Under the pieces are notes generated by a model, which was given only the letters and a program-made list of their open reading frames with translations, made no database searches and was not told the origin of the DNA. A DNA stretch of 64,000 bases, taken from NCBI RefSeq assembly GCF_022132145.1, contig NZ_JAJISP010000005.1, positions 310,001 through 374,000 on the forward strand. Direction: 5' to 3'. This DNA is from Pseudomonas sp. MMS21 TM103 (GTDB lineage Bacteria > Pseudomonadota > Gammaproteobacteria > Pseudomonadales > Pseudomonadaceae). Position 1 is the stretch's first letter. Each line of letters begins with the position of its first letter. Below are positions 1-64,000 of the stretch, piece after piece. The position numbers were made by a program, and so were the translations under genes.

Positions 1-28
1 TGAAATAGATTGCATAGCCATCTAGTAG

Positions 29-160
29 GGTCTCCTTGGAACCGGATTGGATGGCTACCCAACAGCAACGCAGAATGATGGCTATTTGGTAGCGTCGACC
101 TATGTTCTCGATGACCAAGGCGGTAGGCTTGAGCGTGCTTTGACTCGAAGTGCCCAATGA
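29..160 (+). other. Open stretch before the SIR2 gene, possible 3' end of a decayed gene
   Basis: After an in-frame TAG at 26-28 a frame stays open to a TGA at 158-160, which overlaps an ATG at 157 in ATGA fashion. No good start codon or ribosome binding site is visible. It may be the degraded tail of a gene that once preceded the SIR2-HerA pair, or simply the leader of that operon. Confidence 0.25.
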
Positions 161-183
161 ATGGATATTCCCAGGGGGTCAGG

Positions 184-1473
184 ATGCCTTTTGTCGCAAT
201 ACGCGGAGCTTCACGTTTAACCGACGAACTTGAGCTTCAGGCTCACCTAGCGTCTCTGCTTCGCTTAGAAAATGTTGGGCTTCTTTTGGGGGCGGGGGCC
301 TCTGTCGATGCGGGTGGCCATACGATGGCGGCGCTATGGCGGAACTTTGTAGGGCAGTGCGCCGATGAGGCTGCCTGGTTGCTTGCAAATGGCTTCTTGG
401 ATGCCCCTGAGGTGCGACCCGATGCGCCAGTAGTCCCAAACATTGAGCGCCTAATAGATCGTCTTGAAATTGCTTTATCGGAATGGGCTCGGGAAACAGC
501 ACGCATCAATGACGATGAATTGTTGGGGCTCACCCCCGATGAGCAAAAACAAGTGAACGCGCTTAATACACTGAAAAAAGTCCGTGCAGCTTTAGATGGG
601 GTGGTTGTAGAGGCTGCCCTTTTGCAGGAGGTCTGGTGGACTTCTCCAAGTGGCGTAGAGTCAGATGAAGTTGGGCTCGCAAGTCAAAGAACGATCCTTC
701 AGAAACTTGTTTCAGCCAGGCAGCCTGGCCAGTCGTCGCCGTGGGTGTTTACTACCAACTATGACCTCGCAATTGAATGGGCAGCGGAGTCAATCGATTT
801 GCAGGTGTCGAATGGGTTTCTTGGTATACATAATCGCCGGTTTTCACCACAGAGCTTTGATCTGGGATTTAGGAACACGCAGGCACGCGGGGAGGCAAGG
901 TTTGGTGTCTACAACATCTACCTGGCGAAGTTACATGGGTCTTTGACCTGGCGGGAGGAGCGGGGAGAGGTTTTCGAAATTCCCGCCTCGTTGGCGCACC
1001 AGCGGATTAAGGCTTTCCTAGCTGACCCAGAAGGCTCAGGGCTGGGGCTTATGGTGATGCCAAGGGCGGCCAAGTACATGGATACCGTTGGCTATGTTCT
1101 AGGAGAGCTATTCCGTAGATTTGCCGAATTCATGTCTAAGCCTCAGACATGTTTAATTCTCTGTGGGTATGGATTTGGTGATGAGCACATCAATCGGCTC
1201 ATCCGATCCGCGCTGCTAAATCCAACGCTGCAGTTGGTCATCTACTCATCAGGCTTCAATGGTGACCCTGCAGCGGCTGAGTTGCCATCCGCACTTCGCA
1301 AACTGCTGTCGCTGAACAACCCAAGGGTAACCGTTGTTGGAGGGGGCGGAGCGCACGCTTACATTGACTCCCTAGCCCGGAATTTGCCTGACCCATTGCT
1401 CTACGATGATGAAATGCGTCGCTTAGCTGAAACGTTGAAACGCATGCAACAGAATGCAGGTGACGCGGAATGA
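184..1473 (+). CDS. SIR2-family NADase effector of a SIR2-HerA anti-phage system
   Basis: The protein (429 aa from this start) has the sirtuin-like Rossmann signature GAGAS at residues 36-40, a TTNYD segment at 190-194 with the usual Asn and Asp, and an LHG motif with the likely catalytic His near 251. These are the hallmarks of SIR2_2-type NAD+-consuming defence proteins. The stop overlaps the start of a HerA ATPase gene (ATGA, 1470-1473), the arrangement of the described SIR2-HerA system, in which the two proteins form a complex and SIR2 depletes NAD+ after phage infection. I chose ATG 184 because AGGGGGTCAGG lies just before it. ATG 157 is in frame, adds nine residues and overlaps an upstream stop, so it remains possible. 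Family assignment is firm; the defence role is inferred from the pair. Confidence 0.85.
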   Translation: MPFVAIRGASRLTDELELQAHLASLLRLENVGLLLGAGASVDAGGHTMAALWRNFVGQCADEAAWLLANGFLDAPEVRPDAPVVPNIERLIDRLEIALSEWARETARINDDELLGLTPDEQKQVNALNTLKKVRAALDGVVVEAALLQEVWWTSPSGVESDEVGLASQRTILQKLVSARQPGQSSPWVFTTNYDLAIEWAAESIDLQVSNGFLGIHNRRFSPQSFDLGFRNTQARGEARFGVYNIYLAKLHGSLTWREERGEVFEIPASLAHQRIKAFLADPEGSGLGLMVMPRAAKYMDTVGYVLGELFRRFAEFMSKPQTCLILCGYGFGDEHINRLIRSALLNPTLQLVIYSSGFNGDPAAAELPSALRKLLSLNNPRVTVVGGGGAHAYIDSLARNLPDPLLYDDEMRRLAETLKRMQQNAGDAE

Positions 1474-3356
1474 GGAGCCGTCTTCCTGTCGGATACGTCG
1501 TAAAAATCGAAGGGTCTGATGTCACCCTCAACTTGCTGGACATGCATCGAGGGCAGTTGGCATCACATGCGCAGGGCGTATCAACCGTTACTGAGGTCGG
1601 TAGCCTGCTTGTACTCGATTCAGGCAGTCGGGCGCTCGTTATGAAAGTAGTTTCACTGAGCTTCGATGAGCCTAGAGAGGCGCATCGGCAGGGTGTCGGC
1701 TCCAGCACCCACCAGAGCGAACCTCTGCGGAATATTTCAGGAATAGTGGTTGGCAGGTTAACCAGAGAAGCCGGGAAGGCCCGCTTCATAAGCGACTCGA
1801 TTGCTACACCGCCCCTGGGTGCGGAAGCTTTCCCGCTGACTACGGAGGAGCTGACTGCCATCCTTGGAAGCGACATCCAAGGCGGCGTACCGATCAAACT
1901 GGGCGATGACCTTCGCGGAGGCGGTAGTCTCCATGTCGATTTAGAAAGTCTTATTTCCAGGCATGTTGCTGTGCTGGGTAGCTCAGGGCAGGGAAAGAGC
2001 TGCTTTACTGCGGCAGTCCTGCAGCAAATCGTGCGCCTGCCTAGCGCGCGAGTAGTCATCTTTGACATCAACGGAGAATACGAGGATGCACTGAACCTCC
2101 CTGAACTCCCTGCGGGTGCAGTCAAGTGCACCACCATTGGTGGGCAGGGGCCGGACGCTTTCAAGATTCCCTACTATGCGCTTGGGCGGTACGGGCTCCA
2201 TCGGTTGCTTATCCCTAGCGAGAAAACTCAAAGGCCGGCTTTGACCTTTGCTCTTGAGCACCTTCATGAAGTTAAGTGGTTTCCACAGCAAGGAGGTGCT
2301 GGTCTTGCGACCGACCCGGTGGCCTCCATGTTCGATGATTGTCGCCAGCATGGTGCAGATACAGCGGACGAGCGAATCAAACGCATGCGTAATGGCCAAG
2401 CGGTCAGTGCAATGCATTGGCCCAATATGGCTGCGCTTGCGGCACTTGTTGCAGAGAGCCATAGCTTGCAGCCCACCAAGCAAAATGGAGTAGAACGGAG
2501 CGCCTTCCACTATTCCAATGTGTCTCCGCTGGTTACTCGGATTCATAGGTTCGCAGAAGACCCGATGTTTCGGGACGCTGTGAATGTCGAAGGTGGGCCT
2601 GGTGTCGATAAGCAAGGCCTTAGTTGGACTAGGGAGTCAACTCACCTTGTCGAGCAAATATTTGGCGGACAGGAGGTGCCTTGGCGGGTCCACATAATTA
2701 ACCTTCGGCACCTGTCCCATGACCTTGCTCCATTTATATTGGGGTCCCTGTTGGAGCTGTATGCGTACGAGCTTTTTCGACGCGGGCAAGACAATAAAAT
2801 CCCTACTTTGTTGGTGTTGGAGGAAGCCCACCATTACTTGCGGCCCATAGGTTCCGGTGAGGAGGCAGGCGATAACTCACTGGCGTATGAGCGGCTTGCC
2901 AAGGAAGGTCGTAAGTTTGGACTCGCGCTGTGGCTCAGTACGCAAAGGCCTTCAGAGATTTCTCCGACGGTGCTTTCACAGTGTAATAACTGGGTGTCAT
3001 TCCGGCTGACCTCTGAAAAGGACTTGGCTGCAATCCAGTCCGCAAGCGAATGGGCTGACCGGCGTGAAATTAGACGGATTGCCGGATTGCCCCGCCAGAC
3101 TGCGATAGTTTTCGGCGGCAGCATCTCAATGCCAACACTCCTTCGAGCCCCTAATGCTTCTCCTAAGCCCCGTTCGGGCGATGCCGAGTTTGGCGCATGG
3201 GCCGAGGTTAGGGAGCCGGGGTGGGTGATTCCCGATGCCCCACAGCCGGGAGCGGAACAGCCCAATGTGGATCAGAATCAAGCAGCGCAGCCTGCAATGC
3301 CGTTACCAGGTCAGCCGGGGCATCTAGATGCATATGACGACGATATCCCCTTCTAG
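1470..3356 (+). CDS. herA: HerA-type ATPase of the SIR2-HerA defence pair
   Basis: This 628-residue protein belongs to the HerA/FtsK-like hexameric ATPases. It has a Walker A motif GSSGQGKS at residues 170-177, a Walker B with glutamates (LVLEEAHH) at about 448-455, and a downstream STQRPSEI segment typical of HerA sensor/arginine regions. The N-terminal part before residue 165 fits a HAS-barrel domain. The C-terminal tail after about 585 is Pro/Gln-rich and probably unstructured. It overlaps the SIR2 gene by four bases, so the two are translationally coupled. In known systems HerA assembles with SIR2 and controls its NADase activity. A chromosomal HerA-NurA repair pair is unlikely because no nurA gene is next to it. 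Confidence 0.87.
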   Translation: MRSRLPVGYVVKIEGSDVTLNLLDMHRGQLASHAQGVSTVTEVGSLLVLDSGSRALVMKVVSLSFDEPREAHRQGVGSSTHQSEPLRNISGIVVGRLTREAGKARFISDSIATPPLGAEAFPLTTEELTAILGSDIQGGVPIKLGDDLRGGGSLHVDLESLISRHVAVLGSSGQGKSCFTAAVLQQIVRLPSARVVIFDINGEYEDALNLPELPAGAVKCTTIGGQGPDAFKIPYYALGRYGLHRLLIPSEKTQRPALTFALEHLHEVKWFPQQGGAGLATDPVASMFDDCRQHGADTADERIKRMRNGQAVSAMHWPNMAALAALVAESHSLQPTKQNGVERSAFHYSNVSPLVTRIHRFAEDPMFRDAVNVEGGPGVDKQGLSWTRESTHLVEQIFGGQEVPWRVHIINLRHLSHDLAPFILGSLLELYAYELFRRGQDNKIPTLLVLEEAHHYLRPIGSGEEAGDNSLAYERLAKEGRKFGLALWLSTQRPSEISPTVLSQCNNWVSFRLTSEKDLAAIQSASEWADRREIRRIAGLPRQTAIVFGGSISMPTLLRAPNASPKPRSGDAEFGAWAEVREPGWVIPDAPQPGAEQPNVDQNQAAQPAMPLPGQPGHLDAYDDDIPF

Positions 3357-3491
3357 CCGAGGGCTGTGAGGTGTCTACGAAACCAGGGGCGATTCACCTC
3401 GACCAACGTAACCGCTCCATAAAGCACACATTCAAAAGGGCTGACTAAGGCCCGATGCTGAGCTCCCGATTCCCTCTGGAGCCTACCCCGC

Positions 3492-3690
3492 ATGATGCGT
3501 CCCGACGCCAAGGTCGAAAAAGTCTACCTCTACCCCAAGCCCGTGGATTTTCGGAAGTCCATCGACGGCCTGGCCGCCCTGGTCGAGCTGGACATCAAAG
3601 TAGCCGTGTTCGACCCGGTACTGTTCGTCTTTCTCAACAAGTCGCGTAACCGGGTGAAGATTTTGTATTGGGAGCGCAACGGCTTCTGTT
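3492..3690 (+). pseudogene. tnpB: Truncated IS66-family TnpB (Orf2) fragment
   Basis: The translation from ATG 3492 reads like the start of the IS66 accessory protein TnpB: a VYLYPKPVDFRKSIDGL stretch, then FVFLNK and ILYWERNGFC. The family normally runs to about 115 residues, but homology stops after NGFC near residue 66 and AT-rich sequence belonging to the next gene follows. Neither tnpC nor tnpA is present. This is a relic of an IS66 element cut by the junction at about 3690. Confidence 0.85.
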
Positions 3691-3769
3691 TGACGTGCTT
3701 ACTCTATCCATTAAAATTAGTATGATAGGGTTGTTATTTTTACCCGCTTAAATTTATTTGGAGCATCAA

Positions 3770-4135
3770 ATGTCCCGTCTTGCTGAGTTTCGTAAACTCG
3801 AACAACAACTTGCGTCCCAGCTTGCTGAGCTTGAAGCAATGAAGGGCGATGCAGGTCTCAAGAAAGAAATAGAATTTGAATCGAAGCTACGGGACTTGCT
3901 TGCCAAGTACGGCTTCAGCTTGAAAGACATCATCAACCTGCTTGATCCTCAAGCTGGTCGTCGCGCTCCAACCGTCGATTCCAAAGCCGGCAGCCGCAAA
4001 CCACGCCAGGTAAAGGTTTATAAAAACCCTCACACTGGCGAAGTCGTAGAAACCAAAGGCGGCAATCAGAAAACGCTGAAGGAATGGAAAGCTGAGCATG
4101 GCTCCGCTACCGTCGAGTCCTGGCTGACCAAGTGA
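3770..4135 (+). CDS. MvaT/MvaU-family H-NS-like nucleoid protein
   Basis: The 121-aa product has the layout of Pseudomonas xenogeneic silencers. An N-terminal coiled coil for oligomerisation covers about residues 3-55, with a LKKEIEFE core. A basic linker follows, then a C-terminal DNA-binding part with YKNPHTGEVVETKGGN at about 83-98 and a LKEWK helix. The N-terminal MSRLAEFRKLE resembles MvaU more than MvaT. These proteins bind AT-rich foreign DNA and repress it. ATG 3770 is preceded by GGAG (3760-3763). A rho-independent terminator follows at once. The gene sits between IS relics, so it is probably an island-borne paralogue rather than the core copy. Confidence 0.9.
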   Translation: MSRLAEFRKLEQQLASQLAELEAMKGDAGLKKEIEFESKLRDLLAKYGFSLKDIINLLDPQAGRRAPTVDSKAGSRKPRQVKVYKNPHTGEVVETKGGNQKTLKEWKAEHGSATVESWLTK

Positions 4136-4151
4136 TTTTTGTTTGAGTACA

Positions 4152-4177
4152 AAAGGGCCCTGCAAGGGCCTTTTTTT
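4152..4177 (+). terminator. Rho-independent terminator of the mvaU-like gene
   Basis: The GC-rich inverted repeat AAGGGCCC-TGC-AAGGGCC is followed by seven T residues, starting about 17 bases after the stop codon. Confidence 0.85.
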
Positions 4178-4310
4178 GAGCCGAAATTTTGGATGGTTGA
4201 ATCGCCCCTGTATTCGTAGAAACTCGATGGCCGCTTTTGTCCGACCTCAGTCTGGCGCAGTGGGCAGATGTCGACCCAAAGCTGCCGGTGGCGACAGGCA
4301 GAAATCGGCC
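4178..4310. other. Non-coding stretch left of the IS1182 insertion
   Basis: No gene is visible. The sequence carries a CCGCTTTTGTCC motif near 4230 that is nearly the inverse of GGCCAAAAGCGGAC just right of the insertion sequence. Removing the IS restores one continuous stretch across the GGCC target. Confidence 0.4.
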
Positions 4311-5978
4311 CAGACTGTGTAAAAACGCAGCAAGCGATGGCAATCAACTGCCGGGGGATTTTCTCAGTGTCCAGGAGGCTGTCGGGGGCCCAATCAAGCG
4401 CAATCGGTGATTCTGGTTACTATGCACTTTCGGCTTCGGCGTGCCTGCTGGAGGGCGGCAGAAGTCGTAAAACAGGCCTCAGGCCTTCATCGCGGCCATC
4501 AGGGCACCGCTGCCCAGCAGGTTCAACACGCGTTTGAGATTGTAGGCGAGCACGTGCAGGCTCATCTCAGTACTCACCCGGTCGAGCGTTCTGGTGAGGA
4601 AGTGGGTGGCGCCCATCCAGGATTTCAGCGTGCCGAACGGGTGCTCGACCGTTTGGCGGCGGATCCGCATCATCTCGGGCGCTTGATCCAGGCGACTCTG
4701 CATCGCCTCGAGCACGGCCTCATGCTCCCAGCGGCTCACCCGGCGCTGTGGGCTCGGCGTACAGTGCTCTTTCAACGCGCACCCTTGGCAGTGCGAACTC
4801 CAGTAGCGGTGCAACTTCAGCCCTTTCTCGACGCTTGAAAAACGCCAGATCAGGCTTTGCCCTGCCGGGCATCGGTACTCGTTCTTGGTTGCGTCATAGA
4901 TGAAATCACCTTTTCCGAAGCGGCCAGCCGCTGTCGCGCCCGAGGTCAGCGTCTTAGGCACGAAAACAGTGATTCCAGCCTCATGGCACGCCAGGATTTC
5001 TTCGCCTTTGAAGTAGCCTCTGTCTGCGACCGCCGAGAGTTCCTCGACCCCCATGGCGTCTCGCGCCTGCTTGGCCATGGCGCTCAGCTGGTCTCGATCA
5101 ACTCCGTTGTTCGTGACCTCGTGCGTCACGATCAGGTGGTGCTTCGCATCGACCGCCGCCTGCACGTTGTAGCCGACCATGCCGGTGCCCCGGGTCTTCA
5201 TTGAGCGGGCATCGGGATCGGTTAGGGAGATCTGTTTATCCGGTGTTTCGTTGAGCTGAACCTCGATTTCCTTGAGCTCCTGCAGCTTAGTTTTCAAGGT
5301 CGCGATCTTGTCGTGGAGGCGTTCGGCTTTGACCTGCGCCACGGCAGGTTCCTGACGATCTGCGGTATCGAGTGCGGTCAGGTAGCGGTTGATGCTGGAC
5401 TCGATCTCCTCCATTCGCCGCTGAAGCTTGGCGCTGGTGAAGTTGCGGTCGCGATTGTTGACCGCCTTGAACTTGCTGCCATCAATGGCTACGAGCGCTT
5501 CCGAGAACAGACCAAGCTGCTGGCACAGCACCACGAACTGCCGACAGACGCCGCGGATTGCCTTGCCGTTATCCTTGCGGAAGTTGGCGATGGTCTTGAA
5601 GTCCGGCATCAACCGTCCAGTCAGCCACATCAACTCAACGTTGCGCTGAGCCTCGCGTTCGAGACGGCGACTGGACTGGATGCGATTGAGATAGCCGTAG
5701 ATGTAGATCTTCAGGAGGTCGGCAGGATGGTAGGCGGGCCGACCTGTTTCAGCCGGGACGACACCGTCGAAACCCAGCTGGCCAAGGTCGAGTTCATCGA
5801 CGAAAACATCGACCACCCGCACCGGGTTGGTGTCCGCCACATAGTCATCCAGGCTCTCGGGAAGCAGCGTGCTTTGGCCTCGATGCTCTCCCTGGATAAA
5901 ACGCTTCATCGGCGTCCCCACTAATTTCAAATCCATGAAATCACAGCAAAGTCGATGCCAACGTTTTTACACAGCCTG
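4311..5978 (-). mobile_element. IS1182-family insertion sequence, apparently complete
   Basis: The 1668-bp element carries one transposase gene. Its ends are 17-bp inverted repeats, CAGACTGTGTAAAAACG on the left (4311-4327) and its complement with one mismatch on the right (5962-5978). Both sides are flanked by the palindromic tetranucleotide GGCC (4307-4310 and 5979-5982), consistent with a 4-bp target duplication at a palindromic site. Intact ends and an uninterrupted transposase suggest a fairly recent insertion. Confidence 0.88.
4479..5909 (-). CDS. IS1182-family transposase
   Basis: A DDE transposase of 476 aa. The N-terminal half holds the DUF772-type segment with PAYHPADLLKIYIYGYLN and DFKTIANFRKDN. 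The catalytic core shows AIDGSKFKAVNN, AVADRGYF and the C-terminal VEHPFGTLK, which together supply the acidic triad. A cysteine cluster (CQGCALKEHC) lies before the last segment, as is usual in this family. I start it at the ATG giving MKRFIQGEH because GGGGA precedes it at good spacing; an in-frame ATG at 5936 would add nine residues. It is full length and lies between the element's inverted repeats. Confidence 0.92.
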   Translation of the reverse strand: MKRFIQGEHRGQSTLLPESLDDYVADTNPVRVVDVFVDELDLGQLGFDGVVPAETGRPAYHPADLLKIYIYGYLNRIQSSRRLEREAQRNVELMWLTGRLMPDFKTIANFRKDNGKAIRGVCRQFVVLCQQLGLFSEALVAIDGSKFKAVNNRDRNFTSAKLQRRMEEIESSINRYLTALDTADRQEPAVAQVKAERLHDKIATLKTKLQELKEIEVQLNETPDKQISLTDPDARSMKTRGTGMVGYNVQAAVDAKHHLIVTHEVTNNGVDRDQLSAMAKQARDAMGVEELSAVADRGYFKGEEILACHEAGITVFVPKTLTSGATAAGRFGKGDFIYDATKNEYRCPAGQSLIWRFSSVEKGLKLHRYWSSHCQGCALKEHCTPSPQRRVSRWEHEAVLEAMQSRLDQAPEMMRIRRQTVEHPFGTLKSWMGATHFLTRTLDRVSTEMSLHVLAYNLKRVLNLLGSGALMAAMKA

Positions 5979-6061
5979 GGCCAAAAGCGGACACTGAACT
6001 CCTCCCGCAAAAGCTCCCAGCCCAACAGTTCGCTGTTCAAAAGGCGCTTGTGTGACCCGCG

Positions 6062-6385
6062 TCAGATGGCCTTAAAAGATCTAAAGTGCTTTTCGTGCGC
6101 CAGATAGAGATTGCCACGCGCACGGGAGCAGGCCACGTAGAGCTTATTGCGCGTCTGGGCAGGGAGAACCTCGAAACTACTCCCAAGATAGAGTTTCCAA
6201 TTTCTGTCGCTCAACACAACGCACACATCCTGGAAGTGATCCATGCCTTTGCTCGCTCCCCAATTGAACGCATGGCATCCGTACTTGTAGCTCTCCTGGT
6301 AGAAGAGCTTCACCACCTCTGAGTCGGCATGGATGGCGTCGGCATGATCCTGAGTGATCACAGGAACAATCGCCGTTTCATCGTC
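6062..6385 (-). pseudogene. C-terminal remnant of a UvrD/Rep-like helicase
   Basis: Read leftward, this fragment has FNWGASKGMDHFQDVCVVL followed by RNKLYVACSRARGNLYLA. These are motifs V and VI of UvrD-type superfamily 1 helicases, near the end of such proteins. Nothing resembling the upstream helicase motifs is present. Upstream of about 6385 the reading frame runs into unrelated sequence, so the gene was cut at about 6385-6430. Defence helicases such as GajB end in a similar way, but the fragment is too short to assign. Confidence 0.7.
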
Positions 6386-6427
6386 ATCCGTGCCCAGGAG
6401 CTGCGGAATCGCGCCCAGGAGTTGTAA

Positions 6428-6619
6428 CACCAGGTCAACAGGTATCAGCAGCTGGAGGCCAGGCTCCAGGCTGCCCAAGCCGACGCGGCGACCTCCCAGT
6501 TGCAGTTGTCAGTGATGCGCGAGACAACCCGTCACTGCGTGCAAGATCGGCGGCAGGACCTGCGCAACATGGCTCGCCAGCTGGAACGACTTCTTCCGAT
6601 CCAGCAGCGTGGCGATTGA
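6428..6619 (+). pseudogene. 3' remnant of a coiled-coil protein
   Basis: After a TAA at 6425-6427 a frame of 63 codons stays open and ends at TGA 6617-6619. It encodes a Gln/Arg/Leu-rich heptad-like helix (YQQLEARLQAAQADAATS, then RQDLRNMARQLERLL). There is no start codon with a ribosome binding site. It reads like the severed C-terminus of a KfrA-like or similar coiled-coil plasmid or phage protein, abutting the helicase remnant tail to tail. Identity is uncertain. Confidence 0.4.
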
Positions 6620-6755
6620 AACACCGCCACCGCCACCGGATTCTGGCCATCAGCGCGCAACCCACGACATCGGCCCGGGCTCGATCGACTCGCTGAAGAA
6701 ATTGCGGGCACTGCCGTCGCCGACCATGCGAGATATTTCAAGGTGCTGTAGACAA

Positions 6756-7640
6756 CTATTCAACTTGGGGAAAACTGCAATGAAATCCATTTAAGGTAAC
6801 TGGGTGATCGAGCCAGCGATTGCGCTTTCTTCGCCAAACTTGCTGGAGCACCGTCGGCATCGCTTCGGGCAAGCACACGGTCTCATCGTCCTCGTACAAC
6901 AGGTCCAACACCGCACTACACTGCACTGGCGAGAGATTCCACCACAACAACGCCAATTGCTGATCATGCTTAGACAACCAGCCCGCCTGTCCACACCGCT
7001 CGATTAGCCCTAGGTTAAGTTTATGAATGTCTGGCCACGCAGCCCACGGAGTTACAGCGGGAGGACTGGCACGCATACCAAGAACTGATGGGTTCAACTG
7101 GCGGTAAACTTCGTTTGCTATAAACAGAAACGGTGACTGCACGCTAACCCAACCGAAGACTCGAACGAAGTTATTCGCGAGCCACTGTCGGTACATCATG
7201 AAGCGACGGTGGTGAGTACGCAGCAACACCAAGTGAACACAAAAGCATGGCCAATCCACGCGATCGAATAACAGCGCAGTCAATCTTCCCATAGCCCCGT
7301 CAAGCGGTTGATCTGCTACACGGATGGTATCGGCCAACTCGTCCCAATCCATTGCAGCAGACGACTCGGACATTAGCGCCCAGAACGGATTATCAAAGAC
7401 TTGGCGTAGCGAAGGAAAACGGTTGGATAGGTCCTCGCGCACCCAGCTGGCAATCGTGGCCCCCTCGAATGCACGACGCCACTGCTTGCTCACGTCCGAA
7501 CGCAGATTTGGGTGGCACTGAAGATACCAGGCTGCCATCGAATCAGGCTTGTGAGGGCGCCCGGCCATATCTGCGGCGGCGTGAACAAATGCCTGGCCAC
7601 GCAGTCCCCGGGTAGTCTGGTCAAGATGAGGAAATCGCAT
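6756..7640 (-). CDS. Uncharacterised protein, divergent to the Tn7-like module
   Basis: A 294-aa protein that I do not recognise. It is rich in Trp, His and Arg, with no signal peptide, no convincing membrane segment and no familiar catalytic motif; the middle has hydrophobic helices around residues 125-190. The start ATG (7638-7640) follows GAGGATCATCC, a good ribosome binding site. It is transcribed away from the tnsA operon and shares a 249-bp intergenic region with it. It may be transposon-borne or an unrelated passenger. The frame is long and intact, so it is probably a real gene. Confidence 0.6.
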   Translation of the reverse strand: MRFPHLDQTTRGLRGQAFVHAAADMAGRPHKPDSMAAWYLQCHPNLRSDVSKQWRRAFEGATIASWVREDLSNRFPSLRQVFDNPFWALMSESSAAMDWDELADTIRVADQPLDGAMGRLTALLFDRVDWPCFCVHLVLLRTHHRRFMMYRQWLANNFVRVFGWVSVQSPFLFIANEVYRQLNPSVLGMRASPPAVTPWAAWPDIHKLNLGLIERCGQAGWLSKHDQQLALLWWNLSPVQCSAVLDLLYEDDETVCLPEAMPTVLQQVWRRKRNRWLDHPVTLNGFHCSFPQVE

Positions 7641-7889
7641 GGATGATCCTCACAGTTTTAAGGCCCGTTCAGCCTGCGCGGATATCCGTCCTCAACAGCT
7701 TGTTCTACAACATTGAAGATAGAGCCTTGCGCGGAAAATTCGTCAATTATATTAAACACCAATTTCGGTCAGAGTCAATCCAGCAGGATAGGCGCATACT
7801 TAAACCTCAAGAATGTAGTTTTATTACAAAGAGCGATTGGAAATATCGAGCCATTTCTATAGATACCTTTAGCCTAACGAGAGGTCGCA
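7641..7889. promoter_or_regulatory. AT-rich divergent intergenic region upstream of the Tn7-like operon
   Basis: This 249-bp stretch lies between two divergently transcribed genes and is markedly more AT-rich than its surroundings. It must hold the promoter of the 198-aa gene/tnsA operon. In Tn7 the transposon right end sits just upstream of the first tns gene, so the end could lie here, but I could not read convincing TnsB-site repeats or a TGT terminus. Confidence 0.35.
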
Positions 7890-8486
7890 ATGAGAAAGCA
7901 TTCCGCCGTTAGAGTAACGGGCGACAGCATACCCTCCGTGCTTATAGGTTTTGACGTAACCAAACTGGATGTACTTGTGCAGGATGGATGTCACTCCCCC
8001 GTGGGCTTGCGTGCTGGCCGGCCCTTTTTAAGCATGATGGCATTCAAATATTCAAATCAAATTTGGTGTTATGCGATCACTATGAAATACCCGACCGCTA
8101 GCCATCCCCTCACGAGCTTGGTTTTTCCCAAACAATCCGCTTCCACGCTTCGCGGATGTAACTTGGTCATTCATGCTGATCGCGCGCTGTTCAGCCCGGA
8201 ACTTATTGAAAAACACTTTAGTACGGCGGTCTTCGCAATCACTCCTCAGCATTCTATGCCGTGGTGCTTCCTCGAACACCCCCTCACAAAGCTGACACAG
8301 GCCCTACGTAGGGCAGTGCCACACTCTGCACGTTGGGGGAGCGCTGAAACTCCGAAATCAACAAAACTTGAAGATTTGAAACAATTCATTAACGATTTCA
8401 TTGGGACGTCAAATATTGTTAGTAAGGAAAATCCTCATTCGGTATCAACATTCCAGATGCCAAACGATCAAGGTGAGCAAAAATGA
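7890..8486 (+). CDS. Uncharacterised protein coupled to tnsA
   Basis: This 198-aa protein has no motif I recognise. ATG 7890 follows AGAGG at good spacing. Its TGA stop (8484-8486) overlaps the tnsA ATG at 8483, so the two are translationally coupled and it is the first gene of the transposition operon. The central part (residues 25-150) looks like a compact mixed alpha/beta domain; the tail after about 160 is polar. Its position suggests a transposition accessory or regulatory factor. It is not a TnsE homologue that I can recognise, and it lies upstream rather than downstream of tnsABC. Confidence 0.6.
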   Translation: MRKHSAVRVTGDSIPSVLIGFDVTKLDVLVQDGCHSPVGLRAGRPFLSMMAFKYSNQIWCYAITMKYPTASHPLTSLVFPKQSASTLRGCNLVIHADRALFSPELIEKHFSTAVFAITPQHSMPWCFLEHPLTKLTQALRRAVPHSARWGSAETPKSTKLEDLKQFINDFIGTSNIVSKENPHSVSTFQMPNDQGEQK

Positions 8487-9157
8487 CCACTCTCATCACC
8501 GGCGGTGTGGTTGAACAACTTACCGAAGTAGCCACTGCTGTCGAGGCTGTGCATCCTCGCCACGGACGGATGGGCAGCCGAGTCACAAAATTCTCTTCGC
8601 GGAAGAACCGTTCAGTCGTCGTCTGTGACTCCTTGCTCGAGGCAGCCTTTTGCTTGGAACTCGAACGCCGCAACGATGTTGTTCACTATGAAGCCCACCC
8701 CTACACCCTGAAATTTATTAGAACTAACTACCGCTACACGCCTGATTTTCTGGTCTGCTTTGCTAACGGGTCACAGCGTCTGGTTGAAGTCAAGAATGAC
8801 GAAAGCTTTGAAGACAAGGCCACTAGCGCCCGGATTACACGCTATGCTGAACTGCTGGCCACGCGAGGTTGCATGCTGGAATACCTTGCAGCGTCGCATT
8901 TTTATCAAAAAATCCGCACTGCCAACCTTGCTTTTCTATATCACCAGTCTTTTCCAAGCAACGGCGAAAGCACTGCGAAACTTTGCGCCCTACTGGCATC
9001 ACGTCAACAACCTACGAGCATTGGTGATTTGCTGAATCTGGGGTTTCTGCCCGGCAACATCGCGCATGCCGTATTTTACGGCGCACTCGACATTGACCTT
9101 TCCAACGCAATCACCTGCTCCACCAGAGTGCGGAACAAACGGCAACGCCCACCCTGA
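8483..9157 (+). CDS. tnsA: TnsA-like transposon endonuclease
   Basis: The 224-aa protein has the type II restriction-like fold of TnsA, which cuts the 5' strands at transposon ends while TnsB cuts the 3' strands. Catalytic residues can be read as Glu53 in SLLEAAF, Asp88 in YTPDF, and Glu102/Lys104 in the VEVK motif. The C-terminal part (about 140-210) corresponds to the TnsA helical domain that contacts TnsC. Length is a little below Tn7 TnsA (273 aa). It overlaps the upstream gene by four bases and is followed by a 116-bp gap with two hairpins before tnsB. Confidence 0.88.
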   Translation: MTTLITGGVVEQLTEVATAVEAVHPRHGRMGSRVTKFSSRKNRSVVVCDSLLEAAFCLELERRNDVVHYEAHPYTLKFIRTNYRYTPDFLVCFANGSQRLVEVKNDESFEDKATSARITRYAELLATRGCMLEYLAASHFYQKIRTANLAFLYHQSFPSNGESTAKLCALLASRQQPTSIGDLLNLGFLPGNIAHAVFYGALDIDLSNAITCSTRVRNKRQRPP

Positions 9158-9168
9158 AAGCGGGCGTT
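9144..9168 (+). promoter_or_regulatory. Hairpin spanning the tnsA stop codon
   Basis: The perfect 7-bp inverted repeat AACGCCC / GGGCGTT (9144-9150 and 9162-9168) encloses the tnsA stop codon (9155-9157). There is no T run, so it is not a classical terminator; it may act as an mRNA stability or attenuation element. Confidence 0.4.
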
Positions 9169-9192
9169 GAAGTAGCAACTTTCCCGAACCGA

Positions 9193-9217
9193 GAGTACAT
9201 CTTGCTTTTGTGTACTC
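9193..9217. promoter_or_regulatory. Inverted repeat between tnsA and tnsB
   Basis: The perfect repeat GAGTACA / TGTACTC (9193-9199 and 9211-9217) lies in the 116-bp gap before tnsB. It could be an operator, a transposase-binding site or an RNA hairpin. Confidence 0.35.
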
Positions 9218-9273
9218 AAGACCAACACGTGGTTCGCTCACGTCATACCTGATCAAGCAGGCTTGCGAAAACG

Positions 9274-11184
9274 ATGGGTACTTCTCAGACCTTTACAATA
9301 CTCGTAGGCGAGCACTGGAGGCTCCGCACTGAAACTTATCAGGTCACCGCGGTGGAGCCTGAGAGGGCTCAATTGCGTAGCCTTAGTCGACCCAATCATA
9401 TTTTAATTCATCACATTGACCAACTCTACCAAGCCTACCGCAGAGGGAACTTGGTGAAAGTTCAAGAGGCACCTTTTATAGACGGTTCGAAGCGCATCAT
9501 CAGTGCGCTGGACGATTCGGCAAAAAATGAACTGAATAGGCGACTCTTCTATGTTCGGGCTGGCGAAACTGAGCTTGGCGGCCAACTTCCTCGCCAATTG
9601 ACTGAGGCTTTGATAGCACGAGTGAAAGTTGAAATTTCTGACCCTTCGCCTCCTTGTTATACAACCTTATATGAATGGACCAGATCCTACCGCCTAGCGG
9701 GGGGCAACCCGATCGCGCTGATCCCGACGAGACGCCGAACTCGCCAGCTTCGCGTAACCCGCCAACTTCCCGTAATCCAAGAGTTAATCGATTACTGGAT
9801 CCAAGAGTTGTACTTTCAAGATACGCCGATTACCGCAACAGAACTGATTGATGTCATCATTTCCAGTGTCGAGGACTTGAACGAACGCCGTGCGATCACG
9901 GACCAACTGCACGTTCCCAGCAAAACGACACTCTGGAGGATCATTCAGGAAATTGATCCCTACGAAAAAGATCTTCACCAGAAGGGCAAACGCCTTGCGC
10001 TGAAAAATCAACACTGGAGCCAGAAGACCAGTTCGCCCTTTCGCCTACTTGAGCGCATTGAGGGAGACACACAAGAAATGGACGTCTTTGTCCGAGGCGC
10101 CGGCGGTGACATATTAGGTCGACCATTCCTGAGCCTCTTTCTTGACAGCAAGTCCCGGTGCGTCAACGCATACGACATTTCATTGAACCCTCCCTGCATA
10201 GAGAAAACCTTGCGTGCGTTGAAAAACGGACTGATATCAGGGAACCCATACGCTGGACTAGGGCAATATTACGTACTTGATAACGGCAATGAGTTCGCGG
10301 GCAAGAAGCTGTCCGAAGTGATGGATCTCTTGGGTGCACACATAATTTTCTGCGAACCCTACAGCCCTAATCAAAAGCCACATGTCGAACGCTGGTTTAA
10401 AACGCTCAACACGCAATTTTCCCACCATTTGAGCGGGACCACCTTCTCCAATCCTGATGATCGAGGGGACTACAACCCAGCAGAACATACAATTTATACA
10501 CTTGAGGAACTCATACTTCGATTTGAAGAGTTCCTTCAGGTCTATCACAACAATTTCCACAGGTCGCTCAACGACTCTCCGCATAATACCTGGATCAACA
10601 ATCTGGACCGGTTTTCACCGCCCAGACTCTTTGACGCCAGCGACGTGCGTCGGCTGATGTTGAGTAAACGATATGCAGCCACCACAGGCGACACCATCGG
10701 ATTCGAAAAACTACGGTGGACCGCACCCGGCATACGTCGTCTCGCTCAACGCTCTGTAAAACGGGTGAAGCTGTGCATCTTCTACGACATCAGCGATCTT
10801 GGCAGCATAACGATGTGCCACCCCTGTTGGCCCGACGAGCTCATCACCGCTAAAGCAGTGGATATGGATTATCAGTCCAACCTCACGCTCGAAATGCATC
10901 ATTTGATCCAGCAAGAACTCAGACAGAACGCGGCAAAATTCGATTTCCAAGCCGCACGCCGGGCGCGCGTCCAGCTCATCCTGAAGTTGCATGCCGACAA
11001 GAGTAAGCGGGGACGTAAACGCCGAGCCCGGCTGGAGGAAAATCGGTCCACCTACCTGCCTTCACCATCCAAAAGCCCAGAGGCCAAGCCGCCCACCACG
11101 TCGCCGACGACCTATCCAGAGGTGACGCTGGTCGACTCAAGTCCCCCCGAGTTCGCAACCACGGTACAGGTGCACCATGACTAA
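9274..11184 (+). CDS. tnsB: TnsB-like DDE transposase (Mu/TniA type)
   Basis: The 636-aa protein carries an rve integrase core with the triad Asp270 (EMDVFV), Asp336 (LDNGNEF) and Glu372 (KPHVERWF). The last two are 35 residues apart, giving a classical D,D(35)E enzyme. The first 230 residues are the N-terminal DNA-binding region. Residues 470-540 form the Mu transposase C-terminal beta-barrel, and the Lys/Arg- and Pro-rich tail (about 570-636) is where TnsB proteins contact TnsC. It cuts and joins the 3' ends of the transposon. The start at 9274 has only a weak AGG upstream. It overlaps tnsC by eight bases. Confidence 0.92.
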   Translation: MGTSQTFTILVGEHWRLRTETYQVTAVEPERAQLRSLSRPNHILIHHIDQLYQAYRRGNLVKVQEAPFIDGSKRIISALDDSAKNELNRRLFYVRAGETELGGQLPRQLTEALIARVKVEISDPSPPCYTTLYEWTRSYRLAGGNPIALIPTRRRTRQLRVTRQLPVIQELIDYWIQELYFQDTPITATELIDVIISSVEDLNERRAITDQLHVPSKTTLWRIIQEIDPYEKDLHQKGKRLALKNQHWSQKTSSPFRLLERIEGDTQEMDVFVRGAGGDILGRPFLSLFLDSKSRCVNAYDISLNPPCIEKTLRALKNGLISGNPYAGLGQYYVLDNGNEFAGKKLSEVMDLLGAHIIFCEPYSPNQKPHVERWFKTLNTQFSHHLSGTTFSNPDDRGDYNPAEHTIYTLEELILRFEEFLQVYHNNFHRSLNDSPHNTWINNLDRFSPPRLFDASDVRRLMLSKRYAATTGDTIGFEKLRWTAPGIRRLAQRSVKRVKLCIFYDISDLGSITMCHPCWPDELITAKAVDMDYQSNLTLEMHHLIQQELRQNAAKFDFQAARRARVQLILKLHADKSKRGRKRRARLEENRSTYLPSPSKSPEAKPPTTSPTTYPEVTLVDSSPPEFATTVQVHHD

Positions 11185-12133
11185 CTCGAATACCACCGTT
11201 TTGAATGAGTTTTCGACTCAGATAGTGCTGTTTCCAGCATTCCACCATGCTTACACCATGCTGCAAAAAAGTGTTGAAACCACACAGCAACGCGGGGTAC
11301 CAAATTCGGCTATGGTGATCGGACCATCTGGCTCGGGAAAATCGACGTTATGCGAAATCTTCAGAGACTCTTTCGGACCTACTCACGAAGAGACTTATCC
11401 CGACGGCGTTTATACCATCCGACCTGCCTTCTATTGCAGCACGCCATCGCCTGTCACCGTTAAATCATTTGCCAAGACAGTCGTTCAAAAACTCGCTCCG
11501 ATAGGAAAACCAGCTGACCTTCGAGGCGATACGGTAGAGTTGACGTTTCGCATGTTGGAGCTCTTCAAAACGTGTCGCATCCGAGTATGTGAATTTGATG
11601 AATTTCATTATTTGGTCAAGCCTGAAGCTGTAAAAGCCAAAGAAATTGTAGTTGATTGGCTCATCACCCTGATCAATGAGAGCCATCGCTCTTTTGTTTT
11701 AGCAGGTACCAACAATTGCTTAGAGCTGTTAGATGAACGCCCTGCCCTGGCCCGTCGCTTTCCGTATGTAATCGAATTGAAATACCTTTCGTACAGCGAG
11801 GACAAAGCGTCAGACTATATGATTCTGCTCTCGAAGCTTGATGAGCACATCCAGGCCATTGCCAATATATCTGGCGGATCCAAATTGACAGATCCTGACA
11901 TTGCTGCGCGCCTGTATGTCGCCACGTCGGGAAATCTGGAATATATTCGGATGGTAATTCACGGAGCCTTGCAAAATGCGCTCCCTCACCGAAGCACGGG
12001 TCTTAATTTGGCCGATTTCAAGAGAGCCGCAGCGTTGCTTGACCTGAAGCTCCGTCAATTTGAGTGCCCCTTCGACGAGCCGCTGAGCAATTGCTACCAT
12101 AAAATATATGACCACAACCATGAAGACACTTAA
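11177..12133 (+). CDS. tnsC: TnsC/TniB-like AAA+ transposition ATPase
   Basis: This 318-aa AAA ATPase has Walker A GPSGSGKST at residues 49-57 and a Walker B region ending in FDEFHYL near 138-144. Sensor residues follow in FVLAGTNN. It matches the TniB/TnsC family, which assembles on target DNA, links the TniQ/TnsD selector to the transposase and provides target immunity. It is shorter than Tn7 TnsC (555 aa) and closer to TniB size. It overlaps the genes on both sides, so the operon is tightly coupled. Confidence 0.9.
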   Translation: MTNSNTTVLNEFSTQIVLFPAFHHAYTMLQKSVETTQQRGVPNSAMVIGPSGSGKSTLCEIFRDSFGPTHEETYPDGVYTIRPAFYCSTPSPVTVKSFAKTVVQKLAPIGKPADLRGDTVELTFRMLELFKTCRIRVCEFDEFHYLVKPEAVKAKEIVVDWLITLINESHRSFVLAGTNNCLELLDERPALARRFPYVIELKYLSYSEDKASDYMILLSKLDEHIQAIANISGGSKLTDPDIAARLYVATSGNLEYIRMVIHGALQNALPHRSTGLNLADFKRAAALLDLKLRQFECPFDEPLSNCYHKIYDHNHEDT

Positions 12134-14429
12134 CTTTATTCCAATCCCCTTGCCACATGAAAGTCCAACAAGCGTAATCAAACGGCTCTGCCGTCGCAAT
12201 GGCTATTCAAATGTGAGCAAGTTCATAGCATTCCACTTCGTGCCGGGACTACTCCCTATTTCCTCTTTGCTTCAAGGTAGCCGATTCGAACGGTTCATTG
12301 CATCAAACCTGGAGGAACCCCTGCAGGACCAAGTACGGTGCAGTTTCTACAGCACAGGCGAACAATCCTGGGGGCCGATCAGCATCGGAAAACTCCGCAT
12401 GAGCCGTCGTCTCTTGCGTAGAGTCGACGCCGCATTGTGTACGGAGTGTGCAAGTGATGGATGGGAACACTCCTTGAAAGACATCTATCTCACCTCACAC
12501 TGCCCCATTCACAACAGGCATTATTTGTCCACCTGTCCTAAATGCCAAAAGCACCTGACCTGGCTCAACCAGTTGTCAAGCCATTGCGACTGCGGCGCAC
12601 CACTTAAATCGCCCGCATGTTCTTGGGAAGAGGCGCTGCCGGAGCGGCGATTGATGGAAATATTAGAAGCCGAAGACCAACTTCGCTTCGACCGAGTCAT
12701 TTCAATTCTCCGCCATTTAGACACGGATCTCAAAGAAATCAGCACTACTCCTATCCACGAGAAATTTGCCGCAGCAATAGCGCTTGTATTTGACGACGTT
12801 GAGCGAGCGGCCTTGTCTCTTTCTCATCTCTACAACATAACGGATCCGTTAGAAATTGAAGTACTGCTGAGAAAATTACAACCGGTCATCCCGCTATCCA
12901 TAGCGGCACAATTACGCTGTCATTTCGACAAGTTCCCTGCTCGCACGCTCTCCACTCCCTCATCCATCCGAATCCCCTCGAGCCTGATGCCGAACCTTCT
13001 TCACATCGGCCAAGAGGAATGGAGTATGCTTAGGAAAGATAAACGTTTTAGAAAGCTGTTCCCAACTCATACTGGCGGTCAACCTTACACGACTGAAGAA
13101 TTGTCACAAATTGCTGAGGTAATAAAAGCGTCCAACCGACCAATCGGTAGAAGGCAGAGTGTAGAAATGGCGATCCGTGAGGGTGTTTACTATGAATATC
13201 AGGAAGCCTTCACGAAGCTCTCCGTCTGCAAACGGCACTTTGCCTATCTACTTAAACACAATGCCTTCGGCAAAAAACAGATCTTCAATTCAAAGACCTA
13301 CCTTCTAAAATACGCCGTCGACGCATTTGTGGACACCCACATCCAGCTTCGGCAACTTAGCCGCCGCCTCGGAAAATCGACCGCCACTATCCATCTGGCA
13401 CTCCGAAAGTTTTCCATTCAATACTCAATATTTTCAGAATGGTACGGCCCTCCTTTCTTCATCAGCCTCGAAGACGTACCAGCTATAGAGGCGACCATAC
13501 GAGATCTGCCTTCCTTGAAATACTCCTTGGGAAAATTTCAATCTCGAAAAATTTGCCCGTCTAGTTCAACACCGACAATATCTCTCTCCAAGGCCGCATC
13601 ATTTCTGCACGTGCACCTACGAACAGTTATCTACTACCGAGACTTGGGATTGCTCGCTCACCATAAAGACGATTTAAATTTAATTGCCCATGAGGATATA
13701 CTGAAATTTCATCAGCGCTTTGCTACTCCCACAGATCTCGGGAAAGAACTCAATTTAAGTTCCAAGATGGTAACGCGCGTTCTGCAAAACCTCGGCATAT
13801 CCCCAATAGCAGGACCGGCCGTCACTGGCACAGGAAGTCAGATCTTTGACCGCTCAAAACTTCCGTCGGACCTTGCGCATCATGTGAACCCCTATCATGA
13901 TGACTTTGGAATATACTGGCTGCAAAAAAAAATTTTACCCGTGGAAGAGGTCGCAAAAAGCCTAGGGATTACCAAACATGATACAACGCAACTGATCCGC
14001 TTAGAGATCAAGCCCAAGCGTGCGCCATGCTATCAACACTACTGGGGAGTTTCGATTAAAGAGCTTTCCACGCTTGAGACCCTGTTAAAATCACTGACGC
14101 CGCTGTCAGATTTTTTATCGATCCGCGAGATGACACACGCATCCTTTGTGCGGCGCTTTGCCACACCCAAATACGTACAAATCGTTAGAATAGGCAATAC
14201 TGAGTACCTTAACCCACCTGATTTACAAAAACTCAATCTGCTGCTAGCCGAGTATTGTAGCCTTGGAGAAGCGGACAAAATTCTTAACGCCCCAAAAAAC
14301 GCATCAGGAAAATTGCTTTCAAAAAACAAAATCCGACCACATTTTCTACCAAACTATTACTATAAACAACCTCTTCTGCGAATTGATGACGTAAAGGAGA
14401 TTGCCAAAAAACGACACAACCTGGTCTAG
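12108..14429 (+). CDS. tniQ: Long TniQ/TnsD-family target selector
   Basis: At 773 aa this is longer than typical TniQ (about 400) or TnsD (508). The N-terminal TniQ domain includes the LPHESPTS motif and zinc-binding pairs Cys111/Cys114, Cys132/His135 and Cys143/Cys146 plus nearby cysteines. From about residue 330 to the end, at least four or five helix-turn-helix-like segments can be picked out (for example LSRRLGKSTATIHLAL, LSKAASFLHVHLRTVIYY, LGKELNLSSKMVTRVL, VAKSLGITKHDTTQLI). This suggests a modular sequence-specific DNA binder that directs insertion to a fixed site, as TnsD does. It overlaps tnsC by 26 bases. ATG 12120 is an alternative start. Confidence 0.87.
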   Translation: MTTTMKTLNFIPIPLPHESPTSVIKRLCRRNGYSNVSKFIAFHFVPGLLPISSLLQGSRFERFIASNLEEPLQDQVRCSFYSTGEQSWGPISIGKLRMSRRLLRRVDAALCTECASDGWEHSLKDIYLTSHCPIHNRHYLSTCPKCQKHLTWLNQLSSHCDCGAPLKSPACSWEEALPERRLMEILEAEDQLRFDRVISILRHLDTDLKEISTTPIHEKFAAAIALVFDDVERAALSLSHLYNITDPLEIEVLLRKLQPVIPLSIAAQLRCHFDKFPARTLSTPSSIRIPSSLMPNLLHIGQEEWSMLRKDKRFRKLFPTHTGGQPYTTEELSQIAEVIKASNRPIGRRQSVEMAIREGVYYEYQEAFTKLSVCKRHFAYLLKHNAFGKKQIFNSKTYLLKYAVDAFVDTHIQLRQLSRRLGKSTATIHLALRKFSIQYSIFSEWYGPPFFISLEDVPAIEATIRDLPSLKYSLGKFQSRKICPSSSTPTISLSKAASFLHVHLRTVIYYRDLGLLAHHKDDLNLIAHEDILKFHQRFATPTDLGKELNLSSKMVTRVLQNLGISPIAGPAVTGTGSQIFDRSKLPSDLAHHVNPYHDDFGIYWLQKKILPVEEVAKSLGITKHDTTQLIRLEIKPKRAPCYQHYWGVSIKELSTLETLLKSLTPLSDFLSIREMTHASFVRRFATPKYVQIVRIGNTEYLNPPDLQKLNLLLAEYCSLGEADKILNAPKNASGKLLSKNKIRPHFLPNYYYKQPLLRIDDVKEIAKKRHNLV

Positions 14430-15095
14430 TTCAGTCGCATCATCCATCCATTTAATCGCAGATATAATAGAGAAGGCGTCCCTAGAAAAACCCAGGAGCT
14501 CCGCTAATAGTCAGGATGACTATTCTCCAACGATTTTTTTTGCCCCCCCGGGGCGGACTCTAACATCGTCAATCATACGTCACGATGCACTGAAACAAGA
14601 GCGAGGACAGTATAATATTCGATTTGTATATTTTCCGATTTTGCCCGCGCCTGTTGCGATGCTGCCTCACGACCTCACTATAAACGCAGCCTAATTCCGG
14701 CCAAATCGTACTCGGCAGCCAAGTGCCGAAAATGGCTCGTAGGCAAGCACGGCACTCATTTACGTAATCCCGGCCGGTGTGCAATTATGTATTCAGCACT
14801 CGTTCTTGATTACACGTTACTTCCGCAGTCGCCCAAGAATTATTCTCAATGCTAGACAAATTGAGTATCCTAAGCATGCGAAAACCCAGTTGTTTCGCTG
14901 GACATGAAGTCGACTCAAAAAAATTCAGATTTCCTGAAAATCCAGTTCAACATTTGTGAAACTCTAAACAAGGGAAGTGCCATGCATCAACCCTAGCGTT
15001 TCAGCAATTCATGAAAACCTTCGGGGTCTAAACCGTTAGGACAGATAAGAAGCGCTTTACCTGATTACGAATGTTCGGGGTAGCGAGAGAAACTA
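14430..15095. other. AT-rich intergenic region after tniQ
   Basis: No convincing gene in about 670 bp. A 97-codon frame from 14401 lacks a ribosome binding site and any recognisable motif. The stretch has a T8/C7 homopolymer junction near 14526-14542 and several short inverted repeats. Its right part ends in a strong terminator, so some transcript, possibly a small RNA or the tail of the tns operon, runs through it. Confidence 0.4.
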
Positions 15096-15126
15096 AAAGC
15101 CCCGCCTAGTGCGGGGCTTTCTTTTT
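15096..15126 (+). terminator. Strong rho-independent terminator
   Basis: The stem AAAGCCCCGC / GCGGGGCTTT with loop CTAGT is followed by CTTTTTT. It ends only 13 bases before the ATG of the next gene, so that gene either has a promoter overlapping the terminator or depends on readthrough. Confidence 0.88.
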
Positions 15127-15138
15127 TAAGGATCTAAA

Positions 15139-16204
15139 ATGCTGATCAATGGATATATTAACTTCTTCAACATCAACAAATGCGGCCTTTATAAATACGT
15201 CACACCCAACCCTTTTGGCTGCACTGCGGCACAAGCCTTCTCCTTAATTCAGGATTGGAAAAGCACTGTAGATTTTGAAAAAATCCCTACCTTGGGATAC
15301 AAAAAAGAATAAAGAGAAAATGTATTGCCATGAAATATTCCACGACGCCACCACAGGGGATTTTTTGGTAACACTCTGGAAAAGCGACGCAGACTCCACC
15401 GGAAAAACAATTGGGATAGTACCAGGAGAAACCGAGGTACTCTCACGCGAAGACAACCACAAAGGAAAACCTGTAATATGGGGAAAGCCATGCTATTACT
15501 GGATAATCCCATCACTTGAAGCAGTTGCCTCCATAAAATTTGATCATTCGCGTTGCGATACGTCTCCCTTTCAAGATTGGGTTACTCAAGTCATAAACAA
15601 TCGAATCGACATACCCAACACTACCAAACGAATTACTGAACATAATTATGTTCAGATAATACAGAACGATGAGAGCGGCAATATAGACCATGCAGCTCCG
15701 AAGCTGCATTTCAGATTTGATGTAAGCATGATGAGTCTAGATACATCAGATTCCCGGCTTACAGAACTAGCAGCAAAAGTTACTCATCTAGTAAAAAGAG
15801 AACAAATCTCTCTATCTATCAAAGATGAAAGAGCTGAGTGGCTGAAGCTATTCGACCGCTTTGGCGTGCCATATGCCTCAGCAAAAGATAAAAAACAAAT
15901 TCGCAACCTTGAAATTCGCGTTGAGGCGAAACCTACACCAGCCGAAATCCGCGAAATCATCGACGCCTATGCCAGAGAGAACAATAACGATGCTAGCACT
16001 TTCACCAATGTCGGCTTTCAAACTGAAAACGGAATATGCTGGGCGGACAAATACCGACTATCCGACAATATCTCGGTCGACGATGAAGGCAAACATATAC
16101 TATCCGCGGCCCACCTCTTCATGCACCTAAACGGAAAACGCGACGGAATTCTTGCTCCGATCAAAAAAGAAGCAATCAAAGCCTTGCAAGCAGCCGAGGC
16201 TTAG
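15139..16204 (+). CDS. Unknown soluble protein of an AT-rich two-gene module, frameshifted at an A6 run
   Basis: The frame from ATG 15139 gives MLINGYINFF and runs to a TAA at 15310-15312. A second frame (from 15275, with ATG 15320 internal) continues to 16204. Dropping one A from the A6 run at 15301-15306 joins them into one protein of about 354 aa, reading GYKKNKEKMYC across the junction. The joined protein has no signal peptide or membrane segment and no motif I recognise; the second half is helical and charged. Its stop is one base before the next gene. Base composition is far lower in GC than the backbone, with rare codons such as ATA. Sequencing error, mutation or phase variation could explain the shift. 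Confidence 0.6.
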
Positions 16205-16205
16205 A

Positions 16206-16721
16206 ATGAAGAAAAATATAATCTTAGCAATACTACTTCCCATAGTTTTTGCCAGCCTATTCAAGGCAGGGACAAATTTTGACTACAGCACATACAAAGA
16301 TATTACATCAACACTACTAGCCATCTCAGGCATGATATTCACCATCATGGGAATATGGATCGCATTCCTATACCCAAACGCACTACTAAAAATAACAAAC
16401 AAAAACTTAAACCCAGCGGACTTCAGCGAGACCAGCGAAGACACAAAAAGATTAGAAGCAATTGTAGGGAGCATCATAAAATCCTCCCTCATAGCCACAT
16501 CAATACTGATACTATACCTACTAAAAGCGATACTATCTGAAACACAAATTTATCAAGAACACATCCATATTATAAAAATATCAGCACTGACCGCCACAAT
16601 ATATTTGTGTTACTTCCAAATAGAAAGCGTCGTACAAGTTGTATATGCAAACATATCCTTCTTAAACGACATCCACAGCAAAAGAGCTTCAAGGATCGCT
16701 GACGACCAACTACACAAGTAG
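16206..16721 (+). CDS. Small multi-span membrane protein, partner of the preceding gene
   Basis: The 171-aa product has four probable membrane helices: about residues 4-20, 32-57, 90-112 and 123-145. The loop between helices 2 and 3 (58-88) is charged and likely cytoplasmic, and the tail is short and polar. ATG 16206 lies one base after the upstream stop, so the two genes form a coupled unit. The sequence is very AT-rich and uses many ATA codons, a sign of recent transfer. I do not recognise the family. A soluble protein plus a small membrane protein is a common layout for abortive-infection systems, with the membrane protein as effector; here that is only an inference. Confidence 0.65.
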   Translation: MKKNIILAILLPIVFASLFKAGTNFDYSTYKDITSTLLAISGMIFTIMGIWIAFLYPNALLKITNKNLNPADFSETSEDTKRLEAIVGSIIKSSLIATSILILYLLKAILSETQIYQEHIHIIKISALTATIYLCYFQIESVVQVVYANISFLNDIHSKRASRIADDQLHK

Positions 16722-16763
16722 AAAAGGGAAAAAGAGCGAGTAGCCCGGACAACCGCAGCAACG

Positions 16764-16788
16764 GTGGATGAAAAAGCGTCATCCACCA
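16764..16788. repeat. Hairpin after the two-gene module
   Basis: The 9-bp perfect stem GGTGGATGA / TCATCCACC has a 7-base loop. No T run follows on either strand. It may still mark the transcript end of the module. Confidence 0.35.
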
Positions 16789-16854
16789 GTAAAGAAAAGG
16801 GGACTAAGAAAAGGGGACAGATTTATTTTCTCCGCTGCACGCGTCTACTGGTTT

Positions 16855-17483
16855 CGCCCTTACGGCGAGTCACTTTCTCTTTGCTCGCGCAAAAGAGAAA
16901 GTAACCAAAGAGAAAGCGCGCCCGGCATCCGGGTTTCGCTGCGCTCAACTCCCCTCGCTCCGGTGCTGTTCCGAGGGTCGTCACGGTGGGCCATCCCTGG
17001 CCCATCGTTCCTCGTTTGGCATCCATGCCAAACGCCCCTCTCCACAGCACCTCCACTCGGCCTCCTGACGGGATCAGGGATCGCGTTGTCTGGACGATTT
17101 GTGAAGGACAGGGCGAACAGCAAAAGCATCGCGGCCGTGGGCCGCTCCTACAGGGCCGGCTGGTATCCGCAGATTTGGAGGATGGGTTGAGCGCAGCGAT
17201 ACCCATCAAAAAGCTGTGGCTCTGCTTTGGGTCATCGAACCGCAATGGCACAGACGACGCCAAACGCCCCATCAGGAGGCCGAGTGGAATCGTTGCGGAA
17301 GGAGTTGAGCGGCATGGATGCCGCGAGAGCCGCGATGGGCCAGGGATGGCCCTTCGCGGCGTGCCCCTGGAGCAATGATGGAACGAGGGAAGTCGAGCGC
17401 AGCGAGACCCGAATGCCAGGGGCAAGACTTTTTGGTTACTTTTGGGGCGACTGCCAAAAGTAACCCGCCGTAAGGGCGGAACC
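16855..17483. repeat. Large imperfect palindromic repeat with a central REP
   Basis: The sequence from CGCCCTTACGGCGAG on the left is mirrored, with many mismatches, by the sequence ending CCGCCGTAAGGGCG on the right. Matching blocks include the GTAACCAAA segment, TTCGCTGCGCTC, CCATCCCTGGCCCATCG, CATCCATGCC and CACTCGGCCTCCTGA. Each arm is roughly 240 bases. The middle holds a REP-like GCGGCCGTGGGCCGCTCCTAC (17131-17151) and a GAGCGCAGCGATACCCATC motif. No protein is encoded. Elements of this type are scattered in Pseudomonas genomes; here it marks the island edge. Confidence 0.75.
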
Positions 17484-17745
17484 GTTAGATATGTCGATAC
17501 AGAAGCGGCGGATACATGCCGGCGACCGGCGTTTTGCAAAGTAGTTGGCGCGTCAGCCGTGTTTTTAAGCTGCTATTTTCCCTGCCGGCTGCTCCCTTTC
17601 CGGGTTGACCGCGAACATGCTGCCGAATGGGAATTCCGCCCGGGATGCGTTCAGGTGGAACCTAGGGACTATCAGAAGAAGAGCCAGCACTGCGGGTTCA
17701 GCCTCTGTACACTTTCCGCCTTTGAACGACGCCAGGGATGATGAA

Positions 17746-18798
17746 ATGCAACAAAAATGGATTGATCGCCCGGCATCGGACACGGATTGGTTTGATCTGG
17801 CACTTGAGCAATCTAACGGCTTTTTCCGTCGGCACTTTTCCTTGGTGGCCAAGGTCGCCCCGCCGCTCTTCGGCTTATGCATATTCATCTTCTATTTTTA
17901 CCGCAACCATTTCTATCCCAGCTTCGACCTGTTCCAGTTTTCCTCTTTACTGCTTGCTGCTGCGGCCATTGGCTTCGCCATCATTGGCGCTCTGGTAGTG
18001 CCGCTGTTCCTACCCGGCCCCTGGATCTTCGCCCAATTTCTCGAGCACACGACGATCAAGGATGAGCTACGGTACTCGCGCCCTTATCTCGATAACCAGC
18101 GGGTCTGGTGGGTACTGAAATTGGGCTGCCTGGTGTATTGGCTTCCCTTCTTGGCCTGTACAGCCGGGCTGGTGACGGTTGCGCTCCTTGCGCCGAAACT
18201 ATTCGTTCTGTCGATCTTTTTGATGCCAGTACTGGTTAGCCTGATCGTCGGCCTGATCGTCCAATCTGCTTTCGGGCTGCCGCCGCTCAGTTTCCTTCGC
18301 TATCTGTGGGTCGCTGATGTGGCCGTCATGGCAGTAGGTGGATTTACCGCCGTCATCCTGGCGCAAACCGCACCGGTCATCGAAGGGTTCGATATTGGTG
18401 CGTGGAAGTGGCTGGTTTATGTCGCTGTCATGCTGGCCGTCTCGTTCATAGCGGCGCTATGCTCGTTTCTCTTTATCGCAGGCTGGAATGCTGCGCTGCA
18501 CTTTTCCGTATTCTTCGCACTGCTGATTGCCGGCTACAGCGGCGTGCTCACCACCCTGCCAGATAAAACGGTGCGTGCCCTGGGGCTCGGTAATTACCAA
18601 GCCGACGCACTCTTGCTGGAGCAGAGCTACTGCGACGAGGCGACGCTGAAATGGCTAGCGTTGGATGAAGGCTGCGCACTGACAAAGATCCACGTCGTCT
18701 GGTCGCTTGGTGAAAATCTGATACTTCGCACCGATGATGGACGCACGATGCAAATTCCATCGAGATTCATTCGGGCCATTGTGAGATCAGACAACTAG
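17746..18798 (+). CDS. Uncharacterised polytopic membrane protein
   Basis: A 350-aa inner-membrane protein, not recognised. About eight hydrophobic segments lie between residues 35 and 275: near 38-58, 64-90, 125-150, 152-175, 180-200, 208-228, 240-262 and 265-280. The last 70 residues are soluble, probably cytoplasmic, with a GENLILRTDDGRTMQIP strand-rich piece. I start it at ATG 17746 because AGGGATGATGAA precedes it; the frame is open upstream to 17605 but that part is low-complexity. It stands alone, with the palindromic repeat on its left and a convergent gene on its right. Confidence 0.65.
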   Translation: MQQKWIDRPASDTDWFDLALEQSNGFFRRHFSLVAKVAPPLFGLCIFIFYFYRNHFYPSFDLFQFSSLLLAAAAIGFAIIGALVVPLFLPGPWIFAQFLEHTTIKDELRYSRPYLDNQRVWWVLKLGCLVYWLPFLACTAGLVTVALLAPKLFVLSIFLMPVLVSLIVGLIVQSAFGLPPLSFLRYLWVADVAVMAVGGFTAVILAQTAPVIEGFDIGAWKWLVYVAVMLAVSFIAALCSFLFIAGWNAALHFSVFFALLIAGYSGVLTTLPDKTVRALGLGNYQADALLLEQSYCDEATLKWLALDEGCALTKIHVVWSLGENLILRTDDGRTMQIPSRFIRAIVRSDN

Positions 18799-18877
18799 AG
18801 CAAGAGCTAAAGGGGCGTAGTGGTTTATTTTTGATCAATTCCGCGGCCCGCATATATTTTTAACTCTGCGGTCCTAG

Positions 18878-18906
18878 TGTCGCGTCAACATGATATGTCG
18901 GTTCAA
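18878..18906. repeat. Paired TGTCG-type direct repeats
   Basis: TGTCGCGTCAA (18878-18888) is repeated as TGTCGGTTCAA (18896-18906) with an 18-base period, and CGACAC closes an outer inverted repeat with GTGTCG. Spaced direct repeats beginning TGT resemble the transposase-binding ends of Tn7/Tn402-type elements, but no matching second end was found. Confidence 0.3.
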
Positions 18907-18977
18907 CGACACGCTTGTCTGGGAGGCTAGGGGACACCAATATCTTCTACTGCCCCCAACGCTTACGAAGCGCGCCC

Positions 18978-21900
18978 CTACATCAAACCAAACACCACAC
19001 TCATCGGCCCACTGCCACTGTGGCTGCGATACCTCACCTTGCCGTGATAAGTAAACGGTGCACCCTTGCCGTTTTCGACTTTGTTCTCCCGCACGAACAG
19101 ATGAATGCTGATCCCCAGCTTCTCGTGCTCGATGATTTCCTTGCCCCGTTTGCTGCTGGGTGTGGTCGCGTTCTGGCTTTGCCAGTGGAAGCTCTGTTCG
19201 TCGAGCCAATGGTCGAGGTAGCGGTGCTCCGCAACCTTGCCTTGTTTGTTCAGGGTCACCAGCAGCACATGGGCACGCTGCTCGGCCAACAGTACATGGC
19301 CGGCGTTCCAGTTGCCGGTGTTGAACTTGGCGCCAAACAGCGCCGGGATGTTCTCGCGCAGGAAGCGTTCGCCGATCACCAGCTCCAGCGGGTCGAGCAC
19401 CGCCTTGAGGCGGGCGAAGGTGTGTAGCTGCTCGCGCAGCTCTTCGGTGACGGCGATATCGGCGTAGTCGGGATTGTTCGCGCGCAGCAGGTAGCTGCCG
19501 TCCGCTGCCTTGAGGATCACCCGCAGCAGGTACTGGTTGTCGCCGGCAGCGTCCTGCCGCTCGATGGCCATGGTGGTGCCGGTGATCGAGCCGGCGCTTT
19601 TCGGGTTGATCTGCTCGAGCAGCAGGTAGTCACCATCGCGCACTGGCTGCTTGCCGCCATTCATCGAGTTGCCGGAGGCGCGGGCGATGAAGTGCCGTGA
19701 GCTATCCAGGCGGCCATGGCCCTCGCCGACCAGACGGTATTCCTCGCTGTCGGCCGTGCCGGTCTTGAAGTGGCCGCAGGCGATTTTCAGGTTGGGGAAG
19801 AACGGCAGCTCGGTGCCGCTGCGCGTGGCGACCGGCAAGCTGACCACCGGCGCTGCCGTGACCGCCCTGCGCACTGCGTAGGAGGCCAAGCGGAAGTCGA
19901 CCAATTCCTGGACCAGCTCGGCGAAGCCTTTCCGCTCGGCTTCGCCGATCTTAAAGCGCGGGACGAAACACCCTTGTTCCACGACGAAGAAGCGCTGGCC
20001 GCCGCGCTGCTGATTGCCGCCGACCCAGGCGTTGATCGGGTTGCTCTGCCAGTAGCGCAGCCAGGCCGGCGCGCTGCCGTCCGCCAATCGAGCCTGTTCC
20101 TCCGGCAAGTCGGCCAGCAGCGGCCGGCGCCGTTGCAGGAGCTGCCAGGAACGCTCGGCCAAGGCCGCTTCGCTGGGCGCTGTGCGCCAGCCGTCCAGTT
20201 CCTGGAAGGCTTCCAGCAGGATCATCTTGAAGCTCTTGGTCATGGCGGTGGTTTCCAGCTCGCGCAGGAAGGGCCGATGCGCCGTGGCCAAGTCCCGTTG
20301 CGCCTCGGGCAGGTCGCCCATCTGCTCCAACAGGGCGAACCAGTCACCGAATTGCTTGCGCATCTGCTGCAGGCTGGCGCCGGAGCGGTAAAACTCGCTC
20401 AAGCTGGGGCGCCGGTTTAGCCCTTCGCGCAATGCCTGGTAATGGCTCTGCACGCCGTCGCCGTCGAGCGACGTGAGGAAGTCGAGCAACTGCAGGTCGT
20501 AGTTGACGAAGCAACCCTCCGGCAGTTCCAAGCGCTGTTCTGCGGCGGCGCGGGCAAACGCGGCCAGTTGCCGGTGGTTCATGCTGTTGCCCATCAACGC
20601 CTGCGGCTTGTGCAGGAAGCTCTGGTGGTTGCCGATGAAGTCGAGCACCACCAACTTGTCCTTGCCCTCGGCCTTGCGCAGGCCACGGCCCAATTGCTGC
20701 AGGAAGAGAATCTTCGACTCGGTCGGCCGCAGCATCATCACCGTGTCGATGGCGGGCAGGTCGACGCCTTCGCTGAACAGGTCGACCGAGAAGATCAGCG
20801 GCAGGCGGCCATCGTCCAGTCGCTCCAGCGCCTCACCCCGCGACAGGCTCGAGCCGGCATACACGGCGGCGGCCTCGACGCCTTGCTTGCGGAAGTACTC
20901 GGCCATGAACTCGGCATGGCGGATCGACACGCAAAACGCCAGCGTCCGGCTCTGGGCGTGTTCTCGCCAGGTTTTCAGCACGTGGCGCGCGCGGCCCAGG
21001 GTGGCGAGTTTGTTGGCCAGCTGCTCGGGGTCGAAACGGCCATTGCGCCAGGGAATCGCCTGGTAATCCACGCTGTCGTCGAAGATGCCGTAGTAATGGA
21101 ACGGCGCCAGCAACTGGCTTTCGATGCCGCGAAACAGGTTGGTCTCGAACACCAGGTTGTCGTCGCACAACGACAGGATATTGGAGCAGTCGGTACGATC
21201 CGGCGTCGCGGTCAGGCCGAGCAGGAAAGACGGCAGAAAATAGTTGAGCAAGCGGTGATAGGTGGGCGCGGCGGCATGGTGGAATTCGTCGATGACGATG
21301 TAATCGAAATGCCGCGGCGAAAAGCGCTCCAGGTGCTCGACGCGCCCGAGCGTCTGTACCGAGGCGCAGAGCACGTCGACCTGGCTGTCGCGCTGCTGGC
21401 CCATGTAAAAACCGACCCGCTGCCCCGGCCGAATACTCACGAAGGTCTCGGCAGCCTGATGCAGAATTTCCTCGCGGTGAGCCACGAACAAGACCCGCCG
21501 TGCCCCGGCCTGTTTGGCATCGAAAGCAGCTAGCCAGGTCTTGCCCAGGCCGGTCGCCAACACCACAAGGCCGCGCCGGTAACCGTGCTCGCGGGTCAGC
21601 GCCAGGGCCTGCAGCGCTTCGCCCTGGATGCTCGTCGGCGTCGGTGGCGGTTCCACTTCCAGGCTACCCGGGGCGATGGCGACCGGTGGCGGTTGGCGCC
21701 GGGCCTCGTAGTCGTCGATCCAGGCATGGCTCAGCGGCTTGCTGCGTGGATTGGCGAACAATTCCTCGTAGCGGCTGCGCGCCTCGAGGAAGCCGTCATC
21801 GCCGGGATAGTCGATGCGGTAATTCCACTCCAAGCCATCGCGTAGCGCCTGGCGGCTGATGTTGCTCGAGCCGATGAACGCCTGGCCGCGCAGTTGCCCG

Positions 21901-22832
21901 TCCGCGTCCTGGGCGGCGAACAGGTAGGCCTTCATATGGAAGCTGCTGCCGGCGCTTTCGTAGACGCGCACCTGGGCGCCTTCATCCTGCAGCAACATCA
22001 GGCTGCGCAGCGCTTCGGGGTCGGTGACGTCGAGGTAATCGCTGGTGACGACGCGCACCCGCGCGGTCGGCGCGCCCTCCTCGCCCGGCTTCAGCCGCGC
22101 CAACAAATCGGGCAGCAACAAGCGCAGCCCGGTGCTCTTGATAAAGGCCACCGCCATGTCGACTTCGCTGGCGCTGTTGATCGCGGCGCACAGGTGCGGC
22201 AGGAAGTGGTCCAGCTTGCCGCCGGTGACCAGGCGCGCCGACGGTACCGGCTGGCGCCGGGCCAATACGTTCAGCCAGGCATCGCTGCGCCCGGGACGCT
22301 GGTCGGCGCTGTGCCAGTAACTGACGTCGGCCACGTCGGCCAACGGCGCCAGCCAGGTATCCATCTGCGCTTCGGCCGCATCGGTGAAGCGACGGCCCTG
22401 ATGCTCGCGCTCGCCTTCACCGACCTTGAAGCTGCAATAGAAGATCCCGCCCGGCTTCAACGCCTGCCACAGGCGGGCGAGCGCATCGGGCATCTGCGCA
22501 TGCGGCACATGCAGCAAGCTGGCGCAGGCCCATACACCGTCATAGCGGTTGAGTTCGTCGACCTCTGCGAAGCTCCGCACCGGAACCGGCTGGCCGAGGT
22601 GCTGGCTGGCCAGCACCGCTAACGCCGGCGAGGCATCGAAAGCCGCGACGCGATAGCCGCACGCCGCAAACGCCTTGGCATCGCGCCCGGAACCACAGCC
22701 GGCATCCAGGATGAAGCCGCCGACGGGTATCGCTTCGAGAAAGCGCGCATACAACGCGCTCATGTCCACGGCGATGGTATCGGCAAAAAACTGTTCGGCG
22801 TTCTGCTCGTAGTAGCTGTGCGTGTCGCTCAA
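18978..22832 (-). CDS. Methyltransferase-PLD-helicase-DUF3427 fusion protein
   Basis: A 1284-aa multidomain protein. Residues 1-190 form a class I SAM methyltransferase (LDAGCGSG at 42-49). Residues about 200-370 form a PLD-like nuclease with His299-x-Lys301 and GSSN at 321-324. Residues 390-760 form an SF2 helicase with ATGLGKT (426-432), DEFH (515-518), TATP (541-544) and QLGRGLRK (713-720). Around 1030-1130 is an S24/LexA-like domain with Ser1056 in SGNSMN, and the C-terminus is DUF3427. I infer a TTG start at 22832 because AAGGA precedes it and the methyltransferase begins there; an ATG at 22922 would add 30 unlikely residues. It probably acts on DNA as a restriction-like or repair factor; the exact role is unknown. 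Confidence 0.82.
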   Translation of the reverse strand: MSDTHSYYEQNAEQFFADTIAVDMSALYARFLEAIPVGGFILDAGCGSGRDAKAFAACGYRVAAFDASPALAVLASQHLGQPVPVRSFAEVDELNRYDGVWACASLLHVPHAQMPDALARLWQALKPGGIFYCSFKVGEGEREHQGRRFTDAAEAQMDTWLAPLADVADVSYWHSADQRPGRSDAWLNVLARRQPVPSARLVTGGKLDHFLPHLCAAINSASEVDMAVAFIKSTGLRLLLPDLLARLKPGEEGAPTARVRVVTSDYLDVTDPEALRSLMLLQDEGAQVRVYESAGSSFHMKAYLFAAQDADGQLRGQAFIGSSNISRQALRDGLEWNYRIDYPGDDGFLEARSRYEELFANPRSKPLSHAWIDDYEARRQPPPVAIAPGSLEVEPPPTPTSIQGEALQALALTREHGYRRGLVVLATGLGKTWLAAFDAKQAGARRVLFVAHREEILHQAAETFVSIRPGQRVGFYMGQQRDSQVDVLCASVQTLGRVEHLERFSPRHFDYIVIDEFHHAAAPTYHRLLNYFLPSFLLGLTATPDRTDCSNILSLCDDNLVFETNLFRGIESQLLAPFHYYGIFDDSVDYQAIPWRNGRFDPEQLANKLATLGRARHVLKTWREHAQSRTLAFCVSIRHAEFMAEYFRKQGVEAAAVYAGSSLSRGEALERLDDGRLPLIFSVDLFSEGVDLPAIDTVMMLRPTESKILFLQQLGRGLRKAEGKDKLVVLDFIGNHQSFLHKPQALMGNSMNHRQLAAFARAAAEQRLELPEGCFVNYDLQLLDFLTSLDGDGVQSHYQALREGLNRRPSLSEFYRSGASLQQMRKQFGDWFALLEQMGDLPEAQRDLATAHRPFLRELETTAMTKSFKMILLEAFQELDGWRTAPSEAALAERSWQLLQRRRPLLADLPEEQARLADGSAPAWLRYWQSNPINAWVGGNQQRGGQRFFVVEQGCFVPRFKIGEAERKGFAELVQELVDFRLASYAVRRAVTAAPVVSLPVATRSGTELPFFPNLKIACGHFKTGTADSEEYRLVGEGHGRLDSSRHFIARASGNSMNGGKQPVRDGDYLLLEQINPKSAGSITGTTMAIERQDAAGDNQYLLRVILKAADGSYLLRANNPDYADIAVTEELREQLHTFARLKAVLDPLELVIGERFLRENIPALFGAKFNTGNWNAGHVLLAEQRAHVLLVTLNKQGKVAEHRYLDHWLDEQSFHWQSQNATTPSSKRGKEIIEHEKLGISIHLFVRENKVENGKGAPFTYHGKVRYRSHSGSGPMSVVFGLM

Positions 22833-23203
22833 ACTTCGCGTCCTTGTGCAACGACCAATGCCAGGGGATCGAGGGGATAGATCAAGGCGCCAGGGTACTT
22901 GATTGCCGCCCGTTGCAGCCACCGGCTACACAGCGGAGTTGGCCAGCAGCGTCTGCATCTGCTCAACCAGAACCACTCACGCGCGCCGCATGTCGAGGGC
23001 CTGTTGGTACCCGTAGACTTGGAAGATGAGTTTCAGATCGTTCCTACGTCGGCGCGGAGCGCCACAAGCTTGCTACCACGCGGACGGTTCGACGCATCGA
23101 CATGGGAGCCATCAGAGCCCGGATGCGCGCTGCCCCAAGGCAGCGTATGCCGAGCCAGCCCCAGACTGACTGATTTGCCATGCAGGTTGACCGCTATACC
23201 GCC
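22833..23203. other. Intergenic region between two divergent genes
   Basis: About 370 bp with no assignable gene. On the minus strand a frame of roughly 57 codons stays open (reading KGGIAVNLHGKSVSLGLARH near its start) without a ribosome binding site, possibly a decayed gene piece. It must hold the promoter of the large fusion protein. Confidence 0.35.
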
Positions 23204-23233
23204 TTTACCTCTGGACCGACCGGTCTATATAAT
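23204..23233 (+). promoter_or_regulatory. Promoter and likely self-operator of the TetR gene
   Basis: TTTACC (23204-23209) and TATAAT (23228-23233) are 18 bases apart. The spacer holds GGACCGACCGGTC, which contains the palindrome GACCGGTC typical of TetR-family operators. The -10 ends six bases before the ATG, so transcription would begin at or next to the start codon, suggesting a leaderless message under autorepression. Confidence 0.6.
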
Positions 23234-23239
23234 CCCGCC

Positions 23240-23833
23240 ATGAACACACTCACTACCCGCGACAAACTGATCGCCGCCATGGCCGACGCTCTGCAACGCA
23301 AGGGCCTGCATGGTGTCGGCCTGAATGAACTGCTGACCCACGCGCAAGCGCCCAAGGGCAGCCTTTATCATCATTTCCCCGGTGGCAAGACCGAGCTGGC
23401 GGTGGCCGCCATCGAACATATCGGCAACGGCATAGATGCCTTCTTCGCCCAGCTGTTCGCCCGCCACCCGGAACCGCTGGAAGCCATGCGGCGCTGGCTG
23501 CACAACACCCTGCAGCAACTGGAAAGCAGCCAGTTCGAGCGCGGTTGCCCGCTGGCCACGGTGGCCCTGGAAAGCAGCCCCGAGGATGTGGCAATCCGTG
23601 CAGCCTTGGCGGGTTGCTTTGCGCGTCTGCGCGCAGCGCTGGCCGCACAACTGAGCAACGTCGGTTTTGCCGCCGAGCCCGCCGAGAATTTCGCTACTTT
23701 GTTTGTTTCCCTCTACGAAGGCGGCCTGCTGCAAGCCCGCGTGGCCGGTAGCCGGGAGCCGCTGGTACGCGCCAGTAACGCGCTGTTCGAACTGATCCGC
23801 CAATACCCACGGGAGAAACGCCATGAAGCCTGA
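23240..23833 (+). CDS. TetR-family transcriptional repressor
   Basis: The 197-aa protein has a TetR N-terminal helix-turn-helix at about residues 8-52, with GVGLNELLTHAQAPKGSLYHHFPGG cut by the usual recognition helix KGSLYHHF. It has a C-terminal ligand and dimer domain of the LmrA/YxaF type, with ERGCPLATVALE at about 97-108. ATG 23240 is chosen because it lies just after the -10 box. The gene overlaps the following alpha/beta hydrolase by 11 bases, so it likely controls that gene and itself through the GACCGGTC site in its promoter. The ligand cannot be told from the sequence. Confidence 0.9.
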   Translation: MNTLTTRDKLIAAMADALQRKGLHGVGLNELLTHAQAPKGSLYHHFPGGKTELAVAAIEHIGNGIDAFFAQLFARHPEPLEAMRRWLHNTLQQLESSQFERGCPLATVALESSPEDVAIRAALAGCFARLRAALAAQLSNVGFAAEPAENFATLFVSLYEGGLLQARVAGSREPLVRASNALFELIRQYPREKRHEA

Positions 23834-24708
23834 GCATGCGATCCACCGCGAAGAGCTGAACTTGAAAGCCGGCGACGGCTACCCGTTGCGCGCCGTCCTC
23901 TATCACGCGCCTGAGCCGCGCGCACGCCTGCTGATTGGCGGCGCCACCGGCGTGCCCCAGGGGTTCTATCGGCGCTTCGCCGAATATGCCGCACAGCAGG
24001 GCTTCACCACCCTCAGCGTCGATTACCGGGGCATCGGCCAGTCCAAACCAGGCAACCTGCGCGGCTTCAAGATGCAGTACCTGGATTGGGCCTGGCACGA
24101 CTTGGCTGCGGCCCTCGACCACCTGCATCAACCCGATCTGCCCACCTACATGGTCGGCCACTCCTTCGGCGGGCATGCCTTTGGGTTGCTGCCGGGACAT
24201 GAGCGGGTCGCTGGTTTCTTCACGTTCGGCACCGGGGCCGGGTTGGCACGGCTGGATGCCGCCATTTGAACGTCTGCGCGTGCAGTTGATGTGGCACCTG
24301 GTCGCGCCCCTGATCGTCAAGCGCAAGGGCTACCTGGCCTGGAGCCAGCTGGGCATGGGTGAAGATCTGCCGCTGGGGGTGTACCAGCAGTGGAAACGCT
24401 GGTGCCGCTTCCCCCGCTATTTCTTCGACGACCCCGAGCAAACGGGCATGGCCGAGCGCTTCGCCAGCGTACGCACGCCAATGGTCGCCGCCAACGCCCT
24501 GGACGACCTATGGGCACCGCCGGCCTCGCGTGATGCTTTCATGGCGCACTACCACAACGCGCCCTACCAACCCCGCACCATTGACTCACGGGCCGAGGGC
24601 CTCGGTGCGATCGGCCACATGGGCTACTTCCGCAGCAGCGCGCAGCCGCTGTGGGACGAAGCGCTGAGCTGGTTCATCAGCCTCGGCGGCCAGCGGCAGG
24701 CCGCCTGA
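23823..24708 (+). pseudogene. Alpha/beta hydrolase with a one-base frameshift
   Basis: The N-terminal half (149 codons) contains the oxyanion region GGATGVPQGFYRRF and the nucleophile elbow GHSFGG at about 107-112. It ends early at a TGA (24267-24269). The rest continues in the next frame as GWHGWMPPFERLRVQLMWHL and so on to 24708. Removing one G from the GGG at 24240-24242 restores the expected FGTGAG-WHGWM sequence of this family and a protein of about 294 aa. It overlaps the tetR gene. Either a real inactivating insertion or a base-calling error in a G run. Confidence 0.8.
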
Positions 24709-24759
24709 ACCCCCAGCAGAGCGTTGCCACGTCGAGGCGTCGAACGATCAAAACAGGGA

Positions 24760-24785
24760 ATCGCGGCCAAGGCCGCGCCTACGGG
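24760..24785. repeat. REP-type palindrome
   Basis: AATCGCGGCCAAGGCCGCGC followed by CTACGG is the common Pseudomonas intergenic REP-like sequence, with the GCGGCC/GGCCGC palindrome. Confidence 0.7.
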
Positions 24786-24934
24786 ATTGCAGCAGTTTCC
24801 ATAAGCTCAGTAGATAGAGAACGAACCACACGGCCATTAACCACTATTACTGATTTCGGCCTTACACCGGATCATGGCCATGGGTAAATCATCGCGCTAG
24901 CGAACCCAACAAGCGGGGCAGTATAGTCATCACC

Positions 24935-26305
24935 ATGCCGTCAAAACCCTACCTACCCCACGACAAGCTACTGGATCTGCTACTGGACGTTGTCTGCGTA
25001 GTGGATAAAGACGGTCGTTTTCTATCCGTCAGCGCGGCCAGCGAGCGGGTTTTCGGGTTCCGGCCCGAAGAAATGGTTGGCCGGGTCGCCTTTGACATGA
25101 TGCACCCGGATGATCGCGCCGTCAGCCGGACGCTCGTCGAGCGCATTAATTTGGGCGAACCCTCGCAGGATCATGAGAACCGTTATTTTCATAAAGACGG
25201 TCATGTCGTTCATATCATGTGGTCTGCCCAATGGCTTGAGACTGAGCAGGTGCGGGTGGGTGTGGCGCGCGATATCACTCGGCGCAAATGTGCCGAGGCG
25301 AAGCAAGCCGCGTTGTATGCGATATCGGAAGTGGCCCACTCGGTTGGCGACCTGCAGACGCTCTATAAGCGAGTGCACGAGGTGATCAGTCAGGTGCTGC
25401 CCGGCGAGAATTTTTCGGTGGCGTTATACGACGCCACGCATGAACAGCTCAGTTTTCCGTATTACGTTGATCAATTTGAGGCGCCGCCGTCACCCATGCC
25501 CTTGGGCTCTGGGGCCCTAGTTGCCGAGGTTATACGCTCCGGCGAAGCCCTGTTGTTAACGCCCGAGACGGCCGAGCGGCTGCTCGCAAAGATTGGTGCC
25601 GTGGTAGGTACACGCGCCGTGGACTGGCTTAGTGTGCCGCTGATATCGGGCAGCAATACCATCGGCGCGCTGGTGCTTCAGAACTATTCCGGGGTCGTGC
25701 GTTACAACGAACAGGACAAGGTGCTGCTGCAATTCGTGTCGAGCCAGGTAGCGGCTGCGATAGAGCGCAAGCGCACGCATTCTCGCCTGGAGTTTCTTGC
25801 GCAATACGACCAACTGACTGAACTGCCAAACCGTGCGCTGTTCCTGGACCGCCTGCGCAGTTCCCTGCAAAGGGCGCAGAGAGATTCCTTACGGCTGGCG
25901 GTGCTTTATCTCGACATGGACAACTTCAAGCACATCAACGATACCTTTGGCCACACCACAGGCGACCTTCTGCTGCGGGAAGTCGCTCAGCGCCTGAAGC
26001 AGTGCGTGCGGGAGTCCGATACTGTTGGCCGTTTGGGCGGTGATGAATTCGCCGTTGTTTTGGACAACATCTGCAGGCAGGAAGATGCCACCCTGGTGGC
26101 CGAGAAAATCATTGTCACCCTGAGCGCCCCCTACCTACTGGAAGGGAATACCCTGATTAGTGCTCCAAGCCTGGGCATCGCGATATACCCAGAGCACGGC
26201 CAGAGTGATCTGCATATGGTTCAGCACGCGGATGAAGCCATGTACGTGGCCAAACGCAGTGGGGGCAAGCGTTATGTGGTTGTCGATAAGCCCGTGAAGG
26301 AATAG
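24935..26305 (+). CDS. PAS-GAF-GGDEF diguanylate cyclase
   Basis: The 456-aa cytoplasmic sensor has a PAS/PAC domain (about residues 8-125, ending in VARDITRRK), a GAF domain (about 135-280) and a C-terminal GGDEF domain (about 295-450). The active-site motif GGDEF is intact at 368-372, and an RESD I-site for product inhibition sits at 358-361, so it should make cyclic di-GMP with feedback control. No EAL domain and no membrane segment are present. It stands alone between a REP sequence and a RAYT relic. Confidence 0.92.
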   Translation: MPSKPYLPHDKLLDLLLDVVCVVDKDGRFLSVSAASERVFGFRPEEMVGRVAFDMMHPDDRAVSRTLVERINLGEPSQDHENRYFHKDGHVVHIMWSAQWLETEQVRVGVARDITRRKCAEAKQAALYAISEVAHSVGDLQTLYKRVHEVISQVLPGENFSVALYDATHEQLSFPYYVDQFEAPPSPMPLGSGALVAEVIRSGEALLLTPETAERLLAKIGAVVGTRAVDWLSVPLISGSNTIGALVLQNYSGVVRYNEQDKVLLQFVSSQVAAAIERKRTHSRLEFLAQYDQLTELPNRALFLDRLRSSLQRAQRDSLRLAVLYLDMDNFKHINDTFGHTTGDLLLREVAQRLKQCVRESDTVGRLGGDEFAVVLDNICRQEDATLVAEKIIVTLSAPYLLEGNTLISAPSLGIAIYPEHGQSDLHMVQHADEAMYVAKRSGGKRYVVVDKPVKE

Positions 26306-26382
26306 TGAACCGACCACGACTTTTGCAGACTTACAGCTTGGATGCTTTATCGACTTGGTAGCCGGTGCATCTTCACTGCGAT

Positions 26383-26416
26383 GAAGTAACTCATCGCCCT
26401 TACGACGAATTACTTC
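26383..26416. repeat. Palindrome related to the large island-edge repeat
   Basis: GAAGTAA (26383-26389) and TTACTTC (26410-26416) flank a CATCGCCCTTACGACG core. The same GTAACYC...GCCCTTACGGCG motif bounds the large palindrome at 16855-17483. It lies about 150 bases upstream of the RAYT relic. Confidence 0.5.
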
Positions 26417-26567
26417 CTTTACTCGCATCGCAGACTTGCCCGCAAAGCCAGTCGACCGTTGTCGAATACCGCAATCAGCAGCAGCTGTACGCGAAGCGTG
26501 GGAAGCCATCGGAAATAGAGAAACCGCCCTACTCCACTCATAGCCAGCCGATTCAAGGAAGAATCCA

Positions 26568-27101
26568 ATGGGCCGCAGCCGTTACGTCATCACCGAACCT
26601 GAAAAACCGCACTTCCTCACTTGCACAGTGCTGGAGTGACTACCGCTGTTCAACCGCCCTGCTCTGGTCGAAATTCTGCTCGACTGCTGGCGCTATCAAC
26701 AGGCAAACCAAGGCTTGCGCCTCCACGGCTACGTGATACTGGAAAACCACCTGCACTACGTCGCCCAGGCCCCTGAGCTGGGCAAATGCGTCAGGGGATT
26801 CAAGTCATTCACGGCACGCCAGATCATCGATCACCTGCGAGACCGCGGAGCAGAACGTGTATTGGAACGACTGCGCTTCGCCAAACGTGCATACAAGGGC
26901 GACCGTGTGCACCAACTCTGGCAGGAGGGTTCGCATGCGGAGCTGATTTACAGTTCAGAGGTGATGCGAGAAAAGCTCGACTACATCCACCACAACCCAC
27001 TCAAACGGGGCTACGTGGATCGAGCGGGGCACTGCGCCGTTACATTGCCTGACGGTTATTCATTTACTTTTACGATCAATTGCAAAGAAAAACAAAATTA
27101 A
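26568..27101 (+). pseudogene. REP-associated tyrosine transposase (RAYT) with an in-frame TGA
   Basis: From ATG 26568 (AAGGA upstream) the sequence reads MGRSRYVITEPEKPHFLTCTVLE, stops at TGA 26637-26639, and continues in the same frame as LPLFNRPALVEILLDCWRY, then LHGYVILENHLHYVAQ and LDYIHHNPLKRGYV. These are the conserved RAYT (Y1_Tnp) blocks, including the HxH metal site in ENHLHYV. Relatives have Trp at the stop position, so a single TGG-to-TGA change truncated it. The rest of the 177-codon frame is undamaged. RAYTs mobilise REP palindromes. Confidence 0.85.
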
Positions 27102-27184
27102 CAAAACAGTCTGCACAAGAGAAGCTCTGCCTCGCTTCCCGGCGGCACGATTGCCGACACGACACCGACAAGAGGCGCAGCAGC

Positions 27185-27340
27185 ATGAATGGACTCGACC
27201 AGCGTGTAGGCCACCACGAGGAACCCCTGGCCGGTCTCACCGACCGCATATCCGTCCAGGCCGGAGGCTTTGGCCTGTGCGCAATTCCGGCAAACCTGAT
27301 CGCCAAGATACGCCGCCGCGGCCTCACAACTCCGCTTTGA
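27185..27340 (+). pseudogene. atoD: N-terminal remnant of 3-oxoacid CoA-transferase subunit A
   Basis: From ATG 27185 the peptide MNGLDQRVGHHEEPLAGL, then GGFGLCAIPANLIAKIRRRG, matches the start of AtoD/ScoA-type CoA-transferase alpha subunits, which carry GGFGLCGIPENLI. After about 45 residues homology ends and a TGA follows at 27338-27340; the full subunit is about 220-230 aa. Subunit B is missing too. Intact atoE lies downstream, so this is probably the scar of a deleted ato operon. Confidence 0.72.
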
Positions 27341-27498
27341 AGCACTAATACCAGGTATTACGAGCCAACCAATTCCCCTGTAGTTATGTTCCATCCCGGG
27401 TCTGGTAAGACGTCAGGCTCAGTTTCGAGTGGCTTTGCTCCGACGCATGTCATCCGGAAAACTCCAATGCAAAATTTATAATAATGGAGAAACTCAAC

Positions 27499-28806
27499 AT
27501 GCTTGACCGTGCAGCCAAACCCTTAGTGAAGCTGGTAGACCGATACCTGCCTGATCCTTTTATATTCGTGCTGATACTCACGCTGGTGGCTTTTGCTGCC
27601 GCGATTATTGTTGAAGGCCATGGGCCGATGGCGGTTATCGAAATGTGGGGGCAGGGATTCTGGAACCTGTTGAGCTTCTCGATGCAGATGCTGCTCGTGC
27701 TGGTGGCCGGCTTCATGCTGGCCAGCACACCGCTGGTTCGAGACATCCTCAACCGCCTAGCGTCCCTCGCGAAAACCCCGGGGCAGGCGATTGTTCTGGT
27801 CACCTTTGTGGCGTTGATCGCCAGCTGGATTAACTGGGGCTTTGGCCTGGTGGTTGGTGCGTTGTTTGCCAAGGCCCTGGCTCGCCAGATCCGCGTGCAT
27901 TATCCGCTGCTGATTGCCAGCGCCTACTCTGGCTTCATCGTTTGGCACGGCGGCCTGGCCGGGTCAATTCCGCTGGTCATCGCCACCGATGGGCACTTTA
28001 GCGAAAGCGTGATTGGGGTCATTGGCACCGGCGAAACCATTTTCGCTTTCTTTAACCTGGCCATCGTGGTCGCGTTGTTTATTGTGGTGCCGGCAGTCAA
28101 TCGCCTGATGCTGCCCAGCGCAGAAGACAGTGTTTATGTAGACCCGAAGTTACTGGATGATCAACCCGACACCCAGTTCACTATCACCCGTCCCGCGGAG
28201 CACCTGGAAAACAGCCGGATGCTTGCCTGGCTTGTGGGCTTCAGTGGCCTTGCCTTTATCTTTCAGTATTTTCTCAACGACGGTGGGCTGAACCTGAACA
28301 TCGTGAACTTCATGTTCCTGTTCCTGGCGATCATTTTGCACCAGACCCCACGCCGGTTATTGGACAGCCTGAACGAAGCGGTGAAAGGCAGTGCCGGCAT
28401 CGTTATCCAGTTTCCGTTTTATGCCGGGATCATGGGTGTGATGACCGCTTCGGGGCTGGCCGCCAGTATTTCTTCTGGATTTGTGTCCATAGCTACAGCC
28501 GAAAGCTTGCCGTTTTGGAGTTTTATCAGCGCCGGGCTGGTGAATATCTTCGTGCCCTCCGGTGGCGGCCAATGGGCTGTTCAGGCACCGGTCATGTTGC
28601 CTGCGGCTCAGGAGCTGGGGGCGAGCATACCCCGTGTTGCAATGGCCGTTGCCTGGGGTGATGCCTGGACCAATCTGCTACAACCCTTCTGGGCGTTGCC
28701 CGTACTGGCTATTGCCGGGCTGAAGGCAAAAGACATCATGGGCTACTGCCTGATGCTGCTGCTAATTACCGGAATCATCATCAGCATCGGCTTGACCTGG
28801 CTCTGA
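27499..28806 (+). CDS. atoE: Short-chain fatty acid transporter AtoE
   Basis: A 435-aa inner-membrane protein with about ten or eleven hydrophobic segments. The family signature is clear: LPDPFIFVLILTL near the start, SWINWGFGLVVGALFAK, then YSGFIVWHGGLAGS and a late VPSGGGQWAVQAP. AtoE carries acetoacetate, butyrate or related short acids into the cell. The start at 27499 follows GGAG with nine-base spacing; ATG 27484 is in frame but lacks a binding site. The CoA-transferase that normally accompanies it survives only as a fragment, so imported acids would need another activating enzyme. Confidence 0.9.
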   Translation: MLDRAAKPLVKLVDRYLPDPFIFVLILTLVAFAAAIIVEGHGPMAVIEMWGQGFWNLLSFSMQMLLVLVAGFMLASTPLVRDILNRLASLAKTPGQAIVLVTFVALIASWINWGFGLVVGALFAKALARQIRVHYPLLIASAYSGFIVWHGGLAGSIPLVIATDGHFSESVIGVIGTGETIFAFFNLAIVVALFIVVPAVNRLMLPSAEDSVYVDPKLLDDQPDTQFTITRPAEHLENSRMLAWLVGFSGLAFIFQYFLNDGGLNLNIVNFMFLFLAIILHQTPRRLLDSLNEAVKGSAGIVIQFPFYAGIMGVMTASGLAASISSGFVSIATAESLPFWSFISAGLVNIFVPSGGGQWAVQAPVMLPAAQELGASIPRVAMAVAWGDAWTNLLQPFWALPVLAIAGLKAKDIMGYCLMLLLITGIIISIGLTWL

Positions 28807-28815
28807 CGCCGCGAT

Positions 28816-28868
28816 GACTCTGCGCAGGGGCCGCTGTAGGCTGCCCTGCACAGAGTCCCAGTTTTCCG
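28816..28868 (+). terminator. Terminator after atoE
   Basis: A stem of GACTCTGCGCAGGG with CCCTGCACAGAGTC (one mismatch) is followed by CCAGTTTTCC, ten bases after the atoE stop. Confidence 0.7.
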
Positions 28869-29110
28869 TCCCTTCGACTGTCGGCGCAGTGCGGTGATCT
28901 ACCCCACTGCATTGGCCACCTTGTTATTGCGAAAGCCAAATGTTTGGTTGAACCGTCCGCGTGGGAACGATCAAATACCCATCATCCTGTCAGCTGGCCC
29001 ACCCTGCCCCCCAGCTAAGCTACATTTCCTGTACGTCCTTGCCGCAATGGCAACACCGTGCCGGCGGCAAAGGTAGCCCCGACCAAACTGCCCGCTCAAC
29101 GGGAGTGAAC
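28869..29110 (+). other. Intergenic region before a small membrane protein gene
   Basis: No gene seen. The sequence directly before 29111 has GGGAGTGAAC as the ribosome binding site. Confidence 0.4.
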
Positions 29111-29422
29111 ATGCCAACTTTCAGTTCATTTTATCTATGGTTACACCGTCATCTATTGGTTAGCTTCCTCCTGATGACGGCGAGCTTTTTGGCTTTTGGC
29201 TACCTCACTATCGACCTGGTGCATTTACTCAGCAGCAATGCTGCCTTTATCGTTAGGCATGGCTGGGTGGCGCTGATGAGCGGCGGCTTACTTCAGTTTG
29301 TCGAACTAACGCTGATAGCGCTGCTGGCCATGGCCTGCTACATGCTCTTCAGGTTGTGTGAGCAGGCGTTATTGCAACGGCTGTCGAGTAGCTCTCGTGC
29401 AATAACTCGCAGAATGGGATAA
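29111..29422 (+). CDS. Small two-span membrane protein
   Basis: The 103-aa protein has hydrophobic segments at about residues 14-38 and 55-80, with a short polar loop and a basic C-terminus rich in Ser and Arg. ATG 29111 is preceded by GGGAG. I do not recognise the family. The 3' end runs into a GCAGCGATACCCATC repeat motif that also occurs in the large palindrome near 17193, so the last residues may come from repeat insertion. Confidence 0.55.
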   Translation: MPTFSSFYLWLHRHLLVSFLLMTASFLAFGYLTIDLVHLLSSNAAFIVRHGWVALMSGGLLQFVELTLIALLAMACYMLFRLCEQALLQRLSSSSRAITRRMG

Positions 29423-29585
29423 GTGCAGCGATACCCATCAAACCGAACATCAGACGGTGCAGAGCTAACGGCCCAACATTCTGATCGCGCCCATACAGCG
29501 TATGTAAACGAGCAAACCATGCAGCCGTTACAATGCCGCCAACGCCGATTCCCCTATGCAGGCACGCCCCGGAGCCAGACTCACG

Positions 29586-30272
29586 ATGTTTACCCTTGTA
29601 CACCTGGACAACCCGCCTCCGGAGTCGCTGAAAAGCCAGATCCTGCAGATGGTGGTGGACTACCTCAGCGACATCAGCCCGGTGTCGCTGACGCCCAGCA
29701 ATCCCCTCTACCAGTTGTACCAGTACGTGATCGGCTACGAGATGCACCTATACCTGCAGGCCATGGACAGTGCCGTGGATAGCACCGCGCAGTTGATCCT
29801 GGCCCTGGACGACCTCGACCCTTCCCAGGTGCTGGGCTTTGCCCTTTACCTGCCGGCCAAGGATGACCCCGAGGCCTGCACCCTGGCCTATATGGCCGTC
29901 CAGGCCAGCCAGCGCCGGCGCGGTATGGCGCGGGCCATGCTGCAGCGCATGGTCACTCGCCATCCCCATGCCGAACTGGCCTGTGTGGCCAGCAAGGTGC
30001 CGACCTTCGAGGCCATGGGTTTTCAGGTGCTGGCGGCGCGGGGGCCGCAAGTGCTGATGAGTACCCGAGGCCATGCCTCGGACGGCATGGTGGCGGTGCA
30101 GGACCTGGCGCCCATCTATCAATCCAAGGAAGTCCGGCAGATCCACACCTACCTGGTGAAGGAGCACGGCCAAAAGGCCATGAGCGAGGCGGAGAAACAG
30201 CGCGACCGCCAGCTCGACCAGATGGCCCAGCAAGCGCAGGCGCTGGTCCGCGAGCGCCTTATCCTGCATTAA
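29586..30272 (+). CDS. GNAT-family N-acetyltransferase
   Basis: A 228-aa protein. Residues about 85-160 carry the GNAT core, with the acetyl-CoA motif A visible as QASQRRRGMARAMLQRM. A C-terminal extension of about 60 residues is helical and charged (KEHGQKAMSEAEKQRDRQLDQ cut after Gln), likely a coiled coil. The start ATG 29586 begins MFTLVHLD; ATG 29556 is in frame. The substrate cannot be predicted. Confidence 0.82.
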   Translation: MFTLVHLDNPPPESLKSQILQMVVDYLSDISPVSLTPSNPLYQLYQYVIGYEMHLYLQAMDSAVDSTAQLILALDDLDPSQVLGFALYLPAKDDPEACTLAYMAVQASQRRRGMARAMLQRMVTRHPHAELACVASKVPTFEAMGFQVLAARGPQVLMSTRGHASDGMVAVQDLAPIYQSKEVRQIHTYLVKEHGQKAMSEAEKQRDRQLDQMAQQAQALVRERLILH

Positions 30273-30404
30273 TGTCTATACATTTCAGTTACTTGGCTAG
30301 CTCGCAGGATAAGTTGAGCGACGCGATCCTGAGCAAGCAAGTCACCCATTGCACGGGTATCGCGCGGCGCCAGCTGCCCTCAGCACCTGGCGCGCCAGAT
30401 GCTG

Positions 30405-31064
30405 CTAGACCCCTCTGGACAGCACGATATCGAACACCCCGCGCCGCCCCTCGCCCTCTGCCTCCAGCGCGATGACGCTATCCGGGTGCGCGCTGGCCCA
30501 GGGGTCTTTGGCGATGAAGGGGTCACCGGCAAAGTACAGTTGCAGGGTCACCGGCACGTGCAGCGACTCCATCACCCGGAAGTGGATATGCGCCGGCCGT
30601 GTGATCCCGGCGTACTGTTCCAACCCCGGCAGGTTCGGCGGTACCGGATAGCGTCCGGGCATCACGGTCTCGATGCGGTAGCGACCCTGGGCGTCGGTGT
30701 AAAGCATGCCGCGTAGGTGGAAATTGCCCTTGTCGGTGAAGTTGCCGGGGGTCTGGGTGTCGTACTGGCCGGTACTGTTGGCCTGCCAGACTTCGACCAG
30801 GGCGTTGGCAATCGGCGTTCGGCAGTCCTCGCTGAGCACCGTACCGCTCACCACCAGCCGCTCGCCAGCCTCTTCCGGCCCGGCCAGTTTCGCCAGAAAA
30901 GGCGAGCCGAAGCGGTAGTAGGGACCGAGGATGTCGCCCGCCGTGGGTCGACAGACTTGCTGCGCCAGGGCCGGCGCGGCCAGTAAGCCTGCGCCGAGGA
31001 CCGCACTGCCATAGAGAAAGCGACGCCGTGACAGGCCTGCGCCAAGCCTTTGCCGTTTGTCCAC
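30405..31064 (-). CDS. Tat-exported intradiol dioxygenase-like protein
   Basis: The 219-aa protein starts with a twin-arginine signal (SRRRFLYGSA, then a hydrophobic run ending APALAQ), so the mature part is periplasmic. It then has the dioxygenase C-terminal beta-sandwich: GDILGPYYRFG, VVSGTVLSEDCRTPIANALVEVW, GRYRIETVMPGRYP and RPAHIHFRV. The Tyr and His residues of these segments are the usual Fe(III) ligands of protocatechuate/catechol dioxygenases. I use a GTG start at 31064 because AGGAGG lies five bases upstream. Exported members of this family are poorly characterised, so the aromatic substrate is unknown. Confidence 0.85.
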   Translation of the reverse strand: MDKRQRLGAGLSRRRFLYGSAVLGAGLLAAPALAQQVCRPTAGDILGPYYRFGSPFLAKLAGPEEAGERLVVSGTVLSEDCRTPIANALVEVWQANSTGQYDTQTPGNFTDKGNFHLRGMLYTDAQGRYRIETVMPGRYPVPPNLPGLEQYAGITRPAHIHFRVMESLHVPVTLQLYFAGDPFIAKDPWASAHPDSVIALEAEGEGRRGVFDIVLSRGV

Positions 31065-31251
31065 CTCGACCTCCTGGCCGGGGTCTGCCCCGGCATGCCA
31101 ATCACCGCATCCCGTGGCAAGGACCCGGCCCGAATGCAATCAGTCTAGTTGGCGATCCAGCTGTCAGCGCGGCCGGACTTGTCAGCTGGACCGACGGCCA
31201 TGCCAATCGCCTCGCCGGGATAACACCGACAGATCCATCGCCAATTCCGAG

Positions 31252-31671
31252 CTAAACGCCGTGCCGGTTCTGGCTGGCCTGGACAATGCGCTGGGCCGGC
31301 ACCCGCAACTGGGTCAGCAGGTACTCGGCGAACGCCGGGGTGTAGCCCTGCAACTCGATCGCCTGCGCCATGCACTTCAACCAGGCATCGCTGCCGGCCT
31401 GGTCGATCGGCCACTGGGCGTGGAAGGCTGGTATCGAGATGGCGCCGTACTTCTCGCTGAACAGACGCGGCCCACCCAGCCAGCCGCTGAGGAAGCAGGC
31501 CAGCTTGTCCCGGGACACATCCAGGCTCTGCGGGTGCATGCGGCGCAACGCGGCCGCTTTCGGCAACTGGTCCATCAGCCGGTAGAAATCGTCGACCAGG
31601 CGACGCAGGCCGTCGATCCCCCCTGCGGCCTGGTAAGAGGCGTCACCGACGCCGAAAGGCGGATTGTTCAT
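31252..31671 (-). CDS. Group II truncated haemoglobin
   Basis: The 139-aa protein matches trHb2 (YjbI/GlbO) globins. It has YQAAGGIDGLRRLVDDFY at the A/B helices, LACFLSGWLGGP in the E region and the likely proximal His84 in PAFHAQWPI, followed by DAWLKCM. Such globins bind O2 or NO and are linked to redox stress. ATG 31671 follows GGAGACCC. It is on the same strand as the dioxygenase but separated by 187 bases. Confidence 0.9.
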   Translation of the reverse strand: MNNPPFGVGDASYQAAGGIDGLRRLVDDFYRLMDQLPKAAALRRMHPQSLDVSRDKLACFLSGWLGGPRLFSEKYGAISIPAFHAQWPIDQAGSDAWLKCMAQAIELQGYTPAFAEYLLTQLRVPAQRIVQASQNRHGV

Positions 31672-31898
31672 GGCAAGGGTCTCCGGGGAAAAACCACAGT
31701 GTACAAGGCTGCCGGGGGGCGCCCATCAATCGGGACCGGCGGCAGGTAGGGGATTTTTCGCCCCCGCCTACCAGTTGCGGAGATGCTCGGGCGCTATTGC
31801 TGGCATCGATACTTACCATCAGCCCAATGAAGTTCTCTTAAAAAACCTCGGGCGTACCATCTGCTCCACACCCAACCAACACCCCGGAGCACACCATC
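31672..31898. other. Intergenic region with divergent promoters
   Basis: Between the divergently transcribed globin and repeat-protein genes. No gene is visible; CCCCGGAGCAC precedes the repeat-protein ATG. Confidence 0.4.
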
Positions 31899-32222
31899 AT
31901 GAAACGCCAACTCCTCCTCAGCGTTGCTTTCTCTGTACTGGCCGCCAACGTTTTTGCTGCGTCCTCCGCTCAGCCAGTTGTCGCCGAAGGCGGCTCGGAT
32001 CGCCTGATTGAAAGCCGCATCGCCGAAGGTGGCTCGGATCGCCTGATCGACAGCCGCGTCGCCGAAGGTGGCTCGGATCGCCTGATCGACAGCCGCGTCG
32101 CCGAAGGTGGCTCGGACCGCCTGATCGACAGCCGCGTCGCCGAAGGTGGCTCGGACCGCCTGATCGACAGCCGCGTCGCCGAAGGTGGCTCGGACCGCCT
32201 GATCGACAGCCGCACCGCCTAA
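31899..32222 (+). CDS. Secreted protein of 13-residue tandem repeats
   Basis: The 107-aa precursor has a Sec signal peptide (residues 1-20, cut after VFAA) followed by six tandem copies of VAEGGSDRLIDSR (residues 28-105), with small variations in the first two. Similar Pseudomonas proteins are sometimes labelled phage infection protein, but I know of no proven function. The gene stops at TAA 32220-32222, inside what is clearly a seventh repeat: the following codons read GGSDCLSENTV before a TGA at 32256-32258. A GAA-to-TAA change therefore shortened it by about 12 residues. A strong terminator follows. Confidence 0.8.
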   Translation: MKRQLLLSVAFSVLAANVFAASSAQPVVAEGGSDRLIESRIAEGGSDRLIDSRVAEGGSDRLIDSRVAEGGSDRLIDSRVAEGGSDRLIDSRVAEGGSDRLIDSRTA

Positions 32223-32258
32223 GGTGGCTCCGACTGTCTGAGCGAGAACACCGTATGA
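31980..32258 (+). repeat. 39-bp coding tandem repeat, six full units and one degenerate
   Basis: Units begin at 31980, 32019, 32058, 32097, 32136 and 32175. Units 3-6 are almost identical at the DNA level, which implies recent duplication by slippage or recombination. The seventh (32214-32258) is degenerate and contains the premature stop. Confidence 0.9.
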
Positions 32259-32280
32259 CTAGATCAGAACTGCTGCCCAC

Positions 32281-32315
32281 AATAAAGCCGGCCCAATCAG
32301 CCGGCTTTATTTTTG
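32281..32315. terminator. Bidirectional terminator
   Basis: The stem AATAAAGCCGGC / GCCGGCTTTATT has T residues following on the plus strand and A residues preceding it, so it can work in both directions. Confidence 0.88.
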
Positions 32316-32541
32316 CCTGTCGATTCGACACCACAGAACAACGGGGACACGGCTTGCGTCAGCGCAACGACGAGGACGTTGAACCACGTGTAGCCGGCGC
32401 AAGGAAGGTTGAACCCGGCATTGCGAAATCACCAGCGCCCCGTGCCTAGCGACCCCCACCTAAAATGCCCGGGTGTTGCGGGCCAATCGATGCGCCAGGC
32501 AGCCCCACGCGACGCCTCCAATCCAGGCGCACGACCATCAA

Positions 32542-33207
32542 CTAGGCGCCATGCAGCCAGAACCACAGCGGCACCGGGGCCACGGCGCAGGCCACCAGCG
32601 TGAGATAGCCATGGAAGGGGACTAACCTGCTCATGCCAACCACCAGTCCTATGCCACCGCCGCCTCCGATCAGAGCGTTGCCTGGCAGGTTGAGCAGTAC
32701 GGCAATCGTCAGGTAGCGGTGCTCTAGCAAAAACGGCGCGACTGTCTTCGGGGCCTTGTCGTTGAGCAGCTTCAGGCGTGCTGCTGGATCGAGGGGTTCG
32801 AGCTGACGGACCAGGGCGCCGGCGCGATGGAGGTGCAGCCAGTCGAGCATATGCCACAACAACCTTGGCGGCAGGCTGCGCCCTACGGCAAAGCTGATCG
32901 ACAGAGCCGCCAGCGTGCACAGGTAGATGAGTAGCGCACCCTTGCCGCCAAGCAGAAACATCAGCGCCAGACCAACCTCGATACCGGGCATGAACGGTGT
33001 GGCCATCAGCACCACGTAGAGCAGCGCGAACCCCAGCACCATGGCTTGCATCAAGGGCTCATGACGGGGAAAGAGCTGAAAGTTGGTCTGCCGCATCAGC
33101 CAGGAACCACCGACGTTCACTACCATCACCACCAGCACAAACAGGCTGATCTTCAGGTAACGCGCCCAGGGCAAGAGTGGCCGTGCCGGTTGCCTGGGTT
33201 CGATCAT
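32542..33207 (-). CDS. VTT-domain (TVP38/DedA-like) membrane protein
   Basis: The 221-aa membrane protein has segments near residues 17-35, 52-70, 74-100 and 160-215. The VTT/SNARE-associated pattern is visible as MPGIEVGLALMFLLGGKG and, near the C-terminus, LNLPGNALIGGGGGIG. DedA-type proteins work in membrane lipid scrambling and homeostasis, but the role of this subgroup is unknown. The gene shares strand and a 44-bp gap with the upstream secreted protein. Confidence 0.75.
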   Translation of the reverse strand: MIEPRQPARPLLPWARYLKISLFVLVVMVVNVGGSWLMRQTNFQLFPRHEPLMQAMVLGFALLYVVLMATPFMPGIEVGLALMFLLGGKGALLIYLCTLAALSISFAVGRSLPPRLLWHMLDWLHLHRAGALVRQLEPLDPAARLKLLNDKAPKTVAPFLLEHRYLTIAVLLNLPGNALIGGGGGIGLVVGMSRLVPFHGYLTLVACAVAPVPLWFWLHGA

Positions 33208-33251
33208 TGGCAGGTCTCCATGACGAGATTACTGTGGCGTTCGCAGCCCGA

Positions 33252-33671
33252 CTATTCCTTCAGCGAACCCTCGAACCAGTATTCACGGCGGGTATCCCAG
33301 TACCAACGCTCCTTGGTCCAGACAAAAGTGGCTCGTGCTGTATTGCCCTCGACCACGCCCTGCCAGGCAATCTGACCATGGCTGGGACTGGTGGTGGTCG
33401 CCTCGAAGTAGATGCGTTCGCCGTCGACCCGGGTGGAGTATTCGCTGCTGCCGAAGTTATAGGGCTCGCAGGAGGCCGAGGTAAACAGGCCATCGGTGAA
33501 GATAAGTGCCTCCTCCTCGTCGGTCGCCAGCGAATTGCCCTTTTCGCCATTGCGGCCGATGAAGGTCTTACCGTCCAGAAGATGGGAAGGCTCATCGGCG
33601 TAGCTTGCAGTGGCCACCCAGGGCCCCACCATCACCGCAGCCAGCACGCATGCATACAAATGACCGTTCAT
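33252..33671 (-). CDS. Uncharacterised periplasmic protein
   Basis: The 139-aa precursor starts MNGHLYACVLAAVMVG with a signal peptide cleaved at about residue 26 (ASYADEP). The mature part is rich in aromatic and charged residues (DGERIYFEATTTSPSHGQ and KERWYWDTRREYWFEGSL), probably a small beta-barrel. GGAGG precedes ATG 33671. I do not recognise the family. Confidence 0.7.
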   Translation of the reverse strand: MNGHLYACVLAAVMVGPWVATASYADEPSHLLDGKTFIGRNGEKGNSLATDEEEALIFTDGLFTSASCEPYNFGSSEYSTRVDGERIYFEATTTSPSHGQIAWQGVVEGNTARATFVWTKERWYWDTRREYWFEGSLKE

Positions 33672-34113
33672 TGGCAACCTCCGTTGACCACGCCGTCCCT
33701 GGATAGCAGGCTCGTGCGCGTGGAGCTTCTCCTTGGTCAGTCTAGCAAGGCACTGCAGTGCCCGCGCAACGCCAGCCGGGCGGTAGCCAACGCAAAAAAG
33801 CCTGCTGCCAGGGGGCCTGAGCCTGCGTCTGGCGCAGCAGTTTCGCGGGATAGTCAGCGCCGGGGCCAGCGGCAATTGTCGTGCGGGCGTACGGGAGCGC
33901 CCCTGCGCTTCTGCTGAGAGTGAAGAAAAACACCGCGTGATAATCGCTTGGACAGCCGCTTAGCGCAGCAAAACCCGTGGGTTAAGGGCAGGAGGAAGGG
34001 ATGCCTGTCCTGGAAGCCATCAGCGCCGTCCCTGATTTACCCGCGGAAAAGATTCGGGGCACGCATAGCAAGCCCGGCCATTGCTGAACATGGCCGGGCT
34101 GGTCGTAGCTCGA
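33672..34113. other. Intergenic region with a downstream hairpin
   Basis: About 440 bp without a supportable gene. A perfect 11-bp inverted repeat AGCCCGGCCAT / ATGGCCGGGCT (34072-34082 and 34091-34101) lies 12 bases past the CsbD stop and probably ends that transcript, though no T run follows. Confidence 0.5.
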
Positions 34114-34305
34114 TCAGACCTTGTTGACCCTGCTCTTGATCGCGTCCTTGATGTCGCCCTTGATTTGCTGGGCCTTGCCTTTCACTTGCTGGGCAAGACC
34201 TTCGCCTTCGAGGCGGGGATTGTCGGTAGCCTTGCCGATACCTTCCTTCACTTTGCCGATGGCTTCGTTGGCATTGCCGGTGATCTTGTCTTTCGTGCTG
34301 CTCAT
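34114..34305 (-). CDS. CsbD-family stress protein
   Basis: The 63-aa hydrophilic protein has the CsbD pattern DKITGNANEAIGKVKEGIGKA followed by AQQVKGKAQQIKGDIKDAIK, an amphipathic helical repeat. CsbD-like proteins accumulate under general stress and late growth; the mechanism is unknown. The gene is complete and single. Confidence 0.9.
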   Translation of the reverse strand: MSSTKDKITGNANEAIGKVKEGIGKATDNPRLEGEGLAQQVKGKAQQIKGDIKDAIKSRVNKV

Positions 34306-34399
34306 GCCACACCTCAGTTCGATGGGTTACAGAGAGTGGAACACTGCGCGGCGCAATGGTTCTATTTTATCTGACGGGTGAATGGCTATTGCCTGCGAC

Positions 34400-34705
34400 T
34401 TAGCTGGCCGGGCTGAGCATCTCGACCTGGCGAACCTCGAAGTCGCTGCGCAGGTAGTCCAGGCGCCGCTCATGGAAGCGCCGCATGTGCGGCAAGGCGC
34501 TGTGGATGGCCAGGTGCTCCTTCGATTGCCAGACCTCAACGAAGATGAACAGCGTCGGATCCTGCTGATCACGCAGCATGTGGTATTCGATGCAGCCCTC
34601 CTCCGCCCGGCTGGGCTCGACATAGGCGCGGAACAGCGCTTCAAACTCGGCGGCCTTTTCGGGCCGGGTGTGGGCATGCAGGATGAAGCCGTATCGGTCA
34701 GGCAT
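34400..34705 (-). CDS. Antibiotic biosynthesis monooxygenase-like protein
   Basis: The 101-aa ABM-domain protein (dimeric ferredoxin-like fold) shows the family pattern YGFILHAHTRPEKAAEFEAL, then EEGCIEYHMLRDQQDP and FVEVWQSKEHLAIHSALPHMR. Relatives include YgiN-type quinol monooxygenases. ATG 34705 follows GGAG. The divergent neighbour is the quinone reductase-like mdaB; E. coli has the pair ygiN-mdaB side by side, so a quinone redox role is plausible. Confidence 0.85.
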   Translation of the reverse strand: MPDRYGFILHAHTRPEKAAEFEALFRAYVEPSRAEEGCIEYHMLRDQQDPTLFIFVEVWQSKEHLAIHSALPHMRRFHERRLDYLRSDFEVRQVEMLSPAS

Positions 34706-34857
34706 GGTGGTACTCCAAGGCAGGATTCACTCACCTTACACTGGGTAAAGCCTCCTGATTCATGCCTTTCAAGCACATATCATTTGCTGCGCAGCCGCTG
34801 TTTCTCCGCAGCCGCAGCCCATAGCATGCCGCCATCCAATTGACCGAGGCCCATGCC

Positions 34858-35448
34858 ATGAAAAAGATTCTGCTGCTCGACGGCGGTAAACAGTTCGCCC
34901 ATTCCGAAGGCCGTTACAACGCCACCCTGCATGACGCCGCGCTGGCCGTTCTCGACCGCGCGGGCTGCGACCTGCAACAGACCCGGATCGATGCCGGCTT
35001 CGACCTCGCCGAGGAAGTGGCGAAATTCCTCTGGGCCGATGTGATCATCTATCAGATGCCGGGTTGGTGGATGGGCGCGCCCTGGACGGTGAAGAAGTAC
35101 CTCGACGAAGTCTTCACCGCCGGCCATGGCAGCCTGTACGCCAACGATGGTCGCACCCGCGCGGACGCCTCGCAGAAGTACGGCAGCGGTGGCCTGCTCC
35201 AGGGCAAGCAGTACATGCTCTCGCTCACCTGGAATGCACCGCAGCAGGCCTTCGACGACCCGACGGACTTCTTCGCGGGCCAAGGCGTGGATGCGGTGTA
35301 CTTGCCCTTCCACAAAGCCAACCAGTTCCTCGGCATGAGTCCGCTGGCAACCTTCCTCTGCGTCGACGTGATGAAGCGTCCGGCCATCGAGGCGGACGTC
35401 GCCCGTTACCAGCAACACCTGGCGCAGGTCCTCGCGCTAGCGGTTTGA
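34858..35448 (+). CDS. mdaB: NADPH-quinone reductase MdaB
   Basis: A 196-aa flavodoxin-fold protein matching MdaB (modulator of drug activity B). It reads MKKILLLDGGKQFAHSEGR at the start, then QMPGWWMGAPWTVKKYLDEVF, YGSGGLLQGKQYMLSLTWNAP and FFAGQGVDAVYLPFHKANQF. MdaB reduces quinones by two electrons with NADPH and FAD. ATG 34858 fits the family start; an upstream in-frame start adds only six residues. It is divergent from the ABM-domain gene. Confidence 0.92.
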   Translation: MKKILLLDGGKQFAHSEGRYNATLHDAALAVLDRAGCDLQQTRIDAGFDLAEEVAKFLWADVIIYQMPGWWMGAPWTVKKYLDEVFTAGHGSLYANDGRTRADASQKYGSGGLLQGKQYMLSLTWNAPQQAFDDPTDFFAGQGVDAVYLPFHKANQFLGMSPLATFLCVDVMKRPAIEADVARYQQHLAQVLALAV

Positions 35449-35622
35449 TCCGCCGAGAAGATCAGGGGACAACCCCAGCTTTTCACTGAGCAAGACGCGT
35501 GCGTTAAGGGTGGAGGACGGCATGCCTCCTGCGGGCTAGGCGCCCCAGATGCACTGCAACAGCCATGTCGCCCCGGAAATGGCCTGCCCCAGGGCCGACA
35601 ACGCGATTGCTAGGGATTCACT

Positions 35623-36675
35623 TCAATTGGCTGGGTAGATCCGATCCAGAGTTGAAGATCCAGACGCATCCACCTGTGCGCGTTGCGCCGGGAAAAGCTG
35701 TCGCGCGGTGTCCACGAAGGGCGTGACGATCAAGCCGTAGAGCGTCAGGTAGCGATGGGAATCCTGCTCGGCGGTGCCAAAGCTGATGGTTTCCGGCTTG
35801 GCGTTGGTGACGTAGAGCGTGCCGAACATCCAGTCCCACAGCGACAGGTTGGTGCCGAAGTTCTTGTGGAAGTGCCGGGGCGCATCGCTGTGGTGGATCT
35901 GGTGCTGGGCCGGGCTATTCAGCACATGCTCGAGCAGCGGCCCGAACGACAGCCAGACATGGCTGTGGCGCAGGTTGGCCGCCAGCGCGCTGCAGATGAA
36001 CACCAAGTAGGTCACACCGAACAGGGTGTAGCGGCTGATCTCACCGCCGCAGGCGTACCAGAAGGTCCCGGCGTAGGCGCCGAGGCAGATGGCGCTGGCC
36101 AGCTTGCCGACGAGCTTTTCGACAAAGTGCACCCGGCTCGCGGTCACCGGCACCAGCACGGGTGCCGAGTGATGGACCTTGTGGAACGCCCACAGCCAGC
36201 GGCAATGAAAGGCCCGGTGCGTCCAGTAATGGGTGAAGTCGCTGACCAGAAACACGCCCAGCCCGTAGAGCAGGGACAGCGAGAGGTTCTGCCCCAGCTG
36301 CGGGCGCGCGCCCCAGAGTGTGCTGAAAAAGGCCATGTAGTCGGCGGCGCGGAGGATATGCGGGTCGACCAGGCCGATGATCGGCAGCACCAGCGCCACT
36401 TTGAGGATGGCCCGCACGAAGTAGTAGCGATAATCCAGCAACGCCGAGCGATGGAAATTGACCCGACTGCCACCGATGAAGTGCCAGAACGAACGTGCGT
36501 CGGTCAGCCCGCGATGCCGCCTGAAGCGAAACAGGCCGTAGGCGACGCTGTAGGAGATGCCGAGAAACAGCAGGCCAAAGCGCCCGTTCAGATCGAAAAT
36601 ACCGGAAAACTGCTGGATTACCGGCTCGATCGCCAGCTCGCTCAGGCGGTCAGGGATAGGCGAGAGAATACCCAC
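35623..36675 (-). CDS. Sterol desaturase/fatty acid hydroxylase family membrane protein
   Basis: A 350-aa membrane-bound diiron enzyme. The histidine clusters are all present: HYWTHR, HKVHHS and HQIHHS, with HRAFH between. Hydrophobic segments lie near residues 35-52, 85-105, 130-150 and 205-240. The family hydroxylates or desaturates fatty acids and sterol-like lipids; the substrate here is unknown. The start is a GTG with a GAGG about 12 bases upstream, which is weak, so the true start may differ slightly. Confidence 0.87.
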   Translation of the reverse strand: MGILSPIPDRLSELAIEPVIQQFSGIFDLNGRFGLLFLGISYSVAYGLFRFRRHRGLTDARSFWHFIGGSRVNFHRSALLDYRYYFVRAILKVALVLPIIGLVDPHILRAADYMAFFSTLWGARPQLGQNLSLSLLYGLGVFLVSDFTHYWTHRAFHCRWLWAFHKVHHSAPVLVPVTASRVHFVEKLVGKLASAICLGAYAGTFWYACGGEISRYTLFGVTYLVFICSALAANLRHSHVWLSFGPLLEHVLNSPAQHQIHHSDAPRHFHKNFGTNLSLWDWMFGTLYVTNAKPETISFGTAEQDSHRYLTLYGLIVTPFVDTARQLFPAQRAQVDASGSSTLDRIYPAN

Positions 36676-37046
36676 GGCAGATCGGCCTCGGTCAAAAGCC
36701 GCGAATTATAATTGCAATCGCAATCGTTCGCCAATGAGAACAGCTATCAGCCAGCACAACTACCAAGGCCTGCAGGGACTTACTGCCCTCGATCGTGTCC
36801 CGGGTCACTCATTGCCGAATTGCCGGGCCACGCCAAGCGCCCCTGGGAGTGGCTTGTGCAGGGCCGACTACCCGACTTCATTGGATAGCTTTCTCCACGT
36901 TTCAGTTGATGGACTCAGACAGCCTCAGGCTCTTGCCCCTTGGCTATAGTTTTAGAGTGGCGATCCGTCCACATTTCCGCACCGGGCGCTCTCGCAGCCC
37001 GATGTCCTGCAAAGGGACGTTGCTGCACTCCTGTCAGGAGGCTCTT
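36676..37046. other. Intergenic region
   Basis: About 370 bp, no gene seen. An AT-rich patch with the direct repeat GCAATC-GCAATC near 36713-36725 lies just upstream of the leftward hydroxylase gene and may be part of its promoter. CAGGAGG precedes the rightward gene at 37047. Confidence 0.4.
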
Positions 37047-37346
37047 ATGTTATTCGCAGTCAGCTACCAGCTTCGCGCCAATACCACGGAGGAGTCACAG
37101 AGCCGTGCCCTCAAACTGTTCACCAACTGGACGCCGCCAGAAACTTATATATTCAAGGCCCATTACACCAATGCCGACGGCAGCGGTGGTTTAGCGCTGG
37201 TCGAGACGGACTCCGCCGCTGCGGCTCTGCAAGTGCATGGCGCCTGGGCACCATTTTTCGATTTCAAACTGGTGCCTATCATCGAGATCGACCAAGCCCT
37301 GCAAATTGGCTTCGCCAACGCCAAGTGGCGAGAGTCCGTGCAGTGA
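37047..37346 (+). CDS. DUF3303-like protein
   Basis: The 99-aa protein matches the small DUF3303 family: MLFAVSYQLRANTTEESQSR at the start, LFTNWTPPETYIFKAHYTNADG and a final WAPFFDFKLVPIIEIDQAL. The fold resembles a dimeric alpha/beta barrel. AGGAGG lies just before ATG 37047. Function is unknown. Confidence 0.78.
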   Translation: MLFAVSYQLRANTTEESQSRALKLFTNWTPPETYIFKAHYTNADGSGGLALVETDSAAAALQVHGAWAPFFDFKLVPIIEIDQALQIGFANAKWRESVQ

Positions 37347-37625
37347 GGTGTACCTGAAGCGCAGCAGCGCACTCCTGCTTCCTGTCGGCACTTGTCGGCA
37401 GGGAGCGGGGATGCCGGCAGGCCATGGATGATTGCCACGAACGGTTACTTCACCAGCAGCGCAGTAGCTTGGCTGATTCACGCCACTCGGCGGCGGGCGG
37501 ACAGCGTGCAGGTTCTGCATGCGCTGACCCTTGAGCCTGACCGCGCCAGATCCGGCGGCAACGGAACCTTCGCGGCTTTTCTGGCACTAACACCAGCCTC
37601 TCCTCCATAGTCGGGATACCCTGCC

Positions 37626-37925
37626 ATGCGCCCCATCGTCCGCCTGCTTCTGCTGAGCACCGCTACCCTGTCGTTATCCGCCTGTTTCAATGATGCCCCG
37701 CCCGTTGATCTGGGCAGCCTGTGCACCTACAACACCGACCCCCAGGCGCAGCGCTGCAAAACCGGCCAGATGGCCTGGTTCCGTCCGGACCAGGGCAAGT
37801 TGATCACCGAAGAAATGGCCCTGAGCGTGGCCGCCGCCTATTGCGACTTCAACCATCAGGTGATGCACAACCGGGCCGGCGTGCTCTGCGTATTCACCGA
37901 TCAGCGCCTGGATGTAGCCAAGTAA
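37626..37925 (+). CDS. Small lipoprotein with conserved cysteines
   Basis: A 99-aa precursor with a lipobox LSAC (Cys20) after a short hydrophobic signal. The mature part has cysteines at CTYN, RCKTG, YCDFN and VLCVF, likely paired as disulfides in the periplasm. Not recognised beyond that. The upstream binding site is weak. Confidence 0.7.
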   Translation: MRPIVRLLLLSTATLSLSACFNDAPPVDLGSLCTYNTDPQAQRCKTGQMAWFRPDQGKLITEEMALSVAAAYCDFNHQVMHNRAGVLCVFTDQRLDVAK

Positions 37926-38207
37926 GCCCCCCACGCCGTGCCGCGTAGCGCAGCGACAACCCGCCAGCTCTTGTGCCTCTCGCAAATACCCGCGGTGCAT
38001 TGCCTGCGGCGAGTGGCACCCTGCGAATCGCGGCTCGCTGCAGATTCCATGGACTATTCATAGAAGGGCAGCCCGGGCGGCGCTGTCGGGCCGGATACAA
38101 CCTGCCCTAGGTAATGGCTGGATACCTCCCCCTATACTTACCGGGCATAATGGCCAGCATTAGTCGTTTTCCAGCGGCGCGTCCTTCACTCTTGTGCACG
38201 GAAGCCA
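37926..38207. other. Intergenic region before the second GGDEF gene
   Basis: No gene seen in 282 bp. GGAAGCCA precedes ATG 38208. Confidence 0.35.
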
Positions 38208-39545
38208 ATGCTTGCCACCAGCCTCGCCATCATCGCTGCGCTTCTGCTCGTTTTGCCGACACTGGTGTTGCTGCAGCGCCTGCGCCGGATAAAACAACAG
38301 CTGGCACAACATCGCGCCTTGCTCGACGCCCTGCCCGAGGGGCTGTTGCTGGTGAACCGCGACGGTCGCATCAGCGCGCATAACGCCGCGGCGGTAAGGC
38401 TGCTGGGCAACCCCACCGCAACGCTGCAAGGCACGCCGCTGCTGCGTTGGTTGCCAACGCCCGGTGAGCAAGCCACAACGCCTACTCGCCAGCACATCCT
38501 GCTGCCGGCGGATGGCAAGCAACAGATGGTGGATGTGAACCCAGTAGCGGTGGCCACGCACGGCCATGCCTTCGTGCTGACCCGCTCGACGTATCAGCAC
38601 GACAATCCCGGTGAAGATGTCGAACGGTTCAAGCGCAGTCAGTACTTCGCCCGCATTGGTACCTGGGACTGGTCGATCGATACCGACAAGCTGTATTGGT
38701 CGGAGGCCATCTACGGCATGTTCGGCTTCGAGGCCGGTGAAGTAACCCCGACCTATGAGCTGTTCTGTAACTGCGTCCACCCGGATGACCGCGAACAAGT
38801 GCGGGCCGGCGAGCTGCAGTGCATTGCAACCGGCCACAACCATGACGAAGAGTATCGGGTGATCTGGCCTGACGGCAGCATCCACTGGCTGCGCGAAACC
38901 GGCAACGTGGTCAAGGATGCCAACGGCCAACCGATCAAGATGATGGGTGTGGTGCGCGACATCACCGAGGAGAAAGCCTCGGTCAGCCAGTTGGAAAAAA
39001 TCGCCCGCCACGACCCACTGACCGGACTTCCCAACCGCTTGCTGCTGGAAGAGTTTTTAACCCAGGCACTGGTGCGCGCACGCAGCAACGCCACCAGGGT
39101 GGCCTTGGTATTTATCGACCTCAACGGTTTCAAGCAAATCAATGATGAATACGGGCATGCCGTTGGCGACCAATTATTGGTCAGCACGGCACAACGCTTA
39201 CAGCAGACGCTGCGCGAATCCGACATGGTGGCAAGGCTCGGCGGCGATGAGTTTGTCGTGATCATCGAGGGCCTGGCACGCAGCAAGAGCCTGCACCAGG
39301 AGGCGCAGATAATCAGCGAGAAGATTCTGCAGCGACTGTCCCTGCCGCTCAGCCTCGGCAATGCCAGCCATCAGGTCGGCGCCAGTCTTGGCATTGCCAT
39401 GTTTCCAGAGCACGGCTCGCACATCGACAGCCTCATCCACATTGCCGACCAGGCGATGTATGCGGCCAAGCGCAACGGCAATAATCAATATTGCCTGGGC
39501 ATGCTGAGTACTGGCAAAGCCAGCCCTGCCTGCCCAACCCCCTAG
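38208..39545 (+). CDS. Membrane-anchored PAS-GGDEF diguanylate cyclase
   Basis: A 445-aa protein with an N-terminal membrane helix (residues 4-22), a first PAS-like region (about 38-125), a second PAS/PAC of the PAS_3 type (about 145-260, with WDWSIDTDKLYWSEAIYGMF and VRDITEEKA) and a GGDEF domain (about 272-435). The active site GGDEF is at 345-349 and an RESD I-site at 335-338, so it should be active and feedback-inhibited. No EAL domain is present. It resembles the other cyclase in the window only in the catalytic domain. Confidence 0.92.
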   Translation: MLATSLAIIAALLLVLPTLVLLQRLRRIKQQLAQHRALLDALPEGLLLVNRDGRISAHNAAAVRLLGNPTATLQGTPLLRWLPTPGEQATTPTRQHILLPADGKQQMVDVNPVAVATHGHAFVLTRSTYQHDNPGEDVERFKRSQYFARIGTWDWSIDTDKLYWSEAIYGMFGFEAGEVTPTYELFCNCVHPDDREQVRAGELQCIATGHNHDEEYRVIWPDGSIHWLRETGNVVKDANGQPIKMMGVVRDITEEKASVSQLEKIARHDPLTGLPNRLLLEEFLTQALVRARSNATRVALVFIDLNGFKQINDEYGHAVGDQLLVSTAQRLQQTLRESDMVARLGGDEFVVIIEGLARSKSLHQEAQIISEKILQRLSLPLSLGNASHQVGASLGIAMFPEHGSHIDSLIHIADQAMYAAKRNGNNQYCLGMLSTGKASPACPTP

Positions 39546-39880
39546 TCGAGCAGACTGGCCGTGTCCGCACCCAGCAGATCGCACTGCCCATCCGGGAGGA
39601 ACTGGGGCGCTGGCGCTATGAGTCACGCCGCTCTATAGATGATTGGTTTACTCAGCCGGACCATGTGCCGCGCGGGCCGTTAGCAGGCAAGCGCAACAGA
39701 GGACCTGCACGGCAAGGGCGTTATCGAGGTGCCCTTTCTGGGGTCAAATGAACCAGGGCTTCGCGGCCAAAGCCCCCCCTGTGCAATATATCCACCGAGT
39801 GCCGCCCTCGGCGTGTTCGCGTGCTGCGGCCGGCCCGATGCGCACATGGCGTGCTTGTCGGGCGCTCACCGCGATGTGGC
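39546..39880. other. Intergenic region with a decayed REP
   Basis: About 335 bp with no supportable gene. A degraded REP (TTCGCGGCCAAAGCC, 39760-39774) is present; the 85-codon frame around it lacks a start site and familiar motifs. Confidence 0.4.
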
Positions 39881-40096
39881 CTAATCCTTGTCTTTGCTGA
39901 CTTCGTGGCCAATTACGCCACCCACCACGGCGCCGGCACCCGTGCAGAGCACGCCACCACAGAGCAAGTTGCCCGCCACGCCACCAACGGCAGCCCCTGC
40001 GACTGTGCCCTTCTCTTGATGAGACATGCCGGAGCAGCCGCTCAGCCCTAAAGCGGAGAGCAGGATAGCGGTGGAAGCAAGTTTGAAAATGTCCAT
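39881..40096 (-). CDS. OsmB-like glycine-zipper lipoprotein
   Basis: The 71-aa precursor has a lipobox LSGC (Cys21) and then a glycine-zipper membrane segment, GTVAGAAVGGVAGNLLCGG and GAGAVVGGVIGHEV. This is the pattern of OsmB, a small outer-membrane lipoprotein induced by osmotic and envelope stress. Unusually, two extra cysteines sit inside the zipper. The family assignment is firm; the function is inferred. Confidence 0.85.
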   Translation of the reverse strand: MDIFKLASTAILLSALGLSGCSGMSHQEKGTVAGAAVGGVAGNLLCGGVLCTGAGAVVGGVIGHEVSKDKD

Positions 40097-40328
40097 GGGT
40101 GATACTCCAGTGCAAAACCTTGTTGAAACACCTGGCGCTCGATTTGCTCACGCACAGGTAACGTTGCATTGTTCAGGGGATGGCGGCGAGCTGTCTGTAC
40201 GCTAGCGAGCATAGAGCTCAACCCGCCGCGATTTGGCTGGTTCGGGCGCTGACGCTCAGCGAACGGCCATGACCGTGTGCAGGCAGGAGGCGTATGGTGG
40301 AAGTCACATCACACGAGGAGAAGACCCC

Positions 40329-40694
40329 ATGTTCAAGGTCATGCGCCACGGCGAGAACCGCATCGACGTCGAATTTTCCGGCAAGCTCGACCGTGAAGAA
40401 ATGCGCAGCGCACTGGATGAGCTGAGCCAGCAATCCGAAGGCATCGAGCACGGCCTGATGTTGTATCGAATCGGCGATTTTGCGCTGCCGACACTGGGCG
40501 CGGTGGCCGTCGAGTTGTCGCGTATTCCGCAACTGTTCCGTTTTGTGCGGCGCTTCGACCGCATGGCCGTGGTCGCCGGCAAGGAATGGGTGAGGAAAGC
40601 CAGCGAATTCGAGGGCGCGCTGATTCCGGGATTGCAGATCAAGGCCTTCGACCTGGGCCAGGAGGCACAAGCCGAAGCCTGGCTGCAGGGCTAG
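40329..40694 (+). CDS. SpoIIAA-like (STAS-related) protein
   Basis: The 121-aa protein reads MFKVMRHGENRIDVEFSGKL, then MLYRIGDFALPTLGAVAVELSRIP and DRMAVVAGKEWVRKASEFEG. This matches the bacterial SpoIIAA-like family, which shares the STAS/CRAL-TRIO-like fold; its role in Pseudomonas is unknown. GGAG precedes ATG 40329. Confidence 0.82.
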   Translation: MFKVMRHGENRIDVEFSGKLDREEMRSALDELSQQSEGIEHGLMLYRIGDFALPTLGAVAVELSRIPQLFRFVRRFDRMAVVAGKEWVRKASEFEGALIPGLQIKAFDLGQEAQAEAWLQG

Positions 40695-40936
40695 CAGCAC
40701 CAGAAGTAGCAAAGGCTATGAGGCGGCGCGACCTTGCACGAGGTCCGCCCGCTCGCTTCGGCTGGCGGCGAATCAGCGCAGCCGGGATCCAGCGTCGCGA
40801 GAATGGATGGTGGCGACATACTGGGACGTGGCTTCGGGCATTGAGGCCGTTACCGCGCGGCGCACTACTCGATCCGATAACCAGCGACACATCATCGCCG
40901 GATCGCCGGATCGCCATGACTGCCAGTTGCCGCAGC

Positions 40937-41833
40937 CTAACGCGGGGTGCCGAACACCTGGGTCCAGTAGATGAGCGAATCGCTCTCGGGATTCACCGCG
41001 TAGGCGGCGCCCATCTCGGTGAAGTGCGGGTTCATGATGTTGGGGCAGTGGGACGGGCTGGCCAGCCAGCCGGCTACCGCCTGTGTCGCGCTGCCCTGGC
41101 CGGCGGCGATGTTTTCACCGATGCGCTGCCAGCGGTAGCCGGCCTGCTGGGCGCGCACGCCGGCTTGGCTGCCGCCTTTACTGGTATGGCTGAAGTAATT
41201 GCGCGCGGCCATGTCGCGACTGTGCGCCAGCGCGGAGTCGGCGAGTCGAGCATTCCAGGTTAGCGGCGCTGCCGCGGCGAACGCCTGAGCGCCGCAGTTC
41301 CTGGGGCTGGCGCGAGCCTGGTTGACCTGTTGCAGGATCGCCCGCCCGGCGTGCTGCCAGTCGCCCAAGTCACGGGATAGCAGAGGCTGGGCGAGTATCA
41401 GTTGCCAGGTCCTGTCCCTGTGCAAAACGCCGATCTCGCTGAATTGGGGATCCAGCAAGGGGCCGCAGTAGCGTTGCTTGAGCGCAGCCATCACGGCATT
41501 GACGTTAGTGAGTCCCGTCAGGGCAATCACCTGCACCCTGCCGGCCTGATAGCCGGCCCTCTTCAGTTCGCGCTGAAGTTGCGCCTCGGTAGCCACCAGC
41601 ACCCGCGCCAACCTGCCATCTGCCGCAAGCGGGCCCAGTGTCGGAACCTGCCGGCCATCGCAGATTGGCGAGGCTTGGCGATACATGTTGATCAGCGTCA
41701 GCAGGGTCCGCGAATCGGAGGCCTGCGCCGTGGTGGCAGACAGCATGCCGAGCAACAGCAGCGCGACGCCGCGCAGACCGCAGCGGCGGACAAGGCTCCG
41801 GGGTGCGGACAAGGGTTCTCGTATCGCGACCAT
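40937..41833 (-). CDS. Secreted CAP (SCP/PR-1) domain protein, copy 1
   Basis: A 298-aa exported protein with a signal segment around residues 20-38 (ending TTAQAS). After a variable middle, a CAP domain occupies about residues 160-295. Its motifs are readable: HSRDMAARNYFSHTSKGG, RWQRIGENIAAGQGS and MNPHFTEMGAAYA, with the HxxxMxxxxYFSH and GENI signatures. Bacterial CAP proteins are cell-envelope proteins of unclear function. ATG 41833 is my choice; in-frame GTG and TTG codons upstream could extend it by up to 21 residues. It has a close paralogue next door. Confidence 0.87.
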   Translation of the reverse strand: MVAIREPLSAPRSLVRRCGLRGVALLLLGMLSATTAQASDSRTLLTLINMYRQASPICDGRQVPTLGPLAADGRLARVLVATEAQLQRELKRAGYQAGRVQVIALTGLTNVNAVMAALKQRYCGPLLDPQFSEIGVLHRDRTWQLILAQPLLSRDLGDWQHAGRAILQQVNQARASPRNCGAQAFAAAAPLTWNARLADSALAHSRDMAARNYFSHTSKGGSQAGVRAQQAGYRWQRIGENIAAGQGSATQAVAGWLASPSHCPNIMNPHFTEMGAAYAVNPESDSLIYWTQVFGTPR

Positions 41834-42000
41834 GGTGTCTGTGTTCACTTTGCGTGTATGCCTACTGGGTGGGCTGAACAGTCTGAGTGTAGACAACGCT
41901 GCTGGCGAAAAGGTCTCGGCTAGCTGCGCCTGTACCTGGCAGCGCTGCCTCGAACCGGATGCATCGACATGGGCCCACCCGCGCCTCGGGCACGCTGATC

Positions 42001-42900
42001 CTATTGCGGCGTGCCCAACAGCAGCGTCCAGTAGATGGCCGCATCGCTCTGCGGATTCAGCGCATAGGCGCCGCCCATTTCCGTGAAGTCCGGGTTCATG
42101 AGATTGAAGCAGTATGTGGGGCTGGCCAGCCAGCCGGCGACTGTCTGTTTTGCCGTGCCCTGCCCTGCGCCGATGTTTTCGCCGATCAATTGCCAGTCAT
42201 AGCCATCGAGCACTGCGCGTGTACCCGCCAGGCTGCCGTCCTTGGCGCGGTGGCTGAAATAATTGTGCACGGCCATGTCGCGGCTGTGCGCCAGGGCAAT
42301 TTGGCCGAGCGGCTCACTCCAGCGCAACGGCCCTACCGGACTCATTGCCTGGCTGCCACAGCGCTGCGATTTGGCGCGGGCGGCATTGACCAATTGCAGG
42401 AGTTCCTGACCCGCCACCTGCCAATCCGGCAGGCCGCTGGGCAGGAATGACCGGGCAAGGATCACCTGCCAGGTATTGGCCGTTCGCTGCACCCCGACCT
42501 CAGCGTATTGCACATCCAGCAACGAGGCGCAGTAGCGCTGTTTCAACACCTCTATCGCGGCGTTCACGCTGCCCGGCCCGGATAAGGTAATCACCTTTAC
42601 CGTGGCCGGCTGATAGCCGACCCGCTGCAAGGCGTCCCGCAATTGCCCACTGGGCGCCAGCTGCACGCGGGCCAGGCGCTCGTCGGGCACCAGCGGGCCG
42701 GCGACCTCGCCTGGCTGGCCGGCGCAGGTCTGTGGCGATTCGCGGTATTGGTTGATCAGTGCGATCAGCTGCTGGCTGTCGCTGGCGGATGCCGATGCGC
42801 CAGCGAGCAGCGCAACCGTCGCCAGCGTGAGCAGTGTCAGGCGGTTGCGGCGCGCGCGACAGCCAGTGGAATGGGCGGCAAGGGGCATGGTTCGTGTCAT
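42001..42900 (-). CDS. Secreted CAP (SCP/PR-1) domain protein, copy 2
   Basis: The 299-aa paralogue of the gene at 40937-41833, on the same strand, has the same layout: signal peptide (about 1-40, ending ASASAS), LIALINQYRESPQTCAG, a middle region and a CAP domain with HSRDMAVHNYFSHRAKDG, LIGENIGAGQGT and MNPDFTEMGGAYA. AGGA lies upstream of ATG 42900. The two share TVKVITLSG/RVQVIALTG-type blocks in the middle as well, so this is a whole-gene tandem duplication that has since diverged. Confidence 0.88.
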   Translation of the reverse strand: MTRTMPLAAHSTGCRARRNRLTLLTLATVALLAGASASASDSQQLIALINQYRESPQTCAGQPGEVAGPLVPDERLARVQLAPSGQLRDALQRVGYQPATVKVITLSGPGSVNAAIEVLKQRYCASLLDVQYAEVGVQRTANTWQVILARSFLPSGLPDWQVAGQELLQLVNAARAKSQRCGSQAMSPVGPLRWSEPLGQIALAHSRDMAVHNYFSHRAKDGSLAGTRAVLDGYDWQLIGENIGAGQGTAKQTVAGWLASPTYCFNLMNPDFTEMGGAYALNPQSDAAIYWTLLLGTPQ

Positions 42901-43117
42901 ACACGTCCTGGAGCTTGATGGCCTGGCTGGGCCGCTAGAATGATCGACCGGTTGCTCGGTGACACTGTACTGCAACTGGATTCAGCTTGAAGGCGCAAAC
43001 CACCACCGCCGCTCAGTAAATCGAGCGTTACCCCTCATCTGCCAACACCCCAGCAGGGCAATATCAAAGGCGTGGCCGCTGGTCTGCGTAACGGTTCGCG
43101 CGCCTGCGCCGCCCTGC

Positions 43118-43456
43118 CTAACCCAGCTGGTCGATCATGACTGCATTGGTGTAAACCAAACTGCCGTCACTCGCCCGGTGCCCGACCAGATGAAATTGGC
43201 CGCGCTGATCCGCATTCAAATAGACGCGCCATTGGCAATCGGACAGGAGGCCACATTCCTCCGGCGTAGCCAACTCCATGCTGGCCATATCGGCATCGAT
43301 CATGGCTTCTGCCTCGTGCGTCTTCTGCAAGCGCTCCTCGGCCTGTTCCAGGCGCAGATGATCGGGCTCACTGACGCGAAAATGGAAGCTGCCCACCGGC
43401 GTGGACTTTGTGGCGCCGCTGGCTTTGCACCAGCCTTCAATGGTCAAGGTATTCAT
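43118..43456 (-). CDS. Uncharacterised small cytoplasmic protein
   Basis: A 112-aa protein with no signal peptide. It begins MNTLTIEGWCKASGATKS and has a charged helix EQAEERLQKTHEAEAMIDAD in the middle. AGGAGG lies seven bases before ATG 43456, so it is very probably translated. I do not recognise the family. Confidence 0.65.
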   Translation of the reverse strand: MNTLTIEGWCKASGATKSTPVGSFHFRVSEPDHLRLEQAEERLQKTHEAEAMIDADMASMELATPEECGLLSDCQWRVYLNADQRGQFHLVGHRASDGSLVYTNAVMIDQLG

Positions 43457-43774
43457 GGCAAGACCTCCTGAAATGGATGCCTGGGGACCGTCATGCCCTC
43501 CTGTTCAATTTTAGACAACGGCTGAAAAGATATTGATCCGTTGTTACCGTACCGAGCGGTCCAGGCAGTCGCACTCCAAGCCCCGAACGCAGGCCTCGGA
43601 GTCCGGGAACATATTGCGCGGCGCGCTGCTCGCCAAGCAGCGCGATAGACGGCAAGGCATCACCCACACCAGCGGGCAAGCAGACGGCCTTATCCAGGGC
43701 AGCCGCTGGCCGGCGTTTGAATCCCGCGGTGATTACGGTAGGCTTTGCACCTTATTTGAAAAGGAGTCACCCCC
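43457..43774. other. Divergent intergenic region
   Basis: About 320 bp between divergent genes, presumably with both promoters. No gene seen. AAAGGAG precedes ppiC. Confidence 0.4.
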
Positions 43775-44056
43775 ATGGCCAAAGCCACTGCCCGTCACAT
43801 CCTGGTTGCATCCGAAGCCAAGTGCCTCGAACTCAAAACCGCTATCGAAGGCGGTGCCGACTTCGCCCAGGTTGCCAAAGACAACTCCACCTGCCCGTCC
43901 AGCCGTAGCGGCGGCGACCTCGGTTCCTTCGGCCCGGGTCAGATGGTCAAGGAATTCGACACCGTGGTGTTCAGCGCCCCGATCAATGTCGTGCAAGGCC
44001 CGGTGAAAACCCAGTTCGGTTTCCACCTGCTCGAAGTCACCAGTCGTCAGGACTGA
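43775..44056 (+). CDS. ppiC: Parvulin-type peptidyl-prolyl isomerase PpiC
   Basis: The 93-aa cytoplasmic parvulin consists of a single rotamase domain: ARHILVASEAKCLELK, then FAQVAKDNSTCPSSRSGGDL, GSFGPGQMVKEFDTVVFSA and a final QFGFHLLEVTSR. It has the parvulin active-site His, Cys and Phe positions and is the same length as E. coli PpiC. Ribosome binding site AAGGAG. A hairpin follows. Confidence 0.95.
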   Translation: MAKATARHILVASEAKCLELKTAIEGGADFAQVAKDNSTCPSSRSGGDLGSFGPGQMVKEFDTVVFSAPINVVQGPVKTQFGFHLLEVTSRQD

Positions 44057-44144
44057 GCGTCTATGAAAAATCTCTCGCCTACTGCGACCGTCAGTAAACG
44101 GTCTCGTGACGGCGCTGGATATTTTCACACCCTCTGACAGTTTC

Positions 44145-44175
44145 GATCGTACCTGTGTTTTGCGCAGGTACGATC
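44145..44175. terminator. Hairpin between convergent genes
   Basis: The perfect stem GATCGTACCTG / CAGGTACGATC (11 bp) with a 9-base loop lies between ppiC and the leftward decarboxylase-family gene. TTTC precedes it, which gives A/G-rich rather than T-rich tails, so its terminator strength is uncertain. Confidence 0.55.
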
Positions 44176-44195
44176 AGCCTCCTGCCCCCCTGGCC

Positions 44196-44522
44196 TCAGG
44201 CCTGCGCTTTGCCAATCACATCGTCTGCCCAACTCAAGGCCGCAACCACTGTCGGGAAACCGATGGTACTGGTGAGCGAGAGCAGCGCGTGGTGGATCTG
44301 CTCGGCAGTGGCTCCGGCTTCCAGCGCCCTGCGCACATGACTGTGCACCGCGCCCTCTGAGCGGATGGCCGCCGCGGCGCCAAGTTGCACCAGTTGAATG
44401 ACCTGCCCCTCAAGCGGGCCGGCAAGTCGCACAGCCTTGCCCAACGCCTCGACCGCGTCGAAATAATCCGGGTGCTGCTTACGCAAGCGTTGATAGGTCT
44501 CGAGTTCTGTTTTCTTTTCCAT
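44196..44522 (-). CDS. Carboxymuconolactone decarboxylase/AhpD-like family protein
   Basis: The 108-aa CMD-domain protein has KQHPDYFDAVEALGKAVRLAG and RSEGAVHSHVRRALEAGATAEQIHHALL. The CxxC of peroxidase-type AhpD proteins is absent (SEGAVHSH at that place), so it may be a non-redox member. AGGAAACTTGC precedes ATG 44522; the frame is open further upstream but without a better site. Confidence 0.85.
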   Translation of the reverse strand: MEKKTELETYQRLRKQHPDYFDAVEALGKAVRLAGPLEGQVIQLVQLGAAAAIRSEGAVHSHVRRALEAGATAEQIHHALLSLTSTIGFPTVVAALSWADDVIGKAQA

Positions 44523-44858
44523 GCAAGTTTCCTCGTGCTGGACGTATGCCGGATTTGCCCTTCGGCTCAGGCGCAATGGCTTTAGTCAGGGTAGTACCTT
44601 GGCGCGAAAGATCATCGATTACGGCCAGACGGCCGCCCGCCATACTGCACCTCGGGCCATGTCGACCCGCCGACGCTTTTCCAGCGCACCCGGTTACCAA
44701 GGACAGGCGTGGCTGATTGCGCTTGAGCGCTGGCTAGAGCATGACGCGGAGCGCGGACGAAGAAAGGCCCGCAGGACGCGGGCCAGGAAGGGAGTCAGGG
44801 TGTTAAAAGTGCGCACCTTAAATTTCAGTTGAACAAGATCTCGCCACGCGGCGTCTGC
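44523..44858. other. Intergenic region with a leftward terminator
   Basis: No supportable gene in 336 bp. GGCCCGC / GCGGGCC (44766-44784) followed on the minus strand by TTTCTT is a terminator for the leftward gene ending at 44859. Confidence 0.6.
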
Positions 44859-45251
44859 TCAATCGCGACGATAGTTGCGCTGATTGTGCTGATCGCGATC
44901 GCGATGGTTGCGTTGGTCACGGTGGTTACGCTGATCGCGATAGTCGCGATGGCCACGATTATTGCGATAGTCGCCACGAACCGGCACGGCCACGTAGCTA
45001 ACCTGTTGTGGTGCGTAACCATGGCGATGATGCGAGTAGCGGCGCGGTGCGTAGTGCACCACCCGTTGCGGCTGGCGGTAATCATGGCGATGTCTATCGT
45101 CATGCGAATTATTGAGCGTAGAAACCAGCAGCGCGCCGACGGCCACGCCTGCGATGACGGGAACGACTTGGCTTCGCTCGAAAGCGGATGCACTGCCTGC
45201 CGCGACAAGACAACCGGCCAGTAGTACGACCTTGGAAATTCGACTCAGCAT
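44859..45251 (-). CDS. Small exported protein with a His/Arg/Asn/Asp-rich tail
   Basis: The 130-aa precursor starts with a signal peptide (MLSRISKVVLLAGCLVAAGS, cut near ASAFE). A short hydrophobic segment PVIAGVAVGALLVSTL follows, then a low-complexity tail of HRDYRDQRNHRDQRNHRDRD type with many histidines. The tail could bind metal or RNA or be disordered. AGGAGG precedes ATG 45251. Not recognised, but conserved-looking start signals make it likely real. Confidence 0.72.
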   Translation of the reverse strand: MLSRISKVVLLAGCLVAAGSASAFERSQVVPVIAGVAVGALLVSTLNNSHDDRHRHDYRQPQRVVHYAPRRYSHHRHGYAPQQVSYVAVPVRGDYRNNRGHRDYRDQRNHRDQRNHRDRDQHNQRNYRRD

Positions 45252-45582
45252 AAGTACCTCCTGGTATTCACGGGGACGTATTCCCCGACCTCCATCAAAC
45301 AACGGATACGCGTCAGCTGAGGTCAGCCATGAGTAAGCCGAGGGTAAAGATCCAAGAATCGCAGCCACGACCCAGGCGATGCGCAGCGGCGCCGACTTGG
45401 CCTCCACGCGGCGACCTGGAGCCACCGGCTGCAAGGTTTGACCGGACGGCGCCAGTCACCTGAAAGCGGCCAGGGCGATTGCCGAAGCGAACTGAGAGCC
45501 CCCTCGATCAACGGAATAGGGTGGCGCTGGATAGACAGGTATACTCGCGCCCCACTTTTCCCTCGGCCGCAGCGGACCTTCC
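45252..45582. other. Divergent intergenic region
   Basis: About 330 bp between divergent genes. No gene seen. Confidence 0.35.
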
Positions 45583-45840
45583 ATGACCAGCACCCACTCG
45601 CCTGACCCAACGCTCGCCACTCAGGCTACCGATGGTGAACCCGCTACAGCCGCAACCAGCGAACCGACCGTGGTGAAGAAACCCGGCCTGGCAGGCTTTG
45701 CCTCGCTGTTCTCCGCCGCCGCAGACGCCTCGGCCAGAAACGACGGCCAGGCCTGGCACCAGAAAGGCAACAAGTCCGCTCACGAAAAGAAGATCGGTCC
45801 GGCACCGAATGGCACCCGCCGCTCCATGGGCAAGCGCTAA
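45583..45840 (+). CDS. Small uncharacterised hydrophilic protein
   Basis: The 85-aa protein is rich in Ala, Thr and Ser with a basic C-terminus (KKIGPAPNGTRRSMGKR). It contains GLAGFASLFSAAADASARND in the middle. It is probably disordered apart from that helix. The ribosome binding site is weak. It ends 14 bases before the convergent EamA gene. Not recognised. Confidence 0.5.
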   Translation: MTSTHSPDPTLATQATDGEPATAATSEPTVVKKPGLAGFASLFSAAADASARNDGQAWHQKGNKSAHEKKIGPAPNGTRRSMGKR

Positions 45841-45854
45841 CAGCCGAACGCCGC

Positions 45855-46733
45855 TCAAGCCAGGCGTAAACGCCCGTACAGCCAGCCGCCGCAGACGTTG
45901 ATCAGCAGCCCGAGCATGACCAGGAGCGCGCCAAGCACTTGCAGCGCCCCCAGACGTTCGTCGAGCAGCAGCGCCGAAGATGTCAGCCCCACCACTGGCA
46001 CCAGCAGCGAGAACGGCGCCACCTGGCTGACCGGGTAGCGCGACAGCAGCCGGCTCCACAGGCCATAGCCGAGAATGGTCGCGCCGAAAGCCAGGTAGAT
46101 CAGCACCAGGATCGAATCCAGACTGATCCCACGCAGGGCGGCCTCGATCGCCTCGGGCCCTTCAACAAGCCAGGACAGCGCCAGGAATGGCAGTGGCGGC
46201 ACCAGACTGCCCCACACCACCAGGCCAACCAGGTTCACCTTGCCCAGCTTGCGCGTGACGATATTGCCCAGCGCCCACATTGACGCCGCGCCAATGGTCA
46301 GGAAAAACCCGGCCAGGGTCATCAGCCGGTCGCCCTGCAGGCCAATCAGCAGCAAGCCTGCCGCCGCCACCAACAGGCCGAACAAATTGGCCAGGCGCAG
46401 GCGTTCGCCGAGAAACAGCGCGGCAAATAACAGGGTGAAGAAGGCCTGGGACTGCAACACCAGCGAAGCCAGGCCCGCCGGCATGCCCACCGACATGGCA
46501 TAGAACAGAAAGGCGAACTGGCCCAGCGAGATGGTCAGCCCGTAAAGCAGCAGCCAGCGCAGCGGAATCTGCGGGCGCTTGATGAACAGAACCGCCGGGA
46601 AGGCTGCGAGCATGAAACGCAACGCCCCCAGCAACATCGGCGGCATGTCATGCAGGCCGATCTTGATCACTACAAAATTCAGCCCCCAGACGATGATCAC
46701 TACCAGCGCCAACAGCAAATCCTTGGGCGACAC
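45855..46733 (-). CDS. EamA-family transporter
   Basis: The 292-aa inner-membrane protein has ten hydrophobic segments in two EamA repeats of five. It matches the E. coli EamA (cysteine/O-acetylserine exporter) subgroup, with VWGLNFVVIKIGL, LPPMLLGALRF-type and GATILGYGLWSRLL blocks. The start is GTG with GAGGAAG upstream. The substrate is probably a small amino acid-like metabolite. Confidence 0.87.
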   Translation of the reverse strand: MSPKDLLLALVVIIVWGLNFVVIKIGLHDMPPMLLGALRFMLAAFPAVLFIKRPQIPLRWLLLYGLTISLGQFAFLFYAMSVGMPAGLASLVLQSQAFFTLLFAALFLGERLRLANLFGLLVAAAGLLLIGLQGDRLMTLAGFFLTIGAASMWALGNIVTRKLGKVNLVGLVVWGSLVPPLPFLALSWLVEGPEAIEAALRGISLDSILVLIYLAFGATILGYGLWSRLLSRYPVSQVAPFSLLVPVVGLTSSALLLDERLGALQVLGALLVMLGLLINVCGGWLYGRLRLA

Positions 46734-46934
46734 GGCGCTTCCTCATCTTCACGGGTGAGCAGTCATTAGAGCAGCGACGGCCTATCGCCTCTATACACAG
46801 TCGCTGGACAAAATGGCCACACAGTCCGCTGTGCGCTTGCGGCGCTGGACGATCCTCAGCAAACCCCACAGACGCCATGCAGCAACGGCCTGCCCTCTGC
46901 TAACCTGCGCGCTTTTGCGCTGTGGCCTGGTTTT

Positions 46935-47669
46935 ATGAGCCTGTCTGATTTTCTCCTGTTTGCCCTACCGGCGGTATTCCTCACCGGACTCTCCAAAGGC
47001 GGCTTCGGCGGCGCACTCGGCGGTATCGCAGTGCCGCTGCTGGCGTTGGCCAGCACGCCGAAGCAGGCGGCGGCCGTGATGCTGCCGATTCTCTGCCTGG
47101 CCGACCTGGTGGGGCTGAAGGCCTATTTCGGCAAGTGGGATATGGCTAACCTCAAGGTGATGATGCCCGGCGCGCTGATCGGCATCGGCATCGGCTGGCT
47201 GAGCTTCGAGCTGCTCAATGAAAACCTGATCGGCTTGCTGATCGGGATGATTGCCGTGTCCTTCGTGCTGCTGGGCCTGATCAACGGCAGCCAGTCGCCG
47301 CGCCCGCTGCACAGGGGTCGCGGCACCCTGCTCTCGACCTTGGCCGGCTTCACCAGTTTTGTCGCCCACGCCGGCGGCCCGCCGGTGATGATGCACCTGC
47401 TGCCGCAACAGCTCGACAAGGTGCGCTACGTTGCCACCATCAACCTGTTCTTCCTGCTGACCAACGCCCTGAAACTGATCCCCTATGCGGCCCTGGGCCA
47501 GTTCAGCGAGGAGAACCTGCTGTACAGCCTGATGCTTGCGCCTATCGTGCCGCTTGGTGTGTGGAGCGGCCTGTGGCTGCAGTCGCGGGTCAATCACACT
47601 TGGTTCTACCGTATAGCTCGCCTGGGAATGCTGTTGGCAGGCATTCAACTGATCTGGCGCAACCTCTAA
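46935..47669 (+). CDS. TauE/SafE-family anion exporter
   Basis: The 244-aa protein has about seven or eight membrane helices and the family's GLSKGGFGGALGG motif near residues 18-30, plus GFTSFVAHAGGPPVMM in the middle, the repeat of the same half-motif. The family exports sulfite, sulfoacetate or related organic anions. Divergent from the EamA gene across about 200 bp. Confidence 0.9.
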   Translation: MSLSDFLLFALPAVFLTGLSKGGFGGALGGIAVPLLALASTPKQAAAVMLPILCLADLVGLKAYFGKWDMANLKVMMPGALIGIGIGWLSFELLNENLIGLLIGMIAVSFVLLGLINGSQSPRPLHRGRGTLLSTLAGFTSFVAHAGGPPVMMHLLPQQLDKVRYVATINLFFLLTNALKLIPYAALGQFSEENLLYSLMLAPIVPLGVWSGLWLQSRVNHTWFYRIARLGMLLAGIQLIWRNL

Positions 47670-47891
47670 CCTGGGCGGACACAAGCCTGCTTTAGCCCAG
47701 GTCATAACGCGACTTGGACTAATGCAGGCTAAAGACTGGTGGACTACCGACGCTGCGACCCTCTCAGCGGAAGACGCTGGCTACAGCGTTCCCAGGTTTC
47801 GCCACTCGCAACGCTACGCACGGCTGGCATGCCCTTGAAGGCATGGCCCGCCGCCACTTGGCTGCGCTAATCAGCAACATCTGCTGACCGG
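47670..47891. other. Intergenic region between convergent genes
   Basis: Contains a loose hairpin CCTGGGC / GCCCAGG (47673-47700) just after the exporter gene. No gene seen. Confidence 0.4.
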
Positions 47892-48323
47892 CTATTTCAC
47901 CAGCAGCACCGGCACCGACACCTCATGAATCACCCGCGAGGCCACCGAGCCCAGCAACAAGCCGGTGAAACTGCCCAGGCCACGCGTGCCCATCACCACG
48001 GTGTCGCACTGCAGGTGCTTGGTTATGAGGCCTATTTGCTCCGCCACATTGCCGAAGGCGGTGTGCTTCTCATGGGCTATTTTCGCCTCCTGCAACTGCG
48101 CGGCCGGCCACTCGAGCAGCTCAGTGGCGGCCAGTTGCAAGGACTGGCGCATATTGCTGATCATTTCATCATTGATGTATTCGCCATACAGCGCGGGTTC
48201 ATGCTGCACGTTGAGCAGATGCACCTCCAGCGTTGCGGCATGCATGTGGGCAAAGTCGATCACGTACTGCAGGGCACGCTTCGAGCTGTCCGAACCATCG
48301 AAGGCAAGCAGTATCTTACGCAT
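47892..48323 (-). CDS. Universal stress protein UspA family, copy 1
   Basis: A 143-aa single-domain UspA protein: MRKILLAFDGSDSSKRALQY at the start and the nucleotide-binding GTRGLGSFTGLLLGSVASRV near the end (G-2x-G-9x-G-S/T type), which suggests the ATP-binding class. AGGAG precedes ATG 48323. It is one of two adjacent copies. Confidence 0.93.
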   Translation of the reverse strand: MRKILLAFDGSDSSKRALQYVIDFAHMHAATLEVHLLNVQHEPALYGEYINDEMISNMRQSLQLAATELLEWPAAQLQEAKIAHEKHTAFGNVAEQIGLITKHLQCDTVVMGTRGLGSFTGLLLGSVASRVIHEVSVPVLLVK

Positions 48324-48404
48324 CACCAGTCTCCTCTTTCGCTTCATTTACAAGCATAGACCGGTGCCGCCTGCCGCATGTTCGGCGCAGATCTACTCGA
48401 GTGC

Positions 48405-48836
48405 CTACTTCACCAGCAGCACCGGCACCGACACTTCATGAACCACCCGCGTGGCCACAGAGCCCAGCAGCATGCCGGTGAAACTGCCCAGGCCGCGCGT
48501 GCCCATCACCACGGTGTCACAGCCCAGTTGATCGGCGAACTCGCTCACCAGTGCCGCCACGTTGCCGATCGCGGTGTGCGCCTTGTAGCGGATACCGGCG
48601 GCCTTTAAGTGATCGGCCGGCCACTCGAGGATTTCGGATGCGGTGGCCTGCAGTGACTGCTGCATTTGCTCGATGATCGCGCCAGTCACGTACTCGCCGT
48701 ACAACACCGGCTCGTGCTGCACATTGAGCAAATGCACCTCCAGCGTCGCCGCATGATCACGGGCGAAGTCGATGACGTACTGTAGAGCACGCTTCGAACT
48801 GTCCGAGCCATCGAATGCAACCAATACCTTGCGCAT
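48405..48836 (-). CDS. Universal stress protein UspA family, copy 2
   Basis: A 143-aa protein nearly matching its downstream neighbour: MRKVLVAFDGSDSSKRALQY, HVLNVQHEP-type middle, and GTRGLGSFTGMLLGSVATRV. The end LLLVK-type residues are the same in both. GGAG precedes ATG 48836. The pair lies 81 bp apart on one strand and arose by tandem duplication. Confidence 0.93.
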   Translation of the reverse strand: MRKVLVAFDGSDSSKRALQYVIDFARDHAATLEVHLLNVQHEPVLYGEYVTGAIIEQMQQSLQATASEILEWPADHLKAAGIRYKAHTAIGNVAALVSEFADQLGCDTVVMGTRGLGSFTGMLLGSVATRVVHEVSVPVLLVK

Positions 48837-49167
48837 AACCCGTCTCCTCTGCTGATTCACGACAAGCATAGACCAGCGCATCAGGCCGTCAGTTGCGCCA
48901 GGACAAGTTGGACGTTGTTCAGATCCCCCCGAGTGGCCTGCTCCTGGACGTTTTTCCCGGATCAAGCGGCTGCCAGTAGATTCCCGCCAGCGCTGGCGAA
49001 GGGGTCATGTCAATCAAAGGGTGTCAGGCGCCGGCGGAGCGATTAAAATCCGTGGTCTAACTCCGTAGCCTGGTTTTCTGCTGGCCGCCGCTCATCTGCA
49101 CGTGGCCTCACCGGCAAGAACCTCACGGCCGGCTACTTACTCACCCGCACAGACCAAGAGAATCCGC
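48837..49167. other. Divergent intergenic region
   Basis: About 330 bp between the usp pair and the YebC-family gene; no gene seen. Confidence 0.35.
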
Positions 49168-49869
49168 ATGGGCGCACAATGGAAAGCCAAACCTAGAGAA
49201 GCCGCCGCCAACGCCAGGGGCAAGATTTTCGGCCGCTTGGTGAAAGAAATCATGATCGCCGCGCGTAACGGCGCCGACCCGGACATGAACCCCAAGCTGC
49301 GCCTGGCCGTGCATCAGGCGAAAAAGGCCTCGATGCCCAAGGACACCCTGGACCGGGCGATCAAAAAAGGCGCGGGCTTGAGCGGTGAAACCGTCAACTT
49401 CGAACGCACCACCTATGAAGGCTTCGCGCCGCATCAGGTGCCGGTGATCGTCGAATGCCTGACCGATAACATCAACCGCACCGTGGCCGAGATCCGTGTG
49501 CTGTTCCGCAAGGGCCAGATGGGGGCTTCCGGCTCGGTGACCTGGGACTTCGACCACGTGGGCCTGATTGAAGCCTCCAGCGACAGCGGCGCCGACCCGG
49601 AACTGGCCGCCATCGAAGCCGGCGCCCAGGATTTCGAGCCAGCCGATGAGGGCAACACCCTGTTCATCACCGAGCTGACCGATCTCGACGCGGTGTGCCG
49701 CGCCCTGCCCGACCAGGGTTTCACGGTCAACTCGGCCAACCTGGGCTATCGACCGAAGAACCCGGTCACCGGCCTGAGCGACGCCGAAATGGAGGAAGTC
49801 GAAGCCTTCCTCGAGGCCATCGACGGCCACGACGACGTGCAGAATGTCTATGTCGGCCTGGCCGGCTAG
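49168..49869 (+). CDS. YebC/PmpR-family protein (YeeN subgroup)
   Basis: The 233-aa protein has the three-domain TACO1/YebC pattern: [59 protein letters not shown] cut into these conserved blocks, and a late [10 protein letters not shown]. The start [19 protein letters not shown] is typical of the YeeN branch rather than YebC itself (which begins MAGHSKWAN). Members regulate transcription (PmpR) or help translation of proline stretches. The start at ATG 49168 matches the family. Confidence 0.9.
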
Positions 49870-49878
49870 GCGCAAGGC

Positions 49879-50274
49879 TCAGAGCCTGTCCGCGTAACAC
49901 AGCGCCGAGCTGGGCTCGGCTCGGCGGTCCAGCTCCTCTTCGAGAAACTCGGCCAGCACCTGGGCGTTGTTCGACTGCGTCGCGCGGGCGGCGAACAACA
50001 GGGTCAGGGTATCTTGCTCGGCGATGTCCAGCAGCCCTTGCCAATATTCCGGGTGGCCGGCCAGTTCGCGCCGGTAGAGTTGGCGAAACTCGCCAAACCG
50101 ATCGGGCGCGTGGCCAAATTGGCGACGCAATTCGGTGGATGGCGCCACCTCGCGCAGCCAGGCGTCCAGTTGCAAGGTTGCCTTGCTGCAACCGCGCGGC
50201 CATAGGCGGTCGACCAATACCCGCCGACCATCGGTTGCGGCCACTTCGTCGTATACCCGTTTGCACTGAATCAT
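49879..50274 (-). CDS. DUF488-family protein (YeaO-like)
   Basis: The 131-aa protein has the DUF488 signature RVLVDRLWPRGCSKATLQLDAW followed by HPEYWQGLLDIAEQDTLTLLFAARA. Function is unknown. The frame is open 24 codons upstream of ATG 50274, but MIQCKRVYDE is the family start. It is convergent with the YebC-family gene, nine bases away. Confidence 0.88.
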   Translation of the reverse strand: MIQCKRVYDEVAATDGRRVLVDRLWPRGCSKATLQLDAWLREVAPSTELRRQFGHAPDRFGEFRQLYRRELAGHPEYWQGLLDIAEQDTLTLLFAARATQSNNAQVLAEFLEEELDRRAEPSSALCYADRL

Positions 50275-50340
50275 CAGACTCTGCCCTTGTGATCGCCCAT
50301 GTGGCTGAGTACCGTGGCCGCTCTTGCCAGGAGAGCCGCG

Positions 50341-51012
50341 ATGCACGCCAGTCGTATTTTATTGTTTGCCCTGTTACCGCTTTTTGCCAGTTGCCAGGTG
50401 TTCAGCGAAAAACCCAAGACCGATTCGGCGATACCCACCCGCCTGCAAGGCGAGCTGAGCCTGGATGCCGGCCAACTGCTGCTGCGCCCCTGCCAGGAGC
50501 AACGGCATTTCGTCATCACCAATGACGGCGCGACCAGCATCATGCGCGACGCGGCCGAACTGCTGGCCGACGGCCCCGGTCCGCTGTTTGCCGATCTGCG
50601 TGGCCAGTTGGCAGCCAGCCAGCGAACCGGCGTCGATGGCCAATTGACCCTTAGCCGCGTATACCGCCTGCAACGCGAAGGCCCGGGCTGCGATGACCCC
50701 AACTTCAAGCGCACCACCCTGCATGCCAGCGGCCAGGAGCCAGGCTGGAGCGTGACCGTCAGCAGCCAGGGCTTGGTTCTCAACCGCGCCGGCCAGGAAC
50801 CGCTGGCCTTGCCCTATCTGGAAGAACAGTTGCCGGAAAACCGCCTCAACCTGACCAGTGAAGCCAACGGCCAACGCCTGGAGCTGTGGGCCGCGCCGCA
50901 ACGCTGCGTCGACAGCATGAGCGGCGCCGTACAGCACCTGTCAGCCGAACTGCGCCTCAATGGTCAAGTGATGCGCGGCTGCGCCTACTTCGGCGGCGCG
51001 CGCGAGGATTGA
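50341..51012 (+). CDS. COG3650-like lipoprotein
   Basis: The 223-aa precursor has a lipobox FASC (Cys18). The mature part shows two related beta-rich halves: a LSLDAGQLLLRPCQEQRHF region and a second starting near residue 125 with SGQEPGWSVTVSSQGLVL, ending in CVDSMSGAVQHLSAEL and MRGCAYFGG. The GxEPxW and CxD/SxMSG motifs are typical of envelope lipoproteins in this family, related to MliC-like and HslJ-like modules. AGGAG precedes ATG 50341. Confidence 0.82.
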   Translation: MHASRILLFALLPLFASCQVFSEKPKTDSAIPTRLQGELSLDAGQLLLRPCQEQRHFVITNDGATSIMRDAAELLADGPGPLFADLRGQLAASQRTGVDGQLTLSRVYRLQREGPGCDDPNFKRTTLHASGQEPGWSVTVSSQGLVLNRAGQEPLALPYLEEQLPENRLNLTSEANGQRLELWAAPQRCVDSMSGAVQHLSAELRLNGQVMRGCAYFGGARED

Positions 51013-51155
51013 GCAACCTGCCGCTGCTAGCGCTGGGCTGAAGCGCAGATGGATCCAGGCCAGTGCAGCGTGCCCCCTCCCGGCCCAATAGCGCTTATAA
51101 TCGCCACCTTGTCTTAGCTGCCGGGTTGCCTCCGGCCCTGATCCTGGATTGCCTC

Positions 51156-52763
51156 ATGCTGCGTATCACCGAACTCAAGCTGCCGCTCGACCACCCCGAA
51201 GAGGCCCTGCGCCCAGCCATAATCCAGCGCCTGGGGATAGGCGATGACGACCTGCTCGACTTCAATCTGTTCAAGCGCAGCTATGACGCCCGCAAGAAAT
51301 CCAGCGAACTGCAGTTCATCTACACCATCGACTGCAGCCTGCGCGACGAATCGGCGCTGCTGGCCAAATTCGCCAACGACCACCACATAACCCCCGCGCC
51401 GAACATCGCCTATCAGCCGGTCGGCCAGGCGCCTGCAGGCCTCGAGGAGCGTCCGCTGGTGGTCGGTTTCGGCCCCTGCGGAATCTTCGCCGCGCTGATC
51501 CTCGCGCAAGCCGGGCTCAGGCCGATCGTGCTCGAACGCGGCACCGAAGTGCGCCAGCGCACCAAGGACACCTGGGATCTGTGGCGCAAGAACGTGCTCC
51601 ACCCGGAATCCAACGTGCAGTTTGGCGAAGGCGGCGCCGGCACCTTCTCCGACGGCAAGCTGTACAGCCAGATCAAGGACCCCAAGCACCTGGGGCGCAA
51701 GGTCCTGCAGGAATTCGTCAAGGCCGGCGCACCCGAGGAAATCCTCTACGTCAGCAAACCGCACATCGGCACCTTCCGCCTGACCGGGGTGGTCGCCACC
51801 ATGCGCGAGGAAATCAAGGCCCTGGGCGGCGAAGTACGCTTCCAGCAGCGAGTCAGCGATGTGCTGATCGAGGACGGTCAGTTACAGGGCGTGGTGCTCG
51901 ACAGCGGCGAGCAACTGCGCAGCCGCCATGTGCTCCTGGCCCTGGGCCACAGCTCGCGCGACACCTTCCGCATGCTGCACAGTCGTGGCGTGTACATGGA
52001 GGCCAAGCCGTTCTCGGTGGGCTTTCGCATCGAGCACCCCCAGTCGCTGATCGACCGGGCGCGCCTGGGCAAGTACGCCGGCCACCCCAAGCTCGGCGCC
52101 GCCGACTACAAGCTGGTGCACCACGCCAGCAACGGCCGCTCGGTTTACAGCTTCTGCATGTGCCCGGGCGGCACCGTGGTCGCCGCCACCTCGGAACCCG
52201 AGCGCGTGGTGACCAACGGCATGAGTCAGTACTCGCGCAACGAACGCAACGCCAACGCCGGCATCGTCGTCGGCATCACCCCGGAGCAGGATTATCCGGG
52301 CGGCCCACTGGCCGGCATCGAGTTGCAGGAACGCCTGGAATCCCAGGCCTACCTGCTCGGTGGCAGCACCTACGAGGCGCCGGGGCAACTGGTTGGCGAC
52401 TTCATCGCCGGCCGTCCCTCGACCACGCTCGGTAGTATCGAGCCGTCCTACAAGCCGGGCGTCAAGCTCGGCGACCTGGCGCTGGCCCTGCCGGACTTCG
52501 CCATCGAGGCGATCCGCGAAGCGCTGCCAGCCTTCGACAAGCAGATCAAGGGCTTCGCCATGGCTGACGCGGTACTCACCGGCATCGAGACGCGCACCTC
52601 CTCGCCGCTGCGCATCACCCGCGGCGCCGACTTGCAGAGCCTCAACGTCAAGGGCCTGTACCCGGCCGGCGAAGGCGCCGGTTATGCCGGCGGCATCCTC
52701 TCGGCCGGAGTCGACGGCATCCGCGTGGCCGAGGCGGTAGCGAAGGACATGCTGCGCAGCTGA
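51156..52763 (+). CDS. FAD-dependent oxidoreductase (COG2509 type)
   Basis: The 535-aa flavoprotein begins with a small N-terminal domain (residues 1-85, LRITELKLPLDHPEEAL). A dinucleotide-binding motif VVGFGPCGIFAALILAQAG follows at about 102-120, then NVQFGEGGAGTFSDGKLYS, a conserved block of this family, and a C-terminal YPAGEGAGYAGGILSAGVDG that completes the FAD site. The reaction is not known; homologues are widespread in proteobacteria. I start at ATG 51156, where the family begins; the frame is open upstream. Confidence 0.88.
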   Translation: MLRITELKLPLDHPEEALRPAIIQRLGIGDDDLLDFNLFKRSYDARKKSSELQFIYTIDCSLRDESALLAKFANDHHITPAPNIAYQPVGQAPAGLEERPLVVGFGPCGIFAALILAQAGLRPIVLERGTEVRQRTKDTWDLWRKNVLHPESNVQFGEGGAGTFSDGKLYSQIKDPKHLGRKVLQEFVKAGAPEEILYVSKPHIGTFRLTGVVATMREEIKALGGEVRFQQRVSDVLIEDGQLQGVVLDSGEQLRSRHVLLALGHSSRDTFRMLHSRGVYMEAKPFSVGFRIEHPQSLIDRARLGKYAGHPKLGAADYKLVHHASNGRSVYSFCMCPGGTVVAATSEPERVVTNGMSQYSRNERNANAGIVVGITPEQDYPGGPLAGIELQERLESQAYLLGGSTYEAPGQLVGDFIAGRPSTTLGSIEPSYKPGVKLGDLALALPDFAIEAIREALPAFDKQIKGFAMADAVLTGIETRTSSPLRITRGADLQSLNVKGLYPAGEGAGYAGGILSAGVDGIRVAEAVAKDMLRS

Positions 52764-52807
52764 TGCCCTGCTCTGCTCAGTCGGCTGCAGCCTGAAAGCC
52801 GCGGTCA

Positions 52808-52857
52808 ACCGCCAAGCCAAAAGGCCCATCAAATGATGGGCCTTTTGGCTTGGCGGT
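52808..52857. terminator. Perfect 23-bp inverted repeat, likely terminator
   Basis: ACCGCCAAGCCAAAAGGCCC plus ATC pairs perfectly with its complement across a 4-base AAAT loop, ending at 52857. It lies 45 bases after the oxidoreductase stop. The GGGCCTTTTGG half supplies a T stretch inside the stem. An unusually long and perfect stem. Confidence 0.8.
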
Positions 52858-54422
<1,565 letters not shown>

Positions 54423-54434
54423 AACCTGACCCCG

Positions 54435-54471
54435 GATGACGCGGCGGCTGCGGTGCACCGTCCGCGTCATC
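54435..54471. terminator. Hairpin between convergent genes
   Basis: GATGACGCGG / CCGCGTCATC with a long GC-rich loop, starting 13 bases after the potF-like stop. No clear T run. Confidence 0.5.
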
Positions 54472-54569
54472 TCAGCTCAAGATCCGAATGGTTTCTCGAG
54501 CATCCACGCAGCGCCAGTCCAGCGGCCCTCGATTCGCCGAGCCATCCGAACAGCGCCCCGTTCGAAGGA

Positions 54570-55670
54570 TCAGCCCTCGAAGCCAGCCGTGGGCAGCTCG
54601 CCCGGCAACGGCTCGCCACCTTCGGCGCAGGCCGCCACCGCGTCGATCAGCGGCGCCAGCTCGAAGCCCTGGGCCTGCAGCCAGTTCTGGTCGTAATAGG
54701 TGGTGGCATAGCGCTCGCCGCCATCGCAGAGAATCGCCACCAGCGAGCCCGATTCGCCGGCCGCGACCATGCGTTGCGCGACCAGCAGTGCGCCGATCAG
54801 GTTGGTCCCGCTGGAACCACCGACATGCCGGCCCAGGCGTCGCGCCAGGTAGTGCATGGCCGCCAGCGAGAGGGCGTCGGGCACCTTGCACATGGCGTCG
54901 ATCACCGAGGGCAGGAAGGACGCCTCGACCCGCGGCCGGCCAATGCCTTCGATGCGCGAGCCGCAGTCCAGGGTCAGGCTGGCATCGCCGCTGCGGTAAT
55001 AGTCGAAGAACACCGAGCGCTCGGCATCGGCGCACAGCACCCGGGTGGTGTGACGGCGGTAGCGCACATAACGGCCGAGGGTGGCCAGGGTGCCGCCGGT
55101 GCCGGGGCTGGACACCAGCCAGGTCGGCTCGGGAAAGCGCTCGCTGCGCATCTGTTGGAAAATCGATTCGGCGATGTTGTTGTTGGCGCGCCAGTCGGTG
55201 GCGCGCTCGGCGTAGGTGAACTGATCCATGAAGTGGCCGCCACGCTCACGCGCCAGCCGTTCGGACTCGGCGTAGATCTGCCGCGGATCGTCGACCAGAT
55301 GGCTCTGGCCACCATAGAAGGCGATCTGCGCGATCTTCTCCGGCGAGGTGGATGCTGGCATCACCGCGATAAACGGCAGGCCCAGCAGGCCGGCGAAATA
55401 GGCCTCGGAAACGGCCGTGGAGCCGCTGGAGGCTTCGATCACCGGCGCGCCTGGCTTGAGCCAGCCATTGCACAGGGCATAGAGAAACAGCGAACGGGCC
55501 AGGCGATGCTTGAGGCTGCCGGTGGGATGGCTGGACTCGTCCTTGAAATACAGCTCGATGCCCGGCAGGCCAGGCAGCGCCAGGGGGATCAGGTGGGTAT
55601 CGGCACTGCGCTGGAAATCCGCCTCGATGATGCGGATCGCCTCGCGCTCCCACAGCCTGCAATCACCCAT
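54570..55670 (-). CDS. PLP-dependent cysteine synthase/desulfhydrase-like enzyme
   Basis: The 366-aa fold-type II PLP enzyme has the Schiff-base lysine in [16 protein letters not shown] (about residue 54), the Asn/Ser loop [20 protein letters not shown], and the phosphate-binding [12 protein letters not shown]. The C-terminal extension distinguishes it from CysK/CysM; related proteins are L-cysteine desulfhydrases. GAGGAGG precedes ATG 55670. It lies ten bases downstream of an EamA exporter gene on the same strand, so the two form an operon, plausibly for cysteine degradation and export. Confidence 0.85.
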
Positions 55671-55680
55671 CAGTACCTCC

Positions 55681-56586
55681 TCAATCCAGCACGCCAACCG
55701 GTACGGCTGGCGCATTGCGCCATTGACTCAGGGCCACACCGCCGAACACCAGCGCCGCAGCAAACAGTTGCAGGGTATTCAAGCGCTCGCCGAGCAGCAG
55801 CATGGCAAACACCAGGGTGAACAGCGGAATCAGGTTGGTAAAGCCCGACGCCTGGCTGGCTGGCAACTGGCTGACACCATAGTTGTACAAACCATAGGCG
55901 CCAACCGTCACCACCACCCCCAGGTAGGCCACAGCCAGCAAGCCCTGCGGCGAGATGCTCGCGGGCAGGGGTGCGCTGAGCAGCGCCAGCGGCAGGAAGA
56001 ACAGGCTGCCGATAAACGCCTGCATCGCCGTCAGGATAAAGGCCGAATAGCGCGCGGACAGGTGCTTGAGCAGCAAGGTGTAGCCCATGGCGCAGAGCAT
56101 GGCGAGCAGTTCGTAGAAGTTGCCGAGCAGCGGGTTGGGCGCGTGCAGGTCAGCATGGCCAGCCAGGCTCAGCCAGACCGCTCCCACTACCGCCAGGAGA
56201 AAGCCGGCCAGGGTGGTGCGGCTGATCCGCTCACGCAGGAAGACCAAGGCGCCCATGGCCACCAGCAACGGCAGCAGCGCAGTGATCATCCCGGCCTGCG
56301 CGGCACTGGTGTTCTGCAGCGCCAAGGCCTCGAAGATGAAGTACAGACAGGGCTCACAAGCGGCCAGACCGAGCAGGTACTTCCAGTCGCCAGCGCGGTA
56401 GCAGATGCGCCCGCGCCAGCGCCAGGCAAGCAGGAACACCAGGCTGCCGAGGGCCATGCGGGCGAAGATCACCCACAGCGGCGGCAGTTCGGCAAAGGCC
56501 CATTTCAGGGCGATGAAGGAGCTGCCCCACAGCGCCATGGCCACGACCAGGCAGACCACTGCCACTCCTCTACCCTGCCCGCTCAT
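55681..56586 (-). CDS. EamA-family exporter in an operon with a cysteine enzyme
   Basis: A 301-aa protein with ten membrane segments and two EamA repeats ([14 protein letters not shown] at the start; [20 protein letters not shown] in the second half). GGGGAG precedes the ATG at 56586; the frame is open far upstream but has no better site. Its close coupling with the PLP enzyme suggests export of a cysteine-related or other amino acid metabolite. Confidence 0.87.
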
Positions 56587-56870
56587 GTGCCACTCCCCGC
56601 AAAAGCCCGAGTGTAGTGAGGCCTGTGCGGTGCGAACAGATACAGTCAGGGGCACGAACTGTGCGCTTGGCAATGCTTGCGCAGGAGACAGGGGCATAGT
56701 GCGCAGGCAGGTTCCGGCCAGCGTCCGCCCTCCCGAGTGGCCCTGTGATCTGGAGTAATCCGCGATCCGTAGGCTGTCACTCGCCGGAGGCAGTGCACCA
56801 GGGGTTGACCGGCACGGCACAACGCTGACGGGCGTCGCGGCGCTCCAAACGGAACGCCGCGCCACTCGCC
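56587..56870. other. Intergenic region after the pha operon
   Basis: No gene in 284 bp. A GGCGTTCC-GTTT-GGAGCGCC hairpin (56838-56857, leftward reading) near 56850 may end the pha transcript. Confidence 0.4.
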
Positions 56871-57203
56871 CTACTGCTCCCAGGGCCTGCCGCGGGTCTT
56901 GTCGCTCAGGCGCAGTTTCTGCTGCAGGGCGGCCTTGGCCAGCATATGGGCGCTGACCGGTGCGGTGATGAACAGAAACAGGGTGATCAGCAACTCGTGC
57001 AGGCTGATGCCGTCGCCACGGCTGCCGAAGTAGATCAGGGAGGCGATGACCATGCCGCCTACGCCCAGGGTGGTCGACTTGGTCGGCCCGTGCAGGCGCA
57101 TGAAGAAGTCCGGCAGGCGGTACAGGCCAATGGCACCAACCAGGGCAAACAGGCTGCCAAGCAGCAGAAACAGGGCGACCAACGCTTCGATCCAGCTATG
57201 CAT
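56871..57203 (-). CDS. phaG: Mrp-type cation/proton antiporter subunit G
   Basis: The 110-aa subunit has three membrane helices and the PhaG/MnhG signature GAIGLYRLPDFFMRLHGPTKSTTLG. It is the last gene of the operon, nine bases after phaF. Confidence 0.93.
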   Translation of the reverse strand: MHSWIEALVALFLLLGSLFALVGAIGLYRLPDFFMRLHGPTKSTTLGVGGMVIASLIYFGSRGDGISLHELLITLFLFITAPVSAHMLAKAALQQKLRLSDKTRGRPWEQ

Positions 57204-57212
57204 GACAATTCC

Positions 57213-57482
57213 CTACTCGATGATGTCGCCGCGCAGTAGGTATTTAGCCACCGCCACCGTGCCGATAAAGCCCATCACGGCGATCAGCAGCGCCGCTTCG
57301 AAATACAGATCCGAGCCCAGCCAGATACCAAACAGCACCAGCAAGGCGATGGCATTGATGTACAGGGTGTCCAGGGCCAGGATCCGGTCCGGCATATCGG
57401 GTCCCTTGATCAGGCGCGCCAGGGTCAGCATCAGGGCCAGGCCCATGATCGCCAGGCATAGCGGAATCACGTAGGCGAGCAT
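57213..57482 (-). CDS. phaF: Mrp-type cation/proton antiporter subunit F
   Basis: The 89-aa subunit has three helices and the family motif RLIKGPDMPDRILALDTLYIN. It overlaps phaE by 16 bases; GGAGG precedes its ATG. Confidence 0.93.
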   Translation of the reverse strand: MLAYVIPLCLAIMGLALMLTLARLIKGPDMPDRILALDTLYINAIALLVLFGIWLGSDLYFEAALLIAVMGFIGTVAVAKYLLRGDIIE

Positions 57483-57970
57483 GCGAATACCTCCAGCAGT
57501 GGTGCTTCGTAGCGGCGCTTGATCTGCTCGACCAAGGCGGCCTCGTCGTCCACATCCAGACCATGCACCAACAGGGTTTTGCGGTCGTCGCTCAAATCGG
57601 CGGAGACCGTCCCCGGGGTCAGGGAAATGATGCTGGCGAGCATGGTCAGGGCCAGTTCATCCTCCAGCAGCATGGGAATCTCGACAAAGGCCGGACGCAA
57701 CCTGGCGCTGGGTCCCAGGATCAGCTTGGCTACCTGCAGGTTGGCGATGATGATATCTCCCAGTACCTGGAGGAAGAAAAAGCACAGCTTCAGTGGTTTG
57801 CGAATGCGCGGCGGGTTGATCCAGAACACCTGGGTCACCAGCGGAATCAGCCAGCCCAGCAGCGTACCAAGCAACCAGTGGCCCACGCTCAGCTCATTGA
57901 CCAGCAGCAGCCAGACCAGCAGCAAGGTCAGGCTCAGCAGCGGATGGGGCAGCCAGCGACGGGCTTTCAT
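57467..57970 (-). CDS. phaE: Mrp-type cation/proton antiporter subunit E
   Basis: The 167-aa subunit has two or three N-terminal helices (LLSLTLLLVWLLLVNEL and on) and a soluble C-terminal half with LTMLASIISLTPGTVSADLS, the conserved MnhE block, followed by LLVHGLDVDDEAALVEQIK. It overlaps phaD by four bases (ATGA); GGGAGG precedes ATG 57970. Reading frames extending further upstream are shadows of phaD. Confidence 0.93.
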   Translation of the reverse strand: MKARRWLPHPLLSLTLLLVWLLLVNELSVGHWLLGTLLGWLIPLVTQVFWINPPRIRKPLKLCFFFLQVLGDIIIANLQVAKLILGPSARLRPAFVEIPMLLEDELALTMLASIISLTPGTVSADLSDDRKTLLVHGLDVDDEAALVEQIKRRYEAPLLEVFACSPT

Positions 57971-59472
57971 GACGCACCTCCCGGCAGGATGATCTGGCGA
58001 TACAACTGCAGGTCCAGCAACTGGTTGGCCGTGGCGTCGACATAGGCCAGCAGCGGCGCGGCCAGCCCAACCAGCAGCGGACTGAGCAGCAGCAGGCCGA
58101 TGCAGGCCAGCAAACGCCCGGTGTCCAGTTCGGCGCTGTCCAACTGGCTCAGCCCGACCCGCCAGAACAAGGTGCTGCCGGCGCGACTGAGCGCGACCAA
58201 GGTGGCCAGGCCTCCGCCCAGCAGCACTGGCCAGAGGAACAGCGCCTGCAGGCCCGGTTCGACTGCCTGTAACAGCAGCAGCTTGCCGAAGAACCCCGAC
58301 AGCGGCGGCAAGCCGGCCACACTGATCGCTCCAGCGAAGAACAGGGTCCCCAGCAGACGCGGATTTTGCAATGCCGGCCCCTGGATCAGCTGGGCGGCTT
58401 TCACCCCGCGCTGGCGCGCGATCAGGTCGGCCAGGAGGAACAGGCCACCGGCAATCCAGGTGCTGTGCAGCAGGTAGAACAAGGCAGCGGCCAGGGCTTG
58501 CGGCGTGCCCAGGGAAATCCCCGCCAGCACGGTGCCGACCGACACCACCACCAGGTAGGCGAGCAAGCCGTGCAGGCTGCTCGCCGCCAGCGCGCCGATG
58601 ACGCCCAGGCTGATGGTCAACAGCGCTAATGGCCAGAGCCATTCCTGGGCCATGTTGGCCAGCATGCCGGCATCGTCACCGAAGATCAGCGTGTACACGC
58701 GCAGGATCGAGTACAAACCGATCTTGGTCATGATCGCGAACAGGGCCGCTACCGGCGCCGTGGCCGAGGCATATGCCCTGGGCAGCCAGAAATACAGCGG
58801 CAGGAACGCCGCCTTCAAGCCGAACACCACCAGCAGCAGCAGGCCGGCGGCCCCCAACAGTGGCGCCTGATCGGCTGTGGCGGCGGCGACCCGCACGGCC
58901 ATGTCGGCCATGTTCAGGGTGCCGGTGATGCCATAGAGCACGCCGACTGCCAGCAGGAACAAGGCCGAACCGACCAGATTGAGGATCACGTAGTGCAAGC
59001 CCGCGCGCACCCGATCCGCGCCGCCGCCATGCAGCAACAGCGAATAGGAGGCAATCAACAGGATCTCGAAGAACACGAACAGGTTGAACAGGTCGCCGGT
59101 GAGAAAGGCGCCGTTGATGCCCATCAACTGGAACTGGAACAGCGCATGGAAATTGCGCCCGCGCTCGTCATCGCCGCGTGTCGCATAGAGCAGGGCAAAA
59201 AAGGCCAGCACCGCGGTGGCTACCAGCAGCAGCGCACTCAGCCGATCGAGCAGCAGGATGATGCCGAACGGTGCTTGCCAGTTGCCCAGGGCATAGACCT
59301 GCAGCACGCCCTGGTCGGCCTGCCACATCAGCCAGAAGCTCAGGGGCACCAGCACGGTGGCGCAGGCCAACGACAGGGTGCGCTTGACCGGCATGCTCAG
59401 CCGAGCACCGAACAGCAGCAGGCAGCCGATGAACATCGGCAGCAATACCGGCAGGATCAACCCGTGATTCAT
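57967..59472 (-). CDS. phaD: Mrp-type cation/proton antiporter subunit D
   Basis: A 501-aa NuoN/MrpD-like proton-translocating protein with about fourteen membrane helices. It has FNLFVFFEILLIASYSLLLHGG, KAAFLPLYFWLPRAYASATAP with the functional Lys and Pro kink, and LSGFFGKLLLLQA. It overlaps phaC and phaE by four bases each. Confidence 0.94.
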   Translation of the reverse strand: MNHGLILPVLLPMFIGCLLLFGARLSMPVKRTLSLACATVLVPLSFWLMWQADQGVLQVYALGNWQAPFGIILLLDRLSALLLVATAVLAFFALLYATRGDDERGRNFHALFQFQLMGINGAFLTGDLFNLFVFFEILLIASYSLLLHGGGADRVRAGLHYVILNLVGSALFLLAVGVLYGITGTLNMADMAVRVAAATADQAPLLGAAGLLLLVVFGLKAAFLPLYFWLPRAYASATAPVAALFAIMTKIGLYSILRVYTLIFGDDAGMLANMAQEWLWPLALLTISLGVIGALAASSLHGLLAYLVVVSVGTVLAGISLGTPQALAAALFYLLHSTWIAGGLFLLADLIARQRGVKAAQLIQGPALQNPRLLGTLFFAGAISVAGLPPLSGFFGKLLLLQAVEPGLQALFLWPVLLGGGLATLVALSRAGSTLFWRVGLSQLDSAELDTGRLLACIGLLLLSPLLVGLAAPLLAYVDATANQLLDLQLYRQIILPGGAS

Positions 59473-59798
59473 CGGGTGGACTCCCGGCCATCGACGTGGT
59501 CGGTTTGCATTTCGCCGACGCTGCGCAGCGCCAGCACCACCACGAAGGCGGTCATGGCGAAGCCAATCACGATGGCGGTCAGTACCAGTGCCTGCGGCAG
59601 CGGATCGGCATAGTCGGCGTTGGCGCCGATCACGGTGGTCACCCCGGTCTGCAGGCGACCCATGGCGAACAGGAACAGGTTGACCGCATAGGAGATCAGC
59701 GTCAGGCCCATCACCACCGGAAAGGTGCGCGCCCGCAGCAGCAGGTAAACACCGCTGGCGGTGAGAATGCCGAGGGCTCCGGCAAACAAAGCTTCCAT
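59469..59798 (-). CDS. phaC: Mrp-type cation/proton antiporter subunit C
   Basis: A 109-aa NuoK/MrpC-like protein with three helices: GVYLLLRARTFPVVMGLTLIS, NLFLFAMGRL, and DPLPQALVLTAIVIGFAMTA with the conserved PQALVLTAIVI segment. It starts one base after phaAB ends. Confidence 0.94.
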   Translation of the reverse strand: MEALFAGALGILTASGVYLLLRARTFPVVMGLTLISYAVNLFLFAMGRLQTGVTTVIGANADYADPLPQALVLTAIVIGFAMTAFVVVLALRSVGEMQTDHVDGRESTR

Positions 59799-59799
59799 C

Positions 59800-62592
59800 T
59801 CAAAGTACCTCTTGTCCGGCCTGATCCTGGGTCAGCTTGCCCAGGTTGGCGAGAATCAGCAGGGTCGCACCGACCACGGTCAGGTACACACCCAGGTCAA
59901 ACAACATGGCAGTGGCCAGTTCGATCTCGCCGATCAACGGGATCTCGAAATGACCAAATGCCGAAGTCAGGAACGGCCGGTCGAACAGCCAACTGCCGAG
60001 CCCGGTAAGCCCGGCGATCAGCACCCCGGCCCCGGCCATGCGGTGATAGTTGAGCGGCAGCCGCGACTGGGTCCACTGCACGCCGCTGGCGACGTATTGC
60101 AGGATCAGCGCCACGGCGGTGACCAGGCCGGCAATGAAACCGCCGCCCGGCAGGTTGTGTCCACGCAGGAAGATGAACACCGAAATCAACAGGGCCATCG
60201 GCAACAACACCCGCGACAGAGTGACCAGGATCAACGGATGCCGATCACGCGCCCAGTTGCGGCCGTGTGTATCGGCGCGCGGCTGGAACAGGCGCAGGCC
60301 ATCGAGCATGGCGTAGATGCCAACACCGGCAATCGCCAGCACGCTGATCTCGCCCAGGGTATCGAAGCCGCGGAAGTCCACCAGGATCACGTTGACCACG
60401 TTGCTGCCACCGCCGCCGGAAAGGCTGTTCTCCAGGAAGAAACTGGAAATGCTGTCATAGGGCCGGGTGAGGACGGCAAACACCAGGATCGCCACCATCA
60501 GCCCGAAGCCCACCGCCAGGATGAAATCGCGCAGTCCACGGATGCTGCTCGACTCGCTGCGCGTCTGCGCCGGCAGGAAGAACAGCGCCAGCATCAGCAG
60601 GACGATAGTCACCACCTCCACCGAGAGCTGGGTCAGGGCCAGATCCGGTGCCGAATAGCGGGCAAAGGCCAGTGCCACCATCAGGCCGACCACACTGAGC
60701 ATCAGCAGCGACACCAGGCGTTGGCGATGAAACACCACCGTCGTCAACGCGGCCAGGGCCAGGATGCCCAATCCCAATGCGGTGATGCCATCGATCGGGG
60801 TCATTGCCAACGGGCCGGTAACTTGCGGCAAGGTGCTGAGCGCAAAGGTCACCACCAGCAACGCGCTGCCCAGTAGCAACCCCAGGTAATGCTGCAACGA
60901 ACCGTTTTCCAGGCGTTTGGTGATCGCTACGCAAACCCGCACCAGCAGCAGCATGCCCTGCTCGAACAACAAGCGGGCATCCATGCTCGGCAGGCCGGAA
61001 TACCAGCGGAATAACGGTTGACGGCATAAATACACGAGAATCCCGCCAAACAGGGCGATAAAGCTCATCAGCAGCGGCAGGTTGAAGCCATGCCAGATCG
61101 CCAGGCTGTATTCGGGCAGGTCCCCACCCAAGGTCGACGTCGCCGCCGCGGCGAGCAGCGGCGCCACCGTGTAGGCCGGCACGATACCAACCAGCAGACA
61201 GAGGAATACCAGGACTTCCACCGGCAGCTTCATGTAACGCGGCGGTTCATGGGGCGGGTACTTCGGCAGGTTGATCGGTTCGCCGTTGAAGAACACGTCA
61301 TGGATAAAGCGCAGCGAGTAGGCCACCGAGAATACCCCGGCCAGGGTCGCCGTCGCCGGGATCACCCAGTTGAAGCTCCCGAGCAGGTGCTGGTTGAGGG
61401 TCTCACTGAAGAACATCTCCTTGCTCAGGAAGCCATTGAGCAAGGGCACCCCGGCCATCGCCGAGGCCGCGACCATCGCCAACATGGCGGTATGTGGCAT
61501 GTATTTCCACATGCCGTTGATTCGGCGCATATCGCGGCTGCCGGTCTCATGGTCGATGATGCCCGCGGCCATGAACAGCGAAGCCTTGAAGGTCGCGTGA
61601 TTGATGATATGGAACACCGCGGCCACCGTCGCCAGGCGGGTATCCAGGCCAAACAGCAGGGTAATCAGGCCCAGGTGACTGATGGTCGAGTAGGCCAGCA
61701 GGCCCTTGAGGTCGTGCTGAAACAGGGCCATGCAGGCGCCGACCAACAAAGTCACCAGACCGGTGATGCTGACCAGGTAGAACCACCATTCGGTGCCGGC
61801 CAACGCCGGGTACAGCCGCGCGAGCAGAAACACCCCGGCCTTGACCATGGTCGCCGAGTGCAGATAGGCCGAAACCGGCGTCGGCGCGGCCATCGCATGG
61901 GGCAACCAGAAGTGGAAGGGAAATTGCGCCGACTTGGTGAACACCCCGAGCAGCACCATCACCAGAGCCAAGGGGTAGAGTTCATGGGCACGGATTGCAT
62001 CGCCGGCGGTGAGCACCTGCGACAGCTCGAAGCTGCCGACGATATGACCGATCAGCAAAATCCCCGCAAGCAGGGCCAGACCGCCGCCGCCGGTAATCGC
62101 CAGAGCCATGCGCGCACCCGTGCGAGCATCCGAACGACCACTCCAGAAGCCGATCAAGAGGAACGACGAGAGACTGGTCAGCTCCCAGAACATCAGCATC
62201 AGCAACAGGTTTTCCGATAGCACCACGCCGAGCATGGAACCCATGAACAGCAGCAGGAAAGCGTAGAAACGCCCCATCGGTTCCTGCTTCGTCAGGTAGT
62301 AACGGGCGTAGAGAATCACCAGCAGGCCAATGCCGAGAATCAGCAGGGCGAACAGAAAGCCCAGGCCATCCAGGCGCAGGCTCAGGTTCAGCCCCAGCGC
62401 CGGCAACCAGTTCAGCTGAACCTTGACCAACTCACCGGCAAACACCGACGATTGTTGCGACAGGAGCAGGAGCAAAGCCGCCAACGGCGCCAGTCCCGCC
62501 GCCACCGAGCAGGCTGAACGCCCCAATCGATCAGCCAACAGTGGCAGGATCATCCCCAAGAATGGCAAGGCGACAATAAGCGCAAGCGCCAT
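59800..62592 (-). CDS. phaAB: Mrp-type cation/proton antiporter, fused subunits A and B
   Basis: A 930-aa membrane protein. The first 490 residues form the NuoL/MrpA antiporter domain with [53 protein letters not shown] and [15 protein letters not shown]. The rest holds the MrpA C-terminal domain and the MrpB module (ending [20 protein letters not shown]...), the fusion typical of six-gene group 2 clusters such as Pseudomonas sha. The complex expels Na+ or K+ against protons at high pH or salt. ATG 62592 follows AGGGG. It is the first gene of the leftward operon. Confidence 0.95.
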
Positions 62593-62965
62593 ACACAAAA
62601 CCCCTTTTTTGCATGCCCGCCAGCCAAATCGTGGCCGACGGTTAGCGTCCAAACTGCTACGCCAGCCCATGACGCGGATTCACCGTCATGGGCTGGCGCG
62701 CCTTAATGTATCTGCAGGTCTACGCCTGCTGCATGATCTGAAAGGCCTGCGATCATTCCCAGGGAGCCCTCGCATGACTCAAGTGCCACTCGCCACCCCC
62801 CGCCAGAGCCAGCTAAGCCTTTGTCGGCGCAGGATTATTCCACGATTACCCTCGCCTATCGATACAGCGTTATAAATAGAAGTATTACTAAAATCGCAAC
62901 CCGCGGGATTGTCTGACTGTAGCGGTTGCCAGGCAACAGCATAAAAGCCATTAAATGACGCGCAC
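62593..62965. other. Upstream region of the pha operon
   Basis: About 370 bp that must hold the operon promoter. Two AT-rich stretches lie near 62865-62900. The inverted repeat CCATGACG / CGTCATGG (62668-62675 and 62684-62691) lies about 75 bases before the phaAB start and could form a leader hairpin. Confidence 0.45.
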
Positions 62966-63000
62966 GAAAAAGCCGGATCAGCTGACGCCGATCCGGCTTG
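62966..63000 (-). terminator. Terminator of the SlyB-like gene
   Basis: On the minus strand the stem AAGCCGGATC / GATCCGGCTT is followed by TTTTCG, eight bases after the stop codon. Confidence 0.85.
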
Positions 63001-63008
63001 AACACGGG

Positions 63009-63473
63009 TTACGGGGCGACGCGGCTGGTGCCGTTGGCGGTCATGATCCGTACACGCTGACCAACCCGGAAGACCTGATTCTCTTCAACGGCCTGGACAT
63101 AGGCGCGCATGGTGCCGTCATCTTCTCGCACGGTGATTTCGACACCCTGGGTACGGGTGAAGCCCTCTTCCGTGGCGGCACCGATCAAGCCGCCGGCGAC
63201 TGCACCGATCACCGCCGCGACAGCACTGCCGCGACCGCCACCGACACCGCTACCAGCCACACCCCCGACCACCGCACCGGCACCAGCACCGATCGGCGTC
63301 CTGGTGCCTTCGATCTTCACCGGCCGCAGCGATTCGATAGTCCCCATGCGCACGGTTTGCACCGTGCGGGCTTCATCGCGCGAATAGGTGTCGCCCGTGA
63401 GACTGGACGCACAGCCACCCAGGATCAGAGCCAATGCAGTAAAAACTGTAACCAACGCAACAGGCTTACGCAT
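63009..63473 (-). CDS. SlyB-like glycine-zipper outer-membrane lipoprotein
   Basis: The 154-aa precursor has a lipobox LGGC (Cys21) and then TYSRDEARTVQTVRMGTIESL, a glycine-zipper segment GAGAGAVVGGVAGSGVGGGR and AAVIGAVAGGLIGAATEE, and a C-terminal beta domain (VEITVREDDGTMRAYVQ). This is the SlyB/Pcp pattern; SlyB stabilises the outer membrane under Mg2+ or envelope stress. GGAGG precedes ATG 63473. Confidence 0.9.
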   Translation of the reverse strand: MRKPVALVTVFTALALILGGCASSLTGDTYSRDEARTVQTVRMGTIESLRPVKIEGTRTPIGAGAGAVVGGVAGSGVGGGRGSAVAAVIGAVAGGLIGAATEEGFTRTQGVEITVREDDGTMRAYVQAVEENQVFRVGQRVRIMTANGTSRVAP

Positions 63474-63621
63474 GAGAACCGCCTCCGTTTGCAATATAGG
63501 GCTCATTAGACCGGCAAAGTCCGCAGCTGTCATCCTGCCCTCGGAAAAACCCTGCGCGACAACCTGCCTGCTTCAGTCAGCTTAGGCTATCGGTTAGGCT
63601 TCGCCGCAGGAGGGAACACCC

Positions 63622-63858
63622 ATGGATTATTTCATCATCGCCAGCCTGACCTGCGCTGGGCTCTACTTCCACTGGTGGCTGTACGTGCGCATCAAGCGCT
63701 GGGCCGACCGCGACCTGGCCTTATCGATGGCAGGCAAGGACGCCGCGAAGAAGAATTATATGCTCCAGCGCCTTGCCGAAGCCCAGGCCGGCAAGGTCAA
63801 ACGTCGTGAGCTGCACGCCTGGCTGGAACGCGCGGCCGCCGATTACCGCGCGCCCTGA
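63622..63858 (+). CDS. Small single-span membrane protein
   Basis: The 78-aa protein has one N-terminal helix (FIIASLTCAGLYFHWWLYV) followed by a basic, helical cytoplasmic tail (RIKRWADRDLALS, KKNYMLQRLAEAQAG). AGGAGG lies eight bases before ATG 63622. Not recognised by name. Confidence 0.65.
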   Translation: MDYFIIASLTCAGLYFHWWLYVRIKRWADRDLALSMAGKDAAKKNYMLQRLAEAQAGKVKRRELHAWLERAAADYRAP

Positions 63859-64000
63859 GCGCTTGTGAAAATCTCGAGCGCCCTTCCGAGGACGCGTGCC
63901 GTGATCCGTTCGGAGCGCAGCGACAAACCGCCAACTTTTGTGCCGCTCCGATGAGCCCATCGGCGCACTGCCCAGGGCAAGTGCACCATGGGGATCACGG
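63859..64000. other. Non-coding tail of the window
   Basis: No gene seen in the last 142 bases. GTGATCCGTTCGGAGCGCAGCGAC near 63899-63922 resembles intergenic repeat sequence. Confidence 0.3.

Follow-up and report, generated by a model that had tools for sequence, protein, structure and literature searches.

The window, a 64,000-nucleotide stretch of the genome of Pseudomonas sp. MMS21 TM103, carries on its reverse strand an uninterrupted open reading frame of 1284 residues, which runs from a TTG start at position 22832 to a stop at 18978 and joins a methyltransferase (MTase) to a multidomain nuclease in one chain. The frame is free of stops from a GTG at 22922 down to that same stop. TTG 22832 is almost certainly the start of the gene, because AGGA lies 8 bases 5' of it and because a start codon (TTG, ATG or GTG) occupies the corresponding position, 40 residues ahead of the SAM motif, in all 13 intact fused proteins, that is, the query and 12 homologues; in five of these, an upstream stop lies 1 to 7 codons before the common start. 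The 13 proteins form one clade (SH-aLRT 94) in a quick tree. A gene of Pseudomonas tumuqii (L011) is 96% identical to that of the query. The gene and its parts, with the evidence for each, are as follows.

18978..22832, reverse strand: whole fusion gene, 1284 residues plus stop (common start in 13/13, one clade)
22233..22832, reverse strand: class I SAM-dependent methyltransferase, residues 1-200, SAM motif DAGCGSGRDA at residues 43-52 (Pfam Methyltransf_25; sequence and fold match to PDB 3e23)
21693..22232, reverse strand: PLD nuclease, residues 201-380, with H299 x K301 and N324 (PLDc_2; conserved H and K)
20568..21692, reverse strand: SF2 ATPase, residues 381-755, with Walker A K431 and DEFH at 515-518 (ResIII, Helicase_C; PDB 7clg)
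19821..20567, reverse strand: putative helical coupler, residues 756-1004 (helices of the model; order relative to SauUSI)
19395..19820, reverse strand: S24/LexA-like domain, residues 1005-1146, with Cys1019-Gly1020, Ser1056 and Arg1104 (Pfam; lambda cI/LexA fold; alignments)
18981..19394, reverse strand: SRA domain, the C-terminal half of DUF3427, residues 1147-1284 (7clg 805-918; fold match)

All five functions that an earlier note on this DNA had read into the chain were recovered by Pfam, namely Methyltransf_25 (residues 41-129, 3e-14), PLDc_2 (257-343, 2e-7), ResIII (399-546, 7e-34) with Helicase_C (623-719, 2e-12), Peptidase_S24 (1016-1140, 1e-6) and DUF3427 (1150-1271, 7e-21), the last over profile positions 126-245 of 280 only, which are its SRA half. 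A separate MTase gene, with the nuclease beginning from a later start near the PLD domain, which the note had named as one finding that would undo its reading, is ruled out by the single open frame and the common start in the query and 12 homologues. A chance or decayed frame is ruled out by the homologues and by dN/dS, which was below 0.41 in every domain in five of six pairwise comparisons and was saturated in 5/6 domains in the sixth (with L008); purifying selection acts on every domain where dN/dS is computable.

Without the MTase and the S24 domain, the chain corresponds to SauUSI, described in PMC7913695 as a type IV, m5C/hm5C-dependent restriction enzyme (PDB 7clg). The two share the order of PLD nuclease, SF2 ATPase, putative coupler and SRA domain, as well as the catalytic motifs and the Asp and Trp of the SRA base pocket, whereas the fusion protein has an N-terminal MTase, an S24 domain between coupler and SRA, a His for Tyr831 and a diverged coupler region. 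The match (best stretch 201-753, whole-sequence E 5e-89) agrees with the earlier statement that PLD-helicase-DUF3427 is a known architecture. The PLD His and Lys are kept in 19/19 S24-bearing and 37/37 other rows, and the SF2 motif residues are identical in nearly all rows without a gap there. The coupler region, helical in the predicted model, has 2 bits of sequence similarity to that of SauUSI and was assigned by domain order. The SRA domain aligns by sequence with residues 805-918 of 7clg and also matches it in fold; the equivalents of SauUSI Asp858 and Trp868 are kept in 19/19 rows, but that of the methyl-contacting Tyr831 is His in all 19, so the base recognised may not be plain 5mC. Type IV restriction enzymes by definition lack a methyltransferase of their own; as the MTase here is fused or adjacent, the protein appears SauUSI-like in working, yet we do not class it simply with the type IV enzymes.

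The S24 domain matches lambda cI and LexA in fold. Its serine nucleophile, which the note had seen retained (Ser1056 in the query), is present in 25/25 aligned rows, and the dyad lysine is, as suspected, replaced by arginine (Arg1104), a substitution found in 21/21 clade rows. Lys occupies this position in the distant L023 and in three S24 proteins of the query genome; the alignment, which used LexA and two UmuD-like proteins of that genome, agreed in all three MAFFT modes. Ala-Cys-Gly stands at the UmuD-like cleavage-site position in 21/21 clade rows, and the query's Cys1019-Gly1020 aligns with the Cys-Gly that we take to be the UmuD cleavage site. The domain thus resembles LexA, UmuD and lambda cI in fold, catalytic Ser and Cys-Gly, and departs from them in its clade-wide Arg and its position inside a nuclease chain; in several relatives it is the sole C-terminal domain. 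The domain is probably a recogniser or switch whose self-cleavage would be lost or strongly reduced. Sensing rather than cleavage, as proposed earlier, is plausible, although Ala-Cys-Gly remains throughout the clade.

The MTase is a 200-residue single-domain model that matches RPA2492 (3e23) along its full length (sequence E 1e-33; fold TM 0.90). RPA2492 and TehB/UbiG-like class I methyltransferases resemble it in both sequence and fold, but 3e23 is a stand-alone, uncharacterised protein, whereas members of the query family are fused to or beside nucleases. The DNA-methyltransferase motif [SDN]PP[FYW], as defined in PMC10853773, is absent; the homologous segment reads WxCASLLH in 26/26 aligned rows of the query subfamily and SAVWMH in a second subfamily. 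The single-domain model has no target-recognition domain, and the 50 fold matches listed include small-molecule, protein N-terminal (NTMT1/NRMT2), METTL6 and unassigned enzymes, with none named a DNA MTase. Motif, in both subfamilies, and fold rule out a canonical DNA MTase, and the domain looks, from its modelled fold, to be of the small-molecule type. Lys136, Arg147, Arg179 and several aromatic residues are conserved. The query genome also encodes a distant MTase paralogue (32%).

The MTase accompanies such nucleases beyond the query too. In class and phylum samples (369 and 398 genomes), it was fused to or a near neighbour of the S24-bearing PLD-SF2 enzyme in 10/10 genomes that have one, the query included, and fused or nearby in 2/25 S24-less PLD-SF2 relatives (Fisher p 1e-6, query genome left out). 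The 25 leave aside SF2-only matches without PLD (L030, L090, L094) and include four stretches short at contig ends (L104, L108, L163, L169); L171, with an HNH piece at the stretch edge and no MTase seen, was entered as 'none'. Four N-terminally cut or broken S24-bearing enzymes (L012, L016, L022, L024), which came from the homologue search rather than the samples, stand outside the 10/10. The fusion enzyme is sparse in the genus, in at least 3 of 199 genomes with the query's included, and the genus, class and phylum counts are all lower bounds because only 2 or 3 first-look candidates were scored in most genomes. The link between S24 and MTase is not exclusive: outside the samples, the MTase lies beside PLD-SF2 enzymes without a detected S24 in L020 (MTase broken), L021, L187, L216 and L217. 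The genome of L019, an S24-SRA enzyme with the Arg dyad, encodes no close relative of the MTase (the best match has 26% identity, E 2e-7), nor does that of L023, with the Lys dyad. Some MTases stand alone, as 4/8 close ones in the class sample and 8/16 close viral ones have no nuclease partner, the latter within the available flank. Split relatives have adjacent MTase genes, and at many loci the MTase gene precedes a nuclease gene that it abuts or overlaps.

The same MTase family is also paired with HNH nucleases on plasmids, on viral contigs and in defence islands. These proteins, with an N-terminal (S/T)YK(F/L)AL-type region and Pfam HNH/HNH_4, share the MTase partner with the PLD-SF2 enzymes, and those of L103 and L184, adjoining the MTase, carry a query-type S24 domain; they differ in their nuclease fold and lack an SF2 motor. 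The HNH count covers 13 records (H61-H73) out of 18, the other five being 2 HNH pieces and 3 that match the S24 part only; plasmid records matched by the MTase number 135, of which part were examined. In a quick MTase tree, HNH-linked and PLD-linked members are intermixed, and two MTase subfamilies are tied to one enzyme group. At one Pseudoalteromonas locus, the MTase (82% at the amino acid level) and the flanks are constant, and the nuclease is PLD-SF2-S24 in L027 versus HNH in L114 and L210. At three loci, intact HNH genes adjoin broken MTases, by an in-frame stop in L182 and by frame breaks in L211 and L213, which may be sequencing errors; beside the HNH gene of two betaproteobacterial plasmids, a HIT-family gene stands where the MTase would be. 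Some loci adjoin BREX, CRISPR I-Fv, McrC or integrases, and some sit on phage and viral contigs.

The earlier idea of a single-protein modify/restrict machine survives in part. The MTase is tied to nucleases in homologues, but the classical sense of the term is not sustained, given an MTase of small-molecule type without [SDN]PP[FYW] and intact HNH genes beside broken MTases. The note had also allowed that a small-molecule MTase with no DNA link in homologues would speak against it; the type is as feared, but that objection does not apply because of the nuclease linkage.

Database models recognise the parts. In PADLOC, the nuclease part best matches mREase_IV (E 5e-115), with weaker matches to PbeA, type I and others, and the MTase best matches mad2 (E 3e-14), which covers the generic MTase fold only; no useful paper on the mad2 system was found among the matches listed. 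The HNH proteins have low-scoring PADLOC matches to Cas9, PtuB and other HNH-containing models, NCBIfam above cut-offs gives helicase/restriction, MTase and Cas9-like HNH names only, and PHROGs gives generic MTase and HNH. No description of this MTase-nuclease pairing was found among the open-licence PMC papers that the searches listed. A parallel, in PMC10853773, is the occurrence of HKD-SF2 nucleases beside Dnd modification genes, which likewise pairs a PLD(HKD)-SF2 nuclease with a DNA-modification module; the Dnd partner, however, is phosphorothioation machinery and here it is a small class I MTase.

On balance, we regard the protein as probably a recurring two-part system in its single-chain form. 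The two parts would be a small class I MTase and an exchangeable nuclease, here SauUSI-like, with the MTase a dedicated partner of this and of HNH nucleases. By analogy with SauUSI, the nuclease part probably dimerises via its PLD domains, its C-terminal module probably reads DNA, the SF2 motor probably drives travel along it, and the HxK active site probably shreds it. The MTase would most likely make a SAM-dependent change from which the nuclease takes its target or its timing, the S24 domain may serve as a switch, and the whole may act against phages or plasmids.

Several other readings were weighed. It is possible, if rather doubtful, that the MTase is a SAM-dependent regulator which, through methylation of the nuclease or of some other protein, or through sensing of SAM or a small molecule, turns the nuclease off or on. 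Its small-molecule and protein-type fold neighbours, including NTMT1/NRMT2, and its retention across the nuclease swap are consistent with such a role, and fusion and adjacency would preserve stoichiometry, but an enzyme that modified the nuclease itself would need to suit both PLD-SF2 and HNH proteins. Single-chain restriction-modification, in which host DNA carries the mark of the MTase and DNA without that mark (or with another) is cut by the nuclease, is unlikely. The gene order and the abutting or overlapping genes favour it, as does the asymmetry expected of such systems, S24 enzymes always having an MTase in the samples and the MTase sometimes standing alone; however, a 200-residue MTase without DNA-MTase motif IV or a target-recognition domain, and without a named DNA MTase among the fold matches listed, is hard to reconcile with it. 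The three HNH loci with a broken MTase, together with L019 without a close one, also speak against it and weaken the view that the MTase acts strictly as an antidote. Quite unlikely, too, is a scheme in which the MTase makes a change to foreign DNA or to a nucleotide already modified by the phage, such as a hypermodified base, and the S24/SRA module reads the product. The kept Asp and Trp and the invariant His of the SRA pocket accord with it, and Lys136, Arg147, Arg179 and the aromatic residues would fit an anionic aromatic substrate, but a different reader would be required for HNH partners that have neither S24 nor SRA. That a housekeeping MTase was fused by accident to an ordinary type IV enzyme, with no joint function, is highly improbable, for although stand-alone family members and the distant paralogue in the query genome would allow it, the clade of 13 fused proteins, the adjacent genes of split relatives, the tie of two MTase subfamilies to one enzyme group, the nuclease swap at one locus and purifying selection argue against it.

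Beyond the recurring two-part system that we favour, we tentatively raise a wider possibility, that of an immune-system class as yet unnamed. Here, a constant small MTase of non-DNA type would serve an exchangeable nuclease (PLD-SF2, HNH, perhaps other SF2), and in some family members reading would go through a LexA-fold domain turned into a non-cleaving or conditionally cleaving switch. A nucleotide specific to phages, or else a protein, would be modified with SAM and so provide the signal, in place of a classical DNA methyl mark, and the fusion protein would be the most compact form. If true, restriction-like immunity would gain a portable small-molecule-type methyltransferase module that serves unrelated nucleases, and the substrate of the MTase would reveal a new mark, on DNA or on a nucleotide, or else a new route of nuclease gating. 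The fused form lets this joint function be tested with a single gene, and a LexA-type domain inside a nuclease prompts one to ask whether restriction is tied to SOS or RecA.

On the minus strand of the window, a single open reading frame runs from 22922 to 18978. The fusion gene within it probably starts at a TTG at 22832 with AGGA upstream of it. A start codon occupies this position, 40 residues ahead of the SAM motif, in the query and in each of the 12 intact fused homologues examined (13/13). A Pfam search recognises six regions in it, namely methyltransferase (MTase), PLD, both lobes of the SF2 ATPase, S24 and DUF3427, which bears out the five-function chain proposed in the earlier note; of the DUF3427 model only the second half is matched, and this half corresponds to the SauUSI SRA fold. 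Further features noticed in the window are listed below.

Features of the window other than the fusion gene
8483-14429, plus strand: Tn7-like gene set; GC here is below that of most of the window
8483-9157, plus strand: TnsA-like
9274-11184, plus strand: 636-aa ORF in the TnsB position, no Pfam match
11177-12133, plus strand: TniB/TnsC-like
12108-14429, plus strand: TniQ-like protein, 773 aa
17605-18798, plus strand: 397-aa ORF with the look of a membrane protein, convergent with the fusion gene, no Pfam match

The stretch at 17605-18798 is conserved at the nucleotide level in two homologous loci, L011 and L007.

The nuclease part of the fusion protein is SauUSI-like. SauUSI (7clg) is the best solved relative (whole-sequence E 5e-89, best stretch 201-753), the query SRA aligns with it as well, and HxK, Walker A, DEFH and a late helicase motif are conserved in the query and its relatives. 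The SauUSI study (PMC7913695) describes dimerisation via the PLD domains, reading of 5-methylcytosine (5mC) by the SRA, and translocation and shredding powered by the ATPase. The SRA pockets are alike in Asp and Trp, with equivalents of Asp858 and Trp868 in 19/19 S24-bearing rows, but the position of Tyr831, which in SauUSI is modelled to contact the methyl group, is occupied by His in 19/19 of these rows and by Val in 20/26 S24-less rows; the His suggests that the target of the query SRA may be other than plain 5mC.

In the predicted structure, the C-terminal half of the query (mean pLDDT 80, pTM 0.46) matches lambda repressor and LexA in fold and, separately, the SauUSI SRA. The suspicion that the S24 serine is kept while the dyad Lys is replaced by Arg holds in an alignment including LexA: the nucleophile Ser1056 is present in 25/25 rows and the Lys column is Arg in 21/21 rows of the clade, with Lys found in the distant locus L023, the LexA of the same genome and two UmuD-like proteins. 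Ala-Cys-Gly is kept across the clade at the position of the Cys-Gly of UmuD, the UmuD cleavage site; a docked but uncut loop and slow conditional cleavage are both possible. L023 (5479-9879) encodes a 1467-aa PLD-SF2 protein of Planctomycetota; its S24, with the dyad Lys and with Ala-Ala-Gly at the cleavage-site position, is possibly an active S24 inside a nuclease.

The MTase part (METHYLTRANSFERASE) is closest to RPA2492 (3e23) by both sequence and fold (TM 0.90), followed in fold by toxoflavin, halide, protein N-terminal, METTL6 and unassigned enzymes; among the best 50 of 1767 matches, none is named a DNA methyltransferase. Unlike DNA methyltransferases with their [SDN]PP[FYW] motif, the segment behind strand 4 is WxCASLLH in 26/26 aligned members, and SAVWMH in a second subfamily. 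Purifying selection acts on this domain, as on the other domains of the fusion.

A scan of genome contigs for fusion homologues gave 21 loci, with intact fused proteins in Pseudomonas, Stutzerimonas, Marinobacter, Thauera and further sampled genomes, and a copy cut by the contig end in a Verrucomicrobiia MAG; within the genus the fusion is rare (3/199 genomes, query counted). On a quick tree the fused proteins form one clade (SH-aLRT 94), nested in a larger group (SH-aLRT 97) of mostly S24-bearing enzymes that includes three S24-less rows (L020, L021, L097). Outside the fused clade are split forms, where the MTase lies directly 5' of the nuclease gene (L021, L027, L057, L058, L059, L095, L096), divergent from it (L018) or convergent with it (L056); the split nucleases of L018, L027, L058, L059, L095 and L096 have S24 as the last domain and lack the SRA, and those of L020 and L021 lack both. 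At L175 (3176-6142), a fused methyltransferase-PLD-SF2 ORF of 989 aa, perhaps broken, has only a short SRA piece and no detected S24 domain.

In samples of 369 genomes from the class and 398 from the phylum, with 2 or 3 candidates scored in most genomes, the S24-bearing PLD-SF2 enzyme was fused to the MTase or lay next to it in 10/10 genomes (query counted; in one, G505, the enzyme is split across two contigs with one small ORF intervening), against a neighbouring MTase for 2/25 S24-less relatives, both fused to an HNH nuclease (Fisher p 1e-6 without the query genome, phylogenetic dependence uncorrected). Against a strict rule speak L019 (S24-SRA, Arg dyad), with no close MTase in its genome, L023, for which no close MTase was found, and five PLD-SF2 loci outside the samples with an adjacent MTase and S24 undetected (L020, whose MTase is broken, L021, L187, L216, L217).

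The same MTase family accompanies HNH nucleases, an unrelated group, being fused to them in L107 and L109 and adjoining them in L101, L102, L114, L116-L119, L121, L209, L210 and L212, and in L103 and the viral contig L184 the MTase partners an HNH protein that ends in the same S24 domain; HNH-linked and PLD-linked members are intermixed in the MTase tree. Among 16 close viral MTases, HNH lies beside 7 and PLD-SF2 beside 1, with neither seen for 8 within the flank covered. No nuclease partner was found for 4/8 close MTases in the class sample, namely the stand-alone L062 and L063, L061, which clusters with the fused clade and sits at a contig end next to a transposase-like ORF, and L064. At L064 (4643-8670), a truncated MTase of the family stands directly ahead of hamA and a helicase gene (Hachiman-like). 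Two unverified phage records from gut samples have PLD-SF2-SRA, MTase and HNH side by side (L216) and MTase with an SF2 helicase (L215), and BREX, CRISPR I-Fv and McrC are neighbours of some loci. The MTase-HNH fusions of L107 (6504-11469) and L109 (4789-9844), and the MTase and HNH of L116 (12995-24322) and L115 (11995-20473), share their loci with S24-less SauUSI-like enzymes, possibly as combined loci, in hosts that include marine gammaproteobacteria.

At one locus of Pseudoalteromonas, L027, L114 and L210 share an upstream flank of 67-90% nt identity, an MTase of 82% aa identity and about 210-230 bases of downstream flank (80-84% nt), while the nuclease differs: L027 has PLD-SF2-S24, whereas L114 and L210 have HNH. 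We consider this swap the best individual argument that the MTase and the nuclease cooperate and that the nuclease is the exchangeable part. Other loci speak against simple models. In the 13 plasmid HNH relatives that matched best, an intact MTase adjoins the HNH gene in 7 and a broken one in 2 (L211, L213); in 2 others (L115, L208) the MTase and HNH genes are separated by further genes of the locus, and in 2 (L206, L207) a HIT-family gene replaces the MTase. In viral L182, an in-frame stop breaks the MTase close to an intact HNH. The HNH nuclease is thus probably tolerated by cells that lack the MTase, and this weakens classical restriction-modification or antitoxin readings. The two HIT-family genes, at L206 (4660-6032) and L207 (4568-6035) on Aromatoleum and Polaromonas plasmids, occupy the MTase position immediately ahead of HNH genes that belong to the same HNH family.

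SauUSI-like enzymes and S24 domains are already known, and searches of open-licence PMC papers yielded no description of the MTase fusion, the sharing of the MTase with HNH nucleases or a Ser/Arg S24 in nucleases. A joint function of MTase and nuclease is somewhat favoured, while any one role assigned to the MTase is unlikely taken singly. By homology, the nuclease part would likely act on foreign DNA in the manner of SauUSI; S24 and SRA may form a recognition and switch module (several split forms end with S24); and the MTase would make a SAM-dependent change that acts as a signal to the nuclease, with DNA, a nucleotide, the nuclease or another protein as candidate substrates.
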